64,000 nucleotides of DNA. It comes from Terriglobia bacterium. GTDB taxonomy: Bacteria; Acidobacteriota; Vicinamibacteria; Vicinamibacterales; CAVVIG01. Where the stretch lies: assembly GCA_020073005.1 (NCBI GenBank), contig JAIQFX010000026.1, positions 1-64,000 on the forward strand, in the 5' to 3' direction. Each line of letters begins with the position of its first letter. The stretch's first letter is position 1. Below the pieces are notes generated by a model. It had not been told where the DNA came from, searched no databases, and saw only the letters and a list, made by a program, of their open reading frames with translations. This document shows positions 1 to 64,000 of this stretch, piece after piece. A program made the position numbers and the translations under genes.

Positions 1-2
1 GC

Positions 3-473
3 GCGGGCGCGGCGGCGGGTCGCGGCGCGGCGGCCGGTGGCGGCGCGGGACGTGGCGCCGGTGGCGGCGCGGCGGCGGGACGCGGGGCGGCCCAGCAGGG
101 CGAGGCGTGCGGCCAGCAGATGGCGACGACGCCGGCCGACGCGACGCCGGGTGCGATCGCGCACGATCAGCAGACCGAGGGCTACCTGATCGTGTCCGGC
201 GGCGGCACGCTCGTCACCGGCGGCCACATCGTGAACGGCCGCAGGTCAGGGCCCGAGAGTGAAGTCACCACGACGCTGAACGGGCCGTCGTGCAGCGGCC
301 CGACGGTCGGCGACGTCGTGAAGAAGGCCGTCAAGACCGGCGACATCATCATCATCCCGGCCGGCGTTCCGCACGGCTGGACCGGTATCACGGATCACGT
401 GGACTATCTCAGCTTCCGTCCGTCGGCTCGCGTGCTGACGGCGGGCTACGTGAACCCGGCGATCAAGAAGTAG
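3..473 (+). CDS. Cupin-fold protein, 5' truncated by window edge
   Basis: The frame is open from the window edge, so the true start lies upstream. The first 39 codons encode a low-complexity Gly/Ala/Arg run ending in a Gln/Glu/Cys stretch. They are followed by a compact cupin-like barrel with a first motif near HDQQTEGYLIVSGGG and a second motif IIIIPAGVPHGW. An internal ATG at 120 could be mistaken for the start, but the reading frame and the linker type, also seen in other exported proteins here, argue for a longer exported protein. The metal-ligand pattern is incomplete (only one clear His in the second motif), so a catalytic role cannot be claimed. It is probably a secreted ligand-binding or isomerase-like cupin. 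Stop is TAG, 31 bp before the next gene. Confidence 0.6.
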   Translation, partial: AGAAAGRGAAAGGGAGRGAGGGAAAGRGAAQQGEACGQQMATTPADATPGAIAHDQQTEGYLIVSGGGTLVTGGHIVNGRRSGPESEVTTTLNGPSCSGPTVGDVVKKAVKTGDIIIIPAGVPHGWTGITDHVDYLSFRPSARVLTAGYVNPAIKK

Positions 474-504
474 TAGAGCCGACGATGGGTGATGGAGCGA
501 CGCG

Positions 505-2961
505 ATGACGCGTCGCTCCATCACGCGTCGCACGTCAGTGCTTCGTTCCCGCCTCATCGTCCTGCTGCTGTTCATCGGCAGCGGTGCGGCCGCGCTCATC
601 TACGAAGTCGTCTGGTTTCAGCTTCTCCAGCTCGTCATCGGATCGTCGAGCATCTCCATGGGCGTGCTGCTCGGCACGTTCATGGGCGGCATGGGACTCG
701 GGAGCCTGCTCGTGCCTCGCCTGATCGCGGAGCGCCGCCATCCGCTGCGCGTGTACGCGTGGCTCGAGCTCGCGATCGGTGTCGCCGCAGTGCTGCTGCT
801 GAGCGTCATGCCGCTCGTCGGCCGCGTCTATACGGCGTGGGGCGGGCAGGGCGTCGCGGGATTCCTGGTGCGCGGTCTTGTCGCGGGCGTCTGTCTGCTG
901 CCGCCGACGCTCGCGATGGGCGCGACGCTGCCCGCAATCGCACGCTGGGTGGCCATGACGCCGCCCGGCGTGTCGTGGCTCGGACGGTTCTACGCGGGCA
1001 ACATCGCCGGCGCCGTCGCCGGATGCCTGCTCGCGGGCTTCTATCTGCTGCGCGTCTTCGACGTCGCGGTCGCGTCGTACTTCGCGGTCGCCGTCAACGT
1101 CGCCGTCGCCGCCGTCGCATTCGTCCTTGCCCGCGCGAGCACGCCGATTCCGGCGAGGCCGGCGCGCGTTCGCGTCTCGTTCGCGGTCACGCCGGTGCAT
1201 GTCGCGATCGCGCTGTCGGGTTTCTGCGCGATGGCCGCCGAAGTGGTCTGGACCCGGTTGCTCGGGCTGCTGTTCGGCGCGACCGTCTACACGTTCGCGA
1301 TCGTGCTCGCGGTGTTCCTGATCGGCCTCGGCCTCGGCAGCGCCGCCGTCTCCGCGTGGTCGCGTACGCCCGCGCGCGCACGGTTCGCGCTCGCGTGGTG
1401 CCAATGGCTGGCCGTCGCCGCGATCGCGTGGACGGCGCACGCGCTGATGACCTCGCTCCCGTACTGGCCGAGCGCGGCGTCCATCTCGAAGAGCATGGCG
1501 GTGGACTTCCGGATCGATTTTGTGCGCGCGCTGTGGGCCGTCCTGCCGGCGCCGATCCTCTGGGGCGCGAGCCTCCCGCTTGCGCTGGCCGCCGCCGCCG
1601 ATGGCGAAGACGACCCGGCGCGCATCGTCGGTGGCGTGTACGCGGCCAACACGATCGGCGCCATTCTCGGCGCGGTCGGCGCGAGCCTGTTCCTCGTCGC
1701 GTCGATCGGCTCGCAGCACACGCAGCAACTGATGATGGCGGCCGCCTCGCTGGCTGCCGTGTGCGCATGGGGATCTGTAGGCCGGGTCCTTCCGGACCCG
1801 GCAAGGCAGGCGGGTCCACAGGGCCCGCCCTATATGTCATCTCCGCCCTACATCCGCATCGCCGCGCTCGCCGTGGCGGCGCTGCTGATGACGACCGTGC
1901 CGCCGCTGCCCGGCGTGCTCGTGGCGTACGGACGCAACGCCGCCGCGTGGGCGGGCCACACCGGCGAGATCTTCTACGTCGGCGAAGGGATGAACTCGTC
2001 CGTCGCCGTGTCACGCTCGACCGACGGGGTCCTCAACTATCACAACGCCGGCAAGATTCAGGCGTCGAGCCAGCCGCAGGACATGCGCCTACAGCGGGTC
2101 CTCGGGCACCTGACGACGCTCGTGGCGCCGAACCCGAGGTCGGTGCTCGTCATCGGCTGCGGCGCGGGCGTGACGGCCGGCGCGGTCAGCGTCAACCCGC
2201 GAGTGGAGCGCGTGACCATCGCCGAGATCGAACCGCTCGTGCCGCGCGTGATCTCCGCGCACTTCAGCGGCGCGAACGCCGACGTCGTGCGCAATCCGAA
2301 AACGCGCATCCAGATCGACGATGCGCGGCATTATCTGCTCACGTCGAGAGAGACGTTCGACGCGATCACGTCGGACCCGCTCGATCCGTGGGTGAAAGGC
2401 GCCGCGACGCTCTACACGAAGGAGTTCTTCGAGCTCACGCGCCGGCGCCTCAATCCCGGCGGGGTCGTCACGCTCTTCGTGCAGCTCTACGAGAGCAGTC
2501 CCGCGGCGGTGAAGAGCGAAGTCGCGACCTTCTTCGACGTCTATCCGAACGGCGTCGTCTGGGGCAATACGTTCGAGGGGCAGGCAGAGGATCTGGTGCT
2601 GATGGGATCGGTGGAGCCGCTCGCGCTCGATCTCGACTGGATGGAATGGGGCTGGCGGCAACCCGAGTACGCCGGCGTCCGGCAATCGCTTGGCGAGATT
2701 GACATCCACTCGGTGATCGATTTGCTCGGCAACTATGGCGGGCGCGCGGCCGATCTCGCGCCGTGGCTGGCGGACGCCGCGATCACGCGCGATCGCGACC
2801 TCCGGCTGCAGTATCTGGCGGGATTGGGGTTGAACCTGCACGTCGGCCGCAGCATCTACGCCGAGATGCTGCGGTACCGACGTTTCCCCGTCGACATGTT
2901 CACAGGATCCGAGCAACAGCTCTGGGATCTGCGTCAGGCCATCGAGGGACCGAAAGAGTAG
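505..2961 (+). CDS. Fused polytopic membrane / spermidine synthase-like protein
   Basis: An 818-residue protein. The N-terminal half is a long hydrophobic region with many predicted transmembrane helices. The C-terminal part (about residues 530-720) resembles the Rossmann methyltransferase-like fold of spermidine synthases: VLVIGCGAGVTAGA glycine-rich loop, an acidic residue in IAEIEPLV, DDARHYL, then a DAITSDPLDPW segment. This layout is the known membrane-fused SpeE-like family, whose substrate is generally unproven. Polyamine synthesis is therefore only a family-level guess. An ATG at 505 is used because it directly precedes the first hydrophobic helix. Between two hydrophobic helices, near residues 424-450, an in-frame insertion encoded by a palindromic repeat adds a Pro/Gly-rich loop (separate entry). 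The gene ends 4 bp from a convergent gene. Confidence 0.75.
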   Translation: MTRRSITRRTSVLRSRLIVLLLFIGSGAAALIYEVVWFQLLQLVIGSSSISMGVLLGTFMGGMGLGSLLVPRLIAERRHPLRVYAWLELAIGVAAVLLLSVMPLVGRVYTAWGGQGVAGFLVRGLVAGVCLLPPTLAMGATLPAIARWVAMTPPGVSWLGRFYAGNIAGAVAGCLLAGFYLLRVFDVAVASYFAVAVNVAVAAVAFVLARASTPIPARPARVRVSFAVTPVHVAIALSGFCAMAAEVVWTRLLGLLFGATVYTFAIVLAVFLIGLGLGSAAVSAWSRTPARARFALAWCQWLAVAAIAWTAHALMTSLPYWPSAASISKSMAVDFRIDFVRALWAVLPAPILWGASLPLALAAAADGEDDPARIVGGVYAANTIGAILGAVGASLFLVASIGSQHTQQLMMAAASLAAVCAWGSVGRVLPDPARQAGPQGPPYMSSPPYIRIAALAVAALLMTTVPPLPGVLVAYGRNAAAWAGHTGEIFYVGEGMNSSVAVSRSTDGVLNYHNAGKIQASSQPQDMRLQRVLGHLTTLVAPNPRSVLVIGCGAGVTAGAVSVNPRVERVTIAEIEPLVPRVISAHFSGANADVVRNPKTRIQIDDARHYLLTSRETFDAITSDPLDPWVKGAATLYTKEFFELTRRRLNPGGVVTLFVQLYESSPAAVKSEVATFFDVYPNGVVWGNTFEGQAEDLVLMGSVEPLALDLDWMEWGWRQPEYAGVRQSLGEIDIHSVIDLLGNYGGRAADLAPWLADAAITRDRDLRLQYLAGLGLNLHVGRSIYAEMLRYRRFPVDMFTGSEQQLWDLRQAIEGPKE
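1776..1830. repeat. Palindromic repeat inserted in frame inside a gene
   Basis: Two adjacent hairpins lie inside the coding sequence. The first has arms GCCGGGTCC (1781-1789) and GGACCCGGC (1794-1802) around TTCC, a perfect 9-bp stem. The second has arms GGCGGGTCC (1809-1817) and GGGCCCGCC (1821-1829), 9 bp with one G-T pair. They are preceded by CTGTAG. The frame is kept and the encoded loop joins two transmembrane helices. It looks like an intergenic-type repeat that became coding. Confidence 0.7.
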
Positions 2962-2964
2962 CGC

Positions 2965-3909
2965 TTACCGGGACGTCGTCGACGCTCCGCCTTTCACGCT
3001 GACGGCGACGTGCGCGTTGGACCAGCAGCACTGGAAGCCGCCGCCGCCTTCACCGGATTGATCGTTGGCCTGCACGCGCAGGATGTAGTCGCCCGGCGCG
3101 CTGAACGTCGCGGTCGTCGACGCCTTGCCGCCGTCGGCGCGATCGATCGACGGCTTCACGCTGTCGAACTTCACGCTGCCGGGACCGCGGTACATGCTCC
3201 ATGTGATCGACAACGCGGGTGGAGCAGGAGGCGCGCCCGCGCCGCCACGGCCCGCGGCCGCTCCGCGTCCGCGCTGGGGCGTCGGCCGTTCACCGACGTT
3301 CACTCTCGCGCCTTCGTCGGTCACCCACGTCGTGAGCGCGAGCGGATTCGGGACCGTCGTGCTGTAGCTCGCGGCGATGCCGACCGGCGGTCCGGTGAAC
3401 GCGGGGCCGTCGGCCTGGAACTTCAGCACGGGCGGCGTGTTCTGCGATCCCGCATCGAGGTACGGCTCGACGACCCAATCCGCTTTCAGATGCATCGGGA
3501 TCACGTTGGTCTGGCCGTTGGCGACGAGCGTCCAGGTCAGCTGCTTCGTCCCGAAATCCTTCGGGACTTTGATCGGGAACACGCCGTACTGGCGTCCCGT
3601 GAGGAAGTGCGTCGGCTGACCCTGATCAGGCCCGCCCGGCTCGATCCGGTTGTTGGGCCCGATCGGGATGTCGAGCTCCTGCTTCGCGTTCCGGTTGAAG
3701 TAGCCGACGAGCAGGCTCTGGCTGCCATCCTTGTTGTAGAACCAGCCCTCGAAGGCCGCCGTCACGCCCTGGCCCGCGTTGCGAATCGTGGGCGAGAGCG
3801 GATACGGCGCCGGCGCCTGACCTGACGGCTGCTGGCCGCGGACGAACGCGCCCGTGGCGACGCCGAAGAGCAGGATCAGGCCGGTGAAGGTCGATCGATG
3901 CATTCTCAT
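2965..3909 (-). CDS. Exported protein of unknown function, PHM-cytochrome partner (copy 1)
   Basis: A 314-residue protein starting at the ATG at 3909, chosen because AAGGAGA lies 7 bases upstream. An N-terminal signal peptide (TFTGLILLFGVATGAFVRGQ) is visible. The body has a conserved first half (GWFYNKDGSQSLLVGYFNRN; NNRIEPGGPDQGQPTHF) and an RGRGAAAGRGGAG linker. A C-terminal beta-sandwich-like region (STTATFSAPGDYILRVQAND) ends in FQCCWSNAHVAV with two adjacent cysteines. I do not recognise a named family. A close paralogue sits at 19604-20656, and in both places the gene directly follows a cytochrome-PHM gene in the same orientation (19 bp here). A shared extracytoplasmic complex or substrate is inferred. 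The vicinal Cys pair could bind metal or form a disulfide. Confidence 0.8.
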   Translation of the reverse strand: MRMHRSTFTGLILLFGVATGAFVRGQQPSGQAPAPYPLSPTIRNAGQGVTAAFEGWFYNKDGSQSLLVGYFNRNAKQELDIPIGPNNRIEPGGPDQGQPTHFLTGRQYGVFPIKVPKDFGTKQLTWTLVANGQTNVIPMHLKADWVVEPYLDAGSQNTPPVLKFQADGPAFTGPPVGIAASYSTTVPNPLALTTWVTDEGARVNVGERPTPQRGRGAAAGRGGAGAPPAPPALSITWSMYRGPGSVKFDSVKPSIDRADGGKASTTATFSAPGDYILRVQANDQSGEGGGGFQCCWSNAHVAVSVKGGASTTSR

Positions 3910-3928
3910 TCGAAGTCTCCTTCGCCGC

Positions 3929-5278
3929 TCACTGCCGCTCGTTGTTGACGGTCGAGGTCTTCGTCGCCGCGGCACGCTTTGCCGTCTCGGCCTTGAACTC
4001 CTCGTCGGTGTAGTAGGTGATGTTCAGCCAGGCATGGCCCATCTCGTCGACGGTGCGATCGCCCCAGCCGACCCACTGATTGGGATCGGGATTGGCCTTG
4101 TTGTTCGACGTGTTGTCGTACCACGTGACGAAGTGGAGGATCGTGCCCTTCGCCAGCAGCGGCGCGACGTCATCGTCGTAGATGTACATGTTGTGCCAGT
4201 TGAAATTGAAGTCGCTGATCTGGCTCAGCATCTCGCGGCGGCCGTCGGCGTAGATCGCTTCCATCGACATGCCCTTGCCGCGCAGGTGCAGGTGCGCCTG
4301 GAAGTTCTCGATGCGCGCGTTCTGCCGCAGCACGACGAAGCTCTCGGTCGTCGTGATCTGGTTCGGCGGGATGTCGAGGGCGCGGTTGCCGCCCGTGAAC
4401 GTGTTGAAGAGCGCGAGGACCTCGCGGTGCTTCGGTTCCTGGCCTTTCGGGTAGAACCAGATGCCGAGCTCGACCGTGTCGGTGATCTCTTCGCCGACCG
4501 CGTGATAGTGAATGTCCCACGTGATCTTCGAGCCGGGCAGCATCAGGCGCCCTGAGTCCGGCCGCATCTCGTCCGCGTTCTTGCCGACCGCCCATTCCAT
4601 GAAGAGGCCGTCGCCGGCGACGTCGGGATCGTTGGTGAAGAGCGCCGGATCCATGTCTTCCGGCTGCTGCAGGCGGGCGAGCGCGTGGTGCGTGATCTTG
4701 CGGCCCTGCACCGTCGACGGCTTGATCTCGATCGCGCGCACCCAGCGCGGCTCGGTCAGGCCGGTCGGGATGCTCGGCTTCCACCACGCGTCCTGCGCGA
4801 CGGCGGGCATCGTGTACGGCGTGGACTTGATGACGAGGTCGGGCGGCCCGAGCTTGACCTGCTCGGTCCAGATGTTCTGGTCGTCGTTCCACTTCTTCGG
4901 CGCGGGCATGTCTTTCGGGTCGCCCTTCGGCGCGCCCGAGTTGACCCAGCGGACGATGGTGTCCACCTGATCGTCGCTCAGCGAGCGATCGTTCTTGAAC
5001 TTCTGGATCCCGATCGTGCGGTCGATGTGCCATGGCGGCATCTGGCGCGTGCCGATGCGCTGCGCGATCGACTTCGCCCACGGCCGCACTTCCTCGTACG
5101 TCATGAGCGACATCGGCGCCATCTGGTTCGGCCGGTGGCAGGCCTCGCACTTGTCCTGGAAGATCGGCGCGATGTCCTTGGTGAATGTTGGCGCGGACGC
5201 ATCGGCGGCCATCGCCGCGGGCGCGATCAGAGAGGCGATGGCGGCCAGCGCTCCGCACGCGAGTCTCGGAATACCCAT
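3929..5278 (-). CDS. Exported cytochrome c / PHM-like copper protein (copy 1)
   Basis: A 449-residue protein with a signal peptide ending near AAMA. A heme c motif CEACH lies at residues 44-48. A large domain follows that resembles the copper type II ascorbate-dependent monooxygenase (PHM) fold. Candidate copper ligands are HH at 197-198, HYH at 257-259, HLH at 329-331 and Met413/His415 in DEMGHAW. In PHM the pattern HH...H binds one copper and HxH...M the other, so both sites look populated. The start has AAGGAG seven bases upstream. It is a likely periplasmic or outer-surface redox enzyme with heme as electron donor or acceptor; the substrate is unknown. It is cotranscribed with the gene ending at 2965 and closely paralogous to 18162-19523. 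The 150-bp upstream gap holds no clear promoter, only an A-tract (AAAAAACCC) and CGCGGATC repeats. Confidence 0.85.
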   Translation of the reverse strand: MGIPRLACGALAAIASLIAPAAMAADASAPTFTKDIAPIFQDKCEACHRPNQMAPMSLMTYEEVRPWAKSIAQRIGTRQMPPWHIDRTIGIQKFKNDRSLSDDQVDTIVRWVNSGAPKGDPKDMPAPKKWNDDQNIWTEQVKLGPPDLVIKSTPYTMPAVAQDAWWKPSIPTGLTEPRWVRAIEIKPSTVQGRKITHHALARLQQPEDMDPALFTNDPDVAGDGLFMEWAVGKNADEMRPDSGRLMLPGSKITWDIHYHAVGEEITDTVELGIWFYPKGQEPKHREVLALFNTFTGGNRALDIPPNQITTTESFVVLRQNARIENFQAHLHLRGKGMSMEAIYADGRREMLSQISDFNFNWHNMYIYDDDVAPLLAKGTILHFVTWYDNTSNNKANPDPNQWVGWGDRTVDEMGHAWLNITYYTDEEFKAETAKRAAATKTSTVNNERQ

Positions 5279-5428
5279 GCACGCACTCCTTTTGTAGCAG
5301 CCACTTCGAGGAAACGGATTGCCCGCGCTCGTGCAATCAGGATGCCGAGCAGATGCACCTGATTTGTCGCGGATCCTGCGGAAAAGTGGCGCGGGTTTTT
5401 TCGCGGATCGAGAACTATTTCGCGGAAA

Positions 5429-6754
5429 TCAGACTGACGAAGGTGGATTGTCGACGGCGCAGACGCGATTCCGGCCCTGATCTTTGGCGGCGTAGAGCGC
5501 GGCATCGGCGCGCTCGAGCGCCGCGGCGAGCGGCTCCTCCGCCCGCCTGAAGACGACGCCCGCGCTGATGGTGAGCGTCACGAGCGAGCGCTGGTGCTCG
5601 AATGCGAGCGCGGCCACGGCCTGCCGGATGCGCTCGACGACCAGCGTCGCGCCGGCGAGCGGCGTCTCCGGCAGCAGCAAAGCGAATTCCTCGCCGCCGT
5701 AGCGCCCCAGCAGGTCGTGGCGGCGCAGCTTGTCGCGCACGGTCTCGGCCACGAGCCGCAGCGCTTCGTCGCCGACATGGTGCCCGAATCGATCGTTGAC
5801 CAGCTTGAAATGATCGAGGTCGAGCAGCGCCACCGAGATAGGGCGCTGGTGCCGCGACGATCGGCCGCATTCCACTTCGGCGAGATCGAAGAAATGCCGG
5901 CGCGTGTGCGTGCCCGTCAGCGCGTCGGTCGTCGCGATCACGCGCAGCTGTTCCTCGACGCGCTTCTGCTCGGTGAGGTCGGTCAGCGTGATCATCACGA
6001 GCTTCTCGCCCGCGCTGACGAGCGTGCGCGCGTTGAGGAGCGACCAGAAGCTCTCGCCGCCCAGCGTCCGCACCGGGACGGCGAGCGCGTCGACGCGGCG
6101 CTCCTGCTCGAGCTGTTCGCGGAACCGCGCGCGGTCCTCCTCGCTGGCGTGCAGCGCCGGCATCCGCCGGCCCACCAGATCCTCGACGGTCGTGCCGAAG
6201 AGGTCGGCCGCGCGCTCGTTCGAGAAGCGCACGAGGTCGTCGTCCAGCCCGACCAGCAGCACGGGCACCGGCGCCGCCGCGAGCAGCGTCCGGAAGTTCT
6301 CCTCGCTCTCGCGCAACTCCTGCGTGCGCCGATCGACGAGATGCTCGAGACGCTGCCGATCTTCCTCGGCGCGCCGCTCGCCCGCGCCGACGAGCGCGCC
6401 GAGCTCGCTGATCGTGTTGTTCACGAGAAACGCGAGGACGTCGGCGGCGTCGCCGCGGAAATCGCGGTCGACCTGCACGGTGAAGTCGCCGGCGGCGACC
6501 CGCACGAGGGCGTCGGCGAGCTTCTCGACCGCGCAGGCGAGACGCTCTTCGTTGTCGCGCGAGGCGCGCAGCACCCGGTCCAGCTCGTCGGCAATCGTGT
6601 TGAAGAAGAACGCGGCCGTATCCTCTTCGTCGCGCGCCAGCGTGCGGGGCAGGCGGTACGAGAAGTCGCCCTGACAGAGGCGGAAGAAGCCCTCGACCAG
6701 CGCGGCGGGCAGCGTGCCCGGAATATTCAGGCCTTGACGATCTCGCGAATCCAA
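5429..6754 (-). CDS. Diguanylate cyclase with PAS domain
   Basis: A soluble protein of about 441 residues. Order: two HAMP-like helical modules (DFSYRLPRTL..., DFTVQVDRDF...), a coiled coil, a PAS domain (ENFRTLLAAAPVPVLLVG...), then a GGDEF domain with intact GGEEF active site. An RRHD inhibitory site lies five residues before it, so it should make c-di-GMP with product feedback. No transmembrane helix is seen. No ATG fits. A TTG at 6754 is proposed because GAGGAGG lies 7 bases upstream, inside the 3' end of the preceding gene, giving a 28-bp overlap and probable translational coupling. An ATG at 6871 is possible in frame, but its extra 39 residues look like a shadow of the upstream gene. 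The two upstream STAS-like genes are likely partners or regulators. Confidence 0.85.
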   Translation of the reverse strand: MDSRDRQGLNIPGTLPAALVEGFFRLCQGDFSYRLPRTLARDEEDTAAFFFNTIADELDRVLRASRDNEERLACAVEKLADALVRVAAGDFTVQVDRDFRGDAADVLAFLVNNTISELGALVGAGERRAEEDRQRLEHLVDRRTQELRESEENFRTLLAAAPVPVLLVGLDDDLVRFSNERAADLFGTTVEDLVGRRMPALHASEEDRARFREQLEQERRVDALAVPVRTLGGESFWSLLNARTLVSAGEKLVMITLTDLTEQKRVEEQLRVIATTDALTGTHTRRHFFDLAEVECGRSSRHQRPISVALLDLDHFKLVNDRFGHHVGDEALRLVAETVRDKLRRHDLLGRYGGEEFALLLPETPLAGATLVVERIRQAVAALAFEHQRSLVTLTISAGVVFRRAEEPLAAALERADAALYAAKDQGRNRVCAVDNPPSSV

Positions 6755-7140
6755 CCGAGCGCCTCCTCGAGCGTGCCGAACATCCGCGTCGGCACACGTG
6801 GCGGGTGCAGGCCGATGAAGACCGAACTCACGGCCCGTCCGAAGATCGTGCTCCCGACCAGCGCGAAGCACGCCTGAAACGCGGGATCGGGCGCGTCACG
6901 ATAGACGGCGCGCGCGCCGGAATCCTGCTGGGCCACGCGATCCATGAACACCACGACGCCCGCGCGTATTCCCTTCGGTTGCAGGTACTCCAATTGAACG
7001 CGGATGCTCTCGGCCGCCGTCGCCGCATTGTCCGTGATGCCGTCGAAAGGGACGACGGCCAGCACGCCGGGCTCGATTTCAAAAAAGTCCGCGTTCGACG
7101 AACGCCCGATCGGCGTCCACGCGGAGGTATCGGGACTCAT
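6727..7140 (-). CDS. STAS-like (SpoIIAA-type) protein
   Basis: A 137-residue protein with alternating strands and helices. Its C-terminal signature (TIFGRAVSSVFIGLHPPRVPTRMFGTLEEALGWI) matches STAS/SpoIIAA-like proteins by eye. Family members act as protein-interaction switches, often in sigma factor or c-di-GMP control. It is homologous to the next upstream gene (same PxVPTR-F...EAL-W ending), a tandem duplication. Its ATG overlaps the TGA of that gene (ATGA), and its own 3' end contains the Shine-Dalgarno of the diguanylate cyclase, so the three genes form a tightly coupled operon. No conserved phosphorylatable Ser was identified with confidence. The family call is an inference from shape and motif. 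Confidence 0.65.
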   Translation of the reverse strand: MSPDTSAWTPIGRSSNADFFEIEPGVLAVVPFDGITDNAATAAESIRVQLEYLQPKGIRAGVVVFMDRVAQQDSGARAVYRDAPDPAFQACFALVGSTIFGRAVSSVFIGLHPPRVPTRMFGTLEEALGWIREIVKA

Positions 7141-7568
7141 GACGCAATGGGCATGGCGCGCTGCGTGTCGACCCAGGCCAGCGCCGACTCGATCGACTCG
7201 AAGAGCCGCGTTGGCACGCCGGGCCGCGTGAGGCCGAGAAAGAAACTGCCGATGGCGCGCGCGAGCGGATTGGTGACCACGAGCGCCGCGGCGAAAAATA
7301 CTTTCGGATCCATGCCCGCGGCGTACACGCGGCGCGCGTCGCCGTCCTGCGAAACGAGCGAGCTCATCATCACGACGACGGCGCAGCGTCTGCCGCTCGC
7401 GAGCGCGTGGCGGGTCTGGAAATCCATGTTGGCGCGCGCCGACGGGCCGTCATCCTTCAGCCCCTGCTCGGGCATGACGATCAGGACGTCGCGGCCGGCC
7501 TCGAAGTAGCGGGTGTTGATCGTGCTGCCGACAGGCTTCCATTCAGCGGGGACAACGGGCGGGGCCAT
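7137..7568 (-). CDS. STAS-like (SpoIIAA-type) protein, first gene of operon
   Basis: A 143-residue protein and paralogue of the gene at 6727-7140. The shared core is VVTNPLARAIGSFFLGLTRPGVPTRLF followed by ESALAWV. MSSLVSQDG lies where an anti-sigma-antagonist-like serine might sit, but the match is loose. No signal peptide or membrane helix is seen, so it is cytoplasmic. It starts the run 7568 to 5429 (two STAS-like proteins, then diguanylate cyclase) and overlaps the second gene by 4 bp. It probably senses or relays a signal to the cyclase, in loose analogy to STAS-type proteins that bind diguanylate cyclases in other bacteria. The partner kinase or phosphatase is not in the window. Confidence 0.65.
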   Translation of the reverse strand: MAPPVVPAEWKPVGSTINTRYFEAGRDVLIVMPEQGLKDDGPSARANMDFQTRHALASGRRCAVVVMMSSLVSQDGDARRVYAAGMDPKVFFAAALVVTNPLARAIGSFFLGLTRPGVPTRLFESIESALAWVDTQRAMPIAS

Positions 7569-7585
7569 GAACCGTCAGGCGTCTC

Positions 7586-7855
7586 CTACTTCTTGACGTA
7601 CTTCTTCACGGCTTTGGGGCCGACTTCGGCGCCGTAGATGTTGCCGCGCGCGTCGACCGCGACGCCTTCGGCCGCGCTCGTCGAGCCCCACGTCCGGCCC
7701 GCGGGCAGCTTGAAGTCATCAGCGGTGGTTTGATACGGATTCGGCCGATCGTTGATCGGCTGAACCGTCGCCTGCGCGAACGCACGCCAGCCCGAGAGCG
7801 CCGCAACCGCGGCGATCGCGATCAGAACGCGGCGGATCGTTCGCGCAGACAACAC
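7586..7855 (-). CDS. Miniature secreted NHL-propeller derivative (internal deletion)
   Basis: An 89-residue protein: signal peptide, then PINDRPNPYQ...LPAGRTWGSTSAAEGVAVDARGNIYGAEVGPK and a Lys-rich end. The first part matches residues just after the signal peptide of the neighbouring full-length propeller (7905-9089). The second part matches that protein's last 35 residues. Everything between, about 300 residues, is missing. The junction falls at the shared WGSTSA/NTSA text, consistent with deletion between short repeats (ACGAGCGC). The frame is intact with stop and signal peptide, so it may still be expressed. It could be a functional mini-protein, for example a strand-donating decoy, or a decayed duplicate. 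49 bp separate it from the full-length gene's stop. Confidence 0.65.
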   Translation of the reverse strand: MLSARTIRRVLIAIAAVAALSGWRAFAQATVQPINDRPNPYQTTADDFKLPAGRTWGSTSAAEGVAVDARGNIYGAEVGPKAVKKYVKK

Positions 7856-7861
7856 AAGTGC

Positions 7862-7907
7862 CTTTCCAGCTCTCAGCTTCCGGTTGTCAGCTGATAGCTG
7901 ACAGCTA
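7862..7907. repeat. AGCTGACA-type intergenic repeat with 8-bp palindrome
   Basis: The gap between the propeller gene and its mini copy is made of repeated variants of the word AGCT(G/C)(A/T)(C/G)A. It includes a perfect palindrome with arms TGTCAGCT (7885-7892) and AGCTGACA (7896-7903). The repeat begins at the stop codon of the propeller gene. It is one of several word-like intergenic repeats in this window. Confidence 0.55.
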
Positions 7908-9089
7908 CTTCTTCATCACATACCGCATGACGCGCTTCGGTCCGACTTCGGCGCCGTAGATATTGCCCTGCGAATCGGCGACGACGCCTTCCGCGGCGCT
8001 CGTGTTGGTCGCCTTGTCGTTCGGATCGGGGATGAAGTACTTCACCTTGCCGTCCTTGGCGCTGCCGATGCGGAGGCCGCGCTTCCAGCCGTCATGGTTC
8101 CGGGACACGGATTCCGATTCAGAGTCGGCGACGTAGAGGTTGTCGTTCTTGTCGATGTACGCGCCACTCGGCCGGCTGAACTGCTTCCACTCGGCGATGA
8201 ACGTGAAGTTCTGATCGTAGATGACGACGCGGTTGTTGTTGCGGTCGCCGATGAACAGCCGGCCGCGCGAATCCATCGCCAGCGCGTGCGGCTGGTCGAA
8301 CTCGCCTGCCTGGGCGGCGCCGAACTTGCCGAAGGCCTTGATGAGCTTGCCCGTCTTGTCGAACTTGAAGATGCGCGCGTTCGAGCCGGGCGCGGACGAG
8401 TGGCCCTGCGCCACGAAGATGTCGCCATTGGGCGCGACCAGCACGTCGTTCGGCTGGAAGCAGCACTCATCGTCGGAGAGGATGCCGCCCTTCTTGCCGA
8501 TCGTCATCAGCACTTTGCCGTCCGGGCTGAACTTGATCACTTGATGGCCGATCGTGGCGCCCGCGCCCGGTCCGGGAGGCGCCGCTGGACCGCGACCGCG
8601 TCCGCCGGCTGCCGCGCCGCCTCCTGCGGCCGCGCCACCGCCGCCGCGCGCGCCCCGCGCCGCTCGCGGCGCGTTGTCCTGGCCGTCGGTCACCCAGACG
8701 TTGCCGTCACGATCGACGTGAATGCCGTGCGGAAAAACCATCAGGCCAGCGCCGAAGCTCTTCACCAACTTCCCGGTCGAATCGAACTTCAGCACAGTCG
8801 GCAGTTCCGACATTTGTCCCGTCGTGGCGTCAGTGACGCAGCTGTTGCCGCCGCATCGCTCCGCGACCCAGATCGATTTGCCGTCCTTGTCGACGTCGAC
8901 CGCGCTCGTCGAGCCCCACGTACGGCCTTCGGGCAGCTTCGCCCAGCCCTCGATGGACTGGTACGGGTTGGGCAGATCGTTGGTCGGTTTCATGTCGCCC
9001 TGCGCGAACGCCAGCGCGCTCATCACGGCGACCGCCGCGGCGACGCGGCCCACGGCGACGGGGACCTTCACATGCCTTGAACGTGACAT
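7905..9089 (-). CDS. Secreted NHL-repeat six-bladed beta-propeller protein
   Basis: A 394-residue protein from the ATG at 9089, chosen for AGGAGG five to six bases upstream. It has a signal peptide (AAAVAVMSALAFAQG). Repeated NHL blades are visible: TVLKFDSTGKLVKSFGAG...PHGIHVDRDGNVWVTDG, HQVIKFSPDGKVLM, ARIFKFDKTGKLIKAFG...PHALAMDSRGRLFIGDRNNNRVVIYD. A Gly/Ala-rich insertion (RGGGGAAAGGGAAAGGRGRG) sits in one blade loop. CCFQPND may bind metal or form a disulfide. Family members bind ligands or act as lyase-like enzymes (peptidylglycine lyase is one relative); no catalytic set is evident here. It is followed by a miniature copy. Confidence 0.8.
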   Translation of the reverse strand: MSRSRHVKVPVAVGRVAAAVAVMSALAFAQGDMKPTNDLPNPYQSIEGWAKLPEGRTWGSTSAVDVDKDGKSIWVAERCGGNSCVTDATTGQMSELPTVLKFDSTGKLVKSFGAGLMVFPHGIHVDRDGNVWVTDGQDNAPRAARGARGGGGAAAGGGAAAGGRGRGPAAPPGPGAGATIGHQVIKFSPDGKVLMTIGKKGGILSDDECCFQPNDVLVAPNGDIFVAQGHSSAPGSNARIFKFDKTGKLIKAFGKFGAAQAGEFDQPHALAMDSRGRLFIGDRNNNRVVIYDQNFTFIAEWKQFSRPSGAYIDKNDNLYVADSESESVSRNHDGWKRGLRIGSAKDGKVKYFIPDPNDKATNTSAAEGVVADSQGNIYGAEVGPKRVMRYVMKK

Positions 9090-9197
9090 CAGAGCCTCCT
9101 GAAAAACTGACACCTTGCGAGCAGCGCCACGGGGAACTGCCCGCGAATCGTATCGCGCCCGGCGGTCCGGCGGGCAGGGTTTTTTTCGGCCTGTTTT

Positions 9198-9214
9198 CCG
9201 GGTCACGGACCCGG
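9198..9214. promoter_or_regulatory. Dyad in divergent intergenic region
   Basis: CCGGGTC-ACG-GACCCGG is a perfect 7-bp dyad between the divergent propeller (minus) and cytochrome (plus) genes. It is a candidate operator. No clear -35/-10 pair was found beside it. Confidence 0.3.
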
Positions 9215-9252
9215 CATCAGACTTGCCCCTAGCTTGTGCAGACACGGACTAT

Positions 9253-9268
9253 TGCCGGATTTCCGGCA
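9253..9268. promoter_or_regulatory. Palindrome overlapping a ribosome binding site
   Basis: TGCCGGATTTCCGGCA (7-bp arms, TT spacer) runs into the AGGAGGG ribosome binding site of the gene at 9279. An identical 16-mer occurs at 46930-46945 upstream of the porin-like gene. As RNA the hairpin would flank the ribosome binding site; as DNA it could be an operator. Confidence 0.35.
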
Positions 9269-9278
9269 GGAGGGTCTC

Positions 9279-9683
9279 ATGAAAGGTTATGGAATTCTGG
9301 CGGCGGCCTTGATCGTCGCGCTGACGCCCGTCCTGCGGGGCGCCGCGCAGACATCCGCCTACGGCGGCGCGAACGACTTCAACGCGTACTGCGCCTCGTG
9401 TCATGGGTCCTCGGCGAAGGGCGATGGCCCGATCGCCAACTCGTTCCGCAAAAAGCCGGCCGATCTGACCAAGCTCTCGTTGCGGAACAACGGCGTGTAT
9501 CCCGCGGACATGGTGTTCAAGACCATCGACGGCAGGACGCCCGTCAGCGGACACGGCGGCCCGGACATGCCGACGTGGGGCGACGTGTTCGTGAAGTCGA
9601 GCGAGAGCTCGAACGCCGAAGCCGTGCGGCAGCGCATCGATTCGCTCGTGAAGTACCTCGAGACGCTGCAGGACAAGAAGTAG
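9279..9683 (+). CDS. Exported class I cytochrome c
   Basis: A 134-residue protein. The start ATG at 9279 has AGGAGGG upstream. A signal peptide (ILAAALIVALTPVLRGAAQ) is followed by heme motif CASCH and GSSAKGDGPIA, typical of small monoheme cytochromes. A probable axial Met lies in GGPDMPTW. It is an electron carrier in the periplasm. It is the first plus-strand gene after a divergent gap and probably heads a run with the DUF4159 gene 36 bp downstream. The partner oxidoreductase is not identified. Confidence 0.85.
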   Translation: MKGYGILAAALIVALTPVLRGAAQTSAYGGANDFNAYCASCHGSSAKGDGPIANSFRKKPADLTKLSLRNNGVYPADMVFKTIDGRTPVSGHGGPDMPTWGDVFVKSSESSNAEAVRQRIDSLVKYLETLQDKK

Positions 9684-9719
9684 CCGCCGCGCGCGGTGCT
9701 ATGCTTGGCGGACACTGGA

Positions 9720-10556
9720 ATGCCAGACGTGTCGCGCCGCAGCAGAGCCATCACGCGCGTGTTACCCGTCGTCGCGCTGATCGTGCTGGTCGCCGTCACC
9801 GCGCTCGCGCAGGGCCGGCGATTCGGCGGCGGCGGGTTCGGCGGCTTCGGCGGATTCTCAGGACGCGGCCGTCCGATCCCCAACATTCCTTACGACGGCC
9901 GCTTCACCTTCGTCCGCATCAACTACGACACGGCCGCGGGCGGCTACTGGTACCGCGGCTTGCCCGCCTGGGCGCACGGCTATCCGCTCGCCGAGCAGAA
10001 CCTCATGAAGATCATGAATGAGGTGAGCTTCCTTGGCGCGCACGACGACGAGATCAACTCCCTCACGCTGGACGATCCCGAGCTCGGCAAGTACCCGGTC
10101 GCGTACATCATCGAAGTGAGCTGGTGGGCGATGACGCCCCGCGAGGCCGAGGCCCTGCGCGCCTACATGCAGAAGGGCGGCTTCGTCATCGTCGACGACT
10201 TCAAGGCCACGGGCGATTTCGGCAGCGAAGGCTGGGCGCCGTTCCAGGCGAACATGGAGAAAGTGCTGCCCGGCGTGCGCTTCTTCGACATGGACGCGCG
10301 GCATCCGATCTTTCACTCCTTCTTCGAAATCGAATCGCTCAACGACTTCCCGCAGGCCTACAATGCGGGACCGCCGGTCTTCCGCGGCGTGTACGAGGAC
10401 AACGATCCGCAGAAGCGGCTGCAGATGATCGTCAACTACAACACGGACATCTCACAATTCTGGGAATGGTCGGGCCGGGGCCTGCGCCCGTTCGATCAGA
10501 CGAACGAAGCGTACAAGCTCGGCGTGAACTATCTGATCTACGGGTTGACGCACTGA
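9720..10556 (+). CDS. Exported DUF4159 domain protein
   Basis: A 278-residue protein with an N-terminal signal or anchor (VLPVVALIVLVAVTALAQG) and a Gly/Phe/Arg-rich linker (GGGGFGGFGGFSGRG). The DUF4159 body is FTFVRINYDTAAGG...EVSWWAMTPREAEALRAYMQKGGFVIVDDF. The fold is thought to be related to glutamine amidotransferase-like/ThuA domains; function is unknown. The start ATG at 9720 has no strong ribosome site, and a GTG nine bases on is an alternative. In other genomes DUF4159 sits near MoxR/BatA clusters, but nothing like that is nearby. Confidence 0.75.
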   Translation: MPDVSRRSRAITRVLPVVALIVLVAVTALAQGRRFGGGGFGGFGGFSGRGRPIPNIPYDGRFTFVRINYDTAAGGYWYRGLPAWAHGYPLAEQNLMKIMNEVSFLGAHDDEINSLTLDDPELGKYPVAYIIEVSWWAMTPREAEALRAYMQKGGFVIVDDFKATGDFGSEGWAPFQANMEKVLPGVRFFDMDARHPIFHSFFEIESLNDFPQAYNAGPPVFRGVYEDNDPQKRLQMIVNYNTDISQFWEWSGRGLRPFDQTNEAYKLGVNYLIYGLTH

Positions 10557-10560
10557 AAGC

Positions 10561-10670
10561 GAATTGGGTAATTGAGTAGTTGGGTAATTGGGTAATCGGC
10601 TGATCGCAGACGCGGGCCGTTGCGCGAGCACTCGATTACCCAATTCCCCGATTACTCAACTACCCAATTG
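10561..10670. repeat. Long imperfect inverted repeat of a GGTAATTG word
   Basis: Two 38-bp arms (10561-10598 and 10633-10670) are complementary apart from a handful of positions, with a 34-base loop. Each arm is itself built from repeated GGTAATT(G/C) words. It fills the gap from the DUF4159 stop to the ribosome binding site of the next gene. Low GC contrasts with the surroundings. Confidence 0.65.
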
Positions 10671-10682
10671 CCAGGAGGACTC

Positions 10683-11831
10683 ATGCGGCGTGCCGTCACG
10701 ACTCTGGGGATTCTGTCTGCGATCGCGCTCGCCGCCGGCGCCGTCGGCGTTGCGTCCGGCGACGACAGCGAGGAACTGCTGACAATCGATCACTACGTCC
10801 GCGTGAAGTCGACCGTGCCGGCGATCGCCGGTCAGATCGCGCAAATCTACGTGCGCGAGCGCTCGGAGGCCGGCGCGGTCCTGCGCGCCCCGTCCATGGG
10901 CGATAGCGTCGTGCTGTTCGTGCACGGCGCGGGCACGCCGGCCGAAGTCGCCTTCGACGTGCCGTACGCGGACTACAGCTGGATGGCGTTTCTCGCGCAC
11001 GCCGGCTTCGACGTGTTCTCGATGGACACGACGGGCTACGGGCGGTCGACGCGTCCGGCGCCGATGAACGATCCCTGCAATCTCGCGAAGAACAGCCAGC
11101 CGGCCTTCGTGCCGAGCCTGATGCCGGCGCCGTGTCCGCCCACGTATCCACATCAGCTCACGACGATCGCATCCGATTGGGACGATGTCGGCGCTGTCGT
11201 GGACTACGTGCGTGCGCTGCGCCACGTGGACAAGGTGAGCCTCGTCGCGTGGTCGCTCGGTGGACCGCGCGCCGGCGGCTATACGGCGCTGCATCCGGAA
11301 AAAGTGCAGAAGCTGATCCTGCTCGCGCCGGCGTACAACCGCGCGGCGCCGGCGACGCCGCCCGCGCCGCTGCCGCCGGACGGCGTGCCGATGAACACGC
11401 AGTCGCGCGCGGAATTCAACGCGAACTGGGATCGCCAGGTCGGCTGTCCGGATCAGTACGAGCCCGCGGCGAGCGACGCCGTGTGGTCCGCGATGCTCGC
11501 GTCCGATCCCGTGGGCGCGACGTGGGGGCCCGGCGTGCGGCGCGCGCCGCTGACGACGACGTGGGGGTGGAATGCGGCGGCGGTCGCGAAGACACAGATC
11601 CCGACGCTGCTCGTGTCGGGAGCGCACGACAAACAGGTCCCGCCGGAACGCGTGCAGACGCTGCTGGCGGATCTCGGCGCGCCGCACAAGGTGTTCATCG
11701 ATCTCGCGTGCTCGTCGCACAACGCGATGTGGGAGAAGAACCATCTGCTGCTGTTCCGCGCGTCGCTCGAGTGGCTGACGCAGGAGTCGGTGAAAGGGAC
11801 GCAGCAGGGAACAGTCAAACTGGGGTATTGA
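10683..11831 (+). CDS. Exported alpha/beta hydrolase
   Basis: A 382-residue protein with start ATG at 10683 and an AGGAGG ribosome site. It has an N-terminal signal peptide (LGILSAIALAAGAVGVASG). The alpha/beta hydrolase core shows an oxyanion region FVHGAG, the nucleophile elbow AWSLGGP, an acidic residue in VSGAHDKQVPPE and a terminal His in SSHNAMWEKNH. The catalytic triad is thus complete. An insertion with four Cys (NDPCNLAKNS..., APCPPTYP, GCPDQ) may form disulfides, in keeping with export. It is an esterase, lipase or similar; the substrate is unknown. The next gene starts 2 bp after its stop. Confidence 0.8.
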   Translation: MRRAVTTLGILSAIALAAGAVGVASGDDSEELLTIDHYVRVKSTVPAIAGQIAQIYVRERSEAGAVLRAPSMGDSVVLFVHGAGTPAEVAFDVPYADYSWMAFLAHAGFDVFSMDTTGYGRSTRPAPMNDPCNLAKNSQPAFVPSLMPAPCPPTYPHQLTTIASDWDDVGAVVDYVRALRHVDKVSLVAWSLGGPRAGGYTALHPEKVQKLILLAPAYNRAAPATPPAPLPPDGVPMNTQSRAEFNANWDRQVGCPDQYEPAASDAVWSAMLASDPVGATWGPGVRRAPLTTTWGWNAAAVAKTQIPTLLVSGAHDKQVPPERVQTLLADLGAPHKVFIDLACSSHNAMWEKNHLLLFRASLEWLTQESVKGTQQGTVKLGY

Positions 11832-11833
11832 AC

Positions 11834-12529
11834 ATGCGAATCATTCCCATCACATTTCTTGTCGCGCTGGTGTTCGGATCGTATTTCGCGCTGGCGCAGC
11901 AGCCGGCCGCGCCGGCCGGACGCGGCGCGCAGGCGCCGCCGCAGCCGATGTCGTTCTTCGTCACGAGCGTCGGCAAGGGCGACGGCGCGAATTACGGCGG
12001 TCTCGCAGGCGCCGACGCCTACTGTCAATCGCTTGCGACCGCGGCGGGACGCGGCAGCGCGACGTGGCACGCGTATCTCAGCACGCAGGGTCCCGGCGCG
12101 GTCAACGCACGCGACCGCATCGGCAACGGGCCTTGGTTCAACGCGCGGGGCGGACGGATCGCGGCGAACCTCGCCGAGCTGCACGGCGACACGATCGAGC
12201 AGGCGCGGATCGGCAACGCGCTCGGCAAACAGATCTCGCTGACCGAGAAGAACACGATCGTCAACGGCGTCGGCGACACGCCGAACCAGCACGACATCCT
12301 GACCGGCTCGATGCCAGACGGCCGCGCGTACACGGATGCCGCGGATCACACCTGCAGCAACTACACGAGCAACGCCGACGGTCGCGGCTCCGCGCAGCTC
12401 GGCCACTCGGACAAGCAGGGCGGCGGCAACAGCTCGTGGAACTCGTCGCATCCGAGCCGCGGCTGCAGCCAGCCGAATCTCGTGGCCACGGGCGGCGCGG
12501 GGTTGTTGTACTGCTTCGCTGTCAACTGA
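11834..12529 (+). CDS. Exported DUF1554 / endostatin-like lectin-fold protein
   Basis: A 231-residue protein with a signal peptide (IIPITFLVALVFGSYFALAQ) and a short PAGRGAQAPP linker. The domain resembles DUF1554 (collagenase NC10/endostatin-like): SFFVTSVGKGDGANYGGLAGADAYCQSLA...TWHAYLST and Cys residues paired near the end (DHTCSNYTS, SRGCSQPN, LLYCFAVN). Such proteins are secreted or surface-exposed and probably bind ligands. The start is 2 bp after the upstream hydrolase stop, so the two are likely translated together. A typical ribosome site is weak, supporting coupling. Confidence 0.7.
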   Translation: MRIIPITFLVALVFGSYFALAQQPAAPAGRGAQAPPQPMSFFVTSVGKGDGANYGGLAGADAYCQSLATAAGRGSATWHAYLSTQGPGAVNARDRIGNGPWFNARGGRIAANLAELHGDTIEQARIGNALGKQISLTEKNTIVNGVGDTPNQHDILTGSMPDGRAYTDAADHTCSNYTSNADGRGSAQLGHSDKQGGGNSSWNSSHPSRGCSQPNLVATGGAGLLYCFAVN

Positions 12530-12560
12530 AAACAGAAGACTGAAAACTGAGAACTGAAGA
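12527..12560. repeat. ACTGAAAA-type heptamer word repeat at a stop codon
   Basis: Runs of ACTGAAAA, ACTGAGA and ACTGAAGA variants start at the stop codon of the DUF1554-like gene and end at the ribosome site of the VOC gene. The same word family recurs around 24496-24585. Confidence 0.5.
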
Positions 12561-12569
12561 GGAGTCTCC

Positions 12570-13064
12570 GTGAGCGCTGCGATTGAACACCTTGTCGATC
12601 AATTCGAAGCACGCCGCTTGACGCGGCGCGAGCTCGTCGCGTCGCTGGCGGCGCTCGTCGCCGGCGCCTCCGGAGCCGCCGCGCAGACGCCGGCGGCCGT
12701 GCAGGGGCGATCGCTGAATCACGCGTCGCTCGCGGTGACCGACGTCGAGAAAGCCGCGGAGTTCTACTCAACGCTGCTTGGCTTGAAGGTCGTCAGCCGC
12801 CCCGGCAACGGCGGCATCAACCTCGGTCTGGGGACGAGCTTCCTCGGCCTTTACAAGCTGCCGAACCCAGGCACGGTGAATCACATCTGCATCGGCGTCG
12901 ACAACTACGATCCCGAGCAGATTGCCGAGCGGCTCAAGCAGCGCGGCGTCGCCGCGACCATCGATCGCAATCCCGCGAATCGCACGAGCGGCGGCGATCA
13001 GATCTACTTCAACGGCCCCGACAACGCGCGCGTCCAGCTCTCGGCGAACGGCTATCAGGGCTAG
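12570..13064 (+). CDS. Exported VOC (glyoxalase-like) protein, Tat-like signal
   Basis: A 164-residue protein with GTG start after GAGGAG. The N-terminus has a helix, then LTRRELVASLAALVAGASGAAAQ, a twin-arginine-type signal. One VOC module pair follows: LNHASLAVTDVEKAAEFYSTLLGLKVV and VNHICIGVDNYDPEQIAERLKQRG, ending IYFNGPDNARVQLS. His and Glu/Gln positions fit a metal site in part, but the last ligand is unclear. It is related in layout to the VOC gene at 34383. Substrate is unknown. VOC proteins are usually cytoplasmic, so the export signal is notable. Confidence 0.75.
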   Translation: MSAAIEHLVDQFEARRLTRRELVASLAALVAGASGAAAQTPAAVQGRSLNHASLAVTDVEKAAEFYSTLLGLKVVSRPGNGGINLGLGTSFLGLYKLPNPGTVNHICIGVDNYDPEQIAERLKQRGVAATIDRNPANRTSGGDQIYFNGPDNARVQLSANGYQG

Positions 13065-13079
13065 ACGCGCGCTGCCGGG

Positions 13080-13661
13080 CTACTGCACGCTCACGACGGA
13101 GATCACCGGCGTCATCAGGTACGCGCCGGCGCCTGTCTGTCTGACCGACTGGTCGCCGTCGAAGTCCACCAGGATGGTCGTGGCGCCGCTGGACGAGACG
13201 TCGAACTCGCGGTTGAGCTTGACCTCACCCGACGGCACGCCGACCTGAACGGACTGTCCCGCCGGCGCGGCGATCGCGGGCGCGCACGCCGCCCCGGTCG
13301 AGGCATTGTCGAAGTACAGAATCGCGTTCGACACCGTCAGGCGAATCTGCGTGTAGTGGCCGGCGGCGAGCGAGCCGGTGCCCAGCACGTCCTGAGCGGT
13401 GACGAGTTTCTTGAGGTCGCACGTCCGCGACGTCGCGCCGCCCGCGAAGGGGAGCGTCGTCCAGCCGCTGTCGCTCGCCGAGCCCGCCACGTGCGCGCTG
13501 ACGTCGCTGAACGTGACGAGCAGCGCCTTCGCGTCGCTGTACGGCGAATCCTTCAGCATCACCGTCAGGTTCGCGGACGACGACGGGGAGCTGGGCGAGC
13601 CTCCGCAGCCCGTCCACATCATCGCGACAAACAGGATCAGTGTTCGAGATAGAAGACGCAT
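13080..13661 (-). CDS. DUF4382 lipoprotein
   Basis: A 193-residue protein starting at the ATG at 13661 with GGAGGT upstream. A lipoprotein signal ends MMWTGCGG, giving a lipidated Cys. DUF4382-type text follows: ANLTVMLKDSPYSDAKALLVTFSDVSAHV and GHYTQIRLTVSNAILYFDN, a beta-sandwich found in acidobacterial and other lipoproteins. It is probably outer-membrane or periplasmic, with unknown function. It converges on the VOC gene, 15 bp apart. Confidence 0.75.
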   Translation of the reverse strand: MRLLSRTLILFVAMMWTGCGGSPSSPSSSANLTVMLKDSPYSDAKALLVTFSDVSAHVAGSASDSGWTTLPFAGGATSRTCDLKKLVTAQDVLGTGSLAAGHYTQIRLTVSNAILYFDNASTGAACAPAIAAPAGQSVQVGVPSGEVKLNREFDVSSSGATTILVDFDGDQSVRQTGAGAYLMTPVISVVSVQ

Positions 13662-13824
13662 ACCGACCTCCGCTTCACCGTGTGGCAAACACCACGCCAG
13701 ACGCGCGACGTCGGCGCTAACTCGAACGGCTTCAGGAGGTTGATCGAGTTCTTGGCCCGCATGATCGCCGCGGCCGAAAGGCCGGGAACTACCCGAAAGC
13801 GTGCAAGAATTACAGTCCCCTCAC

Positions 13825-15117
13825 ATGCGTGAATCGAAAGCGTGGCCGGTCGTGCGCGTCGCCAGCGGCAATTTCCTGGAGATGTACGACTTCATGGTCT
13901 TCGGCTACTACGCCGCGGCCATCGGCCAGACGTTTTTTCCGAGCGGCAGCGAATTCGCGTCGCTGATGAAAGCGCTGATGACGTTCGGCGCCGGCTATCT
14001 CATGCGACCGCTCGGCGCGATCGTGCTCGGCGCGTACATCGATCACCACGGCCGCCGCAAGGGCCTGCTCGTCACGCTCGCGTTGATGGCGATCGGCACG
14101 CTGTCGATCGCGATCATGCCCGGCTACCGCGCGATCGGATGGATTGCTCCGGTGCTGATCCTCGTCGGCCGCCTGCTGCAGGGATTCTCCGCGGGCGTGG
14201 AGCTCGGCGGCGTGTCGGTCTATCTCTCGGAGATTGCGACGCCGGGGCGGCGAGGGTTCTTCGTGAGCTGGCAGTCGGCGAGCCAGCAGGTCGCCGTCGC
14301 GCTGGCGGCCGTCATCGGCATCGCGCTCGCGTTCACGCTCACGCCGGATCAGATCACGCGGTGGGGCTGGCGCGTGCCGATGCTCATCGGCTGCGCGATC
14401 GTGCCGGTGCTGTTCAGTCTCAGGCGCTCGCTCGGCGAGACGGAAGAGTTCCAGTCGCGCCGGCGCCATCCGTCGAGCGCGGAGATCGTCCGCACGGTCG
14501 CGGCCCACTGGCCGCTCGTCGGCCTCGGCATGCTGCTGACGACGATGACGACCGTGGCGTTCTACATGATCACGGCGTACACGCCGACGTTCGGCGGGAC
14601 GGTGCTGCATCTGGCGAACAGCCGCGTGCAGATCGTGATTCTGTGCGTTGGCATTTCGAACTTCATCTGGCTGCCGGTCATGGGCGCGCTGTCCGATCGC
14701 GTGGGACGGCGTCCGCTGTTGGTCGCCTGCACGACGCTCACGCTCGTGACGGCGTATCCGGCGCTGCAGTGGCTCGTCGCCGCGCCGTCGTTCTGGCGGC
14801 TGCTCGCGGTCGAACTGTGGTTGTCGTGCCTGTACGGCAGCTACAACGGCGCGATGGTCGTGTACCTCACCGAGATCATGCCGCGCGACGTGCGCACGTC
14901 GGGATTCTCGATGGCGTACAGCCTGGCGACCGCCATCTTCGGCGGCTTCACGCCGGCGATTTGCACGTACCTGATCGAACGCACCGGCAACCGAGCCGTG
15001 CCCGGTTTGTGGCTGTCGCTCGCGGCGACGCTCGGGCTGGTCGCCGTGATTGCGTTGACGCGGCGCGCGGTCGAGGCCGTGGATCTATCAGTGGCCGCGG
15101 TCTCACTTGAAGTGTGA
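13825..15117 (+). CDS. MFS transporter of the metabolite:H+ symporter type
   Basis: About 430 residues with roughly twelve hydrophobic helices. The opening [22 protein letters not shown] is the hallmark of citrate/dicarboxylate-type proton symporters (CitA-like). MFS signature loops [12 protein letters not shown] and [11 protein letters not shown] are both present. The start ATG at 13825 is chosen over an in-frame GTG at 13801 by analogy with relatives; neither has a good ribosome site. It likely imports an organic acid in the inner membrane. It precedes a molybdenum hydroxylase, which may oxidise the imported compound (inference from neighbourhood only). Confidence 0.8.
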
Positions 15118-15170
15118 AGTCTGAGGTCCGAAGTCCGACGTCGGCGAATCTGCAATCTGAACTCTGAAAT
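15107..15170. repeat. GAAGTCTGA-type word repeat between genes
   Basis: The 69-bp gap after the transporter consists largely of near-repeats of (A)AGT(C/G)(T/C)GA and AATCTGAA, starting at the stop codon. It has the same character as the other stop-to-Shine-Dalgarno repeats in this window. Confidence 0.45.
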
Positions 15171-15186
15171 CCCCCTGGAGGATTTC

Positions 15187-15657
15187 TTGGCTGCCATCAC
15201 CCTCAACGTCAACGGTCGCGCGCACACCGTCGACGTCGATCCGGCCACGCCGCTCCTGTACGTGCTGAGCGACGACCTCGCGTTGAACGGACCGAAGTTC
15301 GGCTGCGGCCTCGGTCAGTGCGGCGCGTGCACGGTGATCGTGCGGGGACGCGCGGTCCGGTCGTGCGTGACGCCGGTCAGCACAGTCGCCGGCGCGCCTG
15401 GGGCGGACATCATGACGCTCGAGGGGCTGGGCACGGTCGAGCGGCCGCATCCGATCCAGCAGGCGTTCATCGACGAGCAGGCGGCGCAGTGCGGCTTCTG
15501 CCTGAACGGCGTCATCCTGACCGCGAAGGCCTTCCTCGATCAGAATCCGAAGCCGAGCGACGCGCAGATTTCGCAATCGCTCGCGACGACGCTCTGTCGC
15601 TGCTTCGCGCACACGCGCATGCTCCGCGCGATCAAGCGATACGCGGGGAGGGCGTGA
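15187..15657 (+). CDS. Molybdenum hydroxylase small subunit, 2x[2Fe-2S]
   Basis: A 156-residue protein of the isoquinoline/aldehyde oxidoreductase alpha-subunit type. The plant-ferredoxin motif CGLGQCGACT with a later C (VRSC) forms the first cluster. CGFCLNG and TTLCRCFAH form the second. The start is TTG at 15187 with GGAGG five bases upstream. It transfers electrons from the molybdenum cofactor subunit encoded next (TGATG overlap). There is no FAD subunit gene, so electrons probably pass to a cytochrome, as in isoquinoline 1-oxidoreductase-like enzymes. Confidence 0.9.
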   Translation: MAAITLNVNGRAHTVDVDPATPLLYVLSDDLALNGPKFGCGLGQCGACTVIVRGRAVRSCVTPVSTVAGAPGADIMTLEGLGTVERPHPIQQAFIDEQAAQCGFCLNGVILTAKAFLDQNPKPSDAQISQSLATTLCRCFAHTRMLRAIKRYAGRA

Positions 15658-18008
15658 TGAAGAAGCTCACCATCGACGCCCGTCAGGCGTTCGCGCAAGC
15701 CGGATTCTCGCGCCGCGATCTGCTCAAAGGCGCCGGCGCGCTCGTCGTGACCTTCAGCACGGCCAGCACCGCGCGACTGGCGGACGCGCTCGGCGTCGGG
15801 CAGGGACAGTTCGGCACGCAGAACGCGCGGGTCGGCGCGCAGCTCGATTCCTGGATCGCGATCGCCGCCGACGGTTCCGTGACCGCGTACACGGGCAAGT
15901 GCGAGCTCGGGCAGGGGATGTACACGGTACAGATGCAGCTCATCGCCGAGGAGCTCTCGGTACCGCTGTCGCGCGTGAAGCTGATTCAATGCGACACGTC
16001 CGTGACGCCGGATCAAGGCACGACGTCGGGAAGCCAGTCGACGCCGACGAACTTCAACGAGCGCAATCTCGCGCAGGCCGGCGCGACGGCGCGCGAGGCG
16101 CTGCTGCGTCTTGCGTCCGAACGTCTCGCCGTGCCGGTCGATCGGCTCGCCGCGTCCGACGGCGTGATCAGCGCCAGGGGCGACGGCTCGAAACGAGTTG
16201 GTTACGGCGATCTCATCGGCGGGAAGAGGTTCAACCTCGCGCTGAGCACGACGGCGAAGCGGAAACCGGCGAGCGAGTGGACCGTGCTCGGCAAGCCGGT
16301 TCCACGCGTCGACATGCCGGCGATGGCGACCGGGCAGTTCGAGTTCGTGCACAACGTCCGCGTGCCGGGGATGCTGCACGGCCGCGTCGTGCGGCCGCCG
16401 GCCGTCGGCGCGACGCTCGTCAGCGTCGATGAAGCGTCTGTCCGCAGTCTGCCGGGCTTCGTCAAAGTCGTGGTCAAGAAGAATTTCGTCGGCGTTGTGT
16501 GCGAGAAGCCGTGGCAGGCCATTCAGGCGGCGCAACACCTGAAGGCGGCGTGGACGCCCGGCGCCGGCCTGCCGGCTCACCGCGACTTTCACGGCTTCAT
16601 GCGACGCCAGCCGTCGCGCGACGCGTTGCTGGTCAATTCGAAGGACGTCGATCAGCAGCTCGCGCGCGCCGCCTCGGTGATCACGGCGACGTATCTGTAT
16701 CCGTATCAGATGCATGGATCGATGGGCAGCTCGTGCGCCGTCGCGGACGTGCGCGGCGATCGCGCGACCATCTGGTCGCCCACGCAGTCGGCGTATCCCG
16801 TGCGCAGCGGCGCCGCGATGATCCTCGGGCTCGCGCCGGAGAACGTGCGCGTCGTCTTCACGCGCGGGTCGGGCTGCTATGGCATCAACGGCGCGGACAC
16901 TGTGTCGTTCGACGCGGCCGTGCTGTCGCAGGCGGTCGGCAAGCCCGTGCGCGTCCAATTGTCGCGGAAAGACGAGATGGCGTGGGAGAACTACGGCCTC
17001 GCGTACGTCATCGATCAGCGCATCGGCGTCGGCGCGGACGGCGCGATCCTCGCGTGGGACTACGAAGCGTGGTCGCCGACGCGCGGCGGCAGGCCCGGCT
17101 ACGATCGGCCCGGGAACGTCGTCACCGGCATGCTCCTCGGATACGAGCCGCAGCCGTTCGCGCCCCGCACGCCGGCGCCCGAGCCGGGCGGGAGATTCAA
17201 CAACAACAGCAACGCCGCGCCGTCGTACGTCACGGGTTGCGTCGCCGGCCGGTGTGGCGGAGCGGGCATCGTCAAGAGCGAGCGCGTCCTGTCGCACACG
17301 ATCGCGTCGCCGTTCTTCACGGGACCGCTGCGATCGCCGTCGCGCCTGCAGAACACGTTCGCGCACGAGTGCTTCATCGACGAAGTCGCGGCGCACGTGC
17401 GCGCCGATCCGGTCGCGTACCGCGTGCGGCACCTGAGCGACGCGCGTCTGAGAGCAGTCGTCACGCGTGCCGCCGAAGCGGCGCAGTGGGAGGCGCGGCC
17501 CTCGCCGCGTCCGAATCTCAGCAGGACCGGCGTGGCCCGCGGTCGCGGGATCGCGTGCGTGGCGTACGAAGGCGACAACGGGTACTCGGCGATGGTGGCC
17601 GACGTCGACGTCGATCAGGCGACGGGCGCGGTGACGCTCAAGCGTCTGGTCATCGCGCAGGATTGCGGACCGATTTCCAATCCGGACGGGATGAAGAATC
17701 AGATCGAAGGCGGCGCGCTGCAGGGGATGAGCCGGGCGCTCGGGGAGGAAGTGACCTGGGACGATCAGAAAGTCACGTCCGTCGACTGGCGCACCTACCG
17801 CAGTCTGCCGCTGGGGTTCGCCGTTCCGGTCGTGGAAAGCGTGCTGATCAACCGCACCGGCGTCGAGGCGACGGGCTCGGGTGAAACCGCGATCACCATC
17901 GCCGCCGCCGCCCTGGGCAACGCGATCTTCGATGCGACCGGCGCGCGCGTCCGGCAGGTCCCGTTCACGCCGGACCGAGTGAAGGCGGCGCTCGACGCGC
18001 GGACTTGA
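15657..18008 (+). CDS. Molybdenum hydroxylase large subunit, Tat-exported
   Basis: A 783-residue protein of the isoquinoline 1-oxidoreductase beta-subunit type. The Tat signal FSRRDLLKGAGALVV sits near residue 20. Cofactor-binding segments include CELGQGMYTVQMQLIAEEL, MHGSMGSSCAVADV and GCYGINGADTVSFDAAVLS, and GSGETA carries the expected catalytic Glu. The start ATG overlaps the stop of the small subunit gene (TGATG). The Tat signal with no signal on the small subunit suggests co-export as a folded complex. The substrate is probably an aldehyde or N-heterocycle, not predictable from sequence. A CYGINGAD stretch next to the active-site region follows the family pattern. Confidence 0.88.
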   Translation: MKKLTIDARQAFAQAGFSRRDLLKGAGALVVTFSTASTARLADALGVGQGQFGTQNARVGAQLDSWIAIAADGSVTAYTGKCELGQGMYTVQMQLIAEELSVPLSRVKLIQCDTSVTPDQGTTSGSQSTPTNFNERNLAQAGATAREALLRLASERLAVPVDRLAASDGVISARGDGSKRVGYGDLIGGKRFNLALSTTAKRKPASEWTVLGKPVPRVDMPAMATGQFEFVHNVRVPGMLHGRVVRPPAVGATLVSVDEASVRSLPGFVKVVVKKNFVGVVCEKPWQAIQAAQHLKAAWTPGAGLPAHRDFHGFMRRQPSRDALLVNSKDVDQQLARAASVITATYLYPYQMHGSMGSSCAVADVRGDRATIWSPTQSAYPVRSGAAMILGLAPENVRVVFTRGSGCYGINGADTVSFDAAVLSQAVGKPVRVQLSRKDEMAWENYGLAYVIDQRIGVGADGAILAWDYEAWSPTRGGRPGYDRPGNVVTGMLLGYEPQPFAPRTPAPEPGGRFNNNSNAAPSYVTGCVAGRCGGAGIVKSERVLSHTIASPFFTGPLRSPSRLQNTFAHECFIDEVAAHVRADPVAYRVRHLSDARLRAVVTRAAEAAQWEARPSPRPNLSRTGVARGRGIACVAYEGDNGYSAMVADVDVDQATGAVTLKRLVIAQDCGPISNPDGMKNQIEGGALQGMSRALGEEVTWDDQKVTSVDWRTYRSLPLGFAVPVVESVLINRTGVEATGSGETAITIAAAALGNAIFDATGARVRQVPFTPDRVKAALDART

Positions 18009-18080
18009 TCTGCGTGTTGTCTCGACTTGTAACGATGAGAAATCGCCGAGAAATTGTTATCGGACTTTGTGGACCCGACA

Positions 18081-18110
18081 GATCTCTGTTAAACTCCCGC
18101 GATCTCTGTT
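18081..18110. promoter_or_regulatory. Direct repeat GATCTCTGTT upstream of cytochrome-PHM copy 2
   Basis: GATCTCTGTT occurs twice, at 18081-18090 and 18101-18110, exactly 20 bp apart (two helical turns). The region is unusually AT-rich and includes an imperfect palindrome around 18119-18136. It is a candidate activator or repressor site for the gene at 18162. No such repeat precedes copy 1 at 5278. Confidence 0.4.
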
Positions 18111-18161
18111 TTGGATCGCCTATCCATATATATAGGTCGCCGATCGTCAAAAGGAGTGGGC

Positions 18162-19523
18162 ATGGTTAAGTCTTTAAGCGCACTGACTGTAGGCGCGGTT
18201 CTGATCCTTTCGGGATCGGCGCGCGCCGCTGACGCGGCGAAGACGCCGACGTTCACGAAGGACATTGCTCCGATTTTCCAGGCGAAGTGCGAGGCCTGCC
18301 ATCGCCCGGACAACATGGCGCCCATGTCGCTTCAGACGTATGAAGAAGCGCGCCCGTGGGTGAAGTCGATTGCGGCCCGCGTCGGCGGACGCCAGATGCC
18401 GCCGTGGCACATCGACAAGACGGTCGGCATCCAGAAGTTCAAGAACGATCGGTCGCTGAGCGACGACCAGATCGACACGATCCTCCGCTGGGCCGCCGCG
18501 GGCGCGCCGAAGGGCGATCCCAAGGACATGCCGGCGCCGAAAGTCTGGGCGGATGACACTGTCTGGCAGGAGGCGACCAAGCTGGGCCCGCCGGATCTGG
18601 TCGTCAAGTCGCCGGAATACACGATGCCCGCCGTCGCGCAGGACGCCTGGTGGCGGCCGAGCGTGCCGACCGGTCTCACCGAGCCGCGGTGGGTGCGCGC
18701 GATTGAAATCCGCCCGGTCGGCAAAGGCGCCCGCAAGATCACGCATCACGCGCTCGCGCGCCTGCAGCAGCCGGAGGATATGGATCCGGCGCTCTTCACC
18801 AACGATCCGAACGTCGCCGGCGACGGCCTCTTCATGGAATGGGCCGTGGGCAAGAACGCCGACGAGATGCGTCCGGACTCGGGCCGCCTGATGCTGCCCG
18901 GCTCGAAGATCGTGTGGGAGATGCACTATCACGCGGTCGGCGAGGAAATCTCGGGTCACACCGAGCTCGCCGTGTGGTTCTATCCGAAGGGGCAGGAGCC
19001 GAAGCACCGCGAAGTGCTGGCGCTGTTCAACTCGTTCTCGGGCAACTCGCCCGGCGCGCGCGCCCTCGACATCCAGCCGAACCAGATCACGACGACCGAG
19101 AGCTTCATCACGTTGAAGCAGAACGCGCGGATCGAGAACTTCCAGGCCCACATGCACCTGCGCGGCAAGGGCATGTCGATGGAAGCCATCTATCCGGACG
19201 GCCGTCGCGAGCTGCTGAGCCAGATCAGCGACTTCAACTTCAACTGGCACAACATGTACATCTACGCGGATGACGTGGCGCCGCTGCTCGCGAAGGGCAC
19301 GATCCTCCACCTCATCGCGTGGTACGACAACACGAAGAACAACAAGTCGAACCCGGATCCGGATCAGTGGGTGGGCTACGGCGACCGCACGGTCGACGAG
19401 ATGGGCCACGCGTGGCTGAACATCACCTACTTCAGCGACGAAGAATTCAAGGCGGAGACGGCCAAGCGCGCGGCGGCGACGGCGACGTCGACGGCCGCTG
19501 ACCGTCAGCAGCCTCAGCAGTAA
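18162..19523 (+). CDS. Exported cytochrome c / PHM-like copper protein (copy 2)
   Basis: A 453-residue paralogue of 3929-5278, matching it along almost its whole length. The start ATG at 18162 has AAGGAG 5 bases upstream. A signal peptide (LTVGAVLILSGSARAAD) is followed by heme motif CEACH, then the PHM-like domain with THHAL, MHYHAVG, AHMHLRG and DEMGHAW, so all candidate copper ligands are kept. Differences from copy 1 include ALFNSFSGNSPGARALDI (a few extra residues) and a Thr/Ser-rich tail. A likely extracytoplasmic oxidoreductase. A strong terminator lies just after the stop, before its usual partner gene. Confidence 0.85.
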   Translation: MVKSLSALTVGAVLILSGSARAADAAKTPTFTKDIAPIFQAKCEACHRPDNMAPMSLQTYEEARPWVKSIAARVGGRQMPPWHIDKTVGIQKFKNDRSLSDDQIDTILRWAAAGAPKGDPKDMPAPKVWADDTVWQEATKLGPPDLVVKSPEYTMPAVAQDAWWRPSVPTGLTEPRWVRAIEIRPVGKGARKITHHALARLQQPEDMDPALFTNDPNVAGDGLFMEWAVGKNADEMRPDSGRLMLPGSKIVWEMHYHAVGEEISGHTELAVWFYPKGQEPKHREVLALFNSFSGNSPGARALDIQPNQITTTESFITLKQNARIENFQAHMHLRGKGMSMEAIYPDGRRELLSQISDFNFNWHNMYIYADDVAPLLAKGTILHLIAWYDNTKNNKSNPDPDQWVGYGDRTVDEMGHAWLNITYFSDEEFKAETAKRAAATATSTAADRQQPQQ

Positions 19524-19543
19524 GAGCGGATTCATCGGACCCT

Positions 19544-19585
19544 GAGGCGCCGTTCCAGATTTCTTGGACGGCGCCTCTTTTTTTT
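19544..19585 (+). terminator. Strong intrinsic terminator between cassette genes
   Basis: A perfect 10-bp stem GAGGCGCCGT / ACGGCGCCTC (19544-19553, 19568-19577), extendable by two pairs, is followed by eight T (19578-19585). It lies 20 bp after the stop of the cytochrome-PHM gene and 18 bp before the start of its partner, so it should attenuate or separate their expression. Confidence 0.85.
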
Positions 19586-19603
19586 GAACCAGGGGAGTCA
19601 CGG

Positions 19604-20656
19604 ATGCGTGGAAGTCGAGTGGCCGTCGCAGGGATGATGGTGGCGTTTCTCGTGGGAGGCGCGCTCGTGCGGGCCGGTCAGCAGGGCGTCGGTCAGACGC
19701 CGAGCCAGTTCCCGCTCTCGAACACGATTCGCGAGCGCGGCACGAGCGTCACGGGCGCGTTCGAAGGGTGGTACTTCGACAAGGACGGCAGCGTCCGCGT
19801 CCTCGTCGGCTACTTCAATCGCAACACGAAGCAGGAGCTCGACATTCCCGCGGGCCCGAACAACCGGATCGAACCGGGCGGTCCTGACCAGGGCCAGCCG
19901 ACGCATTTCGAGACCGGCCGGCAGTGGGGCGTGTTCACGATCAAGGTGCCGAAGGATTTCGGCACGAAGAAACTGACGTGGACCATCGTCGCCAACGGTC
20001 TCACCAACGCCATCACGCTCCACACGCAGCCCGACTACGTCGTCGAGCCGTTCGAGGACGCGGCGAACAAGAACACGCCGCCCAAGATCAAGTTCGATCC
20101 GAACGGCCAGTGGTTCACGGGACCGCCGACGGTGACGGCGGCGACCTACAGCGCGACGGTCAGCGAGCCGCTCACGCTGACGACGTGGGCGACCGACGAG
20201 GGCCCCAAGATCAACATCCCCGAGGGACGCGGCCGCGGCCGCGGACGAGGCGCGGCCGGAGCGACGGGTGCGACCGGTGCGACGGGCGGCGATGCGGCCG
20301 CTGGGGCTGGCGCCGGGCGAGGTGGACGTGGCGGGCGCGGGGCGGCAGGTGCGACCGGCGCCATCGGCGCTGCGGATGCCGCGGCCGGCGGATTTCAGCC
20401 GGCTCCGCCCCTCGCCGTGTCGTGGCACGTATTCCGCGGGCCGGGCCCCGTCAAGTTCGATCCGGTGTCGCCGCGCGTCGATATCCCGAACGGCGGCAAG
20501 GCGTCGACGACGGCCACGTTCAGTGTGCCGGGCGACTACACGCTCCGCGTGCAGGGCAACGACAGCACGGGCAACGGCGGCGGCGGCTTCCAGTGCTGCT
20601 GGTCCAACGCCTACGTTGCGGTCAATGTGAAGCCGGCCACGACAGGCGGGAAGTAA
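19604..20656 (+). CDS. Exported protein of unknown function, PHM-cytochrome partner (copy 2)
   Basis: A 350-residue paralogue of 2965-3909, with a signal peptide (VAGMMVAFLVGGALVRAG). The conserved first half (GWYFDKDGSVRVLVGYFNRN, NNRIEPGGPDQGQPTHFETGRQ) and the C-terminal FQCCWSNAYVAV are retained. The central linker is much longer than in copy 1 and collagen-like: GATGATGATGG plus RGRGRGRG and RGGRGGRG runs. Length difference between the copies lies almost wholly in this linker, as expected for slippage-prone repeats. The ribosome site is AGGGGAG. The preceding terminator may lower its expression relative to the cytochrome-PHM gene. Function is unknown. Confidence 0.8.
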   Translation: MRGSRVAVAGMMVAFLVGGALVRAGQQGVGQTPSQFPLSNTIRERGTSVTGAFEGWYFDKDGSVRVLVGYFNRNTKQELDIPAGPNNRIEPGGPDQGQPTHFETGRQWGVFTIKVPKDFGTKKLTWTIVANGLTNAITLHTQPDYVVEPFEDAANKNTPPKIKFDPNGQWFTGPPTVTAATYSATVSEPLTLTTWATDEGPKINIPEGRGRGRGRGAAGATGATGATGGDAAAGAGAGRGGRGGRGAAGATGAIGAADAAAGGFQPAPPLAVSWHVFRGPGPVKFDPVSPRVDIPNGGKASTTATFSVPGDYTLRVQGNDSTGNGGGGFQCCWSNAYVAVNVKPATTGGK

Positions 20657-20685
20657 GAACTTGGAAGTGAGAACTTAGAAGTAAG
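20649..20685. repeat. 14-bp tandem repeat, left part, split by insertion element
   Basis: Near-identical 14-mers of the form GAAGTNAGAACTNN run from the stop of the preceding gene up to the element. They continue on the other side of it at 23035-23060. The original array was interrupted by the insertion. Confidence 0.6.
20678..20685. repeat. Target site duplication, left copy
   Basis: GAAGTAAG directly abuts the left end of the element; the same 8 bases abut the right end at 23035-23042. Eight bp is the usual duplication of the IS1595 family. Because the target was a tandem repeat, part of the match could be coincidental, but it fits the terminal repeat boundaries exactly. Confidence 0.7.
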
Positions 20686-20709
20686 GGTAATAATATACTT
20701 GACACATCA
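20686..20709 (+). repeat. Left terminal inverted repeat
   Basis: Begins GGTAATAATATACTTG. It is matched by the complement of 23011-23034, with four mismatches in 24. Confidence 0.8.
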
Positions 20710-20733
20710 GGCCGTTCTTGGTAGTCTCTACTC

Positions 20734-21699
20734 ATGGCTACCGAGAACGGCACTCCCGACACCCTGCTGGGCGCAATCACCTACTTCAACGACATCGACG
20801 TAGCGACTCAGTTCGTCGCCTCGCTCCGCTGGCCGAGTGGCGTCACCTGCCCGCACTGCGAAGACAAGAACGTCGCGTTCGTGGCCTCCCGCCGCATCTG
20901 GCAGTGCAAAGAGTGCCGTAAGCAGTTCTCCGTCAAAGTCGGCTCCATCTTCGAGGACAGCCCGATTCCGCTCTCGAAGTGGTTGCCCGCGATGTGGATG
21001 CTGGTGAACTGCCGGAACGGCGTCAGCAGCTACGAGATCGCCCGCGACCTTGGCGTCACCCAAAAGACCGCGTGGTTCATGCTGCACCGGCTGCGGCTGG
21101 CGATTCAGGCGAAGTCCTTCGACAAGATCAACGGCGACGTCGAAGTGGACGAAACCTACATCGGTGGCAAGAGCCGGAACATGCACGCCGACAAACGGAA
21201 GCGCGTCGGCATGAAGCGCGGCAAGAGCATGGCGGGCAAGGTCGCGGTCATGGCCCTGCTCGACCGACACGGCAAGGACGGCACCAGTCAAGTCCGGACC
21301 GAAATCCTCGCGGGCCGCAAAAAGGGTTCGCTCCAGAGCAAGGTCCGCCAGCACGTCGAAGAAGGATCGAACGTCTACACCGACGCCTTTTACTCGTATC
21401 GCGGACTGTCCAATGGCTACGTTCACGGCTTCGTGGACCACGCCGAGAAGTACGTCGATGGGCAAGTCCACACCAATAGCTGCGAGAACTTCTGGAGTCT
21501 CTTGAAGCGTGCCCTCAAGGGCACCTATGTTTCGGTGGAACCGTTTCATCTGTTCCGCTACCTCGATGAGCAGGTGTATCGCTTCAACAACCGCAAGATG
21601 TCCGATGGGATGCGGTTCCTCGAAGCGTGCGCGTCCGTCTTCGGCAAACGTCTCACCTATGCCGCCCTAACCGGGAAGGAACTCCCGCAAACGTGTTAA
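20734..21699 (+). CDS. IS1595-family (ISXO2-like) transposase
   Basis: A 321-residue protein. An N-terminal zinc ribbon has CPHC (39-42) and CKEC (58-61). It is followed by a helix-turn-helix (SSYEIARDLGVTQKTAWFMLHRLR) and an RNase H-like catalytic core with D139 (VDETYIGGK), D217 (VYTDAFYSY) and N248/E251 (HTNSCENFWSLLKR). This matches the ISXO2-like family, and all catalytic residues are present. The start is 25 bp inside the left terminal repeat. No frameshift is seen, so the enzyme is probably functional. Confidence 0.92.
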   Translation: MATENGTPDTLLGAITYFNDIDVATQFVASLRWPSGVTCPHCEDKNVAFVASRRIWQCKECRKQFSVKVGSIFEDSPIPLSKWLPAMWMLVNCRNGVSSYEIARDLGVTQKTAWFMLHRLRLAIQAKSFDKINGDVEVDETYIGGKSRNMHADKRKRVGMKRGKSMAGKVAVMALLDRHGKDGTSQVRTEILAGRKKGSLQSKVRQHVEEGSNVYTDAFYSYRGLSNGYVHGFVDHAEKYVDGQVHTNSCENFWSLLKRALKGTYVSVEPFHLFRYLDEQVYRFNNRKMSDGMRFLEACASVFGKRLTYAALTGKELPQTC

Positions 21700-21741
21700 G
21701 AAGTCGTGGCCTCAATTGCAACGCGGAAAGGTAAGAAGAAA

Positions 21742-22002
21742 ATGACCGACAATAAATCTTCAGGAGCATTTCGGCGCCACCATACGGATTCTGGAGACGT
21801 CGATGCTCACGCATTTTTTGTCCGTGGGTTCGATGACTTTTGGGCCACGATAAAGCCACCGAAAGGACATTCGCAGCCGTACGCCACCACTCATCCGACG
21901 CTTGACGCCGCGAAGGAAGCGGCTGAGAGTGCAGTTCAATCGCATTTTCCCCACGATTGCAGGACGAAGAAATGCGCGGGGTGGACCTACTCGGCAAACT
22001 AG
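21742..22002 (+). CDS. Small passenger protein of the IS1595 element, unknown
   Basis: An 86-residue protein if started at the ATG at 21742; a GTG at 21706 would add 12 residues. Basic, with His-rich parts (RRHHTDSGDVDAHAFFVRGF) and a Cys pair near the end (HDCRTKKCAGW). I recognise no family. It lies 42 bp after the transposase, on the same strand, inside the element boundaries. It could be an accessory transposition factor or an unrelated cargo gene. No helix-turn-helix was identified. Confidence 0.55.
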   Translation: MTDNKSSGAFRRHHTDSGDVDAHAFFVRGFDDFWATIKPPKGHSQPYATTHPTLDAAKEAAESAVQSHFPHDCRTKKCAGWTYSAN

Positions 22003-22010
22003 GTGTAACC

Positions 22011-22157
22011 ATGAAAATCTCTGTCCCTGGTCGAACGCCGATGGAGCGTTTGTCGAATCTCACGAAGCGCGTCATCGCCGTTCCGAAAGAAGAAGTCGAA
22101 CGCGAAGAACAGAAGTGGCGAAAAGCACGTGGCGTAAAGCGCATAAAGTCCCGATGA
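22011..22157 (+). CDS. Very small passenger protein (48 aa), unknown
   Basis: MKISVPGRTPMERLSNLTKR opens the protein and a highly charged helix (VPKEEVEREEQKWRKARG) follows. Layout suggests a short nucleic-acid or protein-binding helix, similar in feel to small antitoxin-like or regulatory proteins. That is only an impression. It starts 8 bp after the preceding passenger and ends 3 bp before the convergent DUF3800 gene. The tight packing supports it being a real gene. Confidence 0.5.
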   Translation: MKISVPGRTPMERLSNLTKRVIAVPKEEVEREEQKWRKARGVKRIKSR

Positions 22158-22160
22158 CCC

Positions 22161-22994
22161 TCAACGGATCGGATTAGCCGCAAGCAGTCCCTTGAGATTA
22201 TCCGCAGTCAAGTACTGCAATTGGTACGCGCTGTCGTCGCCGCGTCCACCCATGAGCGCGACCAGCGACTTTCTAGCCGGACGGCGCTGATTTATCCGCG
22301 TGTCGATTTCAAACTTTACAAACTGCCACGCACCGACATCAGCCGCTTGAAGCGGCAAGACGACACGTTTGTCCGCGAACGTGTGTGAGCCATAACGCAA
22401 TTTCTTCGACCACACCGCGTCGCTGGCGATCCCGGCCAGTAGGCCATTCGTTTCCGCTTGATGTTGCGCTCCAGACTCGAAGAAATAAGCGATGCGTCCG
22501 TGGTGGTGATGTTTATCTGCCCAGTGGCCCATGACGTGAACGCAATGACGGCACAGCGTCGTATAGGCGTGGCCGTATTGTTCGATCCACTTCGTGGGCA
22601 TCGTGTTGTAGAAATCGTCTGGCTTAGTGGCCACGACGATCCCGTAGGTCTTCCGCTGATTGATCAACCCGACCAAGTGCCGTTCAATCTCTTGACGTTC
22701 ATCGTCAGGCACGCCGAGGAACTGGCCGCCGCCGGGCGCAAGTTCCTTCATGTGGAAATACTTGACCTTTGGGTGCTTCCGCCGAACGGTCTCTAACTTC
22801 GAGCGCCACTGCCTTTCGAGAGCGCGACAGTTCCGAGGGTTGAACAAGAAACCCGCCACGCACATGACAGGCGACCCGGTGTGTGTGCCGCTCTCATCGA
22901 AGTAGGCTTCCATCATGGCGACCAGTCCCCGCCCGTCAGGGCATAGAATCTCTAGGAGCCGGTCGAAATAGCCTGTTTCGGCCGGAGGGTTCAT
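22161..22994 (-). CDS. DUF3800 passenger protein
   Basis: Up to 277 residues. The motif AYFDESGTHTG followed by VAGFLF is the hallmark of DUF3800, an RNase H-fold family common in mobile and defence-linked contexts. Further conserved text includes FHMKEL and LPLQAADVGAWQ (the QxAD motif). The upstream ATG at 22994 gives a 26-residue N-terminal extension not usual for the family; ATG codons at 22916/22913 place the motif near the start and may be the true start. It reads toward the transposase, inside the element. The function of the family is uncertain. Here it is clearly carried as cargo. Confidence 0.8.
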   Translation of the reverse strand: MNPPAETGYFDRLLEILCPDGRGLVAMMEAYFDESGTHTGSPVMCVAGFLFNPRNCRALERQWRSKLETVRRKHPKVKYFHMKELAPGGGQFLGVPDDERQEIERHLVGLINQRKTYGIVVATKPDDFYNTMPTKWIEQYGHAYTTLCRHCVHVMGHWADKHHHHGRIAYFFESGAQHQAETNGLLAGIASDAVWSKKLRYGSHTFADKRVVLPLQAADVGAWQFVKFEIDTRINQRRPARKSLVALMGGRGDDSAYQLQYLTADNLKGLLAANPIR

Positions 22995-23010
22995 TGTGAA
23001 CCTCTGGCCT

Positions 23011-23034
23011 TGATGTCACAAGTATATTGTTCCC
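23011..23034 (-). repeat. Right terminal inverted repeat
   Basis: Read on the minus strand it begins GGGAACAATATACTTG. It ends exactly at the GAAGTAAG duplication. Confidence 0.8.
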
Positions 23035-23060
23035 GAAGTAAGAACTCAGAAGTCACTGAG
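23035..23060. repeat. Target site duplication (right copy) and right part of 14-bp tandem repeat
   Basis: GAAGTAAG at 23035-23042 duplicates the left flank. The tandem array then continues with AACTCAGAAGTCACTGAG, completing the array broken by the insertion. Confidence 0.6.
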
Positions 23061-23070
23061 AAACAAGACT

Positions 23071-23101
23071 GGCACGGGGCGGGGAGACCTCGCCTCGTGC
23101 C
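23071..23101. repeat. 14-bp hairpin in intergenic region
   Basis: GGCACGGGGCGGGG, AGA loop, CCTCGCCTCGTGCC: 14 pairs including two G-T. It has no T run, so it is not a good intrinsic terminator. The rest of the gap to 23214 shows nothing but the GAGGAGG ribosome site of the next gene. Confidence 0.5.
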
Positions 23102-23214
23102 GGTTACAAAAGTCGCCGATCCCTCCAAGCATCCGAACTCCGCCGCCCCCCAGACCGCGCCCTCCAGAACGCAGCGACTTCGTCCGATAAGAGAAGCGGC
23201 TAAGAGGAGGCCTC

Positions 23215-24495
23215 GTGCCTGTGAAGACTGTCAAGACCACCTGCATCGCCGTCTTGTGCGGCCTGTTGTTCTGCGCCACGGGAGCAGTGTCAGCATCGGC
23301 GGCCACGCCGTGCCCGGTGGCCGACGTCGCGCAGGACCTCGTCAGCCCGAATCCGCAGATCCGCCTCAAGGCGGGCCGCGTGCTCCGGCAGGCGGCCTGC
23401 TTCGGCGCGGCGTTGCCACTGGCGACGCTCATCGCCGATCCGGTGGACGAGGTGCAGCTCGAAGGGATCGCCGGCGAAGTGGCGATCTTCCTGAACAAGA
23501 ACGCCGTTCCGAAGCGCCGCGTCGGCTTCCTGATCGAAGTCCGGCACGAGGTGGCATCCGACGCGTTCTGGGCGGGACCGATGACGAGCACCGGCCGTCC
23601 GGCGCCGCCGCAGGTCCTCGCGGCCTTGCGCACGGCGGCACACGATGACAACCCGCGCGTCGCGGTCGAGGCGCTGTACGCGTTCGGCGCGCTGGCGTCC
23701 GAAGTGAAGGGCACCGCACGGCAGGAGCTTCAGGCGGCGAACGGCCCGTACCTCGCCGATCTCGCCGGCTCCTCGCAGATGGAGATGCGCCTGGCCGCCG
23801 TGGCCGTGATCGGCCGTCTCTACGCGCGGTGGCCCGGTGAGAATCTGGAAGAATCCGTGGGACCGGCGATGGTCACGGCGCTTGGCGACGTCAACGACGC
23901 GGTCAAGGTCGTGGCGGCGCGCGGCATCGGCGGGATGCGGTACGAGCGCGCGCTGCAGCCGCTGACGGATCTGTTCACGGCGCGCGGCAAGGGCGACGTG
24001 GCCGAGGCCGCGGCCGATGCCCTCGCGCGGATCGCGCATCCGTCGAGCATGCCGCTCTTCACGAGCCTGATCACGAGCCCGGAAGCCCCGCTGCGCGCGA
24101 TTGCCATCGCGGGCCTCGCGCGCGGCGGAGATCGACGCGCGCTCGCCGACATCGTCGACAATCTGGCATTCGAGCGGTCCGACGAGGTTCTTCTGTCGGT
24201 GAACTTCGCGTGGATCATGCTGGAGAACACCACAATCGACCCGCTGGGCGAGGGGCTTCTGAAGGCGTCGGGGCACGACCTGGCGCTCGCGTATCTCATC
24301 GAAGTCGCGACGCTGCGCCCGGCGAAGTTCCTGGCCTACGCGATCGATCCGGACCCGCGGCTGCGCGCCGACGTGGCCGACATTCTTGGCGTGACCCGCG
24401 ATCCGCGCGGGCTGCCGCTGGTCCAGCCGATGCTGAAGGACAAGAACCCGCTCGTCGTGCAGGCCGCCGAGCGCGCGATCGCGCGGATGCAATAG
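23215..24495 (+). CDS. Exported HEAT-repeat protein
   Basis: A 426-residue protein with GTG start and GAGGAGG 4 bases upstream. A signal peptide (IAVLCGLLFCATGAVSASA) is followed by a run of HEAT-type helical repeats: DLVSPNPQIRLKAGRVL, DDNPRVAVEALYAFGAL, GDVNDAVKVVAARGIGG, SPEAPLRAIAIAGLARGGD, KDKNPLVVQAAERAI. It is a protein-interaction scaffold outside the cytoplasm. No catalytic motif was seen. The paired Cys in TPCPVAD and RQAACFG may form a disulfide. It converges on the ketopantoate reductase-like gene. Confidence 0.75.
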   Translation: MPVKTVKTTCIAVLCGLLFCATGAVSASAATPCPVADVAQDLVSPNPQIRLKAGRVLRQAACFGAALPLATLIADPVDEVQLEGIAGEVAIFLNKNAVPKRRVGFLIEVRHEVASDAFWAGPMTSTGRPAPPQVLAALRTAAHDDNPRVAVEALYAFGALASEVKGTARQELQAANGPYLADLAGSSQMEMRLAAVAVIGRLYARWPGENLEESVGPAMVTALGDVNDAVKVVAARGIGGMRYERALQPLTDLFTARGKGDVAEAAADALARIAHPSSMPLFTSLITSPEAPLRAIAIAGLARGGDRRALADIVDNLAFERSDEVLLSVNFAWIMLENTTIDPLGEGLLKASGHDLALAYLIEVATLRPAKFLAYAIDPDPRLRADVADILGVTRDPRGLPLVQPMLKDKNPLVVQAAERAIARMQ

Positions 24496-24560
24496 AGAAA
24501 ACTGAAAACTGAACACTGCAAAGAGAGAACTGGGAGGTGTTCAGTTTTCTCTTTTCACTT
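24496..24560. terminator. Probable bidirectional terminator built from ACTGAAAA words
   Basis: Between two convergent stops lie left-arm words GAGAAAACTGAAAACTGAA and right-arm TTCAGTTTTCTCTTTT, which can pair through ACTGAACAC/GTGTTCAGT and flanks. A-rich on one side and T-rich on the other, it could work in both directions. It is also a member of the ACTGAAAA word-repeat family. Confidence 0.5.
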
Positions 24561-24561
24561 T

Positions 24562-25446
24562 TCACTTTTCAGTTTCCATCTGCCTGATAATCGCCGTCAG
24601 CGCCTGATTCACAGGACACGCGATCCCGAACTTCGCGCCGAGCCGGACGACCGCCCCGTTCAGAAACTCGATCTCCGTTCGCCGCCCTTTCAACAGATCC
24701 TGCTGCATCGAGGACAGGTTCCTCGACGCGCGATAACCGTCGTTGATGGCGGACACGAGATCGCCTTCGAGCTCGACGCCGTCGCGCCGGGCGACGCGCA
24801 CGCATTCATTCACAATCAAACGCTTGAGCGGGTTCAGCCGTTCGTCGGCGATGGCGCCGACTTCCGTTCGGGTGATCGCGTTGATCGGGTTGATCACGCA
24901 GTTGACGACGAGCTTGCGCCACATCTCGTCCTTGATGCGATCGGTCACGCGGCCATCCAGCCCGCAGCGCGTGAAGGCGTCCGCGATGGCGGCGCTGACG
25001 GGGCTGTTCTCGATGGACGTGTAGCTGCGGACCTTGAGCTCGACGACGCCCGGCGTCCGGAAGATCGCGCCGAAGTGCGTGATCGCCCGCAGCACGCGGC
25101 AGCGGCCGCCGATCGCCGCCTTGACGACGTCCTCGCTGTACAGCCCGTTCTGGACGCACAGGATGATCGTGTCCGCGCGCACGAGCGGCGCGAGGCTGCG
25201 CGCCGCCGCCTCGTTGTCGCTGACCTTCGTCGTCAGAAGAACAAGCGTGTCCGGCGCGAGCGCCGTGAGGGCCGGCACGGCACGAACGCGATGCGTGCCT
25301 TCCTCCGCGCCGGTCACCCGGAGGCCTTCGGTGTTGATCGTACGGGCGTGCGCCTCGCGCGTGACGAGCGTGACGTCGTACGCCGTCGAAAGTCTTGCGC
25401 CGTACACGCTGCCGATGGCGCCCGCGCCGAACACGACGATTTGCAG
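24562..25446 (-). CDS. Ketopantoate reductase (ApbA/PanE) family protein
   Basis: About 294 residues. An N-terminal Rossmann motif FGAGAIGSVYGARL is followed by LLTTKVSDNEAAA and QNGLYSEDVV. The conserved MWRKLVVNCVINPINAITRTEVG lies in the C-terminal helical domain, including the lysine and asparagine used in catalysis. It probably reduces 2-dehydropantoate or a similar 2-keto acid with NADPH. No ATG/GTG/TTG fits the expected N-terminus except a late GTG at 25434 that cuts the first strand. A CTG at 25446 gives MQIVVFGAGAIGS, matching relatives, with GGGAG 8 bases upstream; a CTG start is therefore proposed. Confidence 0.82.
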   Translation of the reverse strand: MQIVVFGAGAIGSVYGARLSTAYDVTLVTREAHARTINTEGLRVTGAEEGTHRVRAVPALTALAPDTLVLLTTKVSDNEAAARSLAPLVRADTIILCVQNGLYSEDVVKAAIGGRCRVLRAITHFGAIFRTPGVVELKVRSYTSIENSPVSAAIADAFTRCGLDGRVTDRIKDEMWRKLVVNCVINPINAITRTEVGAIADERLNPLKRLIVNECVRVARRDGVELEGDLVSAINDGYRASRNLSSMQQDLLKGRRTEIEFLNGAVVRLGAKFGIACPVNQALTAIIRQMETEK

Positions 25447-25460
25447 AATCGGAACTCCCG

Positions 25461-25475
25461 CGGCTACAGTAGCCG
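25461..25475. promoter_or_regulatory. Perfect dyad in divergent gap
   Basis: CGGCTAC-A-GTAGCCG, 7-bp arms, lies between the divergent reductase and creatininase-like genes. It overlaps the leader of the minus-strand gene. It is a candidate operator. Confidence 0.3.
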
Positions 25476-25517
25476 GTCACGGGAAGAAGTCAAGACGGAC
25501 GACTTCCGGGAGGGCGT

Positions 25518-26501
25518 ATGAGAAAAGCAATGGCCGTGGCCGGCGTGCTGCCGCTGGCGATGATGATCGTCTCGGCGCAGACGCAGACAACGTTGAACGT
25601 CAGGGATCTCGTCGAGCTCGAGCTCCACACGCACACCGAAGTGACGGACAAGATGCACGACGGCTGGACGTCGATTCTCCTCGTGACCGGCGGCACGGAA
25701 GAGCGCGGGCCGCAGGACGTGCTCGGCGGCCACACGATCATGGCGCGCCGCCACGCGATTCAGATCGCGCAGACGCTCGGCAAGACGTTCGTCGCGCCGG
25801 TCCTGCCGATCGCGGTCAACGCGACCGGCCTCAACGCGAGCCGCGAGATGGCCGATCAGCCCGGCGCGATGCAGGTGCCGGCCGACGTCTTCAAGCAGGT
25901 GGAGCTGGCCGAGATCGACAGCCTCGCGCGCAGCGGCTTCAAGGACATCTACGTGATGGGCGATCACGGCGGCGGTCAGGCCGAGATGAAAGAGGCCGCC
26001 ACGGAGATGGACAAGAAGTGGTCGGCGAAGGGGACGCGCGTGTACTACGTCAGCGACTTCTACAACAAGACGCACGACGACGTGGACCTGTACCTCTACG
26101 AGCACAAGCTGCCGATCGCCGGTCACGGCGCGATGATGGAAACCTCGGAAATGCTGTACTACGAGCCAGCCCAGGGCATTTACGTCCGTCCAATCTACAA
26201 GACGGTGCCATCCGATCCGACAGGCCAGACGCCCGAGCAGTGGAAGGCGGCGCGTGACGCGAGGCTCGCGCGTGAAGCCGCGATCGCTGCGGGCAATCCG
26301 CCGCCGGCGCAGGCCGGACGGGGCGGTGGCGGCGGACGTGGCCGCGGTCAGGATCCGAATGCGCCGCCGCGCGTGAACAACGGCGTGACCGGCGATCCGC
26401 GTCCGTCGACGAAAGAGATTGGCAAGGATCTGATCGACATCACGGTCAACAACGCCGTGAACGAGATCCGGAGGCTGAAGGCCGCGCGCGGCACGATGTA
26501 G
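25518..26501 (+). CDS. Exported creatininase-family protein
   Basis: A 327-residue protein with a signal peptide ([16 protein letters not shown]). It follows the creatininase/creatinine amidohydrolase pattern: [43 protein letters not shown]. The metal ligands (Glu, Asp/His, His, Glu) are largely in place, although the canonical EqHGPH motif reads EERGPQ, so one ligand may be replaced. An insertion before the last helix is Gly/Arg-rich ([12 protein letters not shown]). Secreted members are common in Acidobacteria-like genomes and their substrate is not known. The GGGAGG ribosome site is close to the ATG. Confidence 0.75.
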
Positions 26502-27044
26502 CTACTTCACGGTCCAGAGATAGATCGTCAGACCGTTCACGTCCTGCGACTGCTCCGGGGGCCATGTCTCGCCCATGTCGAACTTGTGAGAGACGATGCG
26601 GGTCCCCGGACGCAGCTCGCGCTTGAACTTCGGAATCAGTCGGTCGATGACGCGCGGCAGCAGGAACATCGTCACCACCGACGCCCCGCTCAGATCCGTT
26701 TCGAAGAGATCCCCGTAGACGAAGCGCACGCGATCGCCGACGCCGGCCTGCTTCAGGTTGTCGTTCGACCGGCGAATGAGCAGCGAGTCCATCTCGATGC
26801 CGACGCCGAACGCGCCGTACTTCTTCGCCGCGGTGATGGGAATGCGGCCGTCGCCGGAGCCCAGGTCGTAGACGACGTCGGCCGACGTCACGTGCGCGAG
26901 CTCCAGCATCGCGTCGACGACGCTGTCGGGTGTCGGGACGAACGGCGCATCCGGCACGCGGTTCGGCCGGAACTGACCGGCGCTCGCCGTGGCGACGAGC
27001 AGTGTCGCAGCCGTGAGCGCGGTCGCGAGTCGAGGCACCATCAC
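26502..27044 (-). CDS. Exported class I SAM-dependent methyltransferase-like protein
   Basis: A 180-residue protein with an apparent signal peptide (ATALTAATLLVATASAGQF). A methyltransferase core follows: VVYDLGSGDGRIPITAAKKYGAFGVGIEMD (motif I and post I), FVYGDLFETDL (acidic loop) and VTMFLLPRV. S-adenosylmethionine is not normally available outside the cytoplasm, so either the signal is uncleaved, the start is later, or the protein binds something else. The stop directly abuts the stop of the convergent creatininase-like gene, with no bases between. Confidence 0.75.
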   Translation of the reverse strand: MMVPRLATALTAATLLVATASAGQFRPNRVPDAPFVPTPDSVVDAMLELAHVTSADVVYDLGSGDGRIPITAAKKYGAFGVGIEMDSLLIRRSNDNLKQAGVGDRVRFVYGDLFETDLSGASVVTMFLLPRVIDRLIPKFKRELRPGTRIVSHKFDMGETWPPEQSQDVNGLTIYLWTVK

Positions 27045-27096
27045 GCCGCAAATCTACCGCAGATCGGCGCTAGAATCTCGGCAACGGAGGTGCGGC

Positions 27097-28467
27097 ATGC
27101 GTCGCCTGAGCCTGCTGGCGTGTCTGGTCGCGGCGTCGACGGTGTCGGTCGTCCATTCGCAGACGCGCGGCGCGTCTGGAACCGTTGTTTATCAAGGCGC
27201 CCGCCTGATTATTGGTGACAGCTCGGCGCCGATCGAGAACGGCGCGTTCGTCGTCTCGAACGGACGCATCACCGCCGTGGGCCGCAGCGGCGCGATCGCC
27301 GCGCCGGCCGGCGCGACGCGCGTCGATCTCGCGGGCAAGACGGTCATGCCCGCGATGATCAACGCGCACGTCCACATCGGCTACGAGGGCTACACGAGCT
27401 GGGGCGCGGAAAACTACACGCCGCAGAACGTGCTCGACCACCTGCAGCGCGAAGCCTTCTACGGCATCGCCGTCACCCAATCGGTCGGCAGCAGCCCGAC
27501 CGATCAAGCGATCCAGTTCGTGCGCGATCAGGACGCGGGGAAGTTCGCGCCGGCCTCGAAGTTCATGTTCATGCCGGGCATGGCGCCGCCCAACGGCGGG
27601 CCCGACGCGATCCTGCTGAAGGGCACGAGCGTGCTGAAGGCGGTCAACGAAGTGTCCACGCCGGACGAGGCGCGCGCCGCGGTCAGGACGATGGCCGCGC
27701 GGCAGCTGAAGAGCGTCAAGATCTGGGTCGACGATCGGCGCGGCACGTATCCGAAGATGACACCGGAGGTCTACAACGCGATCATCGCGGAAGCGCACGC
27801 GCATCAGATGCTCGTGCACGCGCACGCGATCCAGATGGCCGATCAGAAAGCCGTCGTCCGCGCCGGCGCCGACGTTCTCGTGCACACGGTGCAGAACGAG
27901 CAGCTGGATGACGAGCTCCTCGCGCTGTTGCGCGAGAAGAAGCCGTACTGGATAACGGTCATCGGACTCGGCGATCGCAGCGAGGTGTGCGACAACGATC
28001 CGTTCGTCGATCGGACGTATCCGGCGAAGACGCTCGCAGAGATCCGCGCGTCCACGGCCTGCGGACCGGTCGCGCCGAACGCGGCGAACCGCGAAGCGAT
28101 CCTCGCCGCCAACCTTCCGCAGTACGTCGCGGCGGGCGCGCGTCTCGTGCTCGGGACGGACGCGGGTATCACGGCGCGTCACGCGTTCGGCTGGGCCGAT
28201 CATCACGAGATGTCACGATGGGTGAAGTCCGGCATCCCGCCCGCGCAGGCCATCGTCGCGGCGACGTCGCGGCCGGCGGAACTGCTCGGTCTGAAGGACA
28301 TGGGCACGCTCGCCGCCGGCAAGCGCGCGGACTTCATCGTGCTGAATGCCAATCCGCTCGAAAACATTCGGAATACGCGCGAGATCTCGGCCGTCTACCT
28401 GGACGGCGCCCGGCTGGATCGGGAGGCGCTTCTGGCGCGGTGGAAGCGGTCAAATTCGACCCAATAA
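27097..28467 (+). CDS. Exported amidohydrolase
   Basis: A 456-residue protein with start ATG at 27097 and GGAGGT. A signal peptide (LSLLACLVAASTVSVVHS) precedes the amidohydrolase-superfamily layout: small beta domain (GARLIIGDSSAPIENG...VVSNGRITAVG), metal-binding HVH in PAMINAHVHIG, KIWVDD for the bridging Lys, HAHAI, a later His in DVLVHTV and Asp in LVLGTDAGI. The C-terminal MGTLAAGKRADFIVLNANPLENI is typical of imidazolonepropionase-like members. The enzyme probably hydrolyses a cyclic amide or dipeptide in the periplasm. Confidence 0.85.
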   Translation: MRRLSLLACLVAASTVSVVHSQTRGASGTVVYQGARLIIGDSSAPIENGAFVVSNGRITAVGRSGAIAAPAGATRVDLAGKTVMPAMINAHVHIGYEGYTSWGAENYTPQNVLDHLQREAFYGIAVTQSVGSSPTDQAIQFVRDQDAGKFAPASKFMFMPGMAPPNGGPDAILLKGTSVLKAVNEVSTPDEARAAVRTMAARQLKSVKIWVDDRRGTYPKMTPEVYNAIIAEAHAHQMLVHAHAIQMADQKAVVRAGADVLVHTVQNEQLDDELLALLREKKPYWITVIGLGDRSEVCDNDPFVDRTYPAKTLAEIRASTACGPVAPNAANREAILAANLPQYVAAGARLVLGTDAGITARHAFGWADHHEMSRWVKSGIPPAQAIVAATSRPAELLGLKDMGTLAAGKRADFIVLNANPLENIRNTREISAVYLDGARLDREALLARWKRSNSTQ

Positions 28468-28493
28468 GGTGTAGAATTTGCCGCTAATACCGG

Positions 28494-30959
28494 ATGAACA
28501 AAGGGACTTCCGCATGCGCGGCCGGCGTCATCGCGTGGCTGGTTCTGGCTGGAACTGGCCCGTCCACCCGTCTCGCCGCGCAGGCCGCGCCGCCCAAGGC
28601 TCAGCCCGCCGCGCAACCTGCATCGGCGCCTGATCAGAACGCCGTCGTCCGCCGCTACTGCGCCTCGTGTCACAGCGAGCGCACGAAGTCCGGCGGCCTC
28701 GTGCTGGCGAATTTCGACGTCGCGCGCGCGGCGCAGAACGCCGAGACCGCCGAAGAAATGATCCGAAAGCTGCAGGCCGGCCTGATGCCGCCGCCCGGAT
28801 CGCCGCGGCCCGACGCTGCGGCGCATGCGGCACTCGTCAACGCGCTCGAGACGACGGTCGATGCGGCTGCCGCGGCGAAACCGAATCCGGGCGCGCGCAC
28901 GTTCCAGCGTCTCAATCGCCCCGAGTACGCGCGCGCGGTCCACGATTTGCTCGGCCTCGACGTCGACGCCGGCAGCTGGCTCCCGCTCGATCAGAAGAGC
29001 GCGAACTTCGACAACATCGCCGACGCACAGGCACTGTCGCCGATGCTGCTCGAGGGGTATCTGAATGCCGCGAACGCCGTCAGCCTGATGGCGATCGGCG
29101 ATCGCCACGCGCCGACGGTCGATCACACCTACAGCGCGCCCGGTTACGTGTCGCAGCATCCGTGGGATCACGTCGACGGCGCGCCGTACGGCACGCGCGG
29201 CGGCATGGTCGTCGATCACGTGTTCCCGGCCGACGCCGAGTACGTCTTCGAGGTCGATCTCGTGGCGGGCTCCAACGCGCGTTTCGAGGACATCGACATC
29301 TCGATCAACGGCGAGCGCGTCGCGCTGATCAAGTACGAGACCGGGCCGGCCGGCGGCGCCGACGGCCGCGGCGCCGTGCCGATGCGGACCGAGCCCGTGC
29401 TGATTCGCGCGGGCCAGCACCGCGTGGCGGCGGCGTTCGTGCGGCGGACCGAGGGGCCGTACGAGGATCTGATCCGTCCGCACGACTGGTCGTTTGCCGG
29501 CGGCGGCTCCGGCGGCCCCGGCATCACGACGCTGCCGCACGTGAAGGACTTCGTCATCAAGGGGCCGTACAAGATCACGGGCATCTCCGAGACGCCAAGC
29601 CGGCAGAAGATCTTCAGCTGCCGTCCGACGGTGCCGAGCGAAGAGCGCCCGTGCGCGCGGCAGATCGTGTCGCGCCTGGGCGGCGACGCATACCGGCGTC
29701 CGCTGACGGCGAGCGAAATCGATCGCCTGATGCCGTTCTACGAGGAAGGCGCGAAGGCCGCTGGGGCGGGTAAGGCGGGTGGGTTTGAAGAGGGCATCCG
29801 CTCCGCGCTCGAGGCGATTCTCGCGAGCCCGTACTTCATCTTCCGTCTCGAGAAGGAGCCGGAGTTCGCGAAAGCGGGCGCGAGCTATCGCGTCGCCGAT
29901 CTCGATCTCGCGTCGCGGCTCTCGTTCTTCCTGTGGGGCGAGCCGCCCGACAGCGAGCTGCTGAAGATCGCGAGCGCGGGCAAGCTGTCCGCGGAAGGCG
30001 CGCTCGAGAAGCAGGCGCGGCGGATGCTCGCGGATCCGCGCGCCGAGGCGCTCGGGACGCGCTTCGCCGCGCAGTGGCTGCGGCTCCAGGACGTCGACAA
30101 GGTCCACCCCGATCCGAATTTCTATCCGAACTTCGACGACAACCTCGCGGAGGACATGCGCCAGGAGACGCGGCTGTTCTTCAACAGTCTCGTCCGCGAC
30201 GATCGCAGCGCGCTCGATCTCTTCCGCGCGGATTTCACGTATGTGAACGAGCGCCTCGCGCGGCACTACGGCTTCCCGAACGTCTCGGGCTCGGAGTTCC
30301 GGCGCGTGCAGTATCCCGACAACACGCGCCGCGGCGTGCTGGGGCAGGGCAGCATCCTGGTGCAGACCTCGCTCGCGAACCGCACGTCGCCCGTGCTGCG
30401 CGGCAAGTGGGTGATGGAAGTGCTGATGGGCACGCCGCCGCCGGCGCCGCCGCCCGACGTCCCGCCGCTCGACGATACGGGCGAGGCGAAGGACGGCCGG
30501 ATGCTCACCACGCGCGAGCGGATGGAGCTGCACCGCAAGAACCCGACGTGCAGCTCGTGCCACAAGATGATGGATCCGATCGGGCTGGCGCTCGACAACT
30601 TCGACGTGACGGCGAAGTGGCGCGTGCGCGAGAACGGCCAGCCGCTCGACACGCGCGGCGATTTCTACGACGGCACGCCGGTGACGTCGCCCGCCGAACT
30701 GCTGGCGGCGCTGATGAAGCGGCCGACGCCGCTGCTGCGCACGTTCACCGAGAACCTGCTGGCCTACGCGCTCGGCCGCCGCACCGAGTACTACGATCAG
30801 CCGGCGATTCGCGCCATCGTGAAGGCCGCTGACGCGGACAACGACAAGATGTCGGCGTTCATTCTCGGCGTGATCAAGAGCGACGCGTTCCAGATGAAGC
30901 GGGCCGAGCCCGCAGCGCCCACGGAGACGAAGGCACCTGGGAACGATATCCAACGATAA
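28494..30959 (+). CDS. DUF1592/DUF1588-type exported cytochrome (Planctomycete-type PSD domains)
   Basis: An 821-residue protein with a signal sequence. CASCH lies at residues 56-60. The domain series known from planctomycetes and acidobacteria follows: a DUF1587-like start (FQRLNRPEYARAVHDLLGLDVD), a carbohydrate-binding-like beta region in the middle, DUF1592 (LASRLSFFLWGEPPDSELL), DUF1588 with CSSCHKMMDPIGLALDNFD near residues 682-700, and DUF1585 at the end (LLAYALGRRTEYYD). Two heme c sites are likely. The family is always paired with a DUF1552 protein, here 19 bp downstream. Function is unknown; proposed roles involve extracellular polymer oxidation. Confidence 0.88.
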   Translation: MNKGTSACAAGVIAWLVLAGTGPSTRLAAQAAPPKAQPAAQPASAPDQNAVVRRYCASCHSERTKSGGLVLANFDVARAAQNAETAEEMIRKLQAGLMPPPGSPRPDAAAHAALVNALETTVDAAAAAKPNPGARTFQRLNRPEYARAVHDLLGLDVDAGSWLPLDQKSANFDNIADAQALSPMLLEGYLNAANAVSLMAIGDRHAPTVDHTYSAPGYVSQHPWDHVDGAPYGTRGGMVVDHVFPADAEYVFEVDLVAGSNARFEDIDISINGERVALIKYETGPAGGADGRGAVPMRTEPVLIRAGQHRVAAAFVRRTEGPYEDLIRPHDWSFAGGGSGGPGITTLPHVKDFVIKGPYKITGISETPSRQKIFSCRPTVPSEERPCARQIVSRLGGDAYRRPLTASEIDRLMPFYEEGAKAAGAGKAGGFEEGIRSALEAILASPYFIFRLEKEPEFAKAGASYRVADLDLASRLSFFLWGEPPDSELLKIASAGKLSAEGALEKQARRMLADPRAEALGTRFAAQWLRLQDVDKVHPDPNFYPNFDDNLAEDMRQETRLFFNSLVRDDRSALDLFRADFTYVNERLARHYGFPNVSGSEFRRVQYPDNTRRGVLGQGSILVQTSLANRTSPVLRGKWVMEVLMGTPPPAPPPDVPPLDDTGEAKDGRMLTTRERMELHRKNPTCSSCHKMMDPIGLALDNFDVTAKWRVRENGQPLDTRGDFYDGTPVTSPAELLAALMKRPTPLLRTFTENLLAYALGRRTEYYDQPAIRAIVKAADADNDKMSAFILGVIKSDAFQMKRAEPAAPTETKAPGNDIQR

Positions 30960-30978
30960 CGACGACAAGGAGACGAGC

Positions 30979-32403
30979 GTGAATTTCATCACTGGCAAAC
31001 ACCTGCCCCGCCGGACCTTCCTTCGCGGCGTGGGTGCGACCGTGGCGTTACCGTTTCTGGAATCGATGATGCCGGCCGGCGGCACGCGCGCGAGCGCGGC
31101 CGCCGCGTCGCAGACCGGCAAGACGCCGCTCGTGTGCATCGAGGAAGTCCACGGCCTCCCGGGCTGCAACAACTGGGGCGCGACGAAGCATCTGTTCGCA
31201 CCGGAGACCGCCGGCCGCGACTTCACGCTCGTCCCCGACAATCCGCTGACGACCATCGACGCCTTCCGCAGTCACATGACGATCGTCAGCAACACCGACG
31301 CGCGGAACGCCGAGGCGTTCCTGCTGCCGGAAATCGGCGGCGACCACTTCCGGTCGAGCGCCGTGTTCCTGACGCAGTCGCACCCGAAACAGACGCAGGG
31401 CTCGGACATCTGGGCCGGCACGTCGCTCGATCAGATGTACGCGAAGAAGTTCGGCCAGGACACGCCGCTGCCGTCGATGCAGTTCTGCGTCGAAAACCTC
31501 GATCAGGCGGGCGGCTGCACCTACAACTACTCCTGCGCCTACACCGATTCGATCAGCTGGGCGTCGCCGAACGAGCCGCTGCCGATGATTCGCGATCCGC
31601 GGATCGCGTTCGACATGCTGTTCGGCGCGGGCAGCACGCCCGAGGATCGCGCGGCGCGGCTGATGACGCGGCGCTCCATCCTCGACTGGGTCGGCGGCGA
31701 AGTCGAGCGCGTCCGCCGCCAGCTCGGCGCGAGCGATCGCGCGCGGCTCGATCGCTACATGGACAACGTACGGGAAGTGGAGCGCCGCATCCAGGCCGTT
31801 GAGGCGCACAACCGCAGCGGCGAATCGCGCGAGCTGCCGAATGCGCCGGCCGGCGTGCCCGACTCGTTCTCCGAGCACATGAAGCTGCTGTTCGACCTCC
31901 AGGTCATCGCGCTGCAGACCGAGATGACGCGCGTCATCTCGTTCAAGACCGGCCGCGACGCGCAGAACCGCGTGTTCCCGGAGAGCGGATCGAACCAGCC
32001 GTTCCATCCCGCCTCGCACCACGGCAATCGCGAAGAGCGGATCATGGAATACAACAAGATCTGCAAGTACCGCGTGAGCCAGCTCGCGTACCTCCTCGAC
32101 AAGATGAAGAACGCGACGGTCGACGGCGATCAGACGCTGCTCGACAAGTCGCTCGTCATCTGGGGCTCGCCGATGGCGGATTCCAACATCCACAACCATC
32201 GCCGCTGCCCGCTCGTCCTGCTCGGCCACGCCAACGGCCACCTGACCGGCGGCGTGCACTTGAAGGCGGAGGACGGCACGCCGATGGCGAACGTCATGCT
32301 GACGCTGCTGCACAACCTCGGCCTCGACGACGTGAAGACGTTCGGCGACAGCAACGGAGAATTTTCATTGTCGGCGCCGGCGACGACGACCGTTGCGGGC
32401 TGA
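30979..32403 (+). CDS. DUF1552 protein
   Basis: A 474-residue protein with GTG start and AAGGAGA upstream. The N-terminus LPRRTFLRGVGATVALPFLESM is a twin-arginine-type signal that is standard for DUF1552. The body resembles the sulfatase/DUF1501-like alkaline-phosphatase-type fold (VSNTDARNAEAF, GSNQPFHPASHHGNREERIMEYNKI, LVIWGSPMADSNIHNHRRCPLVLLG). It is the expected partner of the DUF1592 cytochrome in front. The pair is probably co-exported; the substrate is unknown. Confidence 0.88.
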   Translation: MNFITGKHLPRRTFLRGVGATVALPFLESMMPAGGTRASAAAASQTGKTPLVCIEEVHGLPGCNNWGATKHLFAPETAGRDFTLVPDNPLTTIDAFRSHMTIVSNTDARNAEAFLLPEIGGDHFRSSAVFLTQSHPKQTQGSDIWAGTSLDQMYAKKFGQDTPLPSMQFCVENLDQAGGCTYNYSCAYTDSISWASPNEPLPMIRDPRIAFDMLFGAGSTPEDRAARLMTRRSILDWVGGEVERVRRQLGASDRARLDRYMDNVREVERRIQAVEAHNRSGESRELPNAPAGVPDSFSEHMKLLFDLQVIALQTEMTRVISFKTGRDAQNRVFPESGSNQPFHPASHHGNREERIMEYNKICKYRVSQLAYLLDKMKNATVDGDQTLLDKSLVIWGSPMADSNIHNHRRCPLVLLGHANGHLTGGVHLKAEDGTPMANVMLTLLHNLGLDDVKTFGDSNGEFSLSAPATTTVAG

Positions 32404-32415
32404 TTCGGAGACGTC

Positions 32416-34317
32416 ATGAAACGACGACTGGGTCTGAATCTCACCGTCGCCTTGTGCGTGACGGCCGCGCTGCTGCGCGCTGCACCTTCGCTTTCCCCGG
32501 TTGCCGATGCGGCGATGAAGGGCGACCGCGACGCCGTGCGCGCGCTGCTGAAGCAGGGCGCGGACGCGAGCGCGGGACAGGGCGATGGCATGACGGCGCT
32601 GCACTGGGCGGCCGAGCGCGGCGACGCGGCCATGATCGAGATGCTCGCTTACGCCGGCGCCAACGCCGCCGCCGTGACGCGCGTCGGCCAGTACACGCCG
32701 CTGCACCTGGCGAGCACCGCCGGCAGCGCGCCGGCCGTCGCGGCGCTCCTCAAGGCCGGCGCCGACGTGTCCGCGAAGACGTCGACCAGCGGCGTGACGC
32801 CGCTGCACCTCGCGGCGTCCTCCGGCAACGCCGACGTCGTGAAGCTGCTGCTCGACCGCGGCGCCGACGTGAACGCGAAAGAGTCCGAGTGGGGACAGAC
32901 GCCGCTGATGTTCGCCGCGGCCGAGAATCGCGCCGGCGCGATCAAGATGCTGCTCGCGCGCGGCGCCGATCCGAAGATCACGTCGAAGTCGATCGACATC
33001 GCCACGCAGAGCAAGCTCGACGCCGCGGCCAGAACGGCGCAACGGAAGGTCCTCGAGGCCGCGGTGCCGAAGGGGCAGCAGCCGACCGCCGATCAAGTGC
33101 AGGCGGCGATTCAGGCCTCACGCGATCTGTTTGCCTCCGGCAAGATTCCGCCGCCGGATCCGGCGGCCCCAGGAGGCGCCCGCGGCGGACGCGGTGGCCG
33201 CGGCGGCAACGCTGGTGGCGGCGCCGCCCCCGGAGACAACCCGGCCGATCGGCCGCCGAATTTCGATCCGGAGGAAATCAATCCGGCGGTTTCCGCGAAG
33301 GGCGGTCTGACGGCGCTGCTGCACGCGTCGCGTCAGGGGAATCTCGACGCGGCGCGCGCGCTGCTCGACGGCGGCGCGCCGGTCGATCAGGTGAGCGCCG
33401 GCGAGGCCGTGAGCCCGCTGATCACGGCGCTCGTCAACGGGCAGTTCGACATGGCGATGCTGCTCGTCGAGCGCGGCGCGAACCCGAATCTCGCCGCGGC
33501 GAGCAACGGCGTCACGCCGCTCTGGGCCGCGATCAACGCGCCGTGGCAGCCGCGCACGCGCTTCCCGCAGCCGCAGGAGATGGAGCAGCAGAAGGCGACG
33601 TACCTCGACGTCATGCAGGCGCTGCTCGCGAAGGGCGCGGATCCGAACGCGCGCATCAAGTCGCACCCCTGGTATCTCGTCTACAGCGGCTGCGGCAATC
33701 GCAACTGCGGCCTCGCGGATACGTCGGGCTCGACCGCGTTCTGGCGCGCGGCCTACGGTACCGATCTCGAGGCGATGAAGTTGTTGATTGCGTACGGCGC
33801 CGATCCCAACATCCCGACCACCGCACCGGCGATTCCCGTGCGGCGCGGCGGCGGCGGACCGCCCGCGGGCGCCGGCGGCCCCGTTGCGCCGACGGCGGCG
33901 GCGGATCAGGCGAAGTTCAACGCGCCGCCAGTGCCGCAAGGCGGTCCTGGCGCGACGCCGCTGCACGCGGCCGCCGGTGTCGAGTACGGCGAAGGCTTCG
34001 CGGGCAACGCGCATCGGCACGCGCCCGACGCGTGGATGGCGGTGGTGAAGTACCTCGTCGAAGAGCTCGGCGCGGACGTCAACGCGCGCGACAACGACGG
34101 CTACACCGCGCTCCATCACGCGGCCGCGCGCGGCGACAACGACATGATTCTATATCTCGTGTCGAAAGGCGCCGACGTGAGCGCCGTCGCGCGCAGCGGC
34201 CAGACGACGGCCGACATGGCCAACGGCCCGGTGCAGCGCATCTCGCCGTTCCCGGCGACGGTCGCGCTGCTCGAGAAGCTCGGCTCGAAGAACAGCCACA
34301 AGTGCGTGTCGTGTTAG
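32416..34317 (+). CDS. Exported ankyrin-repeat protein with heme-like C-terminal CVSC
   Basis: A 633-residue protein with a signal peptide. About eight ankyrin repeats in two blocks (GMTALHWAAERGDAAMIEML, GVTPLHLAASSGNADVVKLLLDRGADVNA, then GYTALHHAAARGDNDMILYLVSKGADVS) are separated by Gly/Ala/Arg linkers (GARGGRGGRGGNAGGGAAPG; RRGGGGPPAGAGG). The chain ends KNSHKCVSC, a Cys-X-X-Cys without His. It is third in an operon with the DUF1592 and DUF1552 genes (12 bp gap). It probably organises that system outside the cytoplasm. A related ankyrin design occurs in the gene at 59881. Confidence 0.85.
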   Translation: MKRRLGLNLTVALCVTAALLRAAPSLSPVADAAMKGDRDAVRALLKQGADASAGQGDGMTALHWAAERGDAAMIEMLAYAGANAAAVTRVGQYTPLHLASTAGSAPAVAALLKAGADVSAKTSTSGVTPLHLAASSGNADVVKLLLDRGADVNAKESEWGQTPLMFAAAENRAGAIKMLLARGADPKITSKSIDIATQSKLDAAARTAQRKVLEAAVPKGQQPTADQVQAAIQASRDLFASGKIPPPDPAAPGGARGGRGGRGGNAGGGAAPGDNPADRPPNFDPEEINPAVSAKGGLTALLHASRQGNLDAARALLDGGAPVDQVSAGEAVSPLITALVNGQFDMAMLLVERGANPNLAAASNGVTPLWAAINAPWQPRTRFPQPQEMEQQKATYLDVMQALLAKGADPNARIKSHPWYLVYSGCGNRNCGLADTSGSTAFWRAAYGTDLEAMKLLIAYGADPNIPTTAPAIPVRRGGGGPPAGAGGPVAPTAAADQAKFNAPPVPQGGPGATPLHAAAGVEYGEGFAGNAHRHAPDAWMAVVKYLVEELGADVNARDNDGYTALHHAAARGDNDMILYLVSKGADVSAVARSGQTTADMANGPVQRISPFPATVALLEKLGSKNSHKCVSC

Positions 34318-34323
34318 GTGAGC

Positions 34324-34375
34324 TGTAGCGCGAGCCCCTTAGGTTGACTTGTAGCGCGAGCCTTTCAGGCGAGCG
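34324..34375. repeat. Two direct copies of TGTAGCGCGAGCC
   Basis: TGTAGCGCGAGCC occurs at 34324-34336 and 34350-34362, 26 bp apart, each followed by a TTAGG/TTCAGG half. The second copy can form a short stem (GCCT/AGGC). The leader TGTAG plus GC-rich stem recalls the intragenic repeat at 1776. Confidence 0.5.
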
Positions 34376-34382
34376 AGGTCCC

Positions 34383-34967
34383 ATGGAAGCCGTCATTGCC
34401 GGCCTGTTGAAGGACTTCGAGGACGGGAAGATGACCCGCCGGCAGCTCATCCAGAGTCTGGCGATGGCGGCCGCGGCGGTCGCTCCCGGCGCGGCGCTCG
34501 CGGCGCAGGCGCCCGCGGCCACGGCGGCGCCGATTCCTGCAGCGTTCGAGAAAGCGCCGTGGAAGACCGTCTGGCTCGATCACATTTCCTACGCCGTCTC
34601 CGATTACCGCCGCAGCACGGCGTTCTACCGCGACCTGATGGGCTGGGACATCCGGAACGACAACGGCAACAACCAGTGCACGCTGAAGATCGGCGACATC
34701 GGCGAGATCATCATTCGCAACACTCGCCAGGCCGCAGCCAATCCGCAACCGTCGCAGCCCGGCCGCCCGCCGCTCACCGGCGTGATCAATCACGTGTCGT
34801 ACGGCATCCAGCCGTGGGACACTGAAGGCGTGAAGGCCGAGTTGGAGAAGCGCGGGCTGAAGCCGCGGCCGGATATGGTCGGCGACAACTTCAAGAGCTA
34901 CCACGTGACGGATCCCGACGGCTGGGATCTCCAGATCAGCAATCAGACGAAAGACACGCGCGGGTGA
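34383..34967 (+). CDS. Exported VOC (glyoxalase-like) protein, Tat-like signal
   Basis: A 194-residue protein from the ATG at 34383 (GAGGT upstream). The N-terminus has an amphipathic helix, then MTRRQLIQSLAMAAAAVAPGAALAAQ, a twin-arginine-type signal like that of the VOC protein at 12570. The VOC fold is VWLDHISYAVSDYRRSTAFYRDLMGWDI and VINHVSYGIQPWDTEGVKAELEKRGL, with YHVTDPDGWDLQIS at the end. The His/Glu pattern partly fits a metal site. It follows the ankyrin operon after a repeat-filled gap of 65 bp, so cotranscription is possible. Confidence 0.75.
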   Translation: MEAVIAGLLKDFEDGKMTRRQLIQSLAMAAAAVAPGAALAAQAPAATAAPIPAAFEKAPWKTVWLDHISYAVSDYRRSTAFYRDLMGWDIRNDNGNNQCTLKIGDIGEIIIRNTRQAAANPQPSQPGRPPLTGVINHVSYGIQPWDTEGVKAELEKRGLKPRPDMVGDNFKSYHVTDPDGWDLQISNQTKDTRG

Positions 34968-34986
34968 CCGCGTTCCACGCCATTTC

Positions 34987-35784
34987 GTGAATCGTCGCGT
35001 CCTCGTCGTTGTCTCCGGTGTCTTCGGCGCCTTCGTCGTCCTGGCCGCCGGTATCCTTTACCTGCTGACCCCGTCGCGTCCGGCGCCCGCGCCGACAGCG
35101 GCGGCGAAGCCGGCGGCGCCCGCGCCTCCGCCCGTCAGCGATCTCCTGTCAGGGCCGCTGCCGACGATGGCGTCGCCCGAGCCGCGCGCGCCGAAGCGTC
35201 CGGCGCCGAAGCCGTCCGCCGCGCCCGCGCCCGAGCCCGCGTCGCCGGAGCCGTCGCCTGACGCCGGCGTCCTGCACATCGACGCCGACGTGCCGGGCGC
35301 GCAGGTGTTTCTCGATCGCGTGTTCCTCGGCACGGCGCCGGTGATCGCGCCGAACGTCGCGCCTGGATCGCACCAGCTCAACGTCTCCGCGCAGGGCTGG
35401 GAGGGCATCTCCGATCCGATCACGGTGACCTCCGGCCCGCATGACATCCTCGTCAAGCTGAAGGAAGTCCGGCTCGACGCGCACATCGACGTCGTGCACA
35501 AGCACCGCATCGGCTCGTGCAAGGGCCGGCTCGTCGCGACGCCGCAGGGCCTGCGCTACGAGACGGCGGACAAAGGGGATGCGTTTAGTGCCGGGCTCCT
35601 CGACCTTGACGCGTTCGAGGTGGATTACCTCCAGAAGAATCTCAAGGTGCAGCTGAAGAAGGGAAAGAAGTACGATTTCACCGATCCGGACGGCAACGCC
35701 GATCGGCTCTTCGTCTTCCATCGCGACGTCGACAAGGCGCGCGCGCGGCTGAAGAAGGGCGATCCGCCGGCCGCGCCGAAGTAG
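34987..35784 (+). CDS. Membrane-anchored PEGA-domain protein
   Basis: A 265-residue protein with GTG start at 34987. One N-terminal transmembrane helix (VLVVVSGVFGAFVVLAAGILYLL) precedes a Pro/Ala-rich spacer (residues 30-90) and a PEGA-type domain (GVLHIDADVPGAQVFLDRVFLGTAPVIAPNVAPGSHQLNVSAQGW). A C-terminal domain with HKHRIGSCKGRLVATPQGLRYET follows, reminiscent of a PH/YcxB-like fold. It is probably a periplasmic or envelope structural or signalling protein. It is packed 8 bp before the small cytochrome gene. Confidence 0.75.
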   Translation: MNRRVLVVVSGVFGAFVVLAAGILYLLTPSRPAPAPTAAAKPAAPAPPPVSDLLSGPLPTMASPEPRAPKRPAPKPSAAPAPEPASPEPSPDAGVLHIDADVPGAQVFLDRVFLGTAPVIAPNVAPGSHQLNVSAQGWEGISDPITVTSGPHDILVKLKEVRLDAHIDVVHKHRIGSCKGRLVATPQGLRYETADKGDAFSAGLLDLDAFEVDYLQKNLKVQLKKGKKYDFTDPDGNADRLFVFHRDVDKARARLKKGDPPAAPK

Positions 35785-35792
35785 GAGAGGTT

Positions 35793-36203
35793 ATGAAGTT
35801 CGCGGTCGCGGTCCTGGCCTGCTCGATGACGCTGACGGCGGCGGCCCGGCTGAAGCCGGACGCCACGGTTTCCGCGCAGGCGCCCGACGCGGACGCCCAC
35901 AAGGCGTGGATGAACGACGCGACCGATCTGCAGGAAGACATCCGCGACGCGATGCGCGCGCAGGACGGCGCGAAGATCGCCGACGCCGCGACGAAGATCG
36001 AAGCGCTGATGGCGAAGACCGAGGCCTACTGGTCCGCGAAGAAGGCCGCCGACGTTGTCACACTCGCGCAGACCGCCCGCTCACACGCGAAGGACGTCGC
36101 GACACTCGGCAAGGCGGGGAAGTTCGATCAGTCGAACGAGGCGTTCGGCAAGCTGAACACCACATGCAACACCTGCCACGATCTGCATCCCGAGAAGCGC
36201 TGA
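35793..36203 (+). CDS. Exported cytochrome c'-like monoheme protein
   Basis: A 136-residue protein. A signal peptide (VAVLACSMTLTAAA) is followed by helices (LQEDIRDAMRAQDGAKIADAATKIEALMAKTEAYW, and another pair) with a C-terminal heme motif CNTCHDLHP. The four-helix layout with C-terminal CxxCH is that of cytochrome c'/c-556. It probably carries electrons or senses a gas. It ends 46 bp before the aminotransferase gene. Confidence 0.8.
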   Translation: MKFAVAVLACSMTLTAAARLKPDATVSAQAPDADAHKAWMNDATDLQEDIRDAMRAQDGAKIADAATKIEALMAKTEAYWSAKKAADVVTLAQTARSHAKDVATLGKAGKFDQSNEAFGKLNTTCNTCHDLHPEKR

Positions 36204-36248
36204 CCCCCGGGGGCAGACGTCGCACACGCCGCACTCCCGGAGCCTGAC

Positions 36249-38468
36249 GTGGATCCCGCCGGCCCGTTCGACCATACGGTTTCGAGCGTCTCGACGGCGC
36301 TCGACCGCATCGTCCAGCTCAACCGCCTCTATCGCGCGGGCGACATCCGCGCGCACGTGCCCGACGCCTTTCACGACAGTGAAGCGCCGCTCGACACGCT
36401 GGTCGCGCAGTACCTCCCCGCGTCGCAGGCCGCGCTCGAAGGCGCGTCGCACGGGCTCTTCTACTCGCTGCCGCTCGCGTTCGATCCCGCGGAGTCGGTC
36501 GGGCCGTACCTCGCCATCGTCGATCGCGACGCCGCCGGCGAGCCGTACCGCTTCCTGGACATGGGCGCGCAGATCGCCACGCACGCGTTCGGCGAGAACG
36601 ATCCCGCCTGCGTCCGCGCGATCCTCGAGGCGCTGCCGTTCGTCGCGTCGCGCTACGCGCACTCGGAGTACCAGACGGCGCTGTCGCTCCGCTTCAAGGC
36701 CGCGCTCAACCGCGTCGCGCCCGCCGGCACGCCGCGCCACTTCGTCGTCAACACCGGCGCCGAGTCCGTCGAGAACGCGATCAAGGCCGTGCTGCTGAAC
36801 CGCGTCAAGACGACGGGCGACGGCGACGGCGGGTTCATCATCTCGTTCGACGGCGCGTTTCACGGCCGGACGCTCGGCAGCCTCGCCGTCACGCACCGGA
36901 AGAAAGCGCGGCTCGGCTTCCCGACGTTCGACTGGCCGAGCGTCCTGTTTCCGGTCGACGAGGCGAGCAAGCCGAAGGAAACGCTTCGCCGCGAAGAGCG
37001 CAGCCTGAAGCAGATCTGGGATCTGCTGGTCTCCGGCCGCCTGCCGAAAGCGGAGAAGAGCCGCGACACGTTCCTGCGCGAGATGGAGGAGATCGATGCG
37101 TGTCTCGCCCGGCCTGTGCTGGACGCCGACGCCGTGCGGGCGTTCGTCCAGGAGCAGCGCGCGAAGCTGACGGCCGACGTCGTGCGGCGGTCGCAGCGCG
37201 TCGCCGCCGTGCTCGTCGAGCCGATTCAGGGCGAAGGCGGCGTGCGGCCGGCGAGCGCGCGCTTCATGCGCCGGCTGCGGCTGCTGACCCGCGTCTACGA
37301 CGTGCCGCTCATCTTCGACGAGGTGCAGACCGGCTGGGGCATGACGGGCCGGATGTGGGCGCACGAGTGGTTCGATCTCCCGTGCCCGCCCGATCTCGTG
37401 ACGTGGGCCAAGAAAGCTCAGAACGGCGTCTTGTTCGTGAGCGAGGCGCTGGCGACGTTCTTTCAGGAAGAGAAGAAGTTCAACACGACGTGGGAGGGCG
37501 ACTCGGTCGGCATGGTGCGCGCGCTGGCGCAGTTGGACGCGCTCGATCTCGAGCAGGTGCGGCGGACCGGCGAGCGCGCGCGGCAGGGGCTCGAGGCGCT
37601 CGCGCGCGAGCATCGCGAGATCATCAAGAACGCCCGCGGTTTCGGCGTCATGCTCGCGTTCGACGTTGTCCGGGCCGACTGGTCTCACGCGCTGCTCGAC
37701 CGCGCGTTCCGGCGCGGGCTCGTGCTCCTGGCGGCCGGCGAGCGCAGCGTCCGCTTCTATCCGCGGTACGACATGGAGCCGTCCGCGATCGACGAGGCGC
37801 TGGCGATTCTGCGGCTCGCGATCGGGGATCTCGTACGCGGCCGCGTGGTTCCCGAGAACATGCCGGCGCCGAGACTGCGGGTCGGCACACTGGAGATCCC
37901 GCTCGACACGATCGAGACCGTGGAAATCGCGCGCGACGCGTTCGAGGCGGTCAAGCTGCAGATTCTGGCGGTGGAGCAGGAGCGGTACGGCGGCGCGTCG
38001 GCCGCGCCCGAGGCGTCCCCGGAAGGACACCGGACGCTGCTGCAGTATCCGCTCGAGGCCCTGGAGTCCACGGCAGCGACTGCGCGCGCGATCGGCGTCG
38101 GCCTGCGCGATCGCGTGTCGGGGCGGTTCGTGGGCTACGCGCTCGGCAGCGCACTCGAGGATCACGACGAGGAAGGCGTGGCGTCGGACCCGCGCTTCGG
38201 CGAGAACAACACGTTTTATCTTCAGGCGATGGCGGTCCTGCCGACCGTGCAGAACGCCGTCGAGCTGGAGAACCACCTGCTGGATCTGGTGCGGGGCCGC
38301 GCGGCCGCGGCGGGGTTCGAGTTCCTGTCGACGCTCATCGAGGATCGCGTGCGCGAGACGGGACCCGACTGGCTGCGCGCGGCGACCGTGCTGGATCGGT
38401 TCGAGAACTACCTCGGCAGCGGGATGCCGTTCGCGTACCTTCAGTTGCCGCTGGCGCCTGCCGCGTAG
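36249..38468 (+). CDS. Class III aminotransferase fused to a GNAT-like acetyltransferase domain
   Basis: A 739-residue protein. Residues about 60-525 are a PLP-dependent class III aminotransferase: NTGAESVENAIKAVLLNR, SFDGAFHGRTLGSLAVTHRKKAR, IFDEVQTGWGMTGR, and the PLP lysine in VTWAKKAQNGVLF. The closest style is lysine 6-aminotransferase-like. Residues about 530-739 form an acetyltransferase-like domain (RDAFEAVKLQILAVEQERYG, GRFVGYALGSALEDHDEEG, TFYLQAMAVLPTVQNAVELENHLLDLV). The fusion suggests sequential transamination and acetylation of a diamine or lysine derivative; this is an inference. GTG start with GGAG upstream. The 3' end overlaps a convergent small gene by 28 bp. Confidence 0.78.
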   Translation: MDPAGPFDHTVSSVSTALDRIVQLNRLYRAGDIRAHVPDAFHDSEAPLDTLVAQYLPASQAALEGASHGLFYSLPLAFDPAESVGPYLAIVDRDAAGEPYRFLDMGAQIATHAFGENDPACVRAILEALPFVASRYAHSEYQTALSLRFKAALNRVAPAGTPRHFVVNTGAESVENAIKAVLLNRVKTTGDGDGGFIISFDGAFHGRTLGSLAVTHRKKARLGFPTFDWPSVLFPVDEASKPKETLRREERSLKQIWDLLVSGRLPKAEKSRDTFLREMEEIDACLARPVLDADAVRAFVQEQRAKLTADVVRRSQRVAAVLVEPIQGEGGVRPASARFMRRLRLLTRVYDVPLIFDEVQTGWGMTGRMWAHEWFDLPCPPDLVTWAKKAQNGVLFVSEALATFFQEEKKFNTTWEGDSVGMVRALAQLDALDLEQVRRTGERARQGLEALAREHREIIKNARGFGVMLAFDVVRADWSHALLDRAFRRGLVLLAAGERSVRFYPRYDMEPSAIDEALAILRLAIGDLVRGRVVPENMPAPRLRVGTLEIPLDTIETVEIARDAFEAVKLQILAVEQERYGGASAAPEASPEGHRTLLQYPLEALESTAATARAIGVGLRDRVSGRFVGYALGSALEDHDEEGVASDPRFGENNTFYLQAMAVLPTVQNAVELENHLLDLVRGRAAAAGFEFLSTLIEDRVRETGPDWLRAATVLDRFENYLGSGMPFAYLQLPLAPAA

Positions 38469-38698
38469 CCCGCGTCGAGGAGACGCAGACGATGCGTGTG
38501 GCGCTCGTATTCGTAGGTGCCACAGCCGGCCGGACAGATGTAGTGGTCGGTCAGGTCGCTCAGGCGGCCGGAGCGATCGCTGGCGTGGCTGCCCTCGTAA
38601 TGCAGCGGACACTCGCAGGACGGGCAGAAGAAGCCCGGGGCGCCGGCCGGCGGGTGGGGCGTTGCCGCAGGCATCGCCGCTTCATCGCGTTTGTCCAT
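38441..38698 (-). CDS. Small zinc-ribbon protein
   Basis: An 85-residue protein with a four-Cys zinc ribbon: CPSC(EC) and CPAGC, with SHASDRSGRLSDLTDHYI between. The ATG at 38698 has no clear ribosome site. The overlap with the end of the aminotransferase gene is unusual, but the tight Cys spacing supports a real protein. The role is unknown; possibly a nucleic-acid-binding or metal-storage protein. Confidence 0.6.
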   Translation of the reverse strand: MDKRDEAAMPAATPHPPAGAPGFFCPSCECPLHYEGSHASDRSGRLSDLTDHYICPAGCGTYEYERHTHRLRLLDAGYAAGASGN

Positions 38699-38803
38699 GT
38701 CGATCGTGTACGGAAGAGTCGTGCCATCGATTGCGCCGGACGTGGACGTGCGATCCCGCGCCGCCGCTCGAAGCTTGCCGGGAATCCGGCAGCGGGAGTC
38801 GAG

Positions 38804-39085
38804 ATGACGCTGAGGAAGGACTTCATCGCGCTGCTGTCCGAGGAGCCCCGCTCGGTGTCGTCGCTCGCGCGCGAGATGGGACTGCGCCGGGCTGACGTCG
38901 AGGAGGATCTGCGTCACGCGCTGCGCTCGGCGCGGGCGGCGGGCCACGCGATCGTCGTCGTGCCCGCGCGCTGCAAGACGTGCGGGTTCACGTTCGACGA
39001 AGAGAAACTGGCCAAGCCGGGCAAATGTCCCGCGTGCCGCGGCACGCGGCTCTTCGAGCCGCAAATCCGGATTCAGCCCTTATAA
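38804..39085 (+). CDS. Predicted regulator: winged HTH plus zinc ribbon (COG3357-like)
   Basis: A 93-residue protein. The start ATG at 38804 has GGGAG 5 bases upstream. An N-terminal helix-turn-helix (DFIALLSEEPRSVSSLAREMGLRRADVEEDLRHALRSARAA) is followed by a zinc ribbon CKTCGF...CPACRGTRLF. This pairing is best known from archaeal predicted transcriptional regulators. Target unknown. Confidence 0.75.
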   Translation: MTLRKDFIALLSEEPRSVSSLAREMGLRRADVEEDLRHALRSARAAGHAIVVVPARCKTCGFTFDEEKLAKPGKCPACRGTRLFEPQIRIQPL

Positions 39086-39101
39086 TCCGCTACGTACGGC
39101 C

Positions 39102-40319
39102 ATGAAATCCCGCTTTCTGACGTCGATTCCTGCCGGCGTCGCCGCCGCCGCCGTCCTCACGGCCGGGCAAGCGCTTCACGCCACCGATCCCAATCGCGCG
39201 CCGCTCGCGCCGAGCGAGCGCACCGCCGTGCTCGCGCTGCTCGACGCCGTGGACGCCGTGCAGCAGGGACGCGTCGCCGCCGACGAGAGCGTTCGTTGGG
39301 AAAGCCACGTCCTGAAGTCGAGTGTGATGACGGCGTACGTGCCGTTCGAGATGTCACTCGATACGCTGCCCACCGCACTGAAGTCGGGCGCCCTGTACGT
39401 TCGCGCCGTGACGCGCCCGCGGCCGCCGCAGGTGGCCGAGCAGCATTCCGAAGTGCGCGCCTGGATTCAGGGCGGCGCCGCCACCGCGACGCGCCTGGGC
39501 GACTCGGTGTACATGCCGCAAGGCGGCATGCCGATCGGCGGGCCGGCGATGACATCCGGCAAGCGCAATATTTCGGTGCCGGGCGAGAGCGCGGTCAAGC
39601 TGCGGGCGATCGAGCAGGACACCGAGAATCAGCGCGCCGAGGATGCGCGGAAGGCGCGGAAGGAACGCGACGCGTCGCTGTTCCCGTTCGAGGAGTACTA
39701 CTTCTTCGACGGCAAGGCGTCGCGCGCCGCGGGACCGCGCCGCATCGCGCGGGCGCTCGCGCTGCCGCGCGGCGAGTACGAGTTGTACGTCGCGCTCCTC
39801 GATCGCGGGCACATCAAGGACGCGAAGCCGGTCGTCGTCTCGCGCACGGTCACCGTGCCGGATTTCTGGAACGACGAGCTTCGGCTGAGCAGCGTGATCC
39901 TGACAAACGACGTGCGCATCCTGAAGGCGCCGTTCGCCGAGGAAGCGCGCATCGAGCATCCGTACGCGTTCGGACTGGCCGAGCCGGCGATCCGCCTGGC
40001 GCGCGAGTTCTCGACGGGCGACGTGCTGTCGATCGTCTATCAGATCTGCAACTACGGCGCGCCGGACGCGGACCTGTCAGCCGACTACAGCTTCTATCGC
40101 ATGGACAACGGCCCGCGGAAGTACTTCAACGGCACGAAGCCGCAGCCGCTCGGAGACGACGACCTGCCGACGCCGTCACTGCTCGGCACGCAGGCGTTCG
40201 CGATGCAGTCGGTGCCGCTGGCGGCGTTTCCGCCGGGGCGATACGAGCTGGAGATCACCGTTCACGATCGGCTGACGCGCGCGATCGCGAAAACCGTGGC
40301 TGGATTTTCGGTGCGATGA
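39102..40319 (+). CDS. Conserved exported protein, unknown
   Basis: A 405-residue protein with signal peptide ending near GQALHA. I do not recognise the family. Visible features: QGGAATATRLGDSVYMPQGGMPIGG, a charged helix (ENQRAEDARKARKERDASLF), a beta-rich part (RGEYELYVALLDRGHIKDAKPVVVSRTVTVPDFW) and ICNYGAPDADLSADYSFYR. This suggests an outer-membrane-associated beta-sandwich protein. It overlaps the next gene by 4 bp (ATGA), so the two are likely cotranscribed. Confidence 0.6.
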   Translation: MKSRFLTSIPAGVAAAAVLTAGQALHATDPNRAPLAPSERTAVLALLDAVDAVQQGRVAADESVRWESHVLKSSVMTAYVPFEMSLDTLPTALKSGALYVRAVTRPRPPQVAEQHSEVRAWIQGGAATATRLGDSVYMPQGGMPIGGPAMTSGKRNISVPGESAVKLRAIEQDTENQRAEDARKARKERDASLFPFEEYYFFDGKASRAAGPRRIARALALPRGEYELYVALLDRGHIKDAKPVVVSRTVTVPDFWNDELRLSSVILTNDVRILKAPFAEEARIEHPYAFGLAEPAIRLAREFSTGDVLSIVYQICNYGAPDADLSADYSFYRMDNGPRKYFNGTKPQPLGDDDLPTPSLLGTQAFAMQSVPLAAFPPGRYELEITVHDRLTRAIAKTVAGFSVR

Positions 40320-40837
40320 GGCCCTGGCTCCTGCTGGCGTCGGCGTGCGTCATCGCCGCCGCGATCGCGTGCGGCTCGTCGGTCACGATGCCTTCCTCGA
40401 CCACGCCACAGGCGACGATGACTACGACAACGGCGATCACGACGCCGATCACCACCGGCGCCCTGGGCGGCGTATGGCGGGGCACCGGCTCCGATTCGCA
40501 GGGCGCGACGATCGTCACCTGGACGTTGACGCAAACCGGATCGACGGTGTCGGGCGCGGTGAAGACGCAGGCCGTCAATCCGAACGACGGATCGTGCGGG
40601 TCGTGCCACCGCAACAAGAGCGGCACGTTCTCGGGCTCGATCGACGGCGCGACGCTGATGTTGACGATGCACTTTGCCGCTGGCGCGGATGGCGACCCGA
40701 CGCCCGAATGCGACGCGACGCTGTCCGGGTCCGCGTCGATGCCGGCCGCGAATCAGCTGACGGCGATCTACTCGGGCGCGGACTCGTGCGAGGGTCCGTT
40801 CCTGAATGGCACTCTGCCGATGACTCGGCAGCAGTAG
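40316..40837 (+). CDS. Small lipoprotein with lipocalin-like pattern and one CxxCH
   Basis: A 173-residue lipoprotein (VIAAAIACGSS lipobox). A Thr-rich linker is followed by GVWRGTGSDSQGATIVTWTLTQTGSTVSGAVKTQ and a beta pattern that fits a small barrel. Cys-Gly-Ser-Cys-His occurs once in DGSCGSCHRNKSG. The other Cys residues (PECDA, DSCEGP) may form disulfides. Whether the CxxCH carries heme is open. Confidence 0.65.
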   Translation: MRPWLLLASACVIAAAIACGSSVTMPSSTTPQATMTTTTAITTPITTGALGGVWRGTGSDSQGATIVTWTLTQTGSTVSGAVKTQAVNPNDGSCGSCHRNKSGTFSGSIDGATLMLTMHFAAGADGDPTPECDATLSGSASMPAANQLTAIYSGADSCEGPFLNGTLPMTRQQ

Positions 40838-40877
40838 AAGAAGGTCAGCGCGCCACGCGCGCGCGAGGAGACGCGAC

Positions 40878-41525
40878 ATGCGAATCAACATGCGGCGAGT
40901 GGTGGCATGCCTACTGGCGGTGGTGGCCGGCCTGACGATGGGTTCCGCGCGCGGCTGGGCGCAGGCGCCTGCCGGCGTGCCGGCGGGCGGCGGACAGCGT
41001 GGCGGCGGGCGCGGACCGGCGGTGCCGCCGCTGATCATGACGTCCTCGGCGTGGGAGGACGGCGGCGTCATTCCCGACAAGTTCACGCAGGCGGCGGGCG
41101 CGACGGCGCCGTCGCCGGAGCTCAAGTGGTCGCAGGTGCCGCCCGGCACGCAGAGCTTCGTGCTCCTCCTGCACGATCCCGAGCCCGTGCTCGCGAAGGG
41201 CTCGAAGATGGACATCACGCACTGGCTCGTCTGGAATATTCCCGGAACGTCGACCGGTCTTGCCGAAGGCGTCAAGGCGGGCGAGCTGCCCGACGGCACC
41301 CGGCAGGTGAGTCTCCGATCGAACAGCTACATGGGCCCGGGCGCGCCGGCAGGTCCGTATCATCACTACACGTTCGAGCTGTTCGCGCTGGACACGAAGC
41401 TCGACGTCGCGCAGGGCACGCCGCAGGACGCCGCCGCGACGCGCACGGCCGTCGTCAACGCGATGGACGGCCACGTGCTCGGCAAAGCGGTCCTCGTCGC
41501 CCGGTTCCATCGTCAGCCGCAATAG
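40878..41525 (+). CDS. Exported PEBP (YbhB/YbcL) family protein
   Basis: A 215-residue protein with signal peptide and GGGQRGGGRG linker. The phosphatidylethanolamine-binding pattern reads LKWSQVPPGTQSFVLLLHDPEPV, THWLVWNIPGTSTGL and GPGAPAGPYHHYTFELFALD; the ligand-pocket DPD, GxP and HHY(T)FELFAL parts are present. A Raf-kinase-inhibitor-like protein; in bacteria usually of unknown role. Next gene starts 10 bp downstream. Confidence 0.85.
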   Translation: MRINMRRVVACLLAVVAGLTMGSARGWAQAPAGVPAGGGQRGGGRGPAVPPLIMTSSAWEDGGVIPDKFTQAAGATAPSPELKWSQVPPGTQSFVLLLHDPEPVLAKGSKMDITHWLVWNIPGTSTGLAEGVKAGELPDGTRQVSLRSNSYMGPGAPAGPYHHYTFELFALDTKLDVAQGTPQDAAATRTAVVNAMDGHVLGKAVLVARFHRQPQ

Positions 41526-41534
41526 GAGGCCATC

Positions 41535-42143
41535 ATGGGCGTGACTGTCGGGCGGTTCGCGTTTCTCGTCATGACGGCGGCGACCCTCGCGGTTTCGACT
41601 CGCACGGCGGCCGACGCCGGCTTCGACGTGGTTCCGTCGGCGTTCAACCCCGCGCGCGTCGACGTGCAGATCAAAGCGGCGTGGACGCCGGGGATCGGCG
41701 TTCCCGACAGGACCGCCGACTCACACGATGATCAGGGACTTGTCCTCTCGATCTCCGACACGGTGGCGTATCCGCCTGGCGCGTCGGCGGTCGCGGAAGT
41801 GACGCCGGGTGAGGGCCACACGCTGCGGCATCTCGCGTTCGATCACAAGATCGGGACGCACTGCTCGGGCGGATCGCCGCGCTGGGTCGTCGAGACGACC
41901 GATGGCGGCGTGTACGCGTTCGGCTGCTCGGCGGGCGTCCGCGAGATCGATCTGCCTGGGAGCGGCTGGGAGCGTGTGACGTTCAGCTGCTCCGACGTGC
42001 AGGTGCTGGCCGGCGTGGACGGAAGCTGCCCGCTTGGCTCGGTCCAGACGCTCTCGGCCCTGAAAATCGTTCACGACGAGGCCGGCAGCACGACGCTCGA
42101 CAACCTGGACGTCGACTTCGTCGTGACAGGCAAAGGCCGCTGA
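41535..42143 (+). CDS. Conserved exported protein, unknown
   Basis: A 202-residue protein with signal peptide (VGRFAFLVMTAATLAVSTRTAADA). Beta-rich, with Cys in GTHCSGG, VYAFGCSAG, VTFSCSDV and GSCPLG. No family recognised. AGGAGG precedes the ATG. It is the last gene before the hairpin and the repeated promoter module. Confidence 0.6.
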   Translation: MGVTVGRFAFLVMTAATLAVSTRTAADAGFDVVPSAFNPARVDVQIKAAWTPGIGVPDRTADSHDDQGLVLSISDTVAYPPGASAVAEVTPGEGHTLRHLAFDHKIGTHCSGGSPRWVVETTDGGVYAFGCSAGVREIDLPGSGWERVTFSCSDVQVLAGVDGSCPLGSVQTLSALKIVHDEAGSTTLDNLDVDFVVTGKGR

Positions 42144-42156
42144 CGCACAGATCGTC

Positions 42157-42182
42157 CAGGCGGCCGTCCTCGTGGCCGCCTG
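42157..42182 (+). terminator. Hairpin after 41535-42143
   Basis: CAGGCGGCC / GGCCGCCTG with an 8-base loop (GTCCTCGT): perfect 9-bp stem 14 bp after the stop, without a T run. It probably ends the upstream transcript and isolates the promoter module at 42232. Confidence 0.4.
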
Positions 42183-42231
42183 TATCGAATCCTTCACACG
42201 ATCGCGTGTTCGTCCGCTTCCTCCCCTCGAG

Positions 42232-42290
42232 TTTTGACACGTTCTTGACATCGTTCTGACAACGGGCCGGACCCGTTGCCTCAAGCTGAA
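42232..42290 (+). promoter_or_regulatory. 11-bp TGACA repeat promoter module, site 1
   Basis: TTTTGACA starts the module. TTGACA at 42234, TTGACA at 42245 and CTGACA at 42256 are spaced exactly 11 bp, followed by a conserved AAC(G/C)(G/A)G... stretch and CAAGCTG 24 bases on. The same design occurs at 49333 and 52485. Spacing by one helical turn is typical of OmpR/PhoB-type response-regulator sites; such a regulator is encoded at 44483. An ECF-type promoter is the alternative. It lies about 96 bp before the start of 42357-44399. Confidence 0.75.
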
Positions 42291-42356
42291 GCCCTGAGTC
42301 GGGACGCGGGTTTCACAACTGCGGCACACCGTGCGCGCAGGAGGAAGGAACGAGCA

Positions 42357-44399
42357 ATGAGGAAGTTGATGGCGTTCGTCGTGGGAGTGCTCGCGGTCAG
42401 CGGTGCGGCGCAGGCACAGTCGCCCGCCGCAGCCCCCGCGACGCTGGTGCAGACGATTGATCTTGGTGCGTGGACCGGCGTCCCGGTCACCATCGTGCAG
42501 CCGCCGCCGCCGCAGCCGGCGCCAGGCTTCTCGCTCACGTCGATGGCGTTCGACCCGGCGATCAAGACGTTTTACGTCGCGGACTACGCCACGACGAACG
42601 TGTACTTGCTCGACGGCGTGACCAACACGGTGACGTCGGCGGTGTACACGAACGGGCTCTTTTCGACCGCCGACATCGGCGCCACGCAGACCCTCCCCGG
42701 GACGGCGCCGAACGTAGTGCTCGCCAATCCAGCGACGAATCGTTGGATCTTCATGGGGCACGGAGGCGGCGCGCAGTTCAGCGGCACGACGTTCGTCGAA
42801 GGCGTCAACGCGCGCGCGATGCAGTCCGGCGGCGCGTGGGATCCGGTGACGGATAACGTGTACGGCGCGGACGGCCTGCAGTTCTTCGCCGTCAACAACC
42901 TGAAGTTCCTGCTCGCGAGCGGCGGCAGCGATGCGGTCGCCGTGAATCCGATGACCAGCCGCGCATACGTCGCTGGCGGCTCCGCGGGCGCCGTCCTCGT
43001 GTATGACGGCATCGCGTTGAGCAACGCGAGCGTCAAGATTCCCACGGCTCCGATCGGCTCGGCGGCGCCGGGCGGGTCGCCGGCCGGTCTCGCCGTGAAC
43101 CCCAACACGAACCGGGTCTACGCCGTCGGCATCACGAGCCCGACGTCACTCGACGTGCTCGACGCGAGCACGTATCAAGTCGTGGCCTCGATTCCCGGTC
43201 TGCCGGATCAGTCGGCGGATTACCTGATCACGGGATACATGCCCCTGCTGTTGCCTCGGCCTGTCGCGGTCAATACGCTGACGAACACGATCTTCGTGGT
43301 CAACTCGGTCAGCAGCACGATCTCGATCTTCGATGGCAACACGAACACGTTGACCGGCGAGATTGCCATCCCGGTGCCGGATGGGGCAGTCGTCAGTCAG
43401 CCGTTCCCGCTTCCGCCCACCACGCTCTTGTATGAGATCAAACCGGGCAATACGTTCTTCGACGTGGCGGGCCAGGCGATTACGACGCTCGGTGGCGCCA
43501 TCGCGATCGCGGTCAACGAACAGGACAACACGCTTTACGTGGCCAGCGTGAACGGCACCGTGAGCGTCTACGCGCTCGCCGCGCCCGCCGGCCCGGCGAC
43601 GTTCAGCGTCAACGGCGTCATCAAGACTCCGCAGGGAAATCCTGCGGCGGGCGTGACCGTGAACGCGACGGGCGCCGGCGGCAGCGCGACGGCCGTCACC
43701 GATGCGACCGGTTTGTTCGTGCTCACGGGCCTGCCGACGGGCGCCTACACGATCACTCCGGTCTCGCCGTCGTTCGCGTTCGCTCCGAATGCGCAGATCA
43801 CGATGGTGAACGGCGGCAACGTCACGGGCCTCGCCTTCACGGCGAACCCGCCGATCGTGCCCGTCACGTACTCGCTGAGTCCGTGGACGATGGTCGGACC
43901 AGGTGTCGTGACGACGGGGACGGTCACGCTCAATCAGCCGGCTCCGGCGGGCGGCGCCGTGATCACGCTGTCGGCCAGCGATACGAAGTCGGCGAAGTTC
44001 CCGTCGGCCGTCACGGTCCCTGCGGGGCAGACGTCGGTCGCTTTCTCCGTGCAGGGCAACGGCGTGTCGGTGACGACGACCGTCACGCTGCGAGCCACGT
44101 ACAACGGCGGAACGGCGAGCACCAGCGTGACCGTCGCGCCGTCGGATTCGCTGAAGATCACGAGCGCGACGTACTCGAAGTCGCAGGCGCTGTTGCAGGT
44201 GAAAGCGACCGGCACGAATGCCGCCGCGACGATCCTCGTGCAGAACGCGAACACGAACGCGATCATGGGCACGATGGTCAATCTCGGCAACGGCAGCTAC
44301 AGCTTCCAGCTCAGCCTGGCGAGCGGCGTGCCGAGCAGCGTCAACATCATCAGCAACCTCGGCGGGAAGACGGGTCAGGGCATCGCGATCGTCCCGTGA
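42357..44399 (+). CDS. Large secreted beta-propeller / Ig-like surface protein
   Basis: A 680-residue protein, start ATG at 42357. A signal peptide (MAFVVGVLAVSGAAQA) precedes YVTN-like propeller blades (FSLTSMAFDPAIKTFYVADYATTNVYLLDGVTNTVT, LAVNPNTNRVYAVGI, PVAVNTLTNTIFVVN). A carboxypeptidase-regulatory-like domain (VNGVIKTPQGNPAAGVTVNATGAGG) follows, then an Ig-like domain (YSLSPWTMVGPGVVTTGTVTLNQPAPAGGAVITLSAS). The terminal module (ITSATYSKSQALLQVKATGTNA...NGSYSFQLSLA) matches the end of the 49429 protein. It is probably an adhesin or surface stalk. Controlled by the module at 42232. Confidence 0.8.
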   Translation: MRKLMAFVVGVLAVSGAAQAQSPAAAPATLVQTIDLGAWTGVPVTIVQPPPPQPAPGFSLTSMAFDPAIKTFYVADYATTNVYLLDGVTNTVTSAVYTNGLFSTADIGATQTLPGTAPNVVLANPATNRWIFMGHGGGAQFSGTTFVEGVNARAMQSGGAWDPVTDNVYGADGLQFFAVNNLKFLLASGGSDAVAVNPMTSRAYVAGGSAGAVLVYDGIALSNASVKIPTAPIGSAAPGGSPAGLAVNPNTNRVYAVGITSPTSLDVLDASTYQVVASIPGLPDQSADYLITGYMPLLLPRPVAVNTLTNTIFVVNSVSSTISIFDGNTNTLTGEIAIPVPDGAVVSQPFPLPPTTLLYEIKPGNTFFDVAGQAITTLGGAIAIAVNEQDNTLYVASVNGTVSVYALAAPAGPATFSVNGVIKTPQGNPAAGVTVNATGAGGSATAVTDATGLFVLTGLPTGAYTITPVSPSFAFAPNAQITMVNGGNVTGLAFTANPPIVPVTYSLSPWTMVGPGVVTTGTVTLNQPAPAGGAVITLSASDTKSAKFPSAVTVPAGQTSVAFSVQGNGVSVTTTVTLRATYNGGTASTSVTVAPSDSLKITSATYSKSQALLQVKATGTNAAATILVQNANTNAIMGTMVNLGNGSYSFQLSLASGVPSSVNIISNLGGKTGQGIAIVP

Positions 44400-44436
44400 G
44401 AGAGTGAATCCGTTTGGTCGTCTTTGGACCCGGGGC

Positions 44437-44459
44437 GGGCGCCACGATTGGTGGCGCTC
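44437..44459 (+). terminator. Possible terminator hairpin after 42357-44399
   Basis: A stem of GCGCCAC/GTGGCGC (7 bp, extendable to 9 with a G-T) with loop GATTG sits about 40 bp after the stop and before the response regulator. It has no long T run. Confidence 0.3.
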
Positions 44460-44482
44460 GTCTTGCTTCGTCCTGCCTCCGT

Positions 44483-45160
44483 ATGGAAAAGATCCTCGTC
44501 GTCGAGGATGACCGCGCGACGCGCAAGGCCCTCCAGCAGTTGTTCGAGCCGGAAGGGTACTCGGTCGACGTCGCGCAGAACGGCGTGGACGGTCTTGCGA
44601 TGTTCCGCGCGGCACGGCCGAACTTCGTGATCCTCGATCTCGCCATGCCCCAACTTGGCGGCCAGGACGTCTGCAGACAGATTCGAAAGGAATCCGAGGA
44701 AGTGCCGATCCTGATCCTGACCGGCTCGAGCGACGAAATCAGCCGCGTCCTGCTGCTCGAGCTCGGCGCGGACGATTACGTCACGAAGCCGTTCAGCCCC
44801 AAGGAGCTGCTGGCGCGCGTGAGGGCCGTGCTGCGCCGCGCCCGGCGGAGTCCGGCGGTCGAGCAGCTGTACTTCGACGACGTCTCCGTGGATTTTCAGA
44901 AGATGGAAGTGTCTCGCGCCGGCAAATCGGTGGCGCTGACGCCGCAGGAATTCAAGTTGCTGAAATACTTCGCGCAACATCCGCAACGCGTCATCTCGCG
45001 CGATCAACTCCTGAGCGACGTCTGGGGCTACAACTCCTATCCGTCGACGCGCACGGTCGATTCGCACATCCTGACGCTGCGGCAGAAGCTCGAACGCGAT
45101 CCCGCCAGTCCCGTGCACTTCGTCACGGTCCACAACGCCGGTTACAAGTTCGTCCCGTGA
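44483..45160 (+). CDS. OmpR/PhoB-family response regulator
   Basis: A 225-residue protein. The receiver domain has acidic pocket EDD (8-10), phospho-Asp52 in VILDLAMP and Lys102 in YVTKPFSP. It is followed by a winged-helix DNA-binding domain (VALTPQEFKLLKYFAQHPQRVISRDQLLSDVWGYN; RTVDSHILTLRQKLE). The start ATG at 44483 is the first that gives the normal N-terminus. The kinase gene starts 20 bp downstream. The protein should bind direct repeats at about 11-bp spacing; such repeats occur three times in this region (42232, 49333, 52485). Confidence 0.92.
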   Translation: MEKILVVEDDRATRKALQQLFEPEGYSVDVAQNGVDGLAMFRAARPNFVILDLAMPQLGGQDVCRQIRKESEEVPILILTGSSDEISRVLLLELGADDYVTKPFSPKELLARVRAVLRRARRSPAVEQLYFDDVSVDFQKMEVSRAGKSVALTPQEFKLLKYFAQHPQRVISRDQLLSDVWGYNSYPSTRTVDSHILTLRQKLERDPASPVHFVTVHNAGYKFVP

Positions 45161-45179
45161 ACGCGCGCGGAGCACCACG

Positions 45180-46907
45180 TTGTTCAAAGGCACGCTGAGA
45201 ACCAAGTTCCTCCTGTCGCTCACGCTGATCACAGCGTTGCTGACGTCGGCGGTGCTGCTGACCGTGCAGTATCGCGTGCGGATTCACGAGCGGGAGCAGA
45301 TCGCGCAGGCGCTCCGCGATTCCGTCGTGACGTTTCAGAGCTTCCAGCAGCAGCGCGAGTCGGCGCTGGGCCGATCGGCCGCGCTGCTGGCGACGCTGCC
45401 GCCGCTGAAAGCGGTCATGACGTCGCAGGACCTCGCGACCATCCAGGACGCGTCGACGATGTTCTGGGAGCTGGCCGGGAGCCAGGTGTTCGTCCTGGCG
45501 GATCGATCCGGCACGCTCGCGGCACTCCACACCGAGTCGCCGGGTTTCACCGCGGACGACGCCCAGGCATCGATCCGGCGGTACCTGACCGGCGGCGAAT
45601 CACGCGCGTGGTGGTTCGGCGGCGGCCATCTCTTTCAGGTCTTCCTCGAACCGATCTACTTCGGCGCGCCCGAGGCCGACTATCCCATCGGCATTCTGGC
45701 GGTCGGCTACGAAATCGACGCCAGCGTCGCGGCCGACGTGACGCGCGTCGCGTCGAGCCTCGTCGGATTTGGCTACGAGAAGAACCTCGTCATCAGCTCC
45801 GTGCCGGCCTCGCAGCGTGCCGCGCTGGCCCGCCACGTCCAGCAGATCGCCATCAGCGACGGTGTGCCCGACGAAATCCGGCTCGATCAGGAACGGTTTC
45901 TCGCGACCTCGGTCCGGTTGTCGTCGGCGAACGCGCCGCTCGTCACCCTGACCTTTCTGAAGTCCTTCGACCAGGCCACGGCCTTCCTTCAGAACCTGAA
46001 CCGCTGGATCGTCGCGATTGGCGTCGTCGCGGTCCTCGCCGGAAGCCTGCTGGTGTTCTTCGTGTCGACCACGTTCACGACGCCGCTGGGCCGGTTGGTC
46101 TCGGGCGTGCGCGCCCTCGAGCAGGGCGATTTCGCCTATCCGCTCGATCTGCGCGGCAGCGATGAAGTCTCGACGCTGACCGCCGCGTTCCAGCGCATGC
46201 GGCAAACGCTGCAGGAGACGCAACGCCGCCTGCTCGACGCGGAGCAGCAGGCCACGATCGGCCGCATGGCGAGCACGATTTCGCACGACCTGCGCCATCC
46301 GCTCACGGCGATTCTGGCCTACGCCGAATTCCTCTCGGAGCGCGATCTGACCGAGGTCCAGCGCAAGGATTTCTTCCAGGAGATTCGCATCGCCGTCAAT
46401 CGCATGATGGACGAGATCAACTCGCTGCTCGGGTTCTCCAAGCAGAGCGAAGCGCTGCATCCCGAGTACGCGCGCGTCGACACCGTGGTCGACAGGGCCA
46501 TCAAGACCGTGAAGGCGCTGCCGGAGTACGAGTCCATCGCGATCACCGTCACGCACGCGGACGAATGTGTCGGCTGGTTCGATCCGCCGAAACTCGAGCG
46601 CGTGATCCTGAACCTGCTCTTCAACGCCGCGGAAGCGGTCCCGGCGCGCGGACGCATCGACGTCAGCTGCCGCGTCTCCGATCGCGGCACGGAGATCCGC
46701 GTGTCCGACAACGGCCCGGGCATTCCGGAGGAGATCCGCGGCAGCCTGTTTCAGCCGTTCGTCAGCCACGGAAAAGAAAAAGGCATCGGACTGGGCCTGA
46801 CCGTCGTGCAGAACATCATGCGCCAGCACCACGGCGACGTGTATCTGGAGAGCACCGGGACGAGCGGAACCGTGATTCGGTTGTTCTTCCCCGCGCCGGC
46901 GCTGTGA
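45180..46907 (+). CDS. Membrane sensor histidine kinase
   Basis: A 575-residue protein with TTG start and GGAG upstream. Two transmembrane helices (about 8-30 and 276-298) enclose a periplasmic sensing domain of about 240 residues, reminiscent of a cache-like fold. HAMP (FTTPLGRLVSGVRALEQGDFAYPL), HisKA with phospho-His369 in TISHDLRHPLTAIL, and HATPase with N box (NLLFNAAEAV), DNGPGIP and GLGLTVVQNIMRQHHG follow. All catalytic boxes are intact. It is the cognate of the regulator directly upstream. The ligand is unknown. Confidence 0.9.
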   Translation: MFKGTLRTKFLLSLTLITALLTSAVLLTVQYRVRIHEREQIAQALRDSVVTFQSFQQQRESALGRSAALLATLPPLKAVMTSQDLATIQDASTMFWELAGSQVFVLADRSGTLAALHTESPGFTADDAQASIRRYLTGGESRAWWFGGGHLFQVFLEPIYFGAPEADYPIGILAVGYEIDASVAADVTRVASSLVGFGYEKNLVISSVPASQRAALARHVQQIAISDGVPDEIRLDQERFLATSVRLSSANAPLVTLTFLKSFDQATAFLQNLNRWIVAIGVVAVLAGSLLVFFVSTTFTTPLGRLVSGVRALEQGDFAYPLDLRGSDEVSTLTAAFQRMRQTLQETQRRLLDAEQQATIGRMASTISHDLRHPLTAILAYAEFLSERDLTEVQRKDFFQEIRIAVNRMMDEINSLLGFSKQSEALHPEYARVDTVVDRAIKTVKALPEYESIAITVTHADECVGWFDPPKLERVILNLLFNAAEAVPARGRIDVSCRVSDRGTEIRVSDNGPGIPEEIRGSLFQPFVSHGKEKGIGLGLTVVQNIMRQHHGDVYLESTGTSGTVIRLFFPAPAL

Positions 46908-46929
46908 TGGATCTGCGGCCAGTCGATGC

Positions 46930-46945
46930 TGCCGGATTTCCGGCA
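46930..46945. promoter_or_regulatory. Second copy of the TGCCGGATTTCCGGCA palindrome
   Basis: Identical to the 16-mer at 9253-9268, here 22 bp after the kinase stop and 112 bp before the porin-like gene. A candidate operator or RNA hairpin. Confidence 0.3.
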
Positions 46946-47056
46946 CCGCGAGATTCCCGGCAGCGCGGCTTGACCGCTGATTCGTCCGCCTGCGTTCGCG
47001 AGCGCGCGGCACCGATGTTGCTCCCTGACGTGCACACGCACCACACGAGGAGCACG

Positions 47057-48562
47057 ATGATCGGATGCCACCAGAAGCTCACGATTCGACTCGCCATGGC
47101 CGCGTGCCTGTTCTCCGTGGCGCCGGCCGCCGCACAGACCAGCGACCAGATCCAAAGCCTTGTTGCTCAGATCCGGGAACTTCGCGTTGCGCTCGACGCG
47201 ATGCAGGAACAGGTCGCCGGTTCCCGCCGGGAGTCCGAAGAGCTGCGCCGCGAACTGCAGGCGGTCCGGGATCAGCTGGACTCGCTCAAGCGCGCAACAG
47301 GAGCACAGGTCACTCCGCCCTCCGGAGCGCCGGGCGCCGGCGATCGCATCGACGCCGTGGCGGTCGAACAGGATCTCCTCAAGGCGAAGGTGGAGGATCA
47401 GGAGCAAACGAAAGTCGAGAGCGGCTCCAAGTACCACGTGCGTCTTTCCGGCCTCGCGCTCCTGAATATCGTCGGCACGCGAGGGTCCATCGACAGTCTT
47501 GACCTGCCGGGCATCGCGCAAGCGACCGAGCCTGGAGAATCCGGCGGCAGCTTCAGCGCCGGCGTCCGTCAATCGCTCATTGGCCTCGAAGTGTTCGGAC
47601 CGACGTTCGGCGGCGCGAAGACCAGCGGCGATGTGACGTTCGACTTCTTCGGCGGCTTCCCATCCACGAACGACGGCGTGAATTCGCCGCTGGTCCGTCT
47701 CCGGACGACGAAGCTCACGCTGGAGTGGAAGAACACGTCGGTCGTCGCCGGCCAGGATGGGTTGTTCTTTTCACCGAGGTCGCCGACGTCGCTGGCGTCG
47801 ACGGCGTATCCGGCGCTGTCCTCGTCCGGCAACTTGTGGACGTGGACGCCGCAGGTGCATGTCGAGCATCGCATCCCGCTGACCGATGACTCGACGCTGA
47901 CGCTCGCCGGTGGCATTCTCGATGCGTTCACGGGCGAGCTGCCGGCCCGCGAGTACAGCCGGATGGCGACCGCGGGCGAGCGCAGCCGCGCGCCGGCGCA
48001 GGCGGTCCGCATCGGCTGGCAGCGCGCGGGCGATCAGCCAGTCGCTGTCGGCGCGGGCGCATACCACGCGAGTCAGAACTGGGGCTTCGATCGCACCGTG
48101 GACGCGTGGGCGGCGATGACCGATTGGGACGTGCCGCTCGGTCCGTGGTTCGCGCTGTCGGGTGAGCTGTACCGCGGTCAGGCGATCGGCGGTCTCGGTG
48201 GCGGCGCGAGCGGCAGCGTGCTGTTCGATGGCGCGCCGACGGCGCCGGCCAGTGCCGTCCTCGCGTTGAGGAGCACCGGCGGATGGTCGCAGCTGAAGTT
48301 CAAGCCGGTGAGCCGGCTCGAATTCAACGCGGCGTACGGGAAGGATCACTCGACGCGGGACGACATCGCCCGGCTTCTCGCGATTGGGAGCCTGGATCCA
48401 TCCGCCGTGAACCGGAACGGCAGCGGATTCCTGAACGCGATCTATCAGGCGCGTTCGAACCTTCTGTTCTCGGTCGAGTACCGCCGGTTGTGGACGACCG
48501 GGTTCGACGATGTGCAGCACACGGCGGATCACATCAGTCTGAGCACGGGGATCGTATTTTGA
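47057..48562 (+). CDS. Porin-like outer membrane protein with N-terminal coiled coil
   Basis: A 501-residue protein. A signal peptide (LAMAACLFSVAPAAAQ) is followed by a coiled coil (IQSLVAQIRELRVALDAMQEQVAGSRRESEELRRELQAVRDQLDSLKRA). A C-terminal beta-barrel pattern with alternating strands (KYHVRLSGLALLNIVGTRG, TKLTLEWKNTSVVAGQDGLFF, NAAYGKDHSTRDDIARLL) ends in Phe (STGIVF), the usual barrel signature. It resembles DcaP/long-chain porin layouts. GAGGAG ribosome site. The 3' end overlaps the cupredoxin-like gene start by 4 bp (TTGA). Confidence 0.75.
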   Translation: MIGCHQKLTIRLAMAACLFSVAPAAAQTSDQIQSLVAQIRELRVALDAMQEQVAGSRRESEELRRELQAVRDQLDSLKRATGAQVTPPSGAPGAGDRIDAVAVEQDLLKAKVEDQEQTKVESGSKYHVRLSGLALLNIVGTRGSIDSLDLPGIAQATEPGESGGSFSAGVRQSLIGLEVFGPTFGGAKTSGDVTFDFFGGFPSTNDGVNSPLVRLRTTKLTLEWKNTSVVAGQDGLFFSPRSPTSLASTAYPALSSSGNLWTWTPQVHVEHRIPLTDDSTLTLAGGILDAFTGELPAREYSRMATAGERSRAPAQAVRIGWQRAGDQPVAVGAGAYHASQNWGFDRTVDAWAAMTDWDVPLGPWFALSGELYRGQAIGGLGGGASGSVLFDGAPTAPASAVLALRSTGGWSQLKFKPVSRLEFNAAYGKDHSTRDDIARLLAIGSLDPSAVNRNGSGFLNAIYQARSNLLFSVEYRRLWTTGFDDVQHTADHISLSTGIVF

Positions 48563-49302
48563 AGTCGAGCGGCACGGCACGCCTCGCCGCCGCGATCGTC
48601 GTACTCTGCGTGTGCGGATTTCCAGGGACTGCGCGTTCCGTCGCGGATGAATTTCCCGCCGTGAACGGCGTCGTCTCGGTCGTGCGCAAGACGAAAAGCG
48701 CGGTGGACAACAGCGACGTCGCGATCTGGTTGAAGCCGGTGGCCGAGGCCGGTCGCGCCGCCGGACTCGCGCTTCCTCGCCTCCGGCTGAAGATCCTCCA
48801 GCACAACAAGCGCTTCGAGCCTCGCCTATTGGTCGTGCCGGTCGGCTCCGTCGTCGACTTTCCCAACGAGGACCCGTTCTTCCACAACGTCTTCTCGTTG
48901 TTCGACGGTAAGCGATTCGACCTCGGCCTGTATGAAGCGGGCACGTCCCGCAGTGTCGCGTTCACCAACCTCGGCATCTGCTACATCTTCTGCAACATCC
49001 ATCCGGAGATGAGCGCGGTCGTCGTCGTCGTCGACACTCCCTACTACGCCGTTTCCAACCGGGCGGGGGAGTTCACGGTGCCGAATGTTCCACCGGGGCG
49101 ATACGCGCTATCCGTGTGGCACGAGCGGCACAAGCCGGAGCGCCCGGACGAGTACCCGCGCGAGGTGAGAATCTCTCAAGCGAGCACGTCGCTTGGCGTC
49201 ATCCGTCTGATCGAGTCAGATCAGGTGATCGCGCCGCACAAGAACAAGTACGGCAAGGATTACAACCCGCCGAAGCCGACCAGCCCCATCTACAAGAAGT
49301 AG
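48559..49302 (+). CDS. Exported cupredoxin-like protein with regulatory-like domain
   Basis: A 247-residue protein with a TTG start overlapping the porin stop. A signal peptide (ARLAAAIVVLCVCGFPGTARS) is followed by a cupredoxin-like fold with type I copper ligands FFHNVFSLF...CNIHPEMSAVV (His, Cys, His, Met). A carboxypeptidase-regulatory-like strand set (PYYAVSNRAGEFTVPNVPPGRYALSVWHER) comes next. Similar proteins occur in methylamine-utilisation-type clusters. It is a probable electron carrier or copper-binding partner of the porin. A module-2 promoter lies 31 bp after its stop. Confidence 0.75.
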   Translation: MKSSGTARLAAAIVVLCVCGFPGTARSVADEFPAVNGVVSVVRKTKSAVDNSDVAIWLKPVAEAGRAAGLALPRLRLKILQHNKRFEPRLLVVPVGSVVDFPNEDPFFHNVFSLFDGKRFDLGLYEAGTSRSVAFTNLGICYIFCNIHPEMSAVVVVVDTPYYAVSNRAGEFTVPNVPPGRYALSVWHERHKPERPDEYPREVRISQASTSLGVIRLIESDQVIAPHKNKYGKDYNPPKPTSPIYKK

Positions 49303-49332
49303 CCGCGCTCGTCGCCGAGCCCCCTGCCCACG

Positions 49333-49395
49333 TTTTGACAACTCTTTGACATCGTCCTGACAACGAGGACGGGTCTGCCGCCGCAAGATGGCCCC
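49333..49395 (+). promoter_or_regulatory. 11-bp TGACA repeat promoter module, site 2
   Basis: TTGACA at 49335, TTGACA at 49346 and CTGACA at 49357 again at exact 11-bp spacing; then ACGAGGACGGG and GCAAGATGGC 25 bases on. It lies about 70-80 bp before the start of the gene at 49429. Confidence 0.75.
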
Positions 49396-49428
49396 CAAAT
49401 TTCGACGTCCGCCCGACGAGGGCCATGC

Positions 49429-52400
49429 GTGAGGGGAGAGATGACAACTTTCCAAATGTTCAGAGTTTGTGCGTGGACGATGGCTGCGTCGCTGGTGGCG
49501 GGCATTCTGCTCACGCCGGCGATTGGCAAGGCTCAAACGGCGCCGGCCGCGAGCCCGTTCACGGTGATCACCGTCGGCGAGGACCTGCCGGCCGGCAGTC
49601 AGAGCACGGGATTTCAGCTCACGTCGACGGCCGGCGGCAAAGCCACCGGCATCTGGATCGATGCGCTTCTCGGTACGCATCCGATCGTTTACGACCTGAG
49701 CACCAATCAATGGAACTGGCTGCCGAACCCTGGCGGCGCGTCGTCCCCTCTCGGCACGGACGGAATAAATCACGTCGGCTACGTCGTTCTTCCCGGCGCC
49801 AACTCGAGCTTGCCGCCGCAGGCCCACTGCATCGTATGGACCGAAGGGCCGTCGGGCATTCAAACCGTCGTGGATCCCCTGGTGCAGATTCTCGGTCGAT
49901 TCCTGACGTTTCTCGGTCAGTCCTGGTGCACGAGCATCGACAACGGCGTCACGGCCGGGACGACGTATGACCAGACGTTCCTGAAATTCGCGACAGGACA
50001 GAATTCAGGCACGGAAGAAGTGACGCAGCACGAAACCGCGTGGCTCGGCGACATCGCAACACCGACGGCCGCGCTGAGCGATCTCGTCTGCTGCACGATT
50101 GTCCGCGGAAGCAGGGGTGGAGTGCAGGCCGGTCAAGTCAGCGAGACCGCTCCTGTGTTCACCGTCGTCACTCCCGTGTTCGACCCCGTGGTCGGCAACC
50201 CGATCGACTCCTCGCCCGCGAAGAATCCTTTTGCCCACGCCGCCGCGTGGTTCGGAACCGCCGCGAGCATGGTGGATCTGCACCCGGCCGGGTATTCGTC
50301 CTCCTCGGCGTTGGCCACCGACGGCGTCCGGCAAGGCGGCTGGATTTCTCTCGATGGCAAGGCGACGACGGCCGCGCTCTGGTCCGGCACCGCCGCCAGT
50401 CTTGTGCAGATGTCCGCGCCCGGGTACGTCGACACGCGCGTGAGCGGGATGTCGACGCTCTTCGCGGTCGGCGACGGCTGGCTCGGCGGTCCGGCGAATG
50501 CTCCCGGAGCGACGCGCCATGGTCTGTTGTGGCATCGCGATGGAAGCGTCGAAGATCTGAATCAGTACTTGCCCGCTGGATATACGCACCTGACCATCAC
50601 CGGCGCTGATGCGGACGGCACCATCGTTGGCTATGCCCAGCAGACGTTCAACGGCGTGCCCACGGTCGTGAACGAGATCGGGATTCTCCTCGTGCCCACT
50701 CCGGGCGCGTCGCTCGCAACGCTGACGCTCAACTCGTCCACACCGACTGCAGGTGACACGATCACGGGAACGTTGACCCTGCGGGGGCCCGCGGTGCCGG
50801 GCGGCGTGCTCGTCAGCGTCACCAGCAGCAATCCGACGCTCGTGGCCGCGCCCCTTCCGGTACTGATTCCAGAAGGGCAAACCAGTGCGACGTTCACGGT
50901 ATCAGCCAACGCCGACACCTTTCTGATTGCACCATCGACCGTGACGCTGTCCGCTCAAGCGGCGTACACCGGAGCCTCGGCGACGCTGACGGTCCTGCCG
51001 CGCACACCGGACGATGCCATCGCGTCGCTGACGCTGGCGCCAGCTGTCGTCGCGCCCGGCGGCAGCGTGACGGCGGTGGTCACGCTGACGGCGCCGGCCC
51101 ACGCAGGCGGTGAGAGCGTCGCCTTCGCGAGCCCCAACGCTGGTGCGCTGGCGGATCTCCCAGGCCACATCGTGATTCCAGAAGGCCAGATGAGCGGGTC
51201 GTTCCCCGTGACGACCACGCCAAATTCGTTCTGCTGCAGCAACCTTCCGAAGGCGGTCGTTCTGTCGGCCGCGACGGGGAACGTCGTGCAGCAGGCCACG
51301 CTCACGATCGAGCCGGACCTCCAGATCAACGACGTGCACTTCGTGAACGCGCTCGGCGGGTTCAATCCGGGTCCGTTGACGGGCGGCACGTCGGCGGACT
51401 TCGTCGTCGGATTCAACGTGGCCCTGCCGTTTCCGGTGACGACGCCGATCGCGCTGACGAGCACGAATCCAGCCGTCATCGTCCCCGCGAACGTCCTGGG
51501 CTTCAGTGCGGGCGGCACCTACACCGCCACCGTCCTGCCGGTGCCGGAGCTGACCACCGGCGTCGTCACGGCGACGGCAAACGGCTCCTCGTTCAGCACG
51601 ACCATCTCGGTCAGCCCGTCGCCACAGCCCACGATCCAGTCAGTCGCGATTCCGTTCGTGTCGACCGGACAGACGTTCACGGGCACGATCGCATTGAGCG
51701 GCCCCGCGCTCCTGGGCGGAGCCACGCTGTCGCTCGTCAGCAGCGCGCCCGCCGTGGCGGCCGTGCCGGCGACGATCACTATTCCGTTCGGCGCGAGCTC
51801 CGCGACGTTCACCGGAGTCGCCGGGCCGGTGGCGGGTCCCACAACCGTCACGATCACGGCGTCCTTCAATGGCGCGACGACGGCTGGCACACTGACCGTC
51901 ATTCCCAAGATTCTCGCGATCACGGGCTACACGCTGAGTCCGTACTCGGCGATCGGCCCCGGGATCGTGACGACGGGGACGATCACGTTGAATCAGCCGG
52001 CGCCCGCGGGCGGCGTCACCATCGCGCTCTCGGCGAGCGACCTCAAACCGGCGAAGTTCCCGAGCAGCGTGACGTTCGCGCAGGGCCAGATCTCGGCAAA
52101 CGTCACGGTGCAGGGAAACAGCGTCTCGGGTCCGGCGACGACGACGTTGACTGCGTCGTACGCGGGCGTGCTCGCGCCGGCCGGAACGTCGACGAGCGCG
52201 ACGCTGACCGTGATGCCGACCGATACGCTGCACGTCACCTCAGCCACCTGGTCGAAGTCGACGCAGCTTCTGACGATCACCGCGACGAGCACGAATCCAC
52301 AGGCGATCGTCGCCGTGCTCAACGCGAACGGCAACGTCCCGCTGGGGACCATGACCAACCTCGGCGGTGGCGGTTACAGCTTCCAGACGACGCTCGCGTC

Positions 52401-52470
52401 GATCGCGAGCGTCAACATCAAGAGCAACCTGGGCGGATCGACCGGCCAGGGCGTGAGCGTGATTCCGTGA
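49429..52470 (+). CDS. Very large secreted multi-Ig surface protein
   Basis: A 1013-residue protein (GTG at 49429 with GAGGG; ATG at 49441 is the alternative). A signal peptide (AASLVAGILLTPAIGKAQ) precedes an N-terminal HAF-repeat/propeller-like region to about residue 410 (KATGIWIDALLGTHPIVYDL). At least five Ig-like repeats of about 90 residues follow (SLTLNSSTPTAGDTITGTLTL, SLTLAPAVVAPGGSVTAVVTL). The last two domains (YTLSPYSAIGPGIVTTGTITL... and HVTSATWSKSTQLLTITATSTNP) match the end of the 42357 protein. No LPXTG, PEP-CTERM or similar sorting signal was found. It is probably an extracellular adhesin or matrix protein. Confidence 0.8.
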   Translation: MRGEMTTFQMFRVCAWTMAASLVAGILLTPAIGKAQTAPAASPFTVITVGEDLPAGSQSTGFQLTSTAGGKATGIWIDALLGTHPIVYDLSTNQWNWLPNPGGASSPLGTDGINHVGYVVLPGANSSLPPQAHCIVWTEGPSGIQTVVDPLVQILGRFLTFLGQSWCTSIDNGVTAGTTYDQTFLKFATGQNSGTEEVTQHETAWLGDIATPTAALSDLVCCTIVRGSRGGVQAGQVSETAPVFTVVTPVFDPVVGNPIDSSPAKNPFAHAAAWFGTAASMVDLHPAGYSSSSALATDGVRQGGWISLDGKATTAALWSGTAASLVQMSAPGYVDTRVSGMSTLFAVGDGWLGGPANAPGATRHGLLWHRDGSVEDLNQYLPAGYTHLTITGADADGTIVGYAQQTFNGVPTVVNEIGILLVPTPGASLATLTLNSSTPTAGDTITGTLTLRGPAVPGGVLVSVTSSNPTLVAAPLPVLIPEGQTSATFTVSANADTFLIAPSTVTLSAQAAYTGASATLTVLPRTPDDAIASLTLAPAVVAPGGSVTAVVTLTAPAHAGGESVAFASPNAGALADLPGHIVIPEGQMSGSFPVTTTPNSFCCSNLPKAVVLSAATGNVVQQATLTIEPDLQINDVHFVNALGGFNPGPLTGGTSADFVVGFNVALPFPVTTPIALTSTNPAVIVPANVLGFSAGGTYTATVLPVPELTTGVVTATANGSSFSTTISVSPSPQPTIQSVAIPFVSTGQTFTGTIALSGPALLGGATLSLVSSAPAVAAVPATITIPFGASSATFTGVAGPVAGPTTVTITASFNGATTAGTLTVIPKILAITGYTLSPYSAIGPGIVTTGTITLNQPAPAGGVTIALSASDLKPAKFPSSVTFAQGQISANVTVQGNSVSGPATTTLTASYAGVLAPAGTSTSATLTVMPTDTLHVTSATWSKSTQLLTITATSTNPQAIVAVLNANGNVPLGTMTNLGGGGYSFQTTLASIASVNIKSNLGGSTGQGVSVIP

Positions 52471-52484
52471 CGGCACCGTCGCGA

Positions 52485-52541
52485 TTTTGCAGGTCTTTGA
52501 CATCGCTCTGACAACCGGACCGGCCCGCTGCCGCACGATGG
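52485..52541 (+). promoter_or_regulatory. 11-bp TGACA repeat promoter module, site 3
   Basis: TTTTGCAG (degenerate first unit at 52487, offset 10), TTGACA at 52497 and CTGACA at 52508 (offset 11). Then CGGACCGG and GCACGATGGC as in site 2. It lies about 77 bp before the next gene start. Confidence 0.7.
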
Positions 52542-52589
52542 CAGTCACAGTCGGTGGCTTTCCTGTTTCACGGTTGACGGAGGACAGAG

Positions 52590-53971
52590 ATGAGGACGGA
52601 AATGAAGAAAGTCGTGTGGTACGTGATGCTCATCGGCGCGCTGCTCGCGGCACCGCGAGCCGGGTCTGCGCAGACGGCGACGATTTACGGCTCGCTCGGG
52701 AATTTCGACATCGTCAACAACTCGGGTCAGGACGCGCACGGGTTTGAGATTCAGCTCGAAGGGCTGCAGCCGTCTGACGTGCCGTACACCTTCAGCGTCC
52801 AGCGCTACGGCGCCTCGGTGATCGTGCCGTACGCGACCGGCGTCTCCGTGCGCTGGGCGAGCGCGTACGACGCGAGCGCCGGACAGTTCCTGCAGACCAC
52901 GATCGCGCACACACCGGGCACCGCGTTCGTCCAGGGGATGTGCTACCAGTGGAACGGCCAGGCCAGCTACGACGCCGCCGGGTGCGAGCACTTCGGCGTA
53001 TCGCTGCTGCGCAACGCGTCGGCGACGACGTATCGGTGGCTCGTCGCCGATCCGGCGAATCCCGGCGCGCTGGTGCCGGTCACGCTCGGCAGCCCCGTTG
53101 CGGCGCCCGCGTACTACATCGTACCGCCGGCGGTCGTGAACGCCGCGCCCGCGCTTGCGGCCGAAGTGGTCGCGCCGGAGCCGCCCGAGACGCCAGATCA
53201 GTTCGGCGACGCGCAGTGGATGAAGGTGTTCAAGACCGAGCTGCAGCGCGAGGTCGGCCTCGACGAGCTGCTCGGCGACAACGCGATCGTGCCGCAGGAT
53301 CCGGCGCAGCTCGAGGTGTCCTGGGAAGTCGTGCAGGCGTCGCCGGCCACGGTCAACGGCAAGCGGAACCGGACACGTACCCGGAATCAGGGCTGGCCTG
53401 CAACGCGCCGTCGGCTGGCGAGCTCGGCGACTTCATCAGCGCGCAGATGACGGCGGCCAACGTCAACGTGCCGTCGATTGTGGTGTCGAAAGCGGGCAAC
53501 GGCAACGTCACCGCCGCCGACAAGTCGATCAACTGCGGGTCGGGGTGCACGAGCTTCTACAACGACGGCACCGCAGTCACGCTGACGGCTAGTCCGGCGT
53601 CGGGCACCGTCTTCGGCGGATGGAGCGGCGCGTGCAGCGGCAATCTCCTGACCTGCTCGGTGACGGTGAACGAATCGCTCGCCGTCGGCGCGACGTTCAA
53701 GCAGCTGTTCACGCTGTCGGTGGGCCGAAGCAATCCGGGAACGATTACGGCCAGCCCGTTCGGCGTGGATCGCGCGCTCGATTGCGGCAGCAACTGCTCG
53801 GCGAAGTTCGCGAACGGCACGACCGTGGTGCTCACGGCCACGCCGCCGGCCGGGAAGCAGTTCGTCAACTGGACGGGGAGCGGCGCGGGCGCCTGCAGCT
53901 TGAGCCCGGTGCCGACCTGCAGCGTAGTGATTTCGAAGGACACGTCGATTCAGGCGAACTTCAGCAAGTAG
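52590..53971 (+). pseudogene. Secreted InlB-B-repeat-like protein, interrupted by one frameshift
   Basis: The first frame (52590 to about 53370) encodes a signal peptide (MLIGALLAAPRAGSAQ) and a beta-rich region. The second frame (to 53971) continues with PDTYPESGLACNAP and two divergent InlB-B/bacterial-repeat units (ASPASGTVFGGWSGACSG, ATPPAGKQFVNWTGSGAGACS). The switch falls at AACCGG near 53367-53372. Adding one C restores a single frame of about 460 residues that reads NGKRNPDTYPES. It is either a real one-base deletion or a sequencing/assembly slip in a C run. Start ATG 52590 (GGAGGAC) or 52602. Module 3 lies upstream, so it belongs to the same putative regulon. Confidence 0.7.
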
Positions 53972-54014
53972 GTAGCGCTCTCGAAATCGCGGTACGATAG
54001 GCGCGGGCCTGTCG

Positions 54015-54371
54015 TTGTCTCACCTGAACTGGTTCTGGATCGCGATCGCGCTGGCCGTGCCTGGTGTGGCGGGCGGCGCGATCGCGTATCCGGTGTGGCT
54101 CAAGGGCCATCCCATCCTCGGCAACCTCGCGGGCACGGCCATCATCTTCGGCGCCTCCGTCGGCTTCATCATGCGGGAACGCATCGAGATCGACCTGGCG
54201 GCGCAGGCGTGTCTGGAGCGCGGCTTCGTGTGCTTCCCCGAGCCGAGCGCGTTCACGCGCTTCGCGATCTACGCGTTTATCGGGCTGATTCAGATCATGG
54301 TGCTGTTCACGGTCAGCCTCAGGGTGGAGACGAAGATCCGGCGGCGCGGCTACGCGCCCGAGTGGCGCTGA
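54015..54371 (+). CDS. Small membrane protein, three helices, unknown
   Basis: A 118-residue protein with TTG start. Three hydrophobic helices (FWIAIALAVPGVAGGAIAYPVWL; ILGNLAGTAIIFGASVGFIM; FAIYAFIGLIQIMVLFTVSL) with an ERGFVCFPEP loop. No family recognised. It lies just before the cassette region. Confidence 0.5.
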   Translation: MSHLNWFWIAIALAVPGVAGGAIAYPVWLKGHPILGNLAGTAIIFGASVGFIMRERIEIDLAAQACLERGFVCFPEPSAFTRFAIYAFIGLIQIMVLFTVSLRVETKIRRRGYAPEWR

Positions 54372-54667
54372 TTCGACTTACGCATCTCCGATCCTGCCCG
54401 TCAGCCACTCGCGGCGCTCAGGCCGGCGATTGGCGCCGTCCCCCTACCCGCCGATTTCGCAAGGTTGACTGCCGGCGCCAATCCGCGGCCAACGCGCAAT
54501 GGCGTCACGCAAATCAGTGCGATGAAGGCACTTGATCGACGTCCGTGGCTCAGGCAAGATCGCGCGCACGTGAGATGGCGCCGGCGAGAATCGGTGAGCG
54601 GTTCGCACTCGACAACGTCAGTTGGCGCCGTCCACCCATACAACGTTAGCCGGACATGGAGAACTAA
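54372..54667. other. Non-coding gap at edge of cassette region
   Basis: No gene found. Contents: an inverted repeat GATTGGCGCCG (54431-54441) / CGGCGCCAATC (54474-54484), a direct repeat TTGGCGCCGTCC at both ends of the gap, and GTTAGCC at 54645-54651 just before the next gene. The last resembles the 3' core of an attC site, but no matching 5' core or stem was found. Confidence 0.4.
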
Positions 54668-55297
54668 ATGGTGAACGCTCGGTTCTTGACCTTTGTCTTG
54701 GCGTTGTTCGGCGCGCTTACAGGGGCTCAATCTATCCCCGCGGTGCAGTTGCCGGATTTCTCGTGTGTGACGTTCCCGGCGGGCGTGTCGGAAGCCGACC
54801 TGATTCGGCGGTTTACAGTTGCCAATGTGAAGGCGATGCCCGTCGTCGGCGGTGGCGCCGAGGGCGATTCGACAATGGGAACTGTTCTGTTTCCACAGAC
54901 ACTCGATGCCAAGGTTGAGATCTTGTGGAGGGATCGGCGGGCTAGGGCGGTGCCGGCAGTAGTGCGAATTGTTGGCGAGCGAACCCGCTGGAAATCTGGC
55001 GATGGCATCACGCTTGGTAGCGATCTGCGCACCGTCGAGCGTGCCAACGGAGGTCCGTTCCTCTTGGGGAGCATCGAAAACCCAGGTGCCGTGCGCTCTT
55101 GGTCTGAAGGACGCCTCGCCGCAGGAGAGGCGGCTGGATGTCGAGTCGGCCTCACCTTTGAAATGAACCCGCCGGCGAAACCAGACGTCCGACTCCCCGG
55201 AAGTCCTCCGTTTAGGTCAAGTCTTCAAGCGCTGCAAACGCTGAACCCGACAGTCTCCAAGATGTTCCTCACGTACGTGGTACGTCCCGCCGGCTAA
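54668..55297 (+). CDS. Cassette-encoded exported protein, unknown
   Basis: A 209-residue protein with signal peptide (FLTFVLALFGALTGAQS). TonB-like C-terminal-type text (DAKVEILWRDRRARAVPAVVRIVGERTRW) is weak evidence of any family. Its stop lies inside the 5' core of the attC site at 55292. Composition is less extreme in GC at third positions than the neighbours, in line with a gene cassette. Function unknown. Confidence 0.6.
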   Translation: MVNARFLTFVLALFGALTGAQSIPAVQLPDFSCVTFPAGVSEADLIRRFTVANVKAMPVVGGGAEGDSTMGTVLFPQTLDAKVEILWRDRRARAVPAVVRIVGERTRWKSGDGITLGSDLRTVERANGGPFLLGSIENPGAVRSWSEGRLAAGEAAGCRVGLTFEMNPPAKPDVRLPGSPPFRSSLQALQTLNPTVSKMFLTYVVRPAG

Positions 55298-55368
55298 CAT
55301 GCGGCTGCACCCGACGGCCGCGATGCCAGGAATGCCTAACGGCCGCGGGTGAGCCGCAGGCGTTAGAC
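55292..55368 (+). other. attC site (integron recombination site)
   Basis: 5' core GGCTAAC (55292-55298) and 3' core GTTAGAC (55362-55368, fits GTTRRRY). Between them the folded arms are TGCGGCT/AGCCGCA, CACCCG/CGGGTG and CGGCCG/CGGCCG, with single unpaired bases G and A on one strand (extrahelical bases) and unpaired spacers next to the cores. The loop holds GCCTAAC. This is the structural hallmark of attC. No integrase gene is in the window. Confidence 0.75.
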
Positions 55369-55443
55369 AGGCGGGAAGAAACTAACCGATCTCGGAAATT
55401 CCAAGACCGCGACAAATCTTGCGCGCAGCGTGCTGCGCTTCAT
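55363..55443 (-). pseudogene. Possible hicA remnant after hicB
   Basis: An ATG overlaps the hicB stop (ATGA), as in hicBA pairs, and opens MKRSTLRARF, like a HicA start. It then runs out after 26 codons. A different frame in the same stretch reads ARKICRGLGIS, like a HicA end. Together they suggest a HicA gene that lost its middle. Evidence is thin because the pieces are short. Confidence 0.25.
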
Positions 55444-55655
55444 TCGACCGTAACGGTTTCGCGTTCGGCGTCAGGCGGCACGGCGCGGAGCCCGTCCTCG
55501 CGGCGGTCGGCGAGAATCAACGCAATGGCGGCGGCCAAGCTTTCGCGCGCTTCCTGCTTGGTACGGCCCTGGCCGTTGGCGCCGGGAATCTCGGGGCAGT
55601 AGGCCAAGTGCCAATCCCCATCGCGCTCGAACACCGCCGTGAATTCGTTGTGCAT
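55440..55655 (-). CDS. HicB-family antitoxin-like protein
   Basis: A 71-residue protein starting at the ATG at 55655. FTAVFERDGDWHLAYCPEIPGANGQGRTKQEARESLAAAIALIL is the typical HicB/UPF0150 fold, which mimics RNase H and binds the HicA toxin. No DNA-binding tail is present. It lies between an attC site and an attC half-site, so it is probably a cassette gene. A full toxin partner is missing (see the remnant entry). Confidence 0.8.
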   Translation of the reverse strand: MHNEFTAVFERDGDWHLAYCPEIPGANGQGRTKQEARESLAAAIALILADRREDGLRAVPPDAERETVTVE

Positions 55656-55696
55656 GGTGGCTCCGACCTCTACGATACCGTCGTCGGCCGGTCGCT

Positions 55697-55750
55697 GTCT
55701 AACTCCGGCTGCACCTGACGGCGTCGCGCGAACATTTTCCAATGCAGCCC
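55697..55750. other. attC 5' half-site
   Basis: GTCTAAC (55697-55703) followed by CCGGCTGCACCTGACGGC, nearly the same as the 5' half of the attC at 55292 (CTAAC...CGGCTGCACC(C/T)GACGGC). A GGCTGCA/TGCAGCC pair can form, but no GTTRRRY 3' core follows. Probably a truncated attC. Confidence 0.5.
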
Positions 55751-55841
55751 GTGGCGAACGGGTGTAGGGTGTGGGCCGAATCGCACGCTCGGCGCACGCC
55801 ACTGCGGGTCGCCCAGTTCGGCTTTCGTTCGCCACGGGCTG
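55745..55841. repeat. 16-bp perfect inverted repeat
   Basis: CAGCCCGTGGCGAACG (55745-55760) and its exact complement (55826-55841) with a 65-base loop. It lies within the gap 55656-55904 between the HicB-like and VOC genes and overlaps the edge of the attC half-site. Nothing else is recognised there. Confidence 0.6.
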
Positions 55842-55904
55842 AGCGGACGCGTCACGCCGCAGAAAACACACTCTCCCTCACCACCACCCGACCTCGGAGG
55901 TTCT

Positions 55905-56291
55905 ATGAAGCGAGTCACTGGCATTGGCGGCATCTTCTTCAAAGCCAAAGACGCTCCGGCACTACAGGCTTGGTACAAGCGGCACCTCGGAATCGATGTC
56001 CAAGAATGGGGTGGCACGGCTTTCACCTGGACCGACGGTGAAGGTAAGCCGGTTGCCGGAACAACCGTCTGGTCTATTGGTTCGGCGCAAGGTGACCAGT
56101 TTGCGCCCAGCACTGCAACTTTCATGGTCAACTACCGGGTGGAGGATCTCCACGCCCTGGTCAAAGTCTTGCGCGACGAAGGCTGCAACGTTCTCGAGAA
56201 GATCGACGATTCCGAGTACGGGAAGTTTGCCTGGGTCATCGATCCAGAAGGAAACAAGGTAGAACTTTGGCAACCGCCTGCCGGCCAATGA
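55905..56291 (+). CDS. Cassette-encoded VOC (glyoxalase-like) protein
   Basis: A 128-residue protein. VTGIGGIFFKAKDAPALQAWYKRHLGIDVQEWGGTAFTWTD and ATFMVNYRVEDLHALVKVLRDEGCNVLEKIDDSEYGKFAWVIDPEGNKVELWQP form a complete VOC fold, as in glyoxalase/bleomycin-resistance-like proteins often found as integron cassettes. The C-terminal Glu of the metal site is present; the first His is replaced (GIGG), so metal binding may be incomplete. GGAGG precedes the ATG. No signal peptide, unlike the other two VOC proteins here. Confidence 0.85.
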   Translation: MKRVTGIGGIFFKAKDAPALQAWYKRHLGIDVQEWGGTAFTWTDGEGKPVAGTTVWSIGSAQGDQFAPSTATFMVNYRVEDLHALVKVLRDEGCNVLEKIDDSEYGKFAWVIDPEGNKVELWQPPAGQ

Positions 56292-56503
56292 CCAGGGCAG
56301 TCGGCCTCAGCACGAATCTGCGGCCTAACGGATCTTCCCTCGATAAAGTAGACACTTCTACCTAACGGGAGGTGTCGGATGCCACGGGCGGGCCTGAGGA
56401 AAGTCCGATACTAGAGTCTCGAGTTGCTCAAAGTGGTGAAGCTGAGTCAGTTGAATGGGCTCGAAGTGCAAGCGGTGGCTCTCAGCGAGTGTGCGATCTG
56501 AGA
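56292..56503. other. Non-coding gap with attC-like core
   Basis: No gene seen. GCCTAAC at 56322-56328 fits an attC 5' core, CCTAAC recurs at 56361-56366, and GTAGA/TCTAC form a small hairpin between them. No GTTRRRY core was found, so this is at most a degraded site marking the end of the cassette region. Confidence 0.3.
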
Positions 56504-57460
56504 TCAGCCCCGTCGCGATCGGCGGGCGTTGTAGAGCAGTTCTTCGACCTGGAACTTGAGGCGCGCGATCAGATCCGCGAGCAGCGCGACCGCGCCCAGC
56601 ATGACAGCCAGGAGCGTCCCGCCGACGGCGACCGTGATGAATTGCGTGTACGGGATGGTCTCTCCCGTCCGCAGCCAGTGAACGAAGACGCCGCCGCCGA
56701 TCGCCATCGACGTCACGAACGCCAGCAGCGCCACCGATCCGAAAAACGTCAGCGGATTGTAGTCGCGGATCGCGCCGATGAGCACCGGCGCGGCGCGCAG
56801 CGTGTAAGCCGCGACGTTCGTCAGAATCCGCGATTCGCCGATCGCCCGCTCGGCGCGTACCGCGAGCGGCACTTCGACGACGCGCTGGCCGTGCCGCCGC
56901 CACGTCAGCAGCGACTCGTGGATGTACTCGAAGTCGCTGTGGATGTCGACGTGCAGGGCCGCGTCGCTCGTGAACGCGCGGAAGCCGCACGACACGTCCG
57001 TGAAGCGCTGTCCGGCGGTCGCGCTGATGATGCGGCACAGCATCCAGTTGCCGAAGCGCTTGACGGCCGGCATCCGTCCGGTCAGCTGGCTGCCGGGGCC
57101 AAACCGCGTGCAGAGCGCGACGTCCGCGTCGCCCTTCACGATCGGCGCGACGAGCGTCGCGATATCGGCGGACGCGAACTGGCCATCCGCGTCCATCGAG
57201 ACGATGACGTCGGCGCCTTCGTCCAAAGCGGCCTGCACGCCGGACATGAACGCGCGGCCGGTCCCGCGGTTGCGCGCGTGCCGCACGACCTGCGCGCCGT
57301 GCGCTCTCGCGACCTCCGCCGTCCCGTCAGTCGATCCATCGTCGACGACGATCTTCTTGAGCGTGGTGATGCCGGGGATGGCCGCGGGAATCGCGTCCAG
57401 CACCGCGCCAATCGTCTCTGCTTCGTTGAAGGCGGGCAGGTAGACCGCGAGCGTCGGCAT
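56504..57460 (-). CDS. Family 2 glycosyltransferase with C-terminal membrane helices
   Basis: A 318-residue protein. GT-A fold: VYLPAFNEAETIGAVLDAI, VDDGSTDGTAEVA, DVIVSMDADGQF (DxD-type site), DVSCGFRAF. Two C-terminal hydrophobic helices (FFGSVALLAFVTSMAIGGGVFV; FITVAVGGTLLAVMLGAVALLADLI) match dolichyl-phosphate-mannose/polyprenyl-phosphate glycosyltransferases. It probably loads a sugar on a lipid carrier. It ends a two-gene operon with the TPR membrane protein 12 bp upstream, which may use that donor. Confidence 0.88.
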   Translation of the reverse strand: MPTLAVYLPAFNEAETIGAVLDAIPAAIPGITTLKKIVVDDGSTDGTAEVARAHGAQVVRHARNRGTGRAFMSGVQAALDEGADVIVSMDADGQFASADIATLVAPIVKGDADVALCTRFGPGSQLTGRMPAVKRFGNWMLCRIISATAGQRFTDVSCGFRAFTSDAALHVDIHSDFEYIHESLLTWRRHGQRVVEVPLAVRAERAIGESRILTNVAAYTLRAAPVLIGAIRDYNPLTFFGSVALLAFVTSMAIGGGVFVHWLRTGETIPYTQFITVAVGGTLLAVMLGAVALLADLIARLKFQVEELLYNARRSRRG

Positions 57461-57472
57461 GCGTTCGTAATA

Positions 57473-59365
57473 CTACTTCGAGCGAACGGCGACGGCGAGG
57501 TTGTTGCGCGCGAGAGGGAAGTCCGGCTTGATCGCGAGCGCGCTCAGGCAGTCTGCCGCGGCCTCGTCGAAGCGGCGCAGCACGTTCTCGGCCGCGCATA
57601 GATTGTTGTAGGCCTCGGCGTACTGCGGGCGCAGCTTCAGCGCCTGACGGCATGCGTCGATGCTGTCCTGGTAGCGCTGCGATTGATAGTAAGCGAGGCT
57701 GAGCGAGAGCCAGTCTTCCGGCGTGCGCTCGCGCGTGGCGTTGCGGGCCAGTTCCGTCACGAGCGCCCGCGCATCGACGTCGCCCGGGCTTAGGTCGAGC
57801 GCGCGCTGCGCCAGCGCGAGCGCCTCGGCGACACGGCCGACCGATCCGAGCCACCGCGCATAGAAGACGTAGCTGACCGGATTGCCCGGATCGTACTGCT
57901 GCGCCAGCCGGAAATGCCGCTCGGCATCGACGGGCTTGCCGCGCGCGCCGTCGAGAACGCCTATGTTGACGTGGAGGTAGGCGTACTGCGGCGCCAGCGT
58001 GAGCGCGCGATCGAAGTACAGCTGCGCGACGTCGAGCTGGTTCTTTCCCATCTGGATGACGCCGTACGCCATCAGGCCGCGCGCGTTCCGCGGACTCTTC
58101 TGCGTCACGTCGAGCCACAGCGATTCCTCGGTCCGCCAGACGATGTTGCGCTGCCACGTGCCGGCGGCGTGCGCCAGCAGCACGGCCACGGCGACGGATA
58201 TCACAAGCGGCCATGCCCACGGCTGTTTCGCGAGGGCGGGCTCGCGTCGCATGAGCAGAAGGCCGGCGCTCCACGTCACCGCGAGTGTCAAACCGACGAA
58301 CGGGAAATAGACGCGATGATCGTTGAGCACTTCGGCGAGCGGCACGAGGCTCGACGTCGGCAGCAGCGCGACGAAGAACCACAGCAGGCCGAAGGCCATC
58401 GGGCGCGTCTCGCGGCGGCGCCAGGCGGCGATGGCGATCCACAGCGCAGCCGCGATGAAGACGACGCCGATCAGCACCCGCTCGTCGAACGGATTCGCGA
58501 TCGGCTGCCAGTCGGTGTCGGCGCTGAGTGTCAGCGGAAGGAAGAACGTCCACGCGTAGTGCAGGATGACGAACGGCTGCGTCAGCAGGTAATGCCAGCG
58601 CGACGCGCCACCCGGCGTGAAGGTCGTCGAGAGCCTGAGGCCGACGATCAGAATGGCGGGGCAGACGACGACCACGGGCCAGGTCGCGCGCAGCAGCCGC
58701 GCGATCGATTTCGGACGAAACAGATCGACGACGCGCAGGTCGGCTTCGAAGAGCGCGACGTACAGCATGAGGATCGGCACGACCATCGCGCCTTGTTCCT
58801 TGGCGAAGACGGCGGCGGCCGCCGGAATCACGTACAAGCCCCAGCGTCTGGCGCGGCCGGTACTCGCGAACATCAGGAGCGCGAGCGTGACGCCGAGCGT
58901 CGACAGGATCTCCGAACGCGCGATGATGTAGTTGACCGTTTCGGCGATCGCCGTGTGCAGGCCGTACCATGTCGCCGCGAACAGCGCGAGCCAGCGGTTC
59001 CAGGGATGCGGCCGCGCCAGATCCATCACCCGCCGGTACAAGAACACCAACACGACACACTGCGCGGCGAAGAAGACGAAGCTCGTCGCGTGGAAGACGA
59101 CAGGGTTCAGGCCGCGCGCCAGCCGATAGTCGACGGCGAGCGTCGTCGTGACCAGCGGCCGGTAGCTCTGGTTCGCGGGCAGCGCGCTGAAGGTGTGCGG
59201 GTTGACGAAGAACGCCGGGATGTTGTGGAGATCCCGGATGAACAGGTTGTTCTGAATCGTATGGACGTCGTCGAAATGGAAGGCGTTCTGAAAATGGTTG
59301 GCGTAGGTCGCGACGAGCGCGAGGAGGGCAAGGCCGCACGCCAGCGGATAAGCGCGGGAGGTCAC
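57473..59365 (-). CDS. Polytopic membrane GT-C-like protein with TPR tail
   Basis: A 630-residue protein. About ten transmembrane helices fill residues 1-410, with FHFDDVHTIQNN, a GT-C type acidic motif in the first periplasmic loop, and RSEILSTLGVTLALL. TPR repeats occupy about 420-625 (AQLYFDRALTLAPQYAYLHVNIGVL, YQDSIDACRQALKLRPQYAEAYNNL). The design matches TMTC/O-mannosyltransferase-like proteins. Together with the GT2 enzyme it probably transfers a lipid-linked sugar to exported proteins, such as the many secreted proteins here; that link is an inference. Confidence 0.82.
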   Translation of the reverse strand: MTSRAYPLACGLALLALVATYANHFQNAFHFDDVHTIQNNLFIRDLHNIPAFFVNPHTFSALPANQSYRPLVTTTLAVDYRLARGLNPVVFHATSFVFFAAQCVVLVFLYRRVMDLARPHPWNRWLALFAATWYGLHTAIAETVNYIIARSEILSTLGVTLALLMFASTGRARRWGLYVIPAAAAVFAKEQGAMVVPILMLYVALFEADLRVVDLFRPKSIARLLRATWPVVVVCPAILIVGLRLSTTFTPGGASRWHYLLTQPFVILHYAWTFFLPLTLSADTDWQPIANPFDERVLIGVVFIAAALWIAIAAWRRRETRPMAFGLLWFFVALLPTSSLVPLAEVLNDHRVYFPFVGLTLAVTWSAGLLLMRREPALAKQPWAWPLVISVAVAVLLAHAAGTWQRNIVWRTEESLWLDVTQKSPRNARGLMAYGVIQMGKNQLDVAQLYFDRALTLAPQYAYLHVNIGVLDGARGKPVDAERHFRLAQQYDPGNPVSYVFYARWLGSVGRVAEALALAQRALDLSPGDVDARALVTELARNATRERTPEDWLSLSLAYYQSQRYQDSIDACRQALKLRPQYAEAYNNLCAAENVLRRFDEAAADCLSALAIKPDFPLARNNLAVAVRSK

Positions 59366-59409
59366 GTCGGCGGCCGCAATTGTGCCACACTCCTGAGCCG
59401 GAGGTGCCC

Positions 59410-59871
59410 GTGACGACGCCGAAGCGCTTTCTTCGCGGCGAGGGAAAGACGTATCAACTGGGCCGGCTCACCGTGACGTTCAAGACCGTCGCTGCCGACA
59501 ACGGAGCCGCCTACAGCTTGTGCGAAACGGTCGAGCCTCCGGGCTGGTCGGCCGCGCTGCACCGGCATCCGACGTACGACGAGACGCACATCATCTGCGA
59601 AGGGCGCTACGAGTGTCAGCTCGGCGATCAGCGTCTCGAGCTGGGGCCCGGCGACATGATGTTCGCGCCGCGCGGGACGCCGCACAGCATCAAGAACGTC
59701 GGCACGGAGACTGGCCGGGAGCTCGTCATCAACTCGCCGGGCGGGATCTTCGAAGCGTTTATTCACGAAGCGGCCGCGGCGCTCAGCGGAGGCGAGGGCC
59801 GGCCCAACCTCGGGCCGGGCACGGACTTTCGATCGATTGCCGCGAAGTACGGAATCGAATTCCTGGCGTGA
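59410..59871 (+). CDS. Cupin-domain protein
   Basis: A 153-residue protein with GTG start at 59410 and GGAGGT 4 bases upstream. One cupin barrel with a full metal set: HRH (51-53), E58 in DETH, and H92 in RGTPHSI. Resembles small dioxygenase or isomerase-like cupins; substrate unknown. Divergent from the TPR membrane protein gene, sharing a 44-bp gap. Confidence 0.85.
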   Translation: MTTPKRFLRGEGKTYQLGRLTVTFKTVAADNGAAYSLCETVEPPGWSAALHRHPTYDETHIICEGRYECQLGDQRLELGPGDMMFAPRGTPHSIKNVGTETGRELVINSPGGIFEAFIHEAAAALSGGEGRPNLGPGTDFRSIAAKYGIEFLA

Positions 59872-59880
59872 CGGCGGACG

Positions 59881-61836
59881 TTATTTCGCGAGGGCCAGCG
59901 CCGTCGTCGCCCAGGCCGTGGCGGCGGCGGCGATCCACTGGTTGACGCCGTACGGAAAGCCGCTCTCGAAATACGCCTGAATCGGCACCGCCCGTGTCTC
60001 GAGAAACCACGAGCCGTCGTCGATCTGCGTGCGCAGCAGGAACTCGAGGCCCTTTCGGTACGCGCGGTTGGTCGGCTCGACCGCACGGCTCTCGCGCAAC
60101 GCGACCAGCGCTTCGCCGGTCGCGTAGGCGTCGCTGCCCATCGACTCCGTCTGCGCCCAGCCTCCGTCGGCGCGCTGCGTGGCCAGGAGCTCGCGCGCGG
60201 CGCGACTGATCTCCGCCGCGGGCGCTTTCGCCCAGAACAATCCAAGCACGCGAAACGCGCGCTCTTCCGTTGTCTCCGCCTCTGCGTTCACCAGCCACGC
60301 CCGCGCCCGATCGATCGACGTCCGATACTCCGCCCGTTGCGCCGGCGGCGCGAATGCCTGAAGCGCGCGCAGCGACAGCGCCGTCACGGCGACGTCGTTC
60401 GATTCGATCGGCGGGCGCAGCGTCGCGAACGGCCAGCGGCCATCCGCCGCCTGGCGCCGCTTCAGCCAGATCGCCTGCGCGTCGGTCGCGGCGTCTGGCT
60501 CGTAGTGCTCGGACGCCAGGCCGAAGAGCAGGTAGCTGATCGTGTCCGTGGCGCCGGCGATGTGGACGTTCTGCAGCGCTCGCTCCCGCCACGACTCGAG
60601 ATACGTGCCGATTGTGTTCAGCTGCTTCTTCGCAAGAGCTTCATCGACCGTGTATCCGTTTGCGCGAGCCGTCGAAACCGCCATTGCGACGAGGCTGTTG
60701 TGATGGCAGGACGCGCAGCCGGTCTGCCGGATGAATGCGGCGTCGACCTCCTGCAGCAGCGGAAGGCTGCGCTCGATGGCGGCGCGAATCGACTCCGGCG
60801 TGACGGATGTCTCGCCGACCGGCGTCGGGCGCGCCAGGCGTCCCGGGTCGTAGATCGGCGCGGTGGTGCCCGCGCCCGGCGGAGGCGGCATCTTCGGCAG
60901 CGGATCGCCGGCGCCGACGAGCGCCGCGCACTTGTGACAGTTGGTCCGCACGAAGTCGGACGCGATGCGCGGTCCCGCGCCGTACTCCCGCAGCAGCCGG
61001 AACATCTCGACGTCGTCGACGCGCGCGGCCTCGCGCAGCGGCGTCAGATCGGTTCGATTGACCGCGGTCGGATCGGCGCCGTACTCGAGCAGGAGCCGCA
61101 GCGCCGGCGCGGCGCCGACGATGCCGCTCGTGATCTCGAGGGCGGTGCGCTGATCGTCCGATCGCGCGTCCACGTTGGCGCCGGCGTCGAGCAGGAGCTG
61201 CATCTTCGGCAGGTCGGGCGCGGCCCACATCAAGGCGGTGGCGCCCGCGGCGTTGGCGACGTTGGGATCCGCGCCCGCGGCCAGCAGTTGTTCCACGATC
61301 GCGGCGTCGCCGTACAACGCGGCGGCCATCAGTGGCGTCGATCCCGCAGGCCCTCGCAAGGTCGCGGCGCGAGGGGTCGTTCGGAGCAGATCGTCGATCG
61401 CGGGCCGGTTGCCTTCGCGAATCAAAGACACGAGCCGCGTCGCGTCGGCATCCGCCGCAGGCACGCGCGTCTCACCGGACACCTCGTCCGGCCATTCAGC
61501 GCCCTCGTCGATCCACTGCCGGATGATTTCGATCTGCTCGTCGCTGAGCGGTCCGCCCGGCGGCATCTGCGCGCCGACGCTGTTGTCGATCAAGCGGTGA
61601 TAGAGGCGGCTGCCGTCGGCGTTTCCGGGCCCGATGTCCGACTGCGTGCCGCCGCGCATCGCATCCGCGCGGCGGTCGAGGCGCAGGCCGTTCATCTGCA
61701 TCTCCGGACCGTGGCAGCTGACGCAGTGATCGCGGAAGATCGGCTGGACGTCGCGCGCGAAGTCGACGCTCGCCGGCGGCCGCGCAGCCGCCGCTACCGT
61801 TGCCGCGCCGATAAGGAAAAAGCAAAGAAGTCTCAC
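59881..61836 (-). CDS. Exported heme-ankyrin-heme-toroid fusion protein
   Basis: About 651 residues. GTG at 61836 is chosen for AGGGG six bases upstream; ATG at 61854 is the alternative. A signal peptide (LCFFLIGAATVAAAA) is followed by a Planctomycete-type cytochrome domain (FRDHCVSCHGPEMQMNGLRLDRR...IRQWIDEGAEWPDE) and ankyrin repeats (GSTPLMAAALYGDAAIVEQLLAAGADPN). Then come a CHKC motif, a second heme motif CASCH, and a C-terminal alpha/alpha-toroid like squalene-cyclase/prenyltransferase repeats (GWAQTESMGSDAYATGEALVAL). No catalytic DxDD was seen. Cytochrome and ankyrin parts recall the genes at 28494 and 32416, here fused. Confidence 0.82.
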   Translation of the reverse strand: MRLLCFFLIGAATVAAAARPPASVDFARDVQPIFRDHCVSCHGPEMQMNGLRLDRRADAMRGGTQSDIGPGNADGSRLYHRLIDNSVGAQMPPGGPLSDEQIEIIRQWIDEGAEWPDEVSGETRVPAADADATRLVSLIREGNRPAIDDLLRTTPRAATLRGPAGSTPLMAAALYGDAAIVEQLLAAGADPNVANAAGATALMWAAPDLPKMQLLLDAGANVDARSDDQRTALEITSGIVGAAPALRLLLEYGADPTAVNRTDLTPLREAARVDDVEMFRLLREYGAGPRIASDFVRTNCHKCAALVGAGDPLPKMPPPPGAGTTAPIYDPGRLARPTPVGETSVTPESIRAAIERSLPLLQEVDAAFIRQTGCASCHHNSLVAMAVSTARANGYTVDEALAKKQLNTIGTYLESWRERALQNVHIAGATDTISYLLFGLASEHYEPDAATDAQAIWLKRRQAADGRWPFATLRPPIESNDVAVTALSLRALQAFAPPAQRAEYRTSIDRARAWLVNAEAETTEERAFRVLGLFWAKAPAAEISRAARELLATQRADGGWAQTESMGSDAYATGEALVALRESRAVEPTNRAYRKGLEFLLRTQIDDGSWFLETRAVPIQAYFESGFPYGVNQWIAAAATAWATTALALAK

Positions 61837-61925
61837 GGTCGACCCCTGGGCCATGGGCGTCCAGTATACGCAACGTCGGACGCCTGCCTGCTGACGCAAA
61901 CCGTGCAAACGGAGTGGATGATGCC

Positions 61926-61953
61926 TTGACTCGCCGCGTCGCACGCCAATAAT
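61926..61953 (+). promoter_or_regulatory. Sigma-70-type promoter for the LamG gene
   Basis: TTGACT (61926-61931), 16-bp spacer, AATAAT (61948-61953): five of six matches at each element, the best -35/-10 pair in the window. Predicted start is about 38 bases before the ATG at 61998. Confidence 0.6.
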
Positions 61954-61997
61954 CGGAGTTCGAGCGTGAACCCAATCACTCCACGCATGGAGAAGCC

Positions 61998-64000
61998 ATG
62001 GCCAAACGCCGACGCACGTCCCAGCCGCGCCGTTCCGGTGCCAGCCCTGACGGCTCATCTTCTACTGCGGCTCCGGCAGTGGAGATAGCCGAGCCGTCAC
62101 TCAGTCCCATCCTTTATCAACGCATCGCGGGCGCGACGTCGCCGGCGGCGGGCGCGCCGATGATGCGCGTGGCGGGCGGGACGCCGTCGTTCCGGGCCGG
62201 CGGCAACACGGGCATGGTGCCGCTGCTGTCGTACGCGCTGCCGGAGCCGACGTCGTACTCGGGCACCAACGTGATGGTGCTCGACGCGAAAGGCCTTCGG
62301 CCGCGCGCCAAGGACGATCTTCTCCAGTTCGACGGGAAGAAGGTGTACGTCGACTGTGGCAACCCGCCGCAGCTGCAGGCCTCCGACGGCTCGAGCCTGA
62401 CGATCGAGGCGTGGATCAAGACGCGCACGACCGACGGCTTCCGCAGCATCGTGATCCACGGCCAGACGACGGACAAGAAGAAGGCGGAAGTGTTCCTGCG
62501 GCTTCACGACGGCCACTACGAGTTCGGCACGTGGGCCGGCGACGAGGACATCGGCATCTCGACGTATCAGAAGAATCGCAGCGACGCCGACAAGAAGAAG
62601 CTCCGCGTGAGGAACGATCACCTCGGCGCCTGGGTGCATCTCGCCGGCGTCTATCACGCCCAGGCGCAGGCCTGGTTGCTCTACTGCAACGGCAACCTGC
62701 TGGACGCCGTGGGGCCGTCGACCGCGGCGACCGCCACGACGGGGCCGACGGCGGCGGACGTGAACCTGTGGAAAGGCGGCACGTTCGCCTGGGATCCGTT
62801 GTCGTACCAGCGCGAGATCATCGAGAAACAGATCGCCGCCCAGAGAGCGGCGCTCGCGGCGGCCGAGGCGGCGAAGAAGGCGACGCAGTACGGCAGCGGC
62901 CCCGTCGTCGTGGACGCGCCGTGGAGCATCGGCGCGACGCGCCTCGATCAAAGCGGCAAGCAGGTCTACGGCCGCTTCTTCGACGGCTACATCGCCGAGG
63001 TGCGCATCTGGAACGTGGCGCGCAGCGAAGCCGAGATCCGCGAAAACATGGACGTCTCGATGCCGACGTTCGCGCCGGGCATGCTCGGCGCCTGCTGGCG
63101 GCTGAACGAAGGGCGCGGCGGCGAGATCCTGGATCTCTCCGGGCAGGAGAGCCACGGCACCGTGAAGGTCGAGAAGCCGATGTGGGTGCAGGCCGACGGT
63201 CCAATCGGGCAGCTCGCGCAGTTGACGCGCCGCCAGCCGGATTCGCGCATCGAGGGCGCGTTCAAGCTCGCGCACGACGGCGGCTACTTCGATTCGCTCG
63301 TCTTTCCGCGCGTGCGGGGCGTGCGGCGCGAGAGCGAGCGCCGCGCGGCGGTCGAGGCGCTCAAGGACCTCACGTACGAGACCTTCCGCGCGTTCTACGA
63401 CGCCGGCCAGCACGTGATGCTGCAGCGCAACATGGCGGGCGTCACCGTCTACCGGTTCGTGCCGACGCCGCGCGTGACGACGCCGCGGCTGATGCTCGTC
63501 GAGGAGTACCGGCTGTCGTCGTTCCTCGGCGCGTACGGCGTCGGCCGCACGCTCAAGACGTTCTCGTTGCTGCCGGGCGAGGTGACGAAGCTCACGGTGC
63601 GCACGGCGTCGAAGTCCGAGAAGATCTCCAAGCAGGCGTCGTCGATTCTCGACTCGTACTCGCAGGAGACCGCGAGCGAGTTCGAGTCCTCCCTGCAGCA
63701 GGAGCAATCGCAGAAGTCGTCGAGCAGCGAGGAGATGTCGGCGAGCGTCGAAGCGTCGGCGAGCGGCTCGTGGGGATTCGGCAGCGCATCGGTCGACGCC
63801 AGCGCGAGCGCGTCGGCCAACTCGGCGCGCGAGGAGTTCGGCAAGAGCGTCGCGAACTCGACCTCGAAGCACGCGGCGCGCGCGTCGGCCAGCCGCAACG
63901 TCCAGATCGACACCTCGTCGCAGGAGACGACGACGACCGAGCGCTCCGACGAGACGATTCGCGAGATCCGCAACATCAACGTCGGACGGACGCTGAATTT
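61998..64000 (+). CDS. LamG-domain protein with Ser-rich coiled region, 3' truncated
   Basis: More than 667 residues; the frame is open to the window end. The start ATG at 61998 has GGAG upstream. No signal peptide (begins MAKRRRTSQPRRSG). LamG/concanavalin-like domain at about 110-390: SLTIEAWIKTRTTDGFRSIVIHG, GAWVHLAGVYHAQAQAWLLYCNGNLLDAV, DGYIAEVRIWNVARSEAEIRENM. A domain with RLSSFLGAYGVGRTLKTFSLLPGEVTKL and a long Ser/Ala/Glu-rich, coiled-coil-like stretch (about 550-640) follow. Function unknown. It could be a large cytoplasmic or non-classically exported structural protein. Confidence 0.8.
   Translation, partial: MAKRRRTSQPRRSGASPDGSSSTAAPAVEIAEPSLSPILYQRIAGATSPAAGAPMMRVAGGTPSFRAGGNTGMVPLLSYALPEPTSYSGTNVMVLDAKGLRPRAKDDLLQFDGKKVYVDCGNPPQLQASDGSSLTIEAWIKTRTTDGFRSIVIHGQTTDKKKAEVFLRLHDGHYEFGTWAGDEDIGISTYQKNRSDADKKKLRVRNDHLGAWVHLAGVYHAQAQAWLLYCNGNLLDAVGPSTAATATTGPTAADVNLWKGGTFAWDPLSYQREIIEKQIAAQRAALAAAEAAKKATQYGSGPVVVDAPWSIGATRLDQSGKQVYGRFFDGYIAEVRIWNVARSEAEIRENMDVSMPTFAPGMLGACWRLNEGRGGEILDLSGQESHGTVKVEKPMWVQADGPIGQLAQLTRRQPDSRIEGAFKLAHDGGYFDSLVFPRVRGVRRESERRAAVEALKDLTYETFRAFYDAGQHVMLQRNMAGVTVYRFVPTPRVTTPRLMLVEEYRLSSFLGAYGVGRTLKTFSLLPGEVTKLTVRTASKSEKISKQASSILDSYSQETASEFESSLQQEQSQKSSSSEEMSASVEASASGSWGFGSASVDASASASANSAREEFGKSVANSTSKHAARASASRNVQIDTSSQETTTTERSDETIREIRNINVGRTLN

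Follow-up and report, generated by a model that had tools for sequence, protein, structure and literature searches.

Results

The window (i.e., the whole 64,000-nucleotide stretch of DNA that was analysed) carries on its plus strand an intact open reading frame at positions 505–2961, whose 818-aa product is a fused multi-helix membrane/spermidine-synthase-like protein, matching Spermine_synth (PF01564) at residues 529–657 (E 1e-17) and passing the cut-off of NF037959 (fused MFS/spermidine synthase). Direct reading of positions 1776–1834 of this gene (TGTAGGCCGGGTCCTTCCGGACCCGGCAAGGCAGGCGGGTCCACAGGGCCCGCCCTATA) revealed two inverted palindromes, TGTAGGCCGGGTCC-ttcc-GGACCCGGC and GGCGGGTCC-aca-GGGCCCGCC-CTATA, so that the pair of in-frame hairpins within a membrane-protein gene described in the initial annotation is indeed present. 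The first palindrome (REP 1, 1776–1802, plus strand) consists of an unpaired head, TGTAG, with its GTAG at 1777–1780 on the 5′ side of the stem, followed by the hairpin GCCGGGTCC-TTCC-GGACCCGGC, whose arms occupy 1781–1789 and 1794–1802 around the loop TTCC; it reads as SVGRVLPDPA. A 6-bp spacer (AAGGCA, 1803–1808) separates the hairpins. The second palindrome (REP 2, 1807–1834, minus strand) is inverted and consists of the hairpin GGCGGGTCC-ACA-GGGCCCGCC (arms 1809–1817 and 1821–1829, loop ACA, one G-T pair) and then a degenerate head, CTATA, which ends at 1834 and mirrors the TGTAG head (the consensus being CTACA); it reads as QAGPQGPPY. Both hairpins thus have 9-bp stems and loops of 3–4 nt, and the DNA folding z-score of the element was −2.49, with 2 of 200 shuffles folding equally well. 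When scored with a covariance model built from 24 copies of the repeat (family A, described below), REP 1 reached 43.2 bits (E 4e-6) and REP 2 reached 32.6 bits on the minus strand (E 0.0014), and the pair at 1776–1834 was the one place in the window where family A was found. A tentative candidate for a truncated third REP head lies at 1843–1852 on the minus strand (CCGCCCTACA, i.e., TGTAGGGCGG) and is the single TGTAGGGCGG in the window.

The REP pair accounts for codons 424–444 (1774–1836, plus strand), which form the loop joining the helix at residues 371–423 to that at 448–462. In an AlphaFold2 model of the protein, made with 32 orthologues (mean pLDDT 87.5), one helix ends at 423 and the next starts at 448, and the confidence minimum (residues 431–440, pLDDT 54) falls inside the REP-encoded part; the codon reading and the predicted helix ends together agree with the earlier proposal that the palindromes encode an inter-helix loop. 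The insert is predicted to yield the tryptic peptides VLPDPAR and QAGPQGPPYMSSPPYIR, and we infer that the REP-encoded loop is nearly neutral and does get translated. Among 116 related sequences the loop is mostly 35–50 codons long and mostly not built of these palindromes, as compared to 57 codons in the window gene, and the orthologue loops, whose comparison the initial annotation had suggested, are shorter, different, and without the window palindrome. No close relative was found whose site at the window position is empty, and since the nearest orthologue shares only 66% identity, the highest reached, the exact pre-insertion form of the loop is beyond reconstruction. Compared with typical orthologues, the window loop is a net 7–9 codons longer, which is less than the 20 codons of the REP element, so either part of the ancestral loop has gone or the loops of the other genes have altered in length independently. 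We do not claim a shared, decayed insertion in the nearest orthologue (G014): part of the window insert matches there at 15/18, but scores about as high were reached by 50 of 2000 shuffles and by reversed-sequence controls.

Family A is a dispersed repeat with the consensus TGTAG-G[CG]CGGGTCC-tttc-GGACCCG[GC]C, and its REPIN-like units are two inverted copies with the GTAG heads outside, an arrangement common to the window pair and to a pair at C148:13818-13879 of the window's own genome (G000). In that genome (5.86 Mb, 179 contigs) the exact pattern CGGGTCC-N1-8-GGACCCG occurs 24 times, with none for the reversed-pattern control, and the consensus of 24 copies is TGTAGGCCGGGTCCTTTnGGACCCGGC, with the head TGTAGG. 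A covariance-model search returned 48 matches at E up to 1, which represent ∼43 distinct palindromes once opposite-strand duplicates are removed. Copies lie both in intergenic DNA and in other genes, the places in which the initial annotation had suggested looking for them. The same model matched at least 159 sites in the congener G001 and at least 161 in the congener G002, with 150 candidates scored per congener; among 27 genomes of the family, 36 copies were found in G016, 23 in G013, and 18 in G025, with none in most other genera, indicating that family A is concentrated in the window's genus and rarer or absent elsewhere. The copies in the window's own genome are fewer than those in its congeners and more degraded, and it is their degradation that shows the window insertion not to be recent. 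Gly and Pro codons in GC-rich DNA easily yield short palindromes, and hairpins in a Gly/Pro/Ala-rich loop of 67% GC DNA could have been a by-product of composition, a view with which the absence of a clear enrichment of generic stems of at least 8 bp in the loop across orthologues is compatible. However, the genome contains 24 exact copies of the stem against a control of zero, these share the GTAG head, and in congeners the stem borders transposase genes; such repetition is a stronger test than the folding score, and the dispersed copies refute a chance origin, to which we attach practically no probability.

The transposase genes in question encode RAYTs (REP-associated tyrosine transposases). 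The RAYT on contig C191 of G002 has four family A REPs on one side and six on the other, that on contig C37 of G001 has nine and four, and the two proteins are 71% identical to each other. The window's own genome has four RAYT genes (PF01797/NF047646), flanked by other GTAG-type hairpins (e.g., TGTAGCGCGACCC-TTTC-AGGGTCGCG) or by other inverted repeats, and family A repeats were found beside none of the four. A second repeat, family B (GTAGTGTCCG[GC]C-TTCA-G[GC]CGGAC), flanks RAYTs of G016 and G025 that are 69% identical to each other, and its pattern occurs 235 times in G016 and 90 times in the window's own genome (reversed-pattern controls 8 and 10, respectively). Repeat family and RAYT lineage therefore go together, like known REP/RAYT systems. 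Elsewhere in the window, at 34325–34376, intergenic REPs of another GTAG family (TGTAGCGCGAGCC-TTTC-AGGCGAGCG) lie between two same-direction genes and match the repeats around the RAYT at C118:12449 of the same genome.

Within the window's own genome, 14 of the ∼43 family A copies lie inside 11 open reading frames, two of which are doubtful as carriers (an 888-aa frame on contig C148 and a frame on contig C30). Clear carriers include a 2-oxoacid dehydrogenase E2, a polysaccharide flippase, an FtsX permease, a PhnP-like metallo-hydrolase, and an N-acetyltransferase. In the E2, whose lipoyl, E3-binding, and catalytic domains span residues 3–75, 98–132, and 162–379, the REP inserts (80–89 and 140–149) fall in both interdomain linkers. 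Nine of the 14 in-gene REPs read as A-G-P-K-G-P-A or close variants, and the flippase pair (GLVLSDPA-AV-AGPKDPAYR) and the window pair (GRVLPDPA-RQ-AGPQGPPYM) are the same element in the same frames in unrelated proteins. In the doubtful frame on C148, a REP pair (G000:C148:17433-17534, L018) joins a glycosyltransferase and a B12-radical-SAM gene in one open frame of 888 codons; these may be separate genes that read-through of an intergenic REP pair has connected, possibly a gene fusion by REP.

A census was also made in 755 kb of G001, on contigs picked for carrying listed matches, so that the density is biased upward. A strict REP pattern with a zero-hit control was used (a looser expression gave many false coding matches), and genes were called with a simple codon-usage caller, Pfam backing most of the carriers. 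The 205 family A copies found (control 0) divide into 144 intergenic, 17 at gene edges, and 44 strictly inside 23 open reading frames; since 88% of this DNA was called coding, in-gene insertions are strongly depleted but far from absent. The frame containing the TAG of the head is never used by these in-gene REPs, and the other five are all used. Of 20 carriers tested, 17 score above the curated cut-off of a Pfam family and one more is just below; in the matched proteins the REPs are extra segments in or between domains. One ABC-2 transporter frame (L271:2199-3500, i.e., G001:C37:42199-43500) contains five family A REPs between residues 81 and 149, and four of the five form a 42-bp tandem array encoding VGRVLSDPP(M/T)WGEF repeats.

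Three loops were found to hold palindromes in more than one gene or genome. The first is that of the window gene itself: in a paralogue within the same genome (C9:4725-7130) it is 72 codons long and holds GTCCGGC-taac-GCCGGAC and GTCCGCCT-tc-AGGCGGAC, both palindromes of family B; in G016 it holds the palindrome GGTCCGCTT-ga-AAGCGGACC and a second, degenerate unit ending in CACTACA; and in G002 and G019 it holds a longer imperfect inverted repeat (family C), for which the status of a dispersed repeat in these two genomes could not be demonstrated. Generic hairpin density across orthologues, 0.77 per kb in the loop against 0.59 elsewhere in the gene, is not clearly raised, and our claim of recurrence is accordingly based on the named repeat families only. 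The second is the flippase loop, which carries the same family A pair in the 83% identical flippase of G001, where another dispersed palindrome of that genome, CCTACGCGTGAAGCTTCGGCGGACCGCCGTAGCCTTGGCGAAGGCGG, is nested in frame inside the first REP hairpin (L252:2146-2192, on contig C57). In G007 the flippase loop holds two hairpins of a further sort; recurrence here thus involves G000/G001 and G007, and perhaps G012. A further copy of the CCTACGCGTGAAGCTTCGGCGGACCGCCGTAGCCTTGGCGAAGGCGG palindrome lies inside a DUF58 gene of G001 (L300:11699-11741).

The third is a loop region of the PhnP-like protein, 19–37 codons long in other genera. Each of the three genomes in the window's genus has family A in this loop, and two of them show in-frame duplications. 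Degraded family A copies are present at the same loop in G013 and G016, neither of which is sister to the window's genus in the gene tree, so that family A was either gained three times or gained once and lost several times. Between species this gene keeps its reading frame while the palindrome varies or decays. This bears on whether such palindromes are kept as RNA or DNA elements (e.g., for mRNA structure or translational pausing between membrane helices), with the loop peptide incidental. The window hairpins are strong in the transcript strand, and REPs elsewhere have been proposed to act as RNA elements (PMC3733652); against this, it is the frame rather than the palindrome that the PhnP-like gene preserves, and the insertion sites are loops and linkers, as tolerance would predict, making a nucleic acid role improbable.

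Discussion

The element at 1776–1834 displays every defining feature of a GTAG REP pair that could be tested, namely a palindrome of 20–40 bp with a stem of 5–13 bp, a GTAG end, a dispersed and mainly intergenic distribution, occurrence as inverted pairs, and flanking of a RAYT in congeners. We conclude that it is very probably a REPIN-like GTAG REP pair inserted in the gene and kept as a frame-open piece in a tolerant inter-helix loop, with a RAYT of the congener type as its most likely mover. A family A pair would have entered the host gene, most likely through the action of the RAYT known from the two congeners, whose part in the window insertion we infer from this linkage. The insert would then have been kept for being open in the reading frame and for falling in a tolerant loop between two membrane helices; more generally, selection would clear most insertions in genes and spare those in linkers and loops. 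Given that the window's own genome lacks a family A RAYT and has fewer, more degraded copies, the element probably survives there as a fossil with no present role beyond that of coding sequence.

REP/BIME sequences of E. coli have a TGTAGGCC head and a hairpin and form pairs of alternating orientation, like the window pair, although stem and loop differ; to our knowledge, copies of these are found almost only outside genes. In REPINs, as defined by Bertels and Rainey (2011, PMC3116915), the mobile unit is an inverted REP pair that goes with a specific RAYT; the window pair likewise consists of two inverted REPs making up one unit linked to a specific RAYT, but its spacer is 6 bp rather than tens of bases, and the REPINs described there are extragenic. 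GTAG and CGTC REPs were defined by Di Nocera et al. (2013, PMC3733652), and the window family shares with their GTAG super-family an unpaired GTAG at one end, a stem within 5–13 bp, a short loop, single and paired units, and a RAYT flanked by repeats; it differs in its stem ([CG]CGGGTCC) and in its host group, which named relatives place in the Vicinamibacterales (Acidobacteriota). From that phylum, the portion of the report on which we draw mentions only Koribacter, with transposases flanked by other inverted repeats.

The initial annotation had compared the element with the palindromic elements of Rickettsia, and the comparison holds for behaviour but not for kinship. Both are palindromes found in frame in many unrelated proteins, with frames reused, which is what would favour assigning the window element to the Rickettsia type in another phylum. 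However, Rickettsia elements carry a CGTC tag and are not known to be served by a transposase, CGTC repeats in general being reported without a dedicated one (PMC3733652), whereas the window element has a GTAG head, a unit of ∼28 bp, and a RAYT linked to it in congeners. A Rickettsia-type origin is consequently very improbable.

That GTAG REPs can be intragenic has already been published: some lie wholly within open reading frames in Opitutus terrae, Thauera, and others, tolerated insertion in loops or linkers was proposed, and different REPs were noted near the same recB site in two Xanthomonas species (Di Nocera et al. 2013, PMC3733652). The phenomenon is known from a few other bacteria and is unusually frequent here; a search of the open-licence literature gave no account of protein-coding REPs in Acidobacteriota. 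The novelty lies in the host group, in the RAYT partner, in how many copies sit inside genes, and in the reuse of the same loops by different families. Two features differ from the 2013 report: several families share a single loop of the same protein family, and one palindrome lies nested within another, in frame.

The reuse of loops raises the question of whether they are favoured landing sites, where a new Gly/Pro linker is useful beyond being tolerated. Other palindrome families in the same loop of the paralogue and of G016, a third kind that G002 and G019 possibly have there, the parallel case of the flippase, and the presence of family A in the PhnP-like loop at three separate places of the gene tree would all accord with this, but tolerance alone predicts the same recurrence, and we regard usefulness as an unlikely explanation for the window loop. 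A broader possibility, which we raise only tentatively, is that RAYT-driven palindromes of Vicinamibacterales are a standing source of new protein loops, with unrelated REP families entering the same few loops repeatedly and independently, even one inside another, and some being kept through genus-level divergence as useful linkers. This uncultivated lineage turns mobile palindromes into coding sequence often enough for one to study how. It offers hundreds of copies per congener genome, an identified partner transposase, and insertions that are shared or lineage-specific and decayed or fresh, and thereby lets one ask which protein sites tolerate, or profit from, palindrome insertions.

Elsewhere in the window, two long inverted repeats, rich in AT and composed of short words in tandem (AATTGGGTAATTG... 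and AAACTGAAAACTG...), lie at 10561–10672 and 24491–24575 of this 67% GC sequence and look like another kind of dispersed repeat. In addition, gene groups at ∼3000–5280 and 18300–20640 resemble mutual duplicates on opposite strands, with shared stretches near 4644/18782 and 3030/20609.
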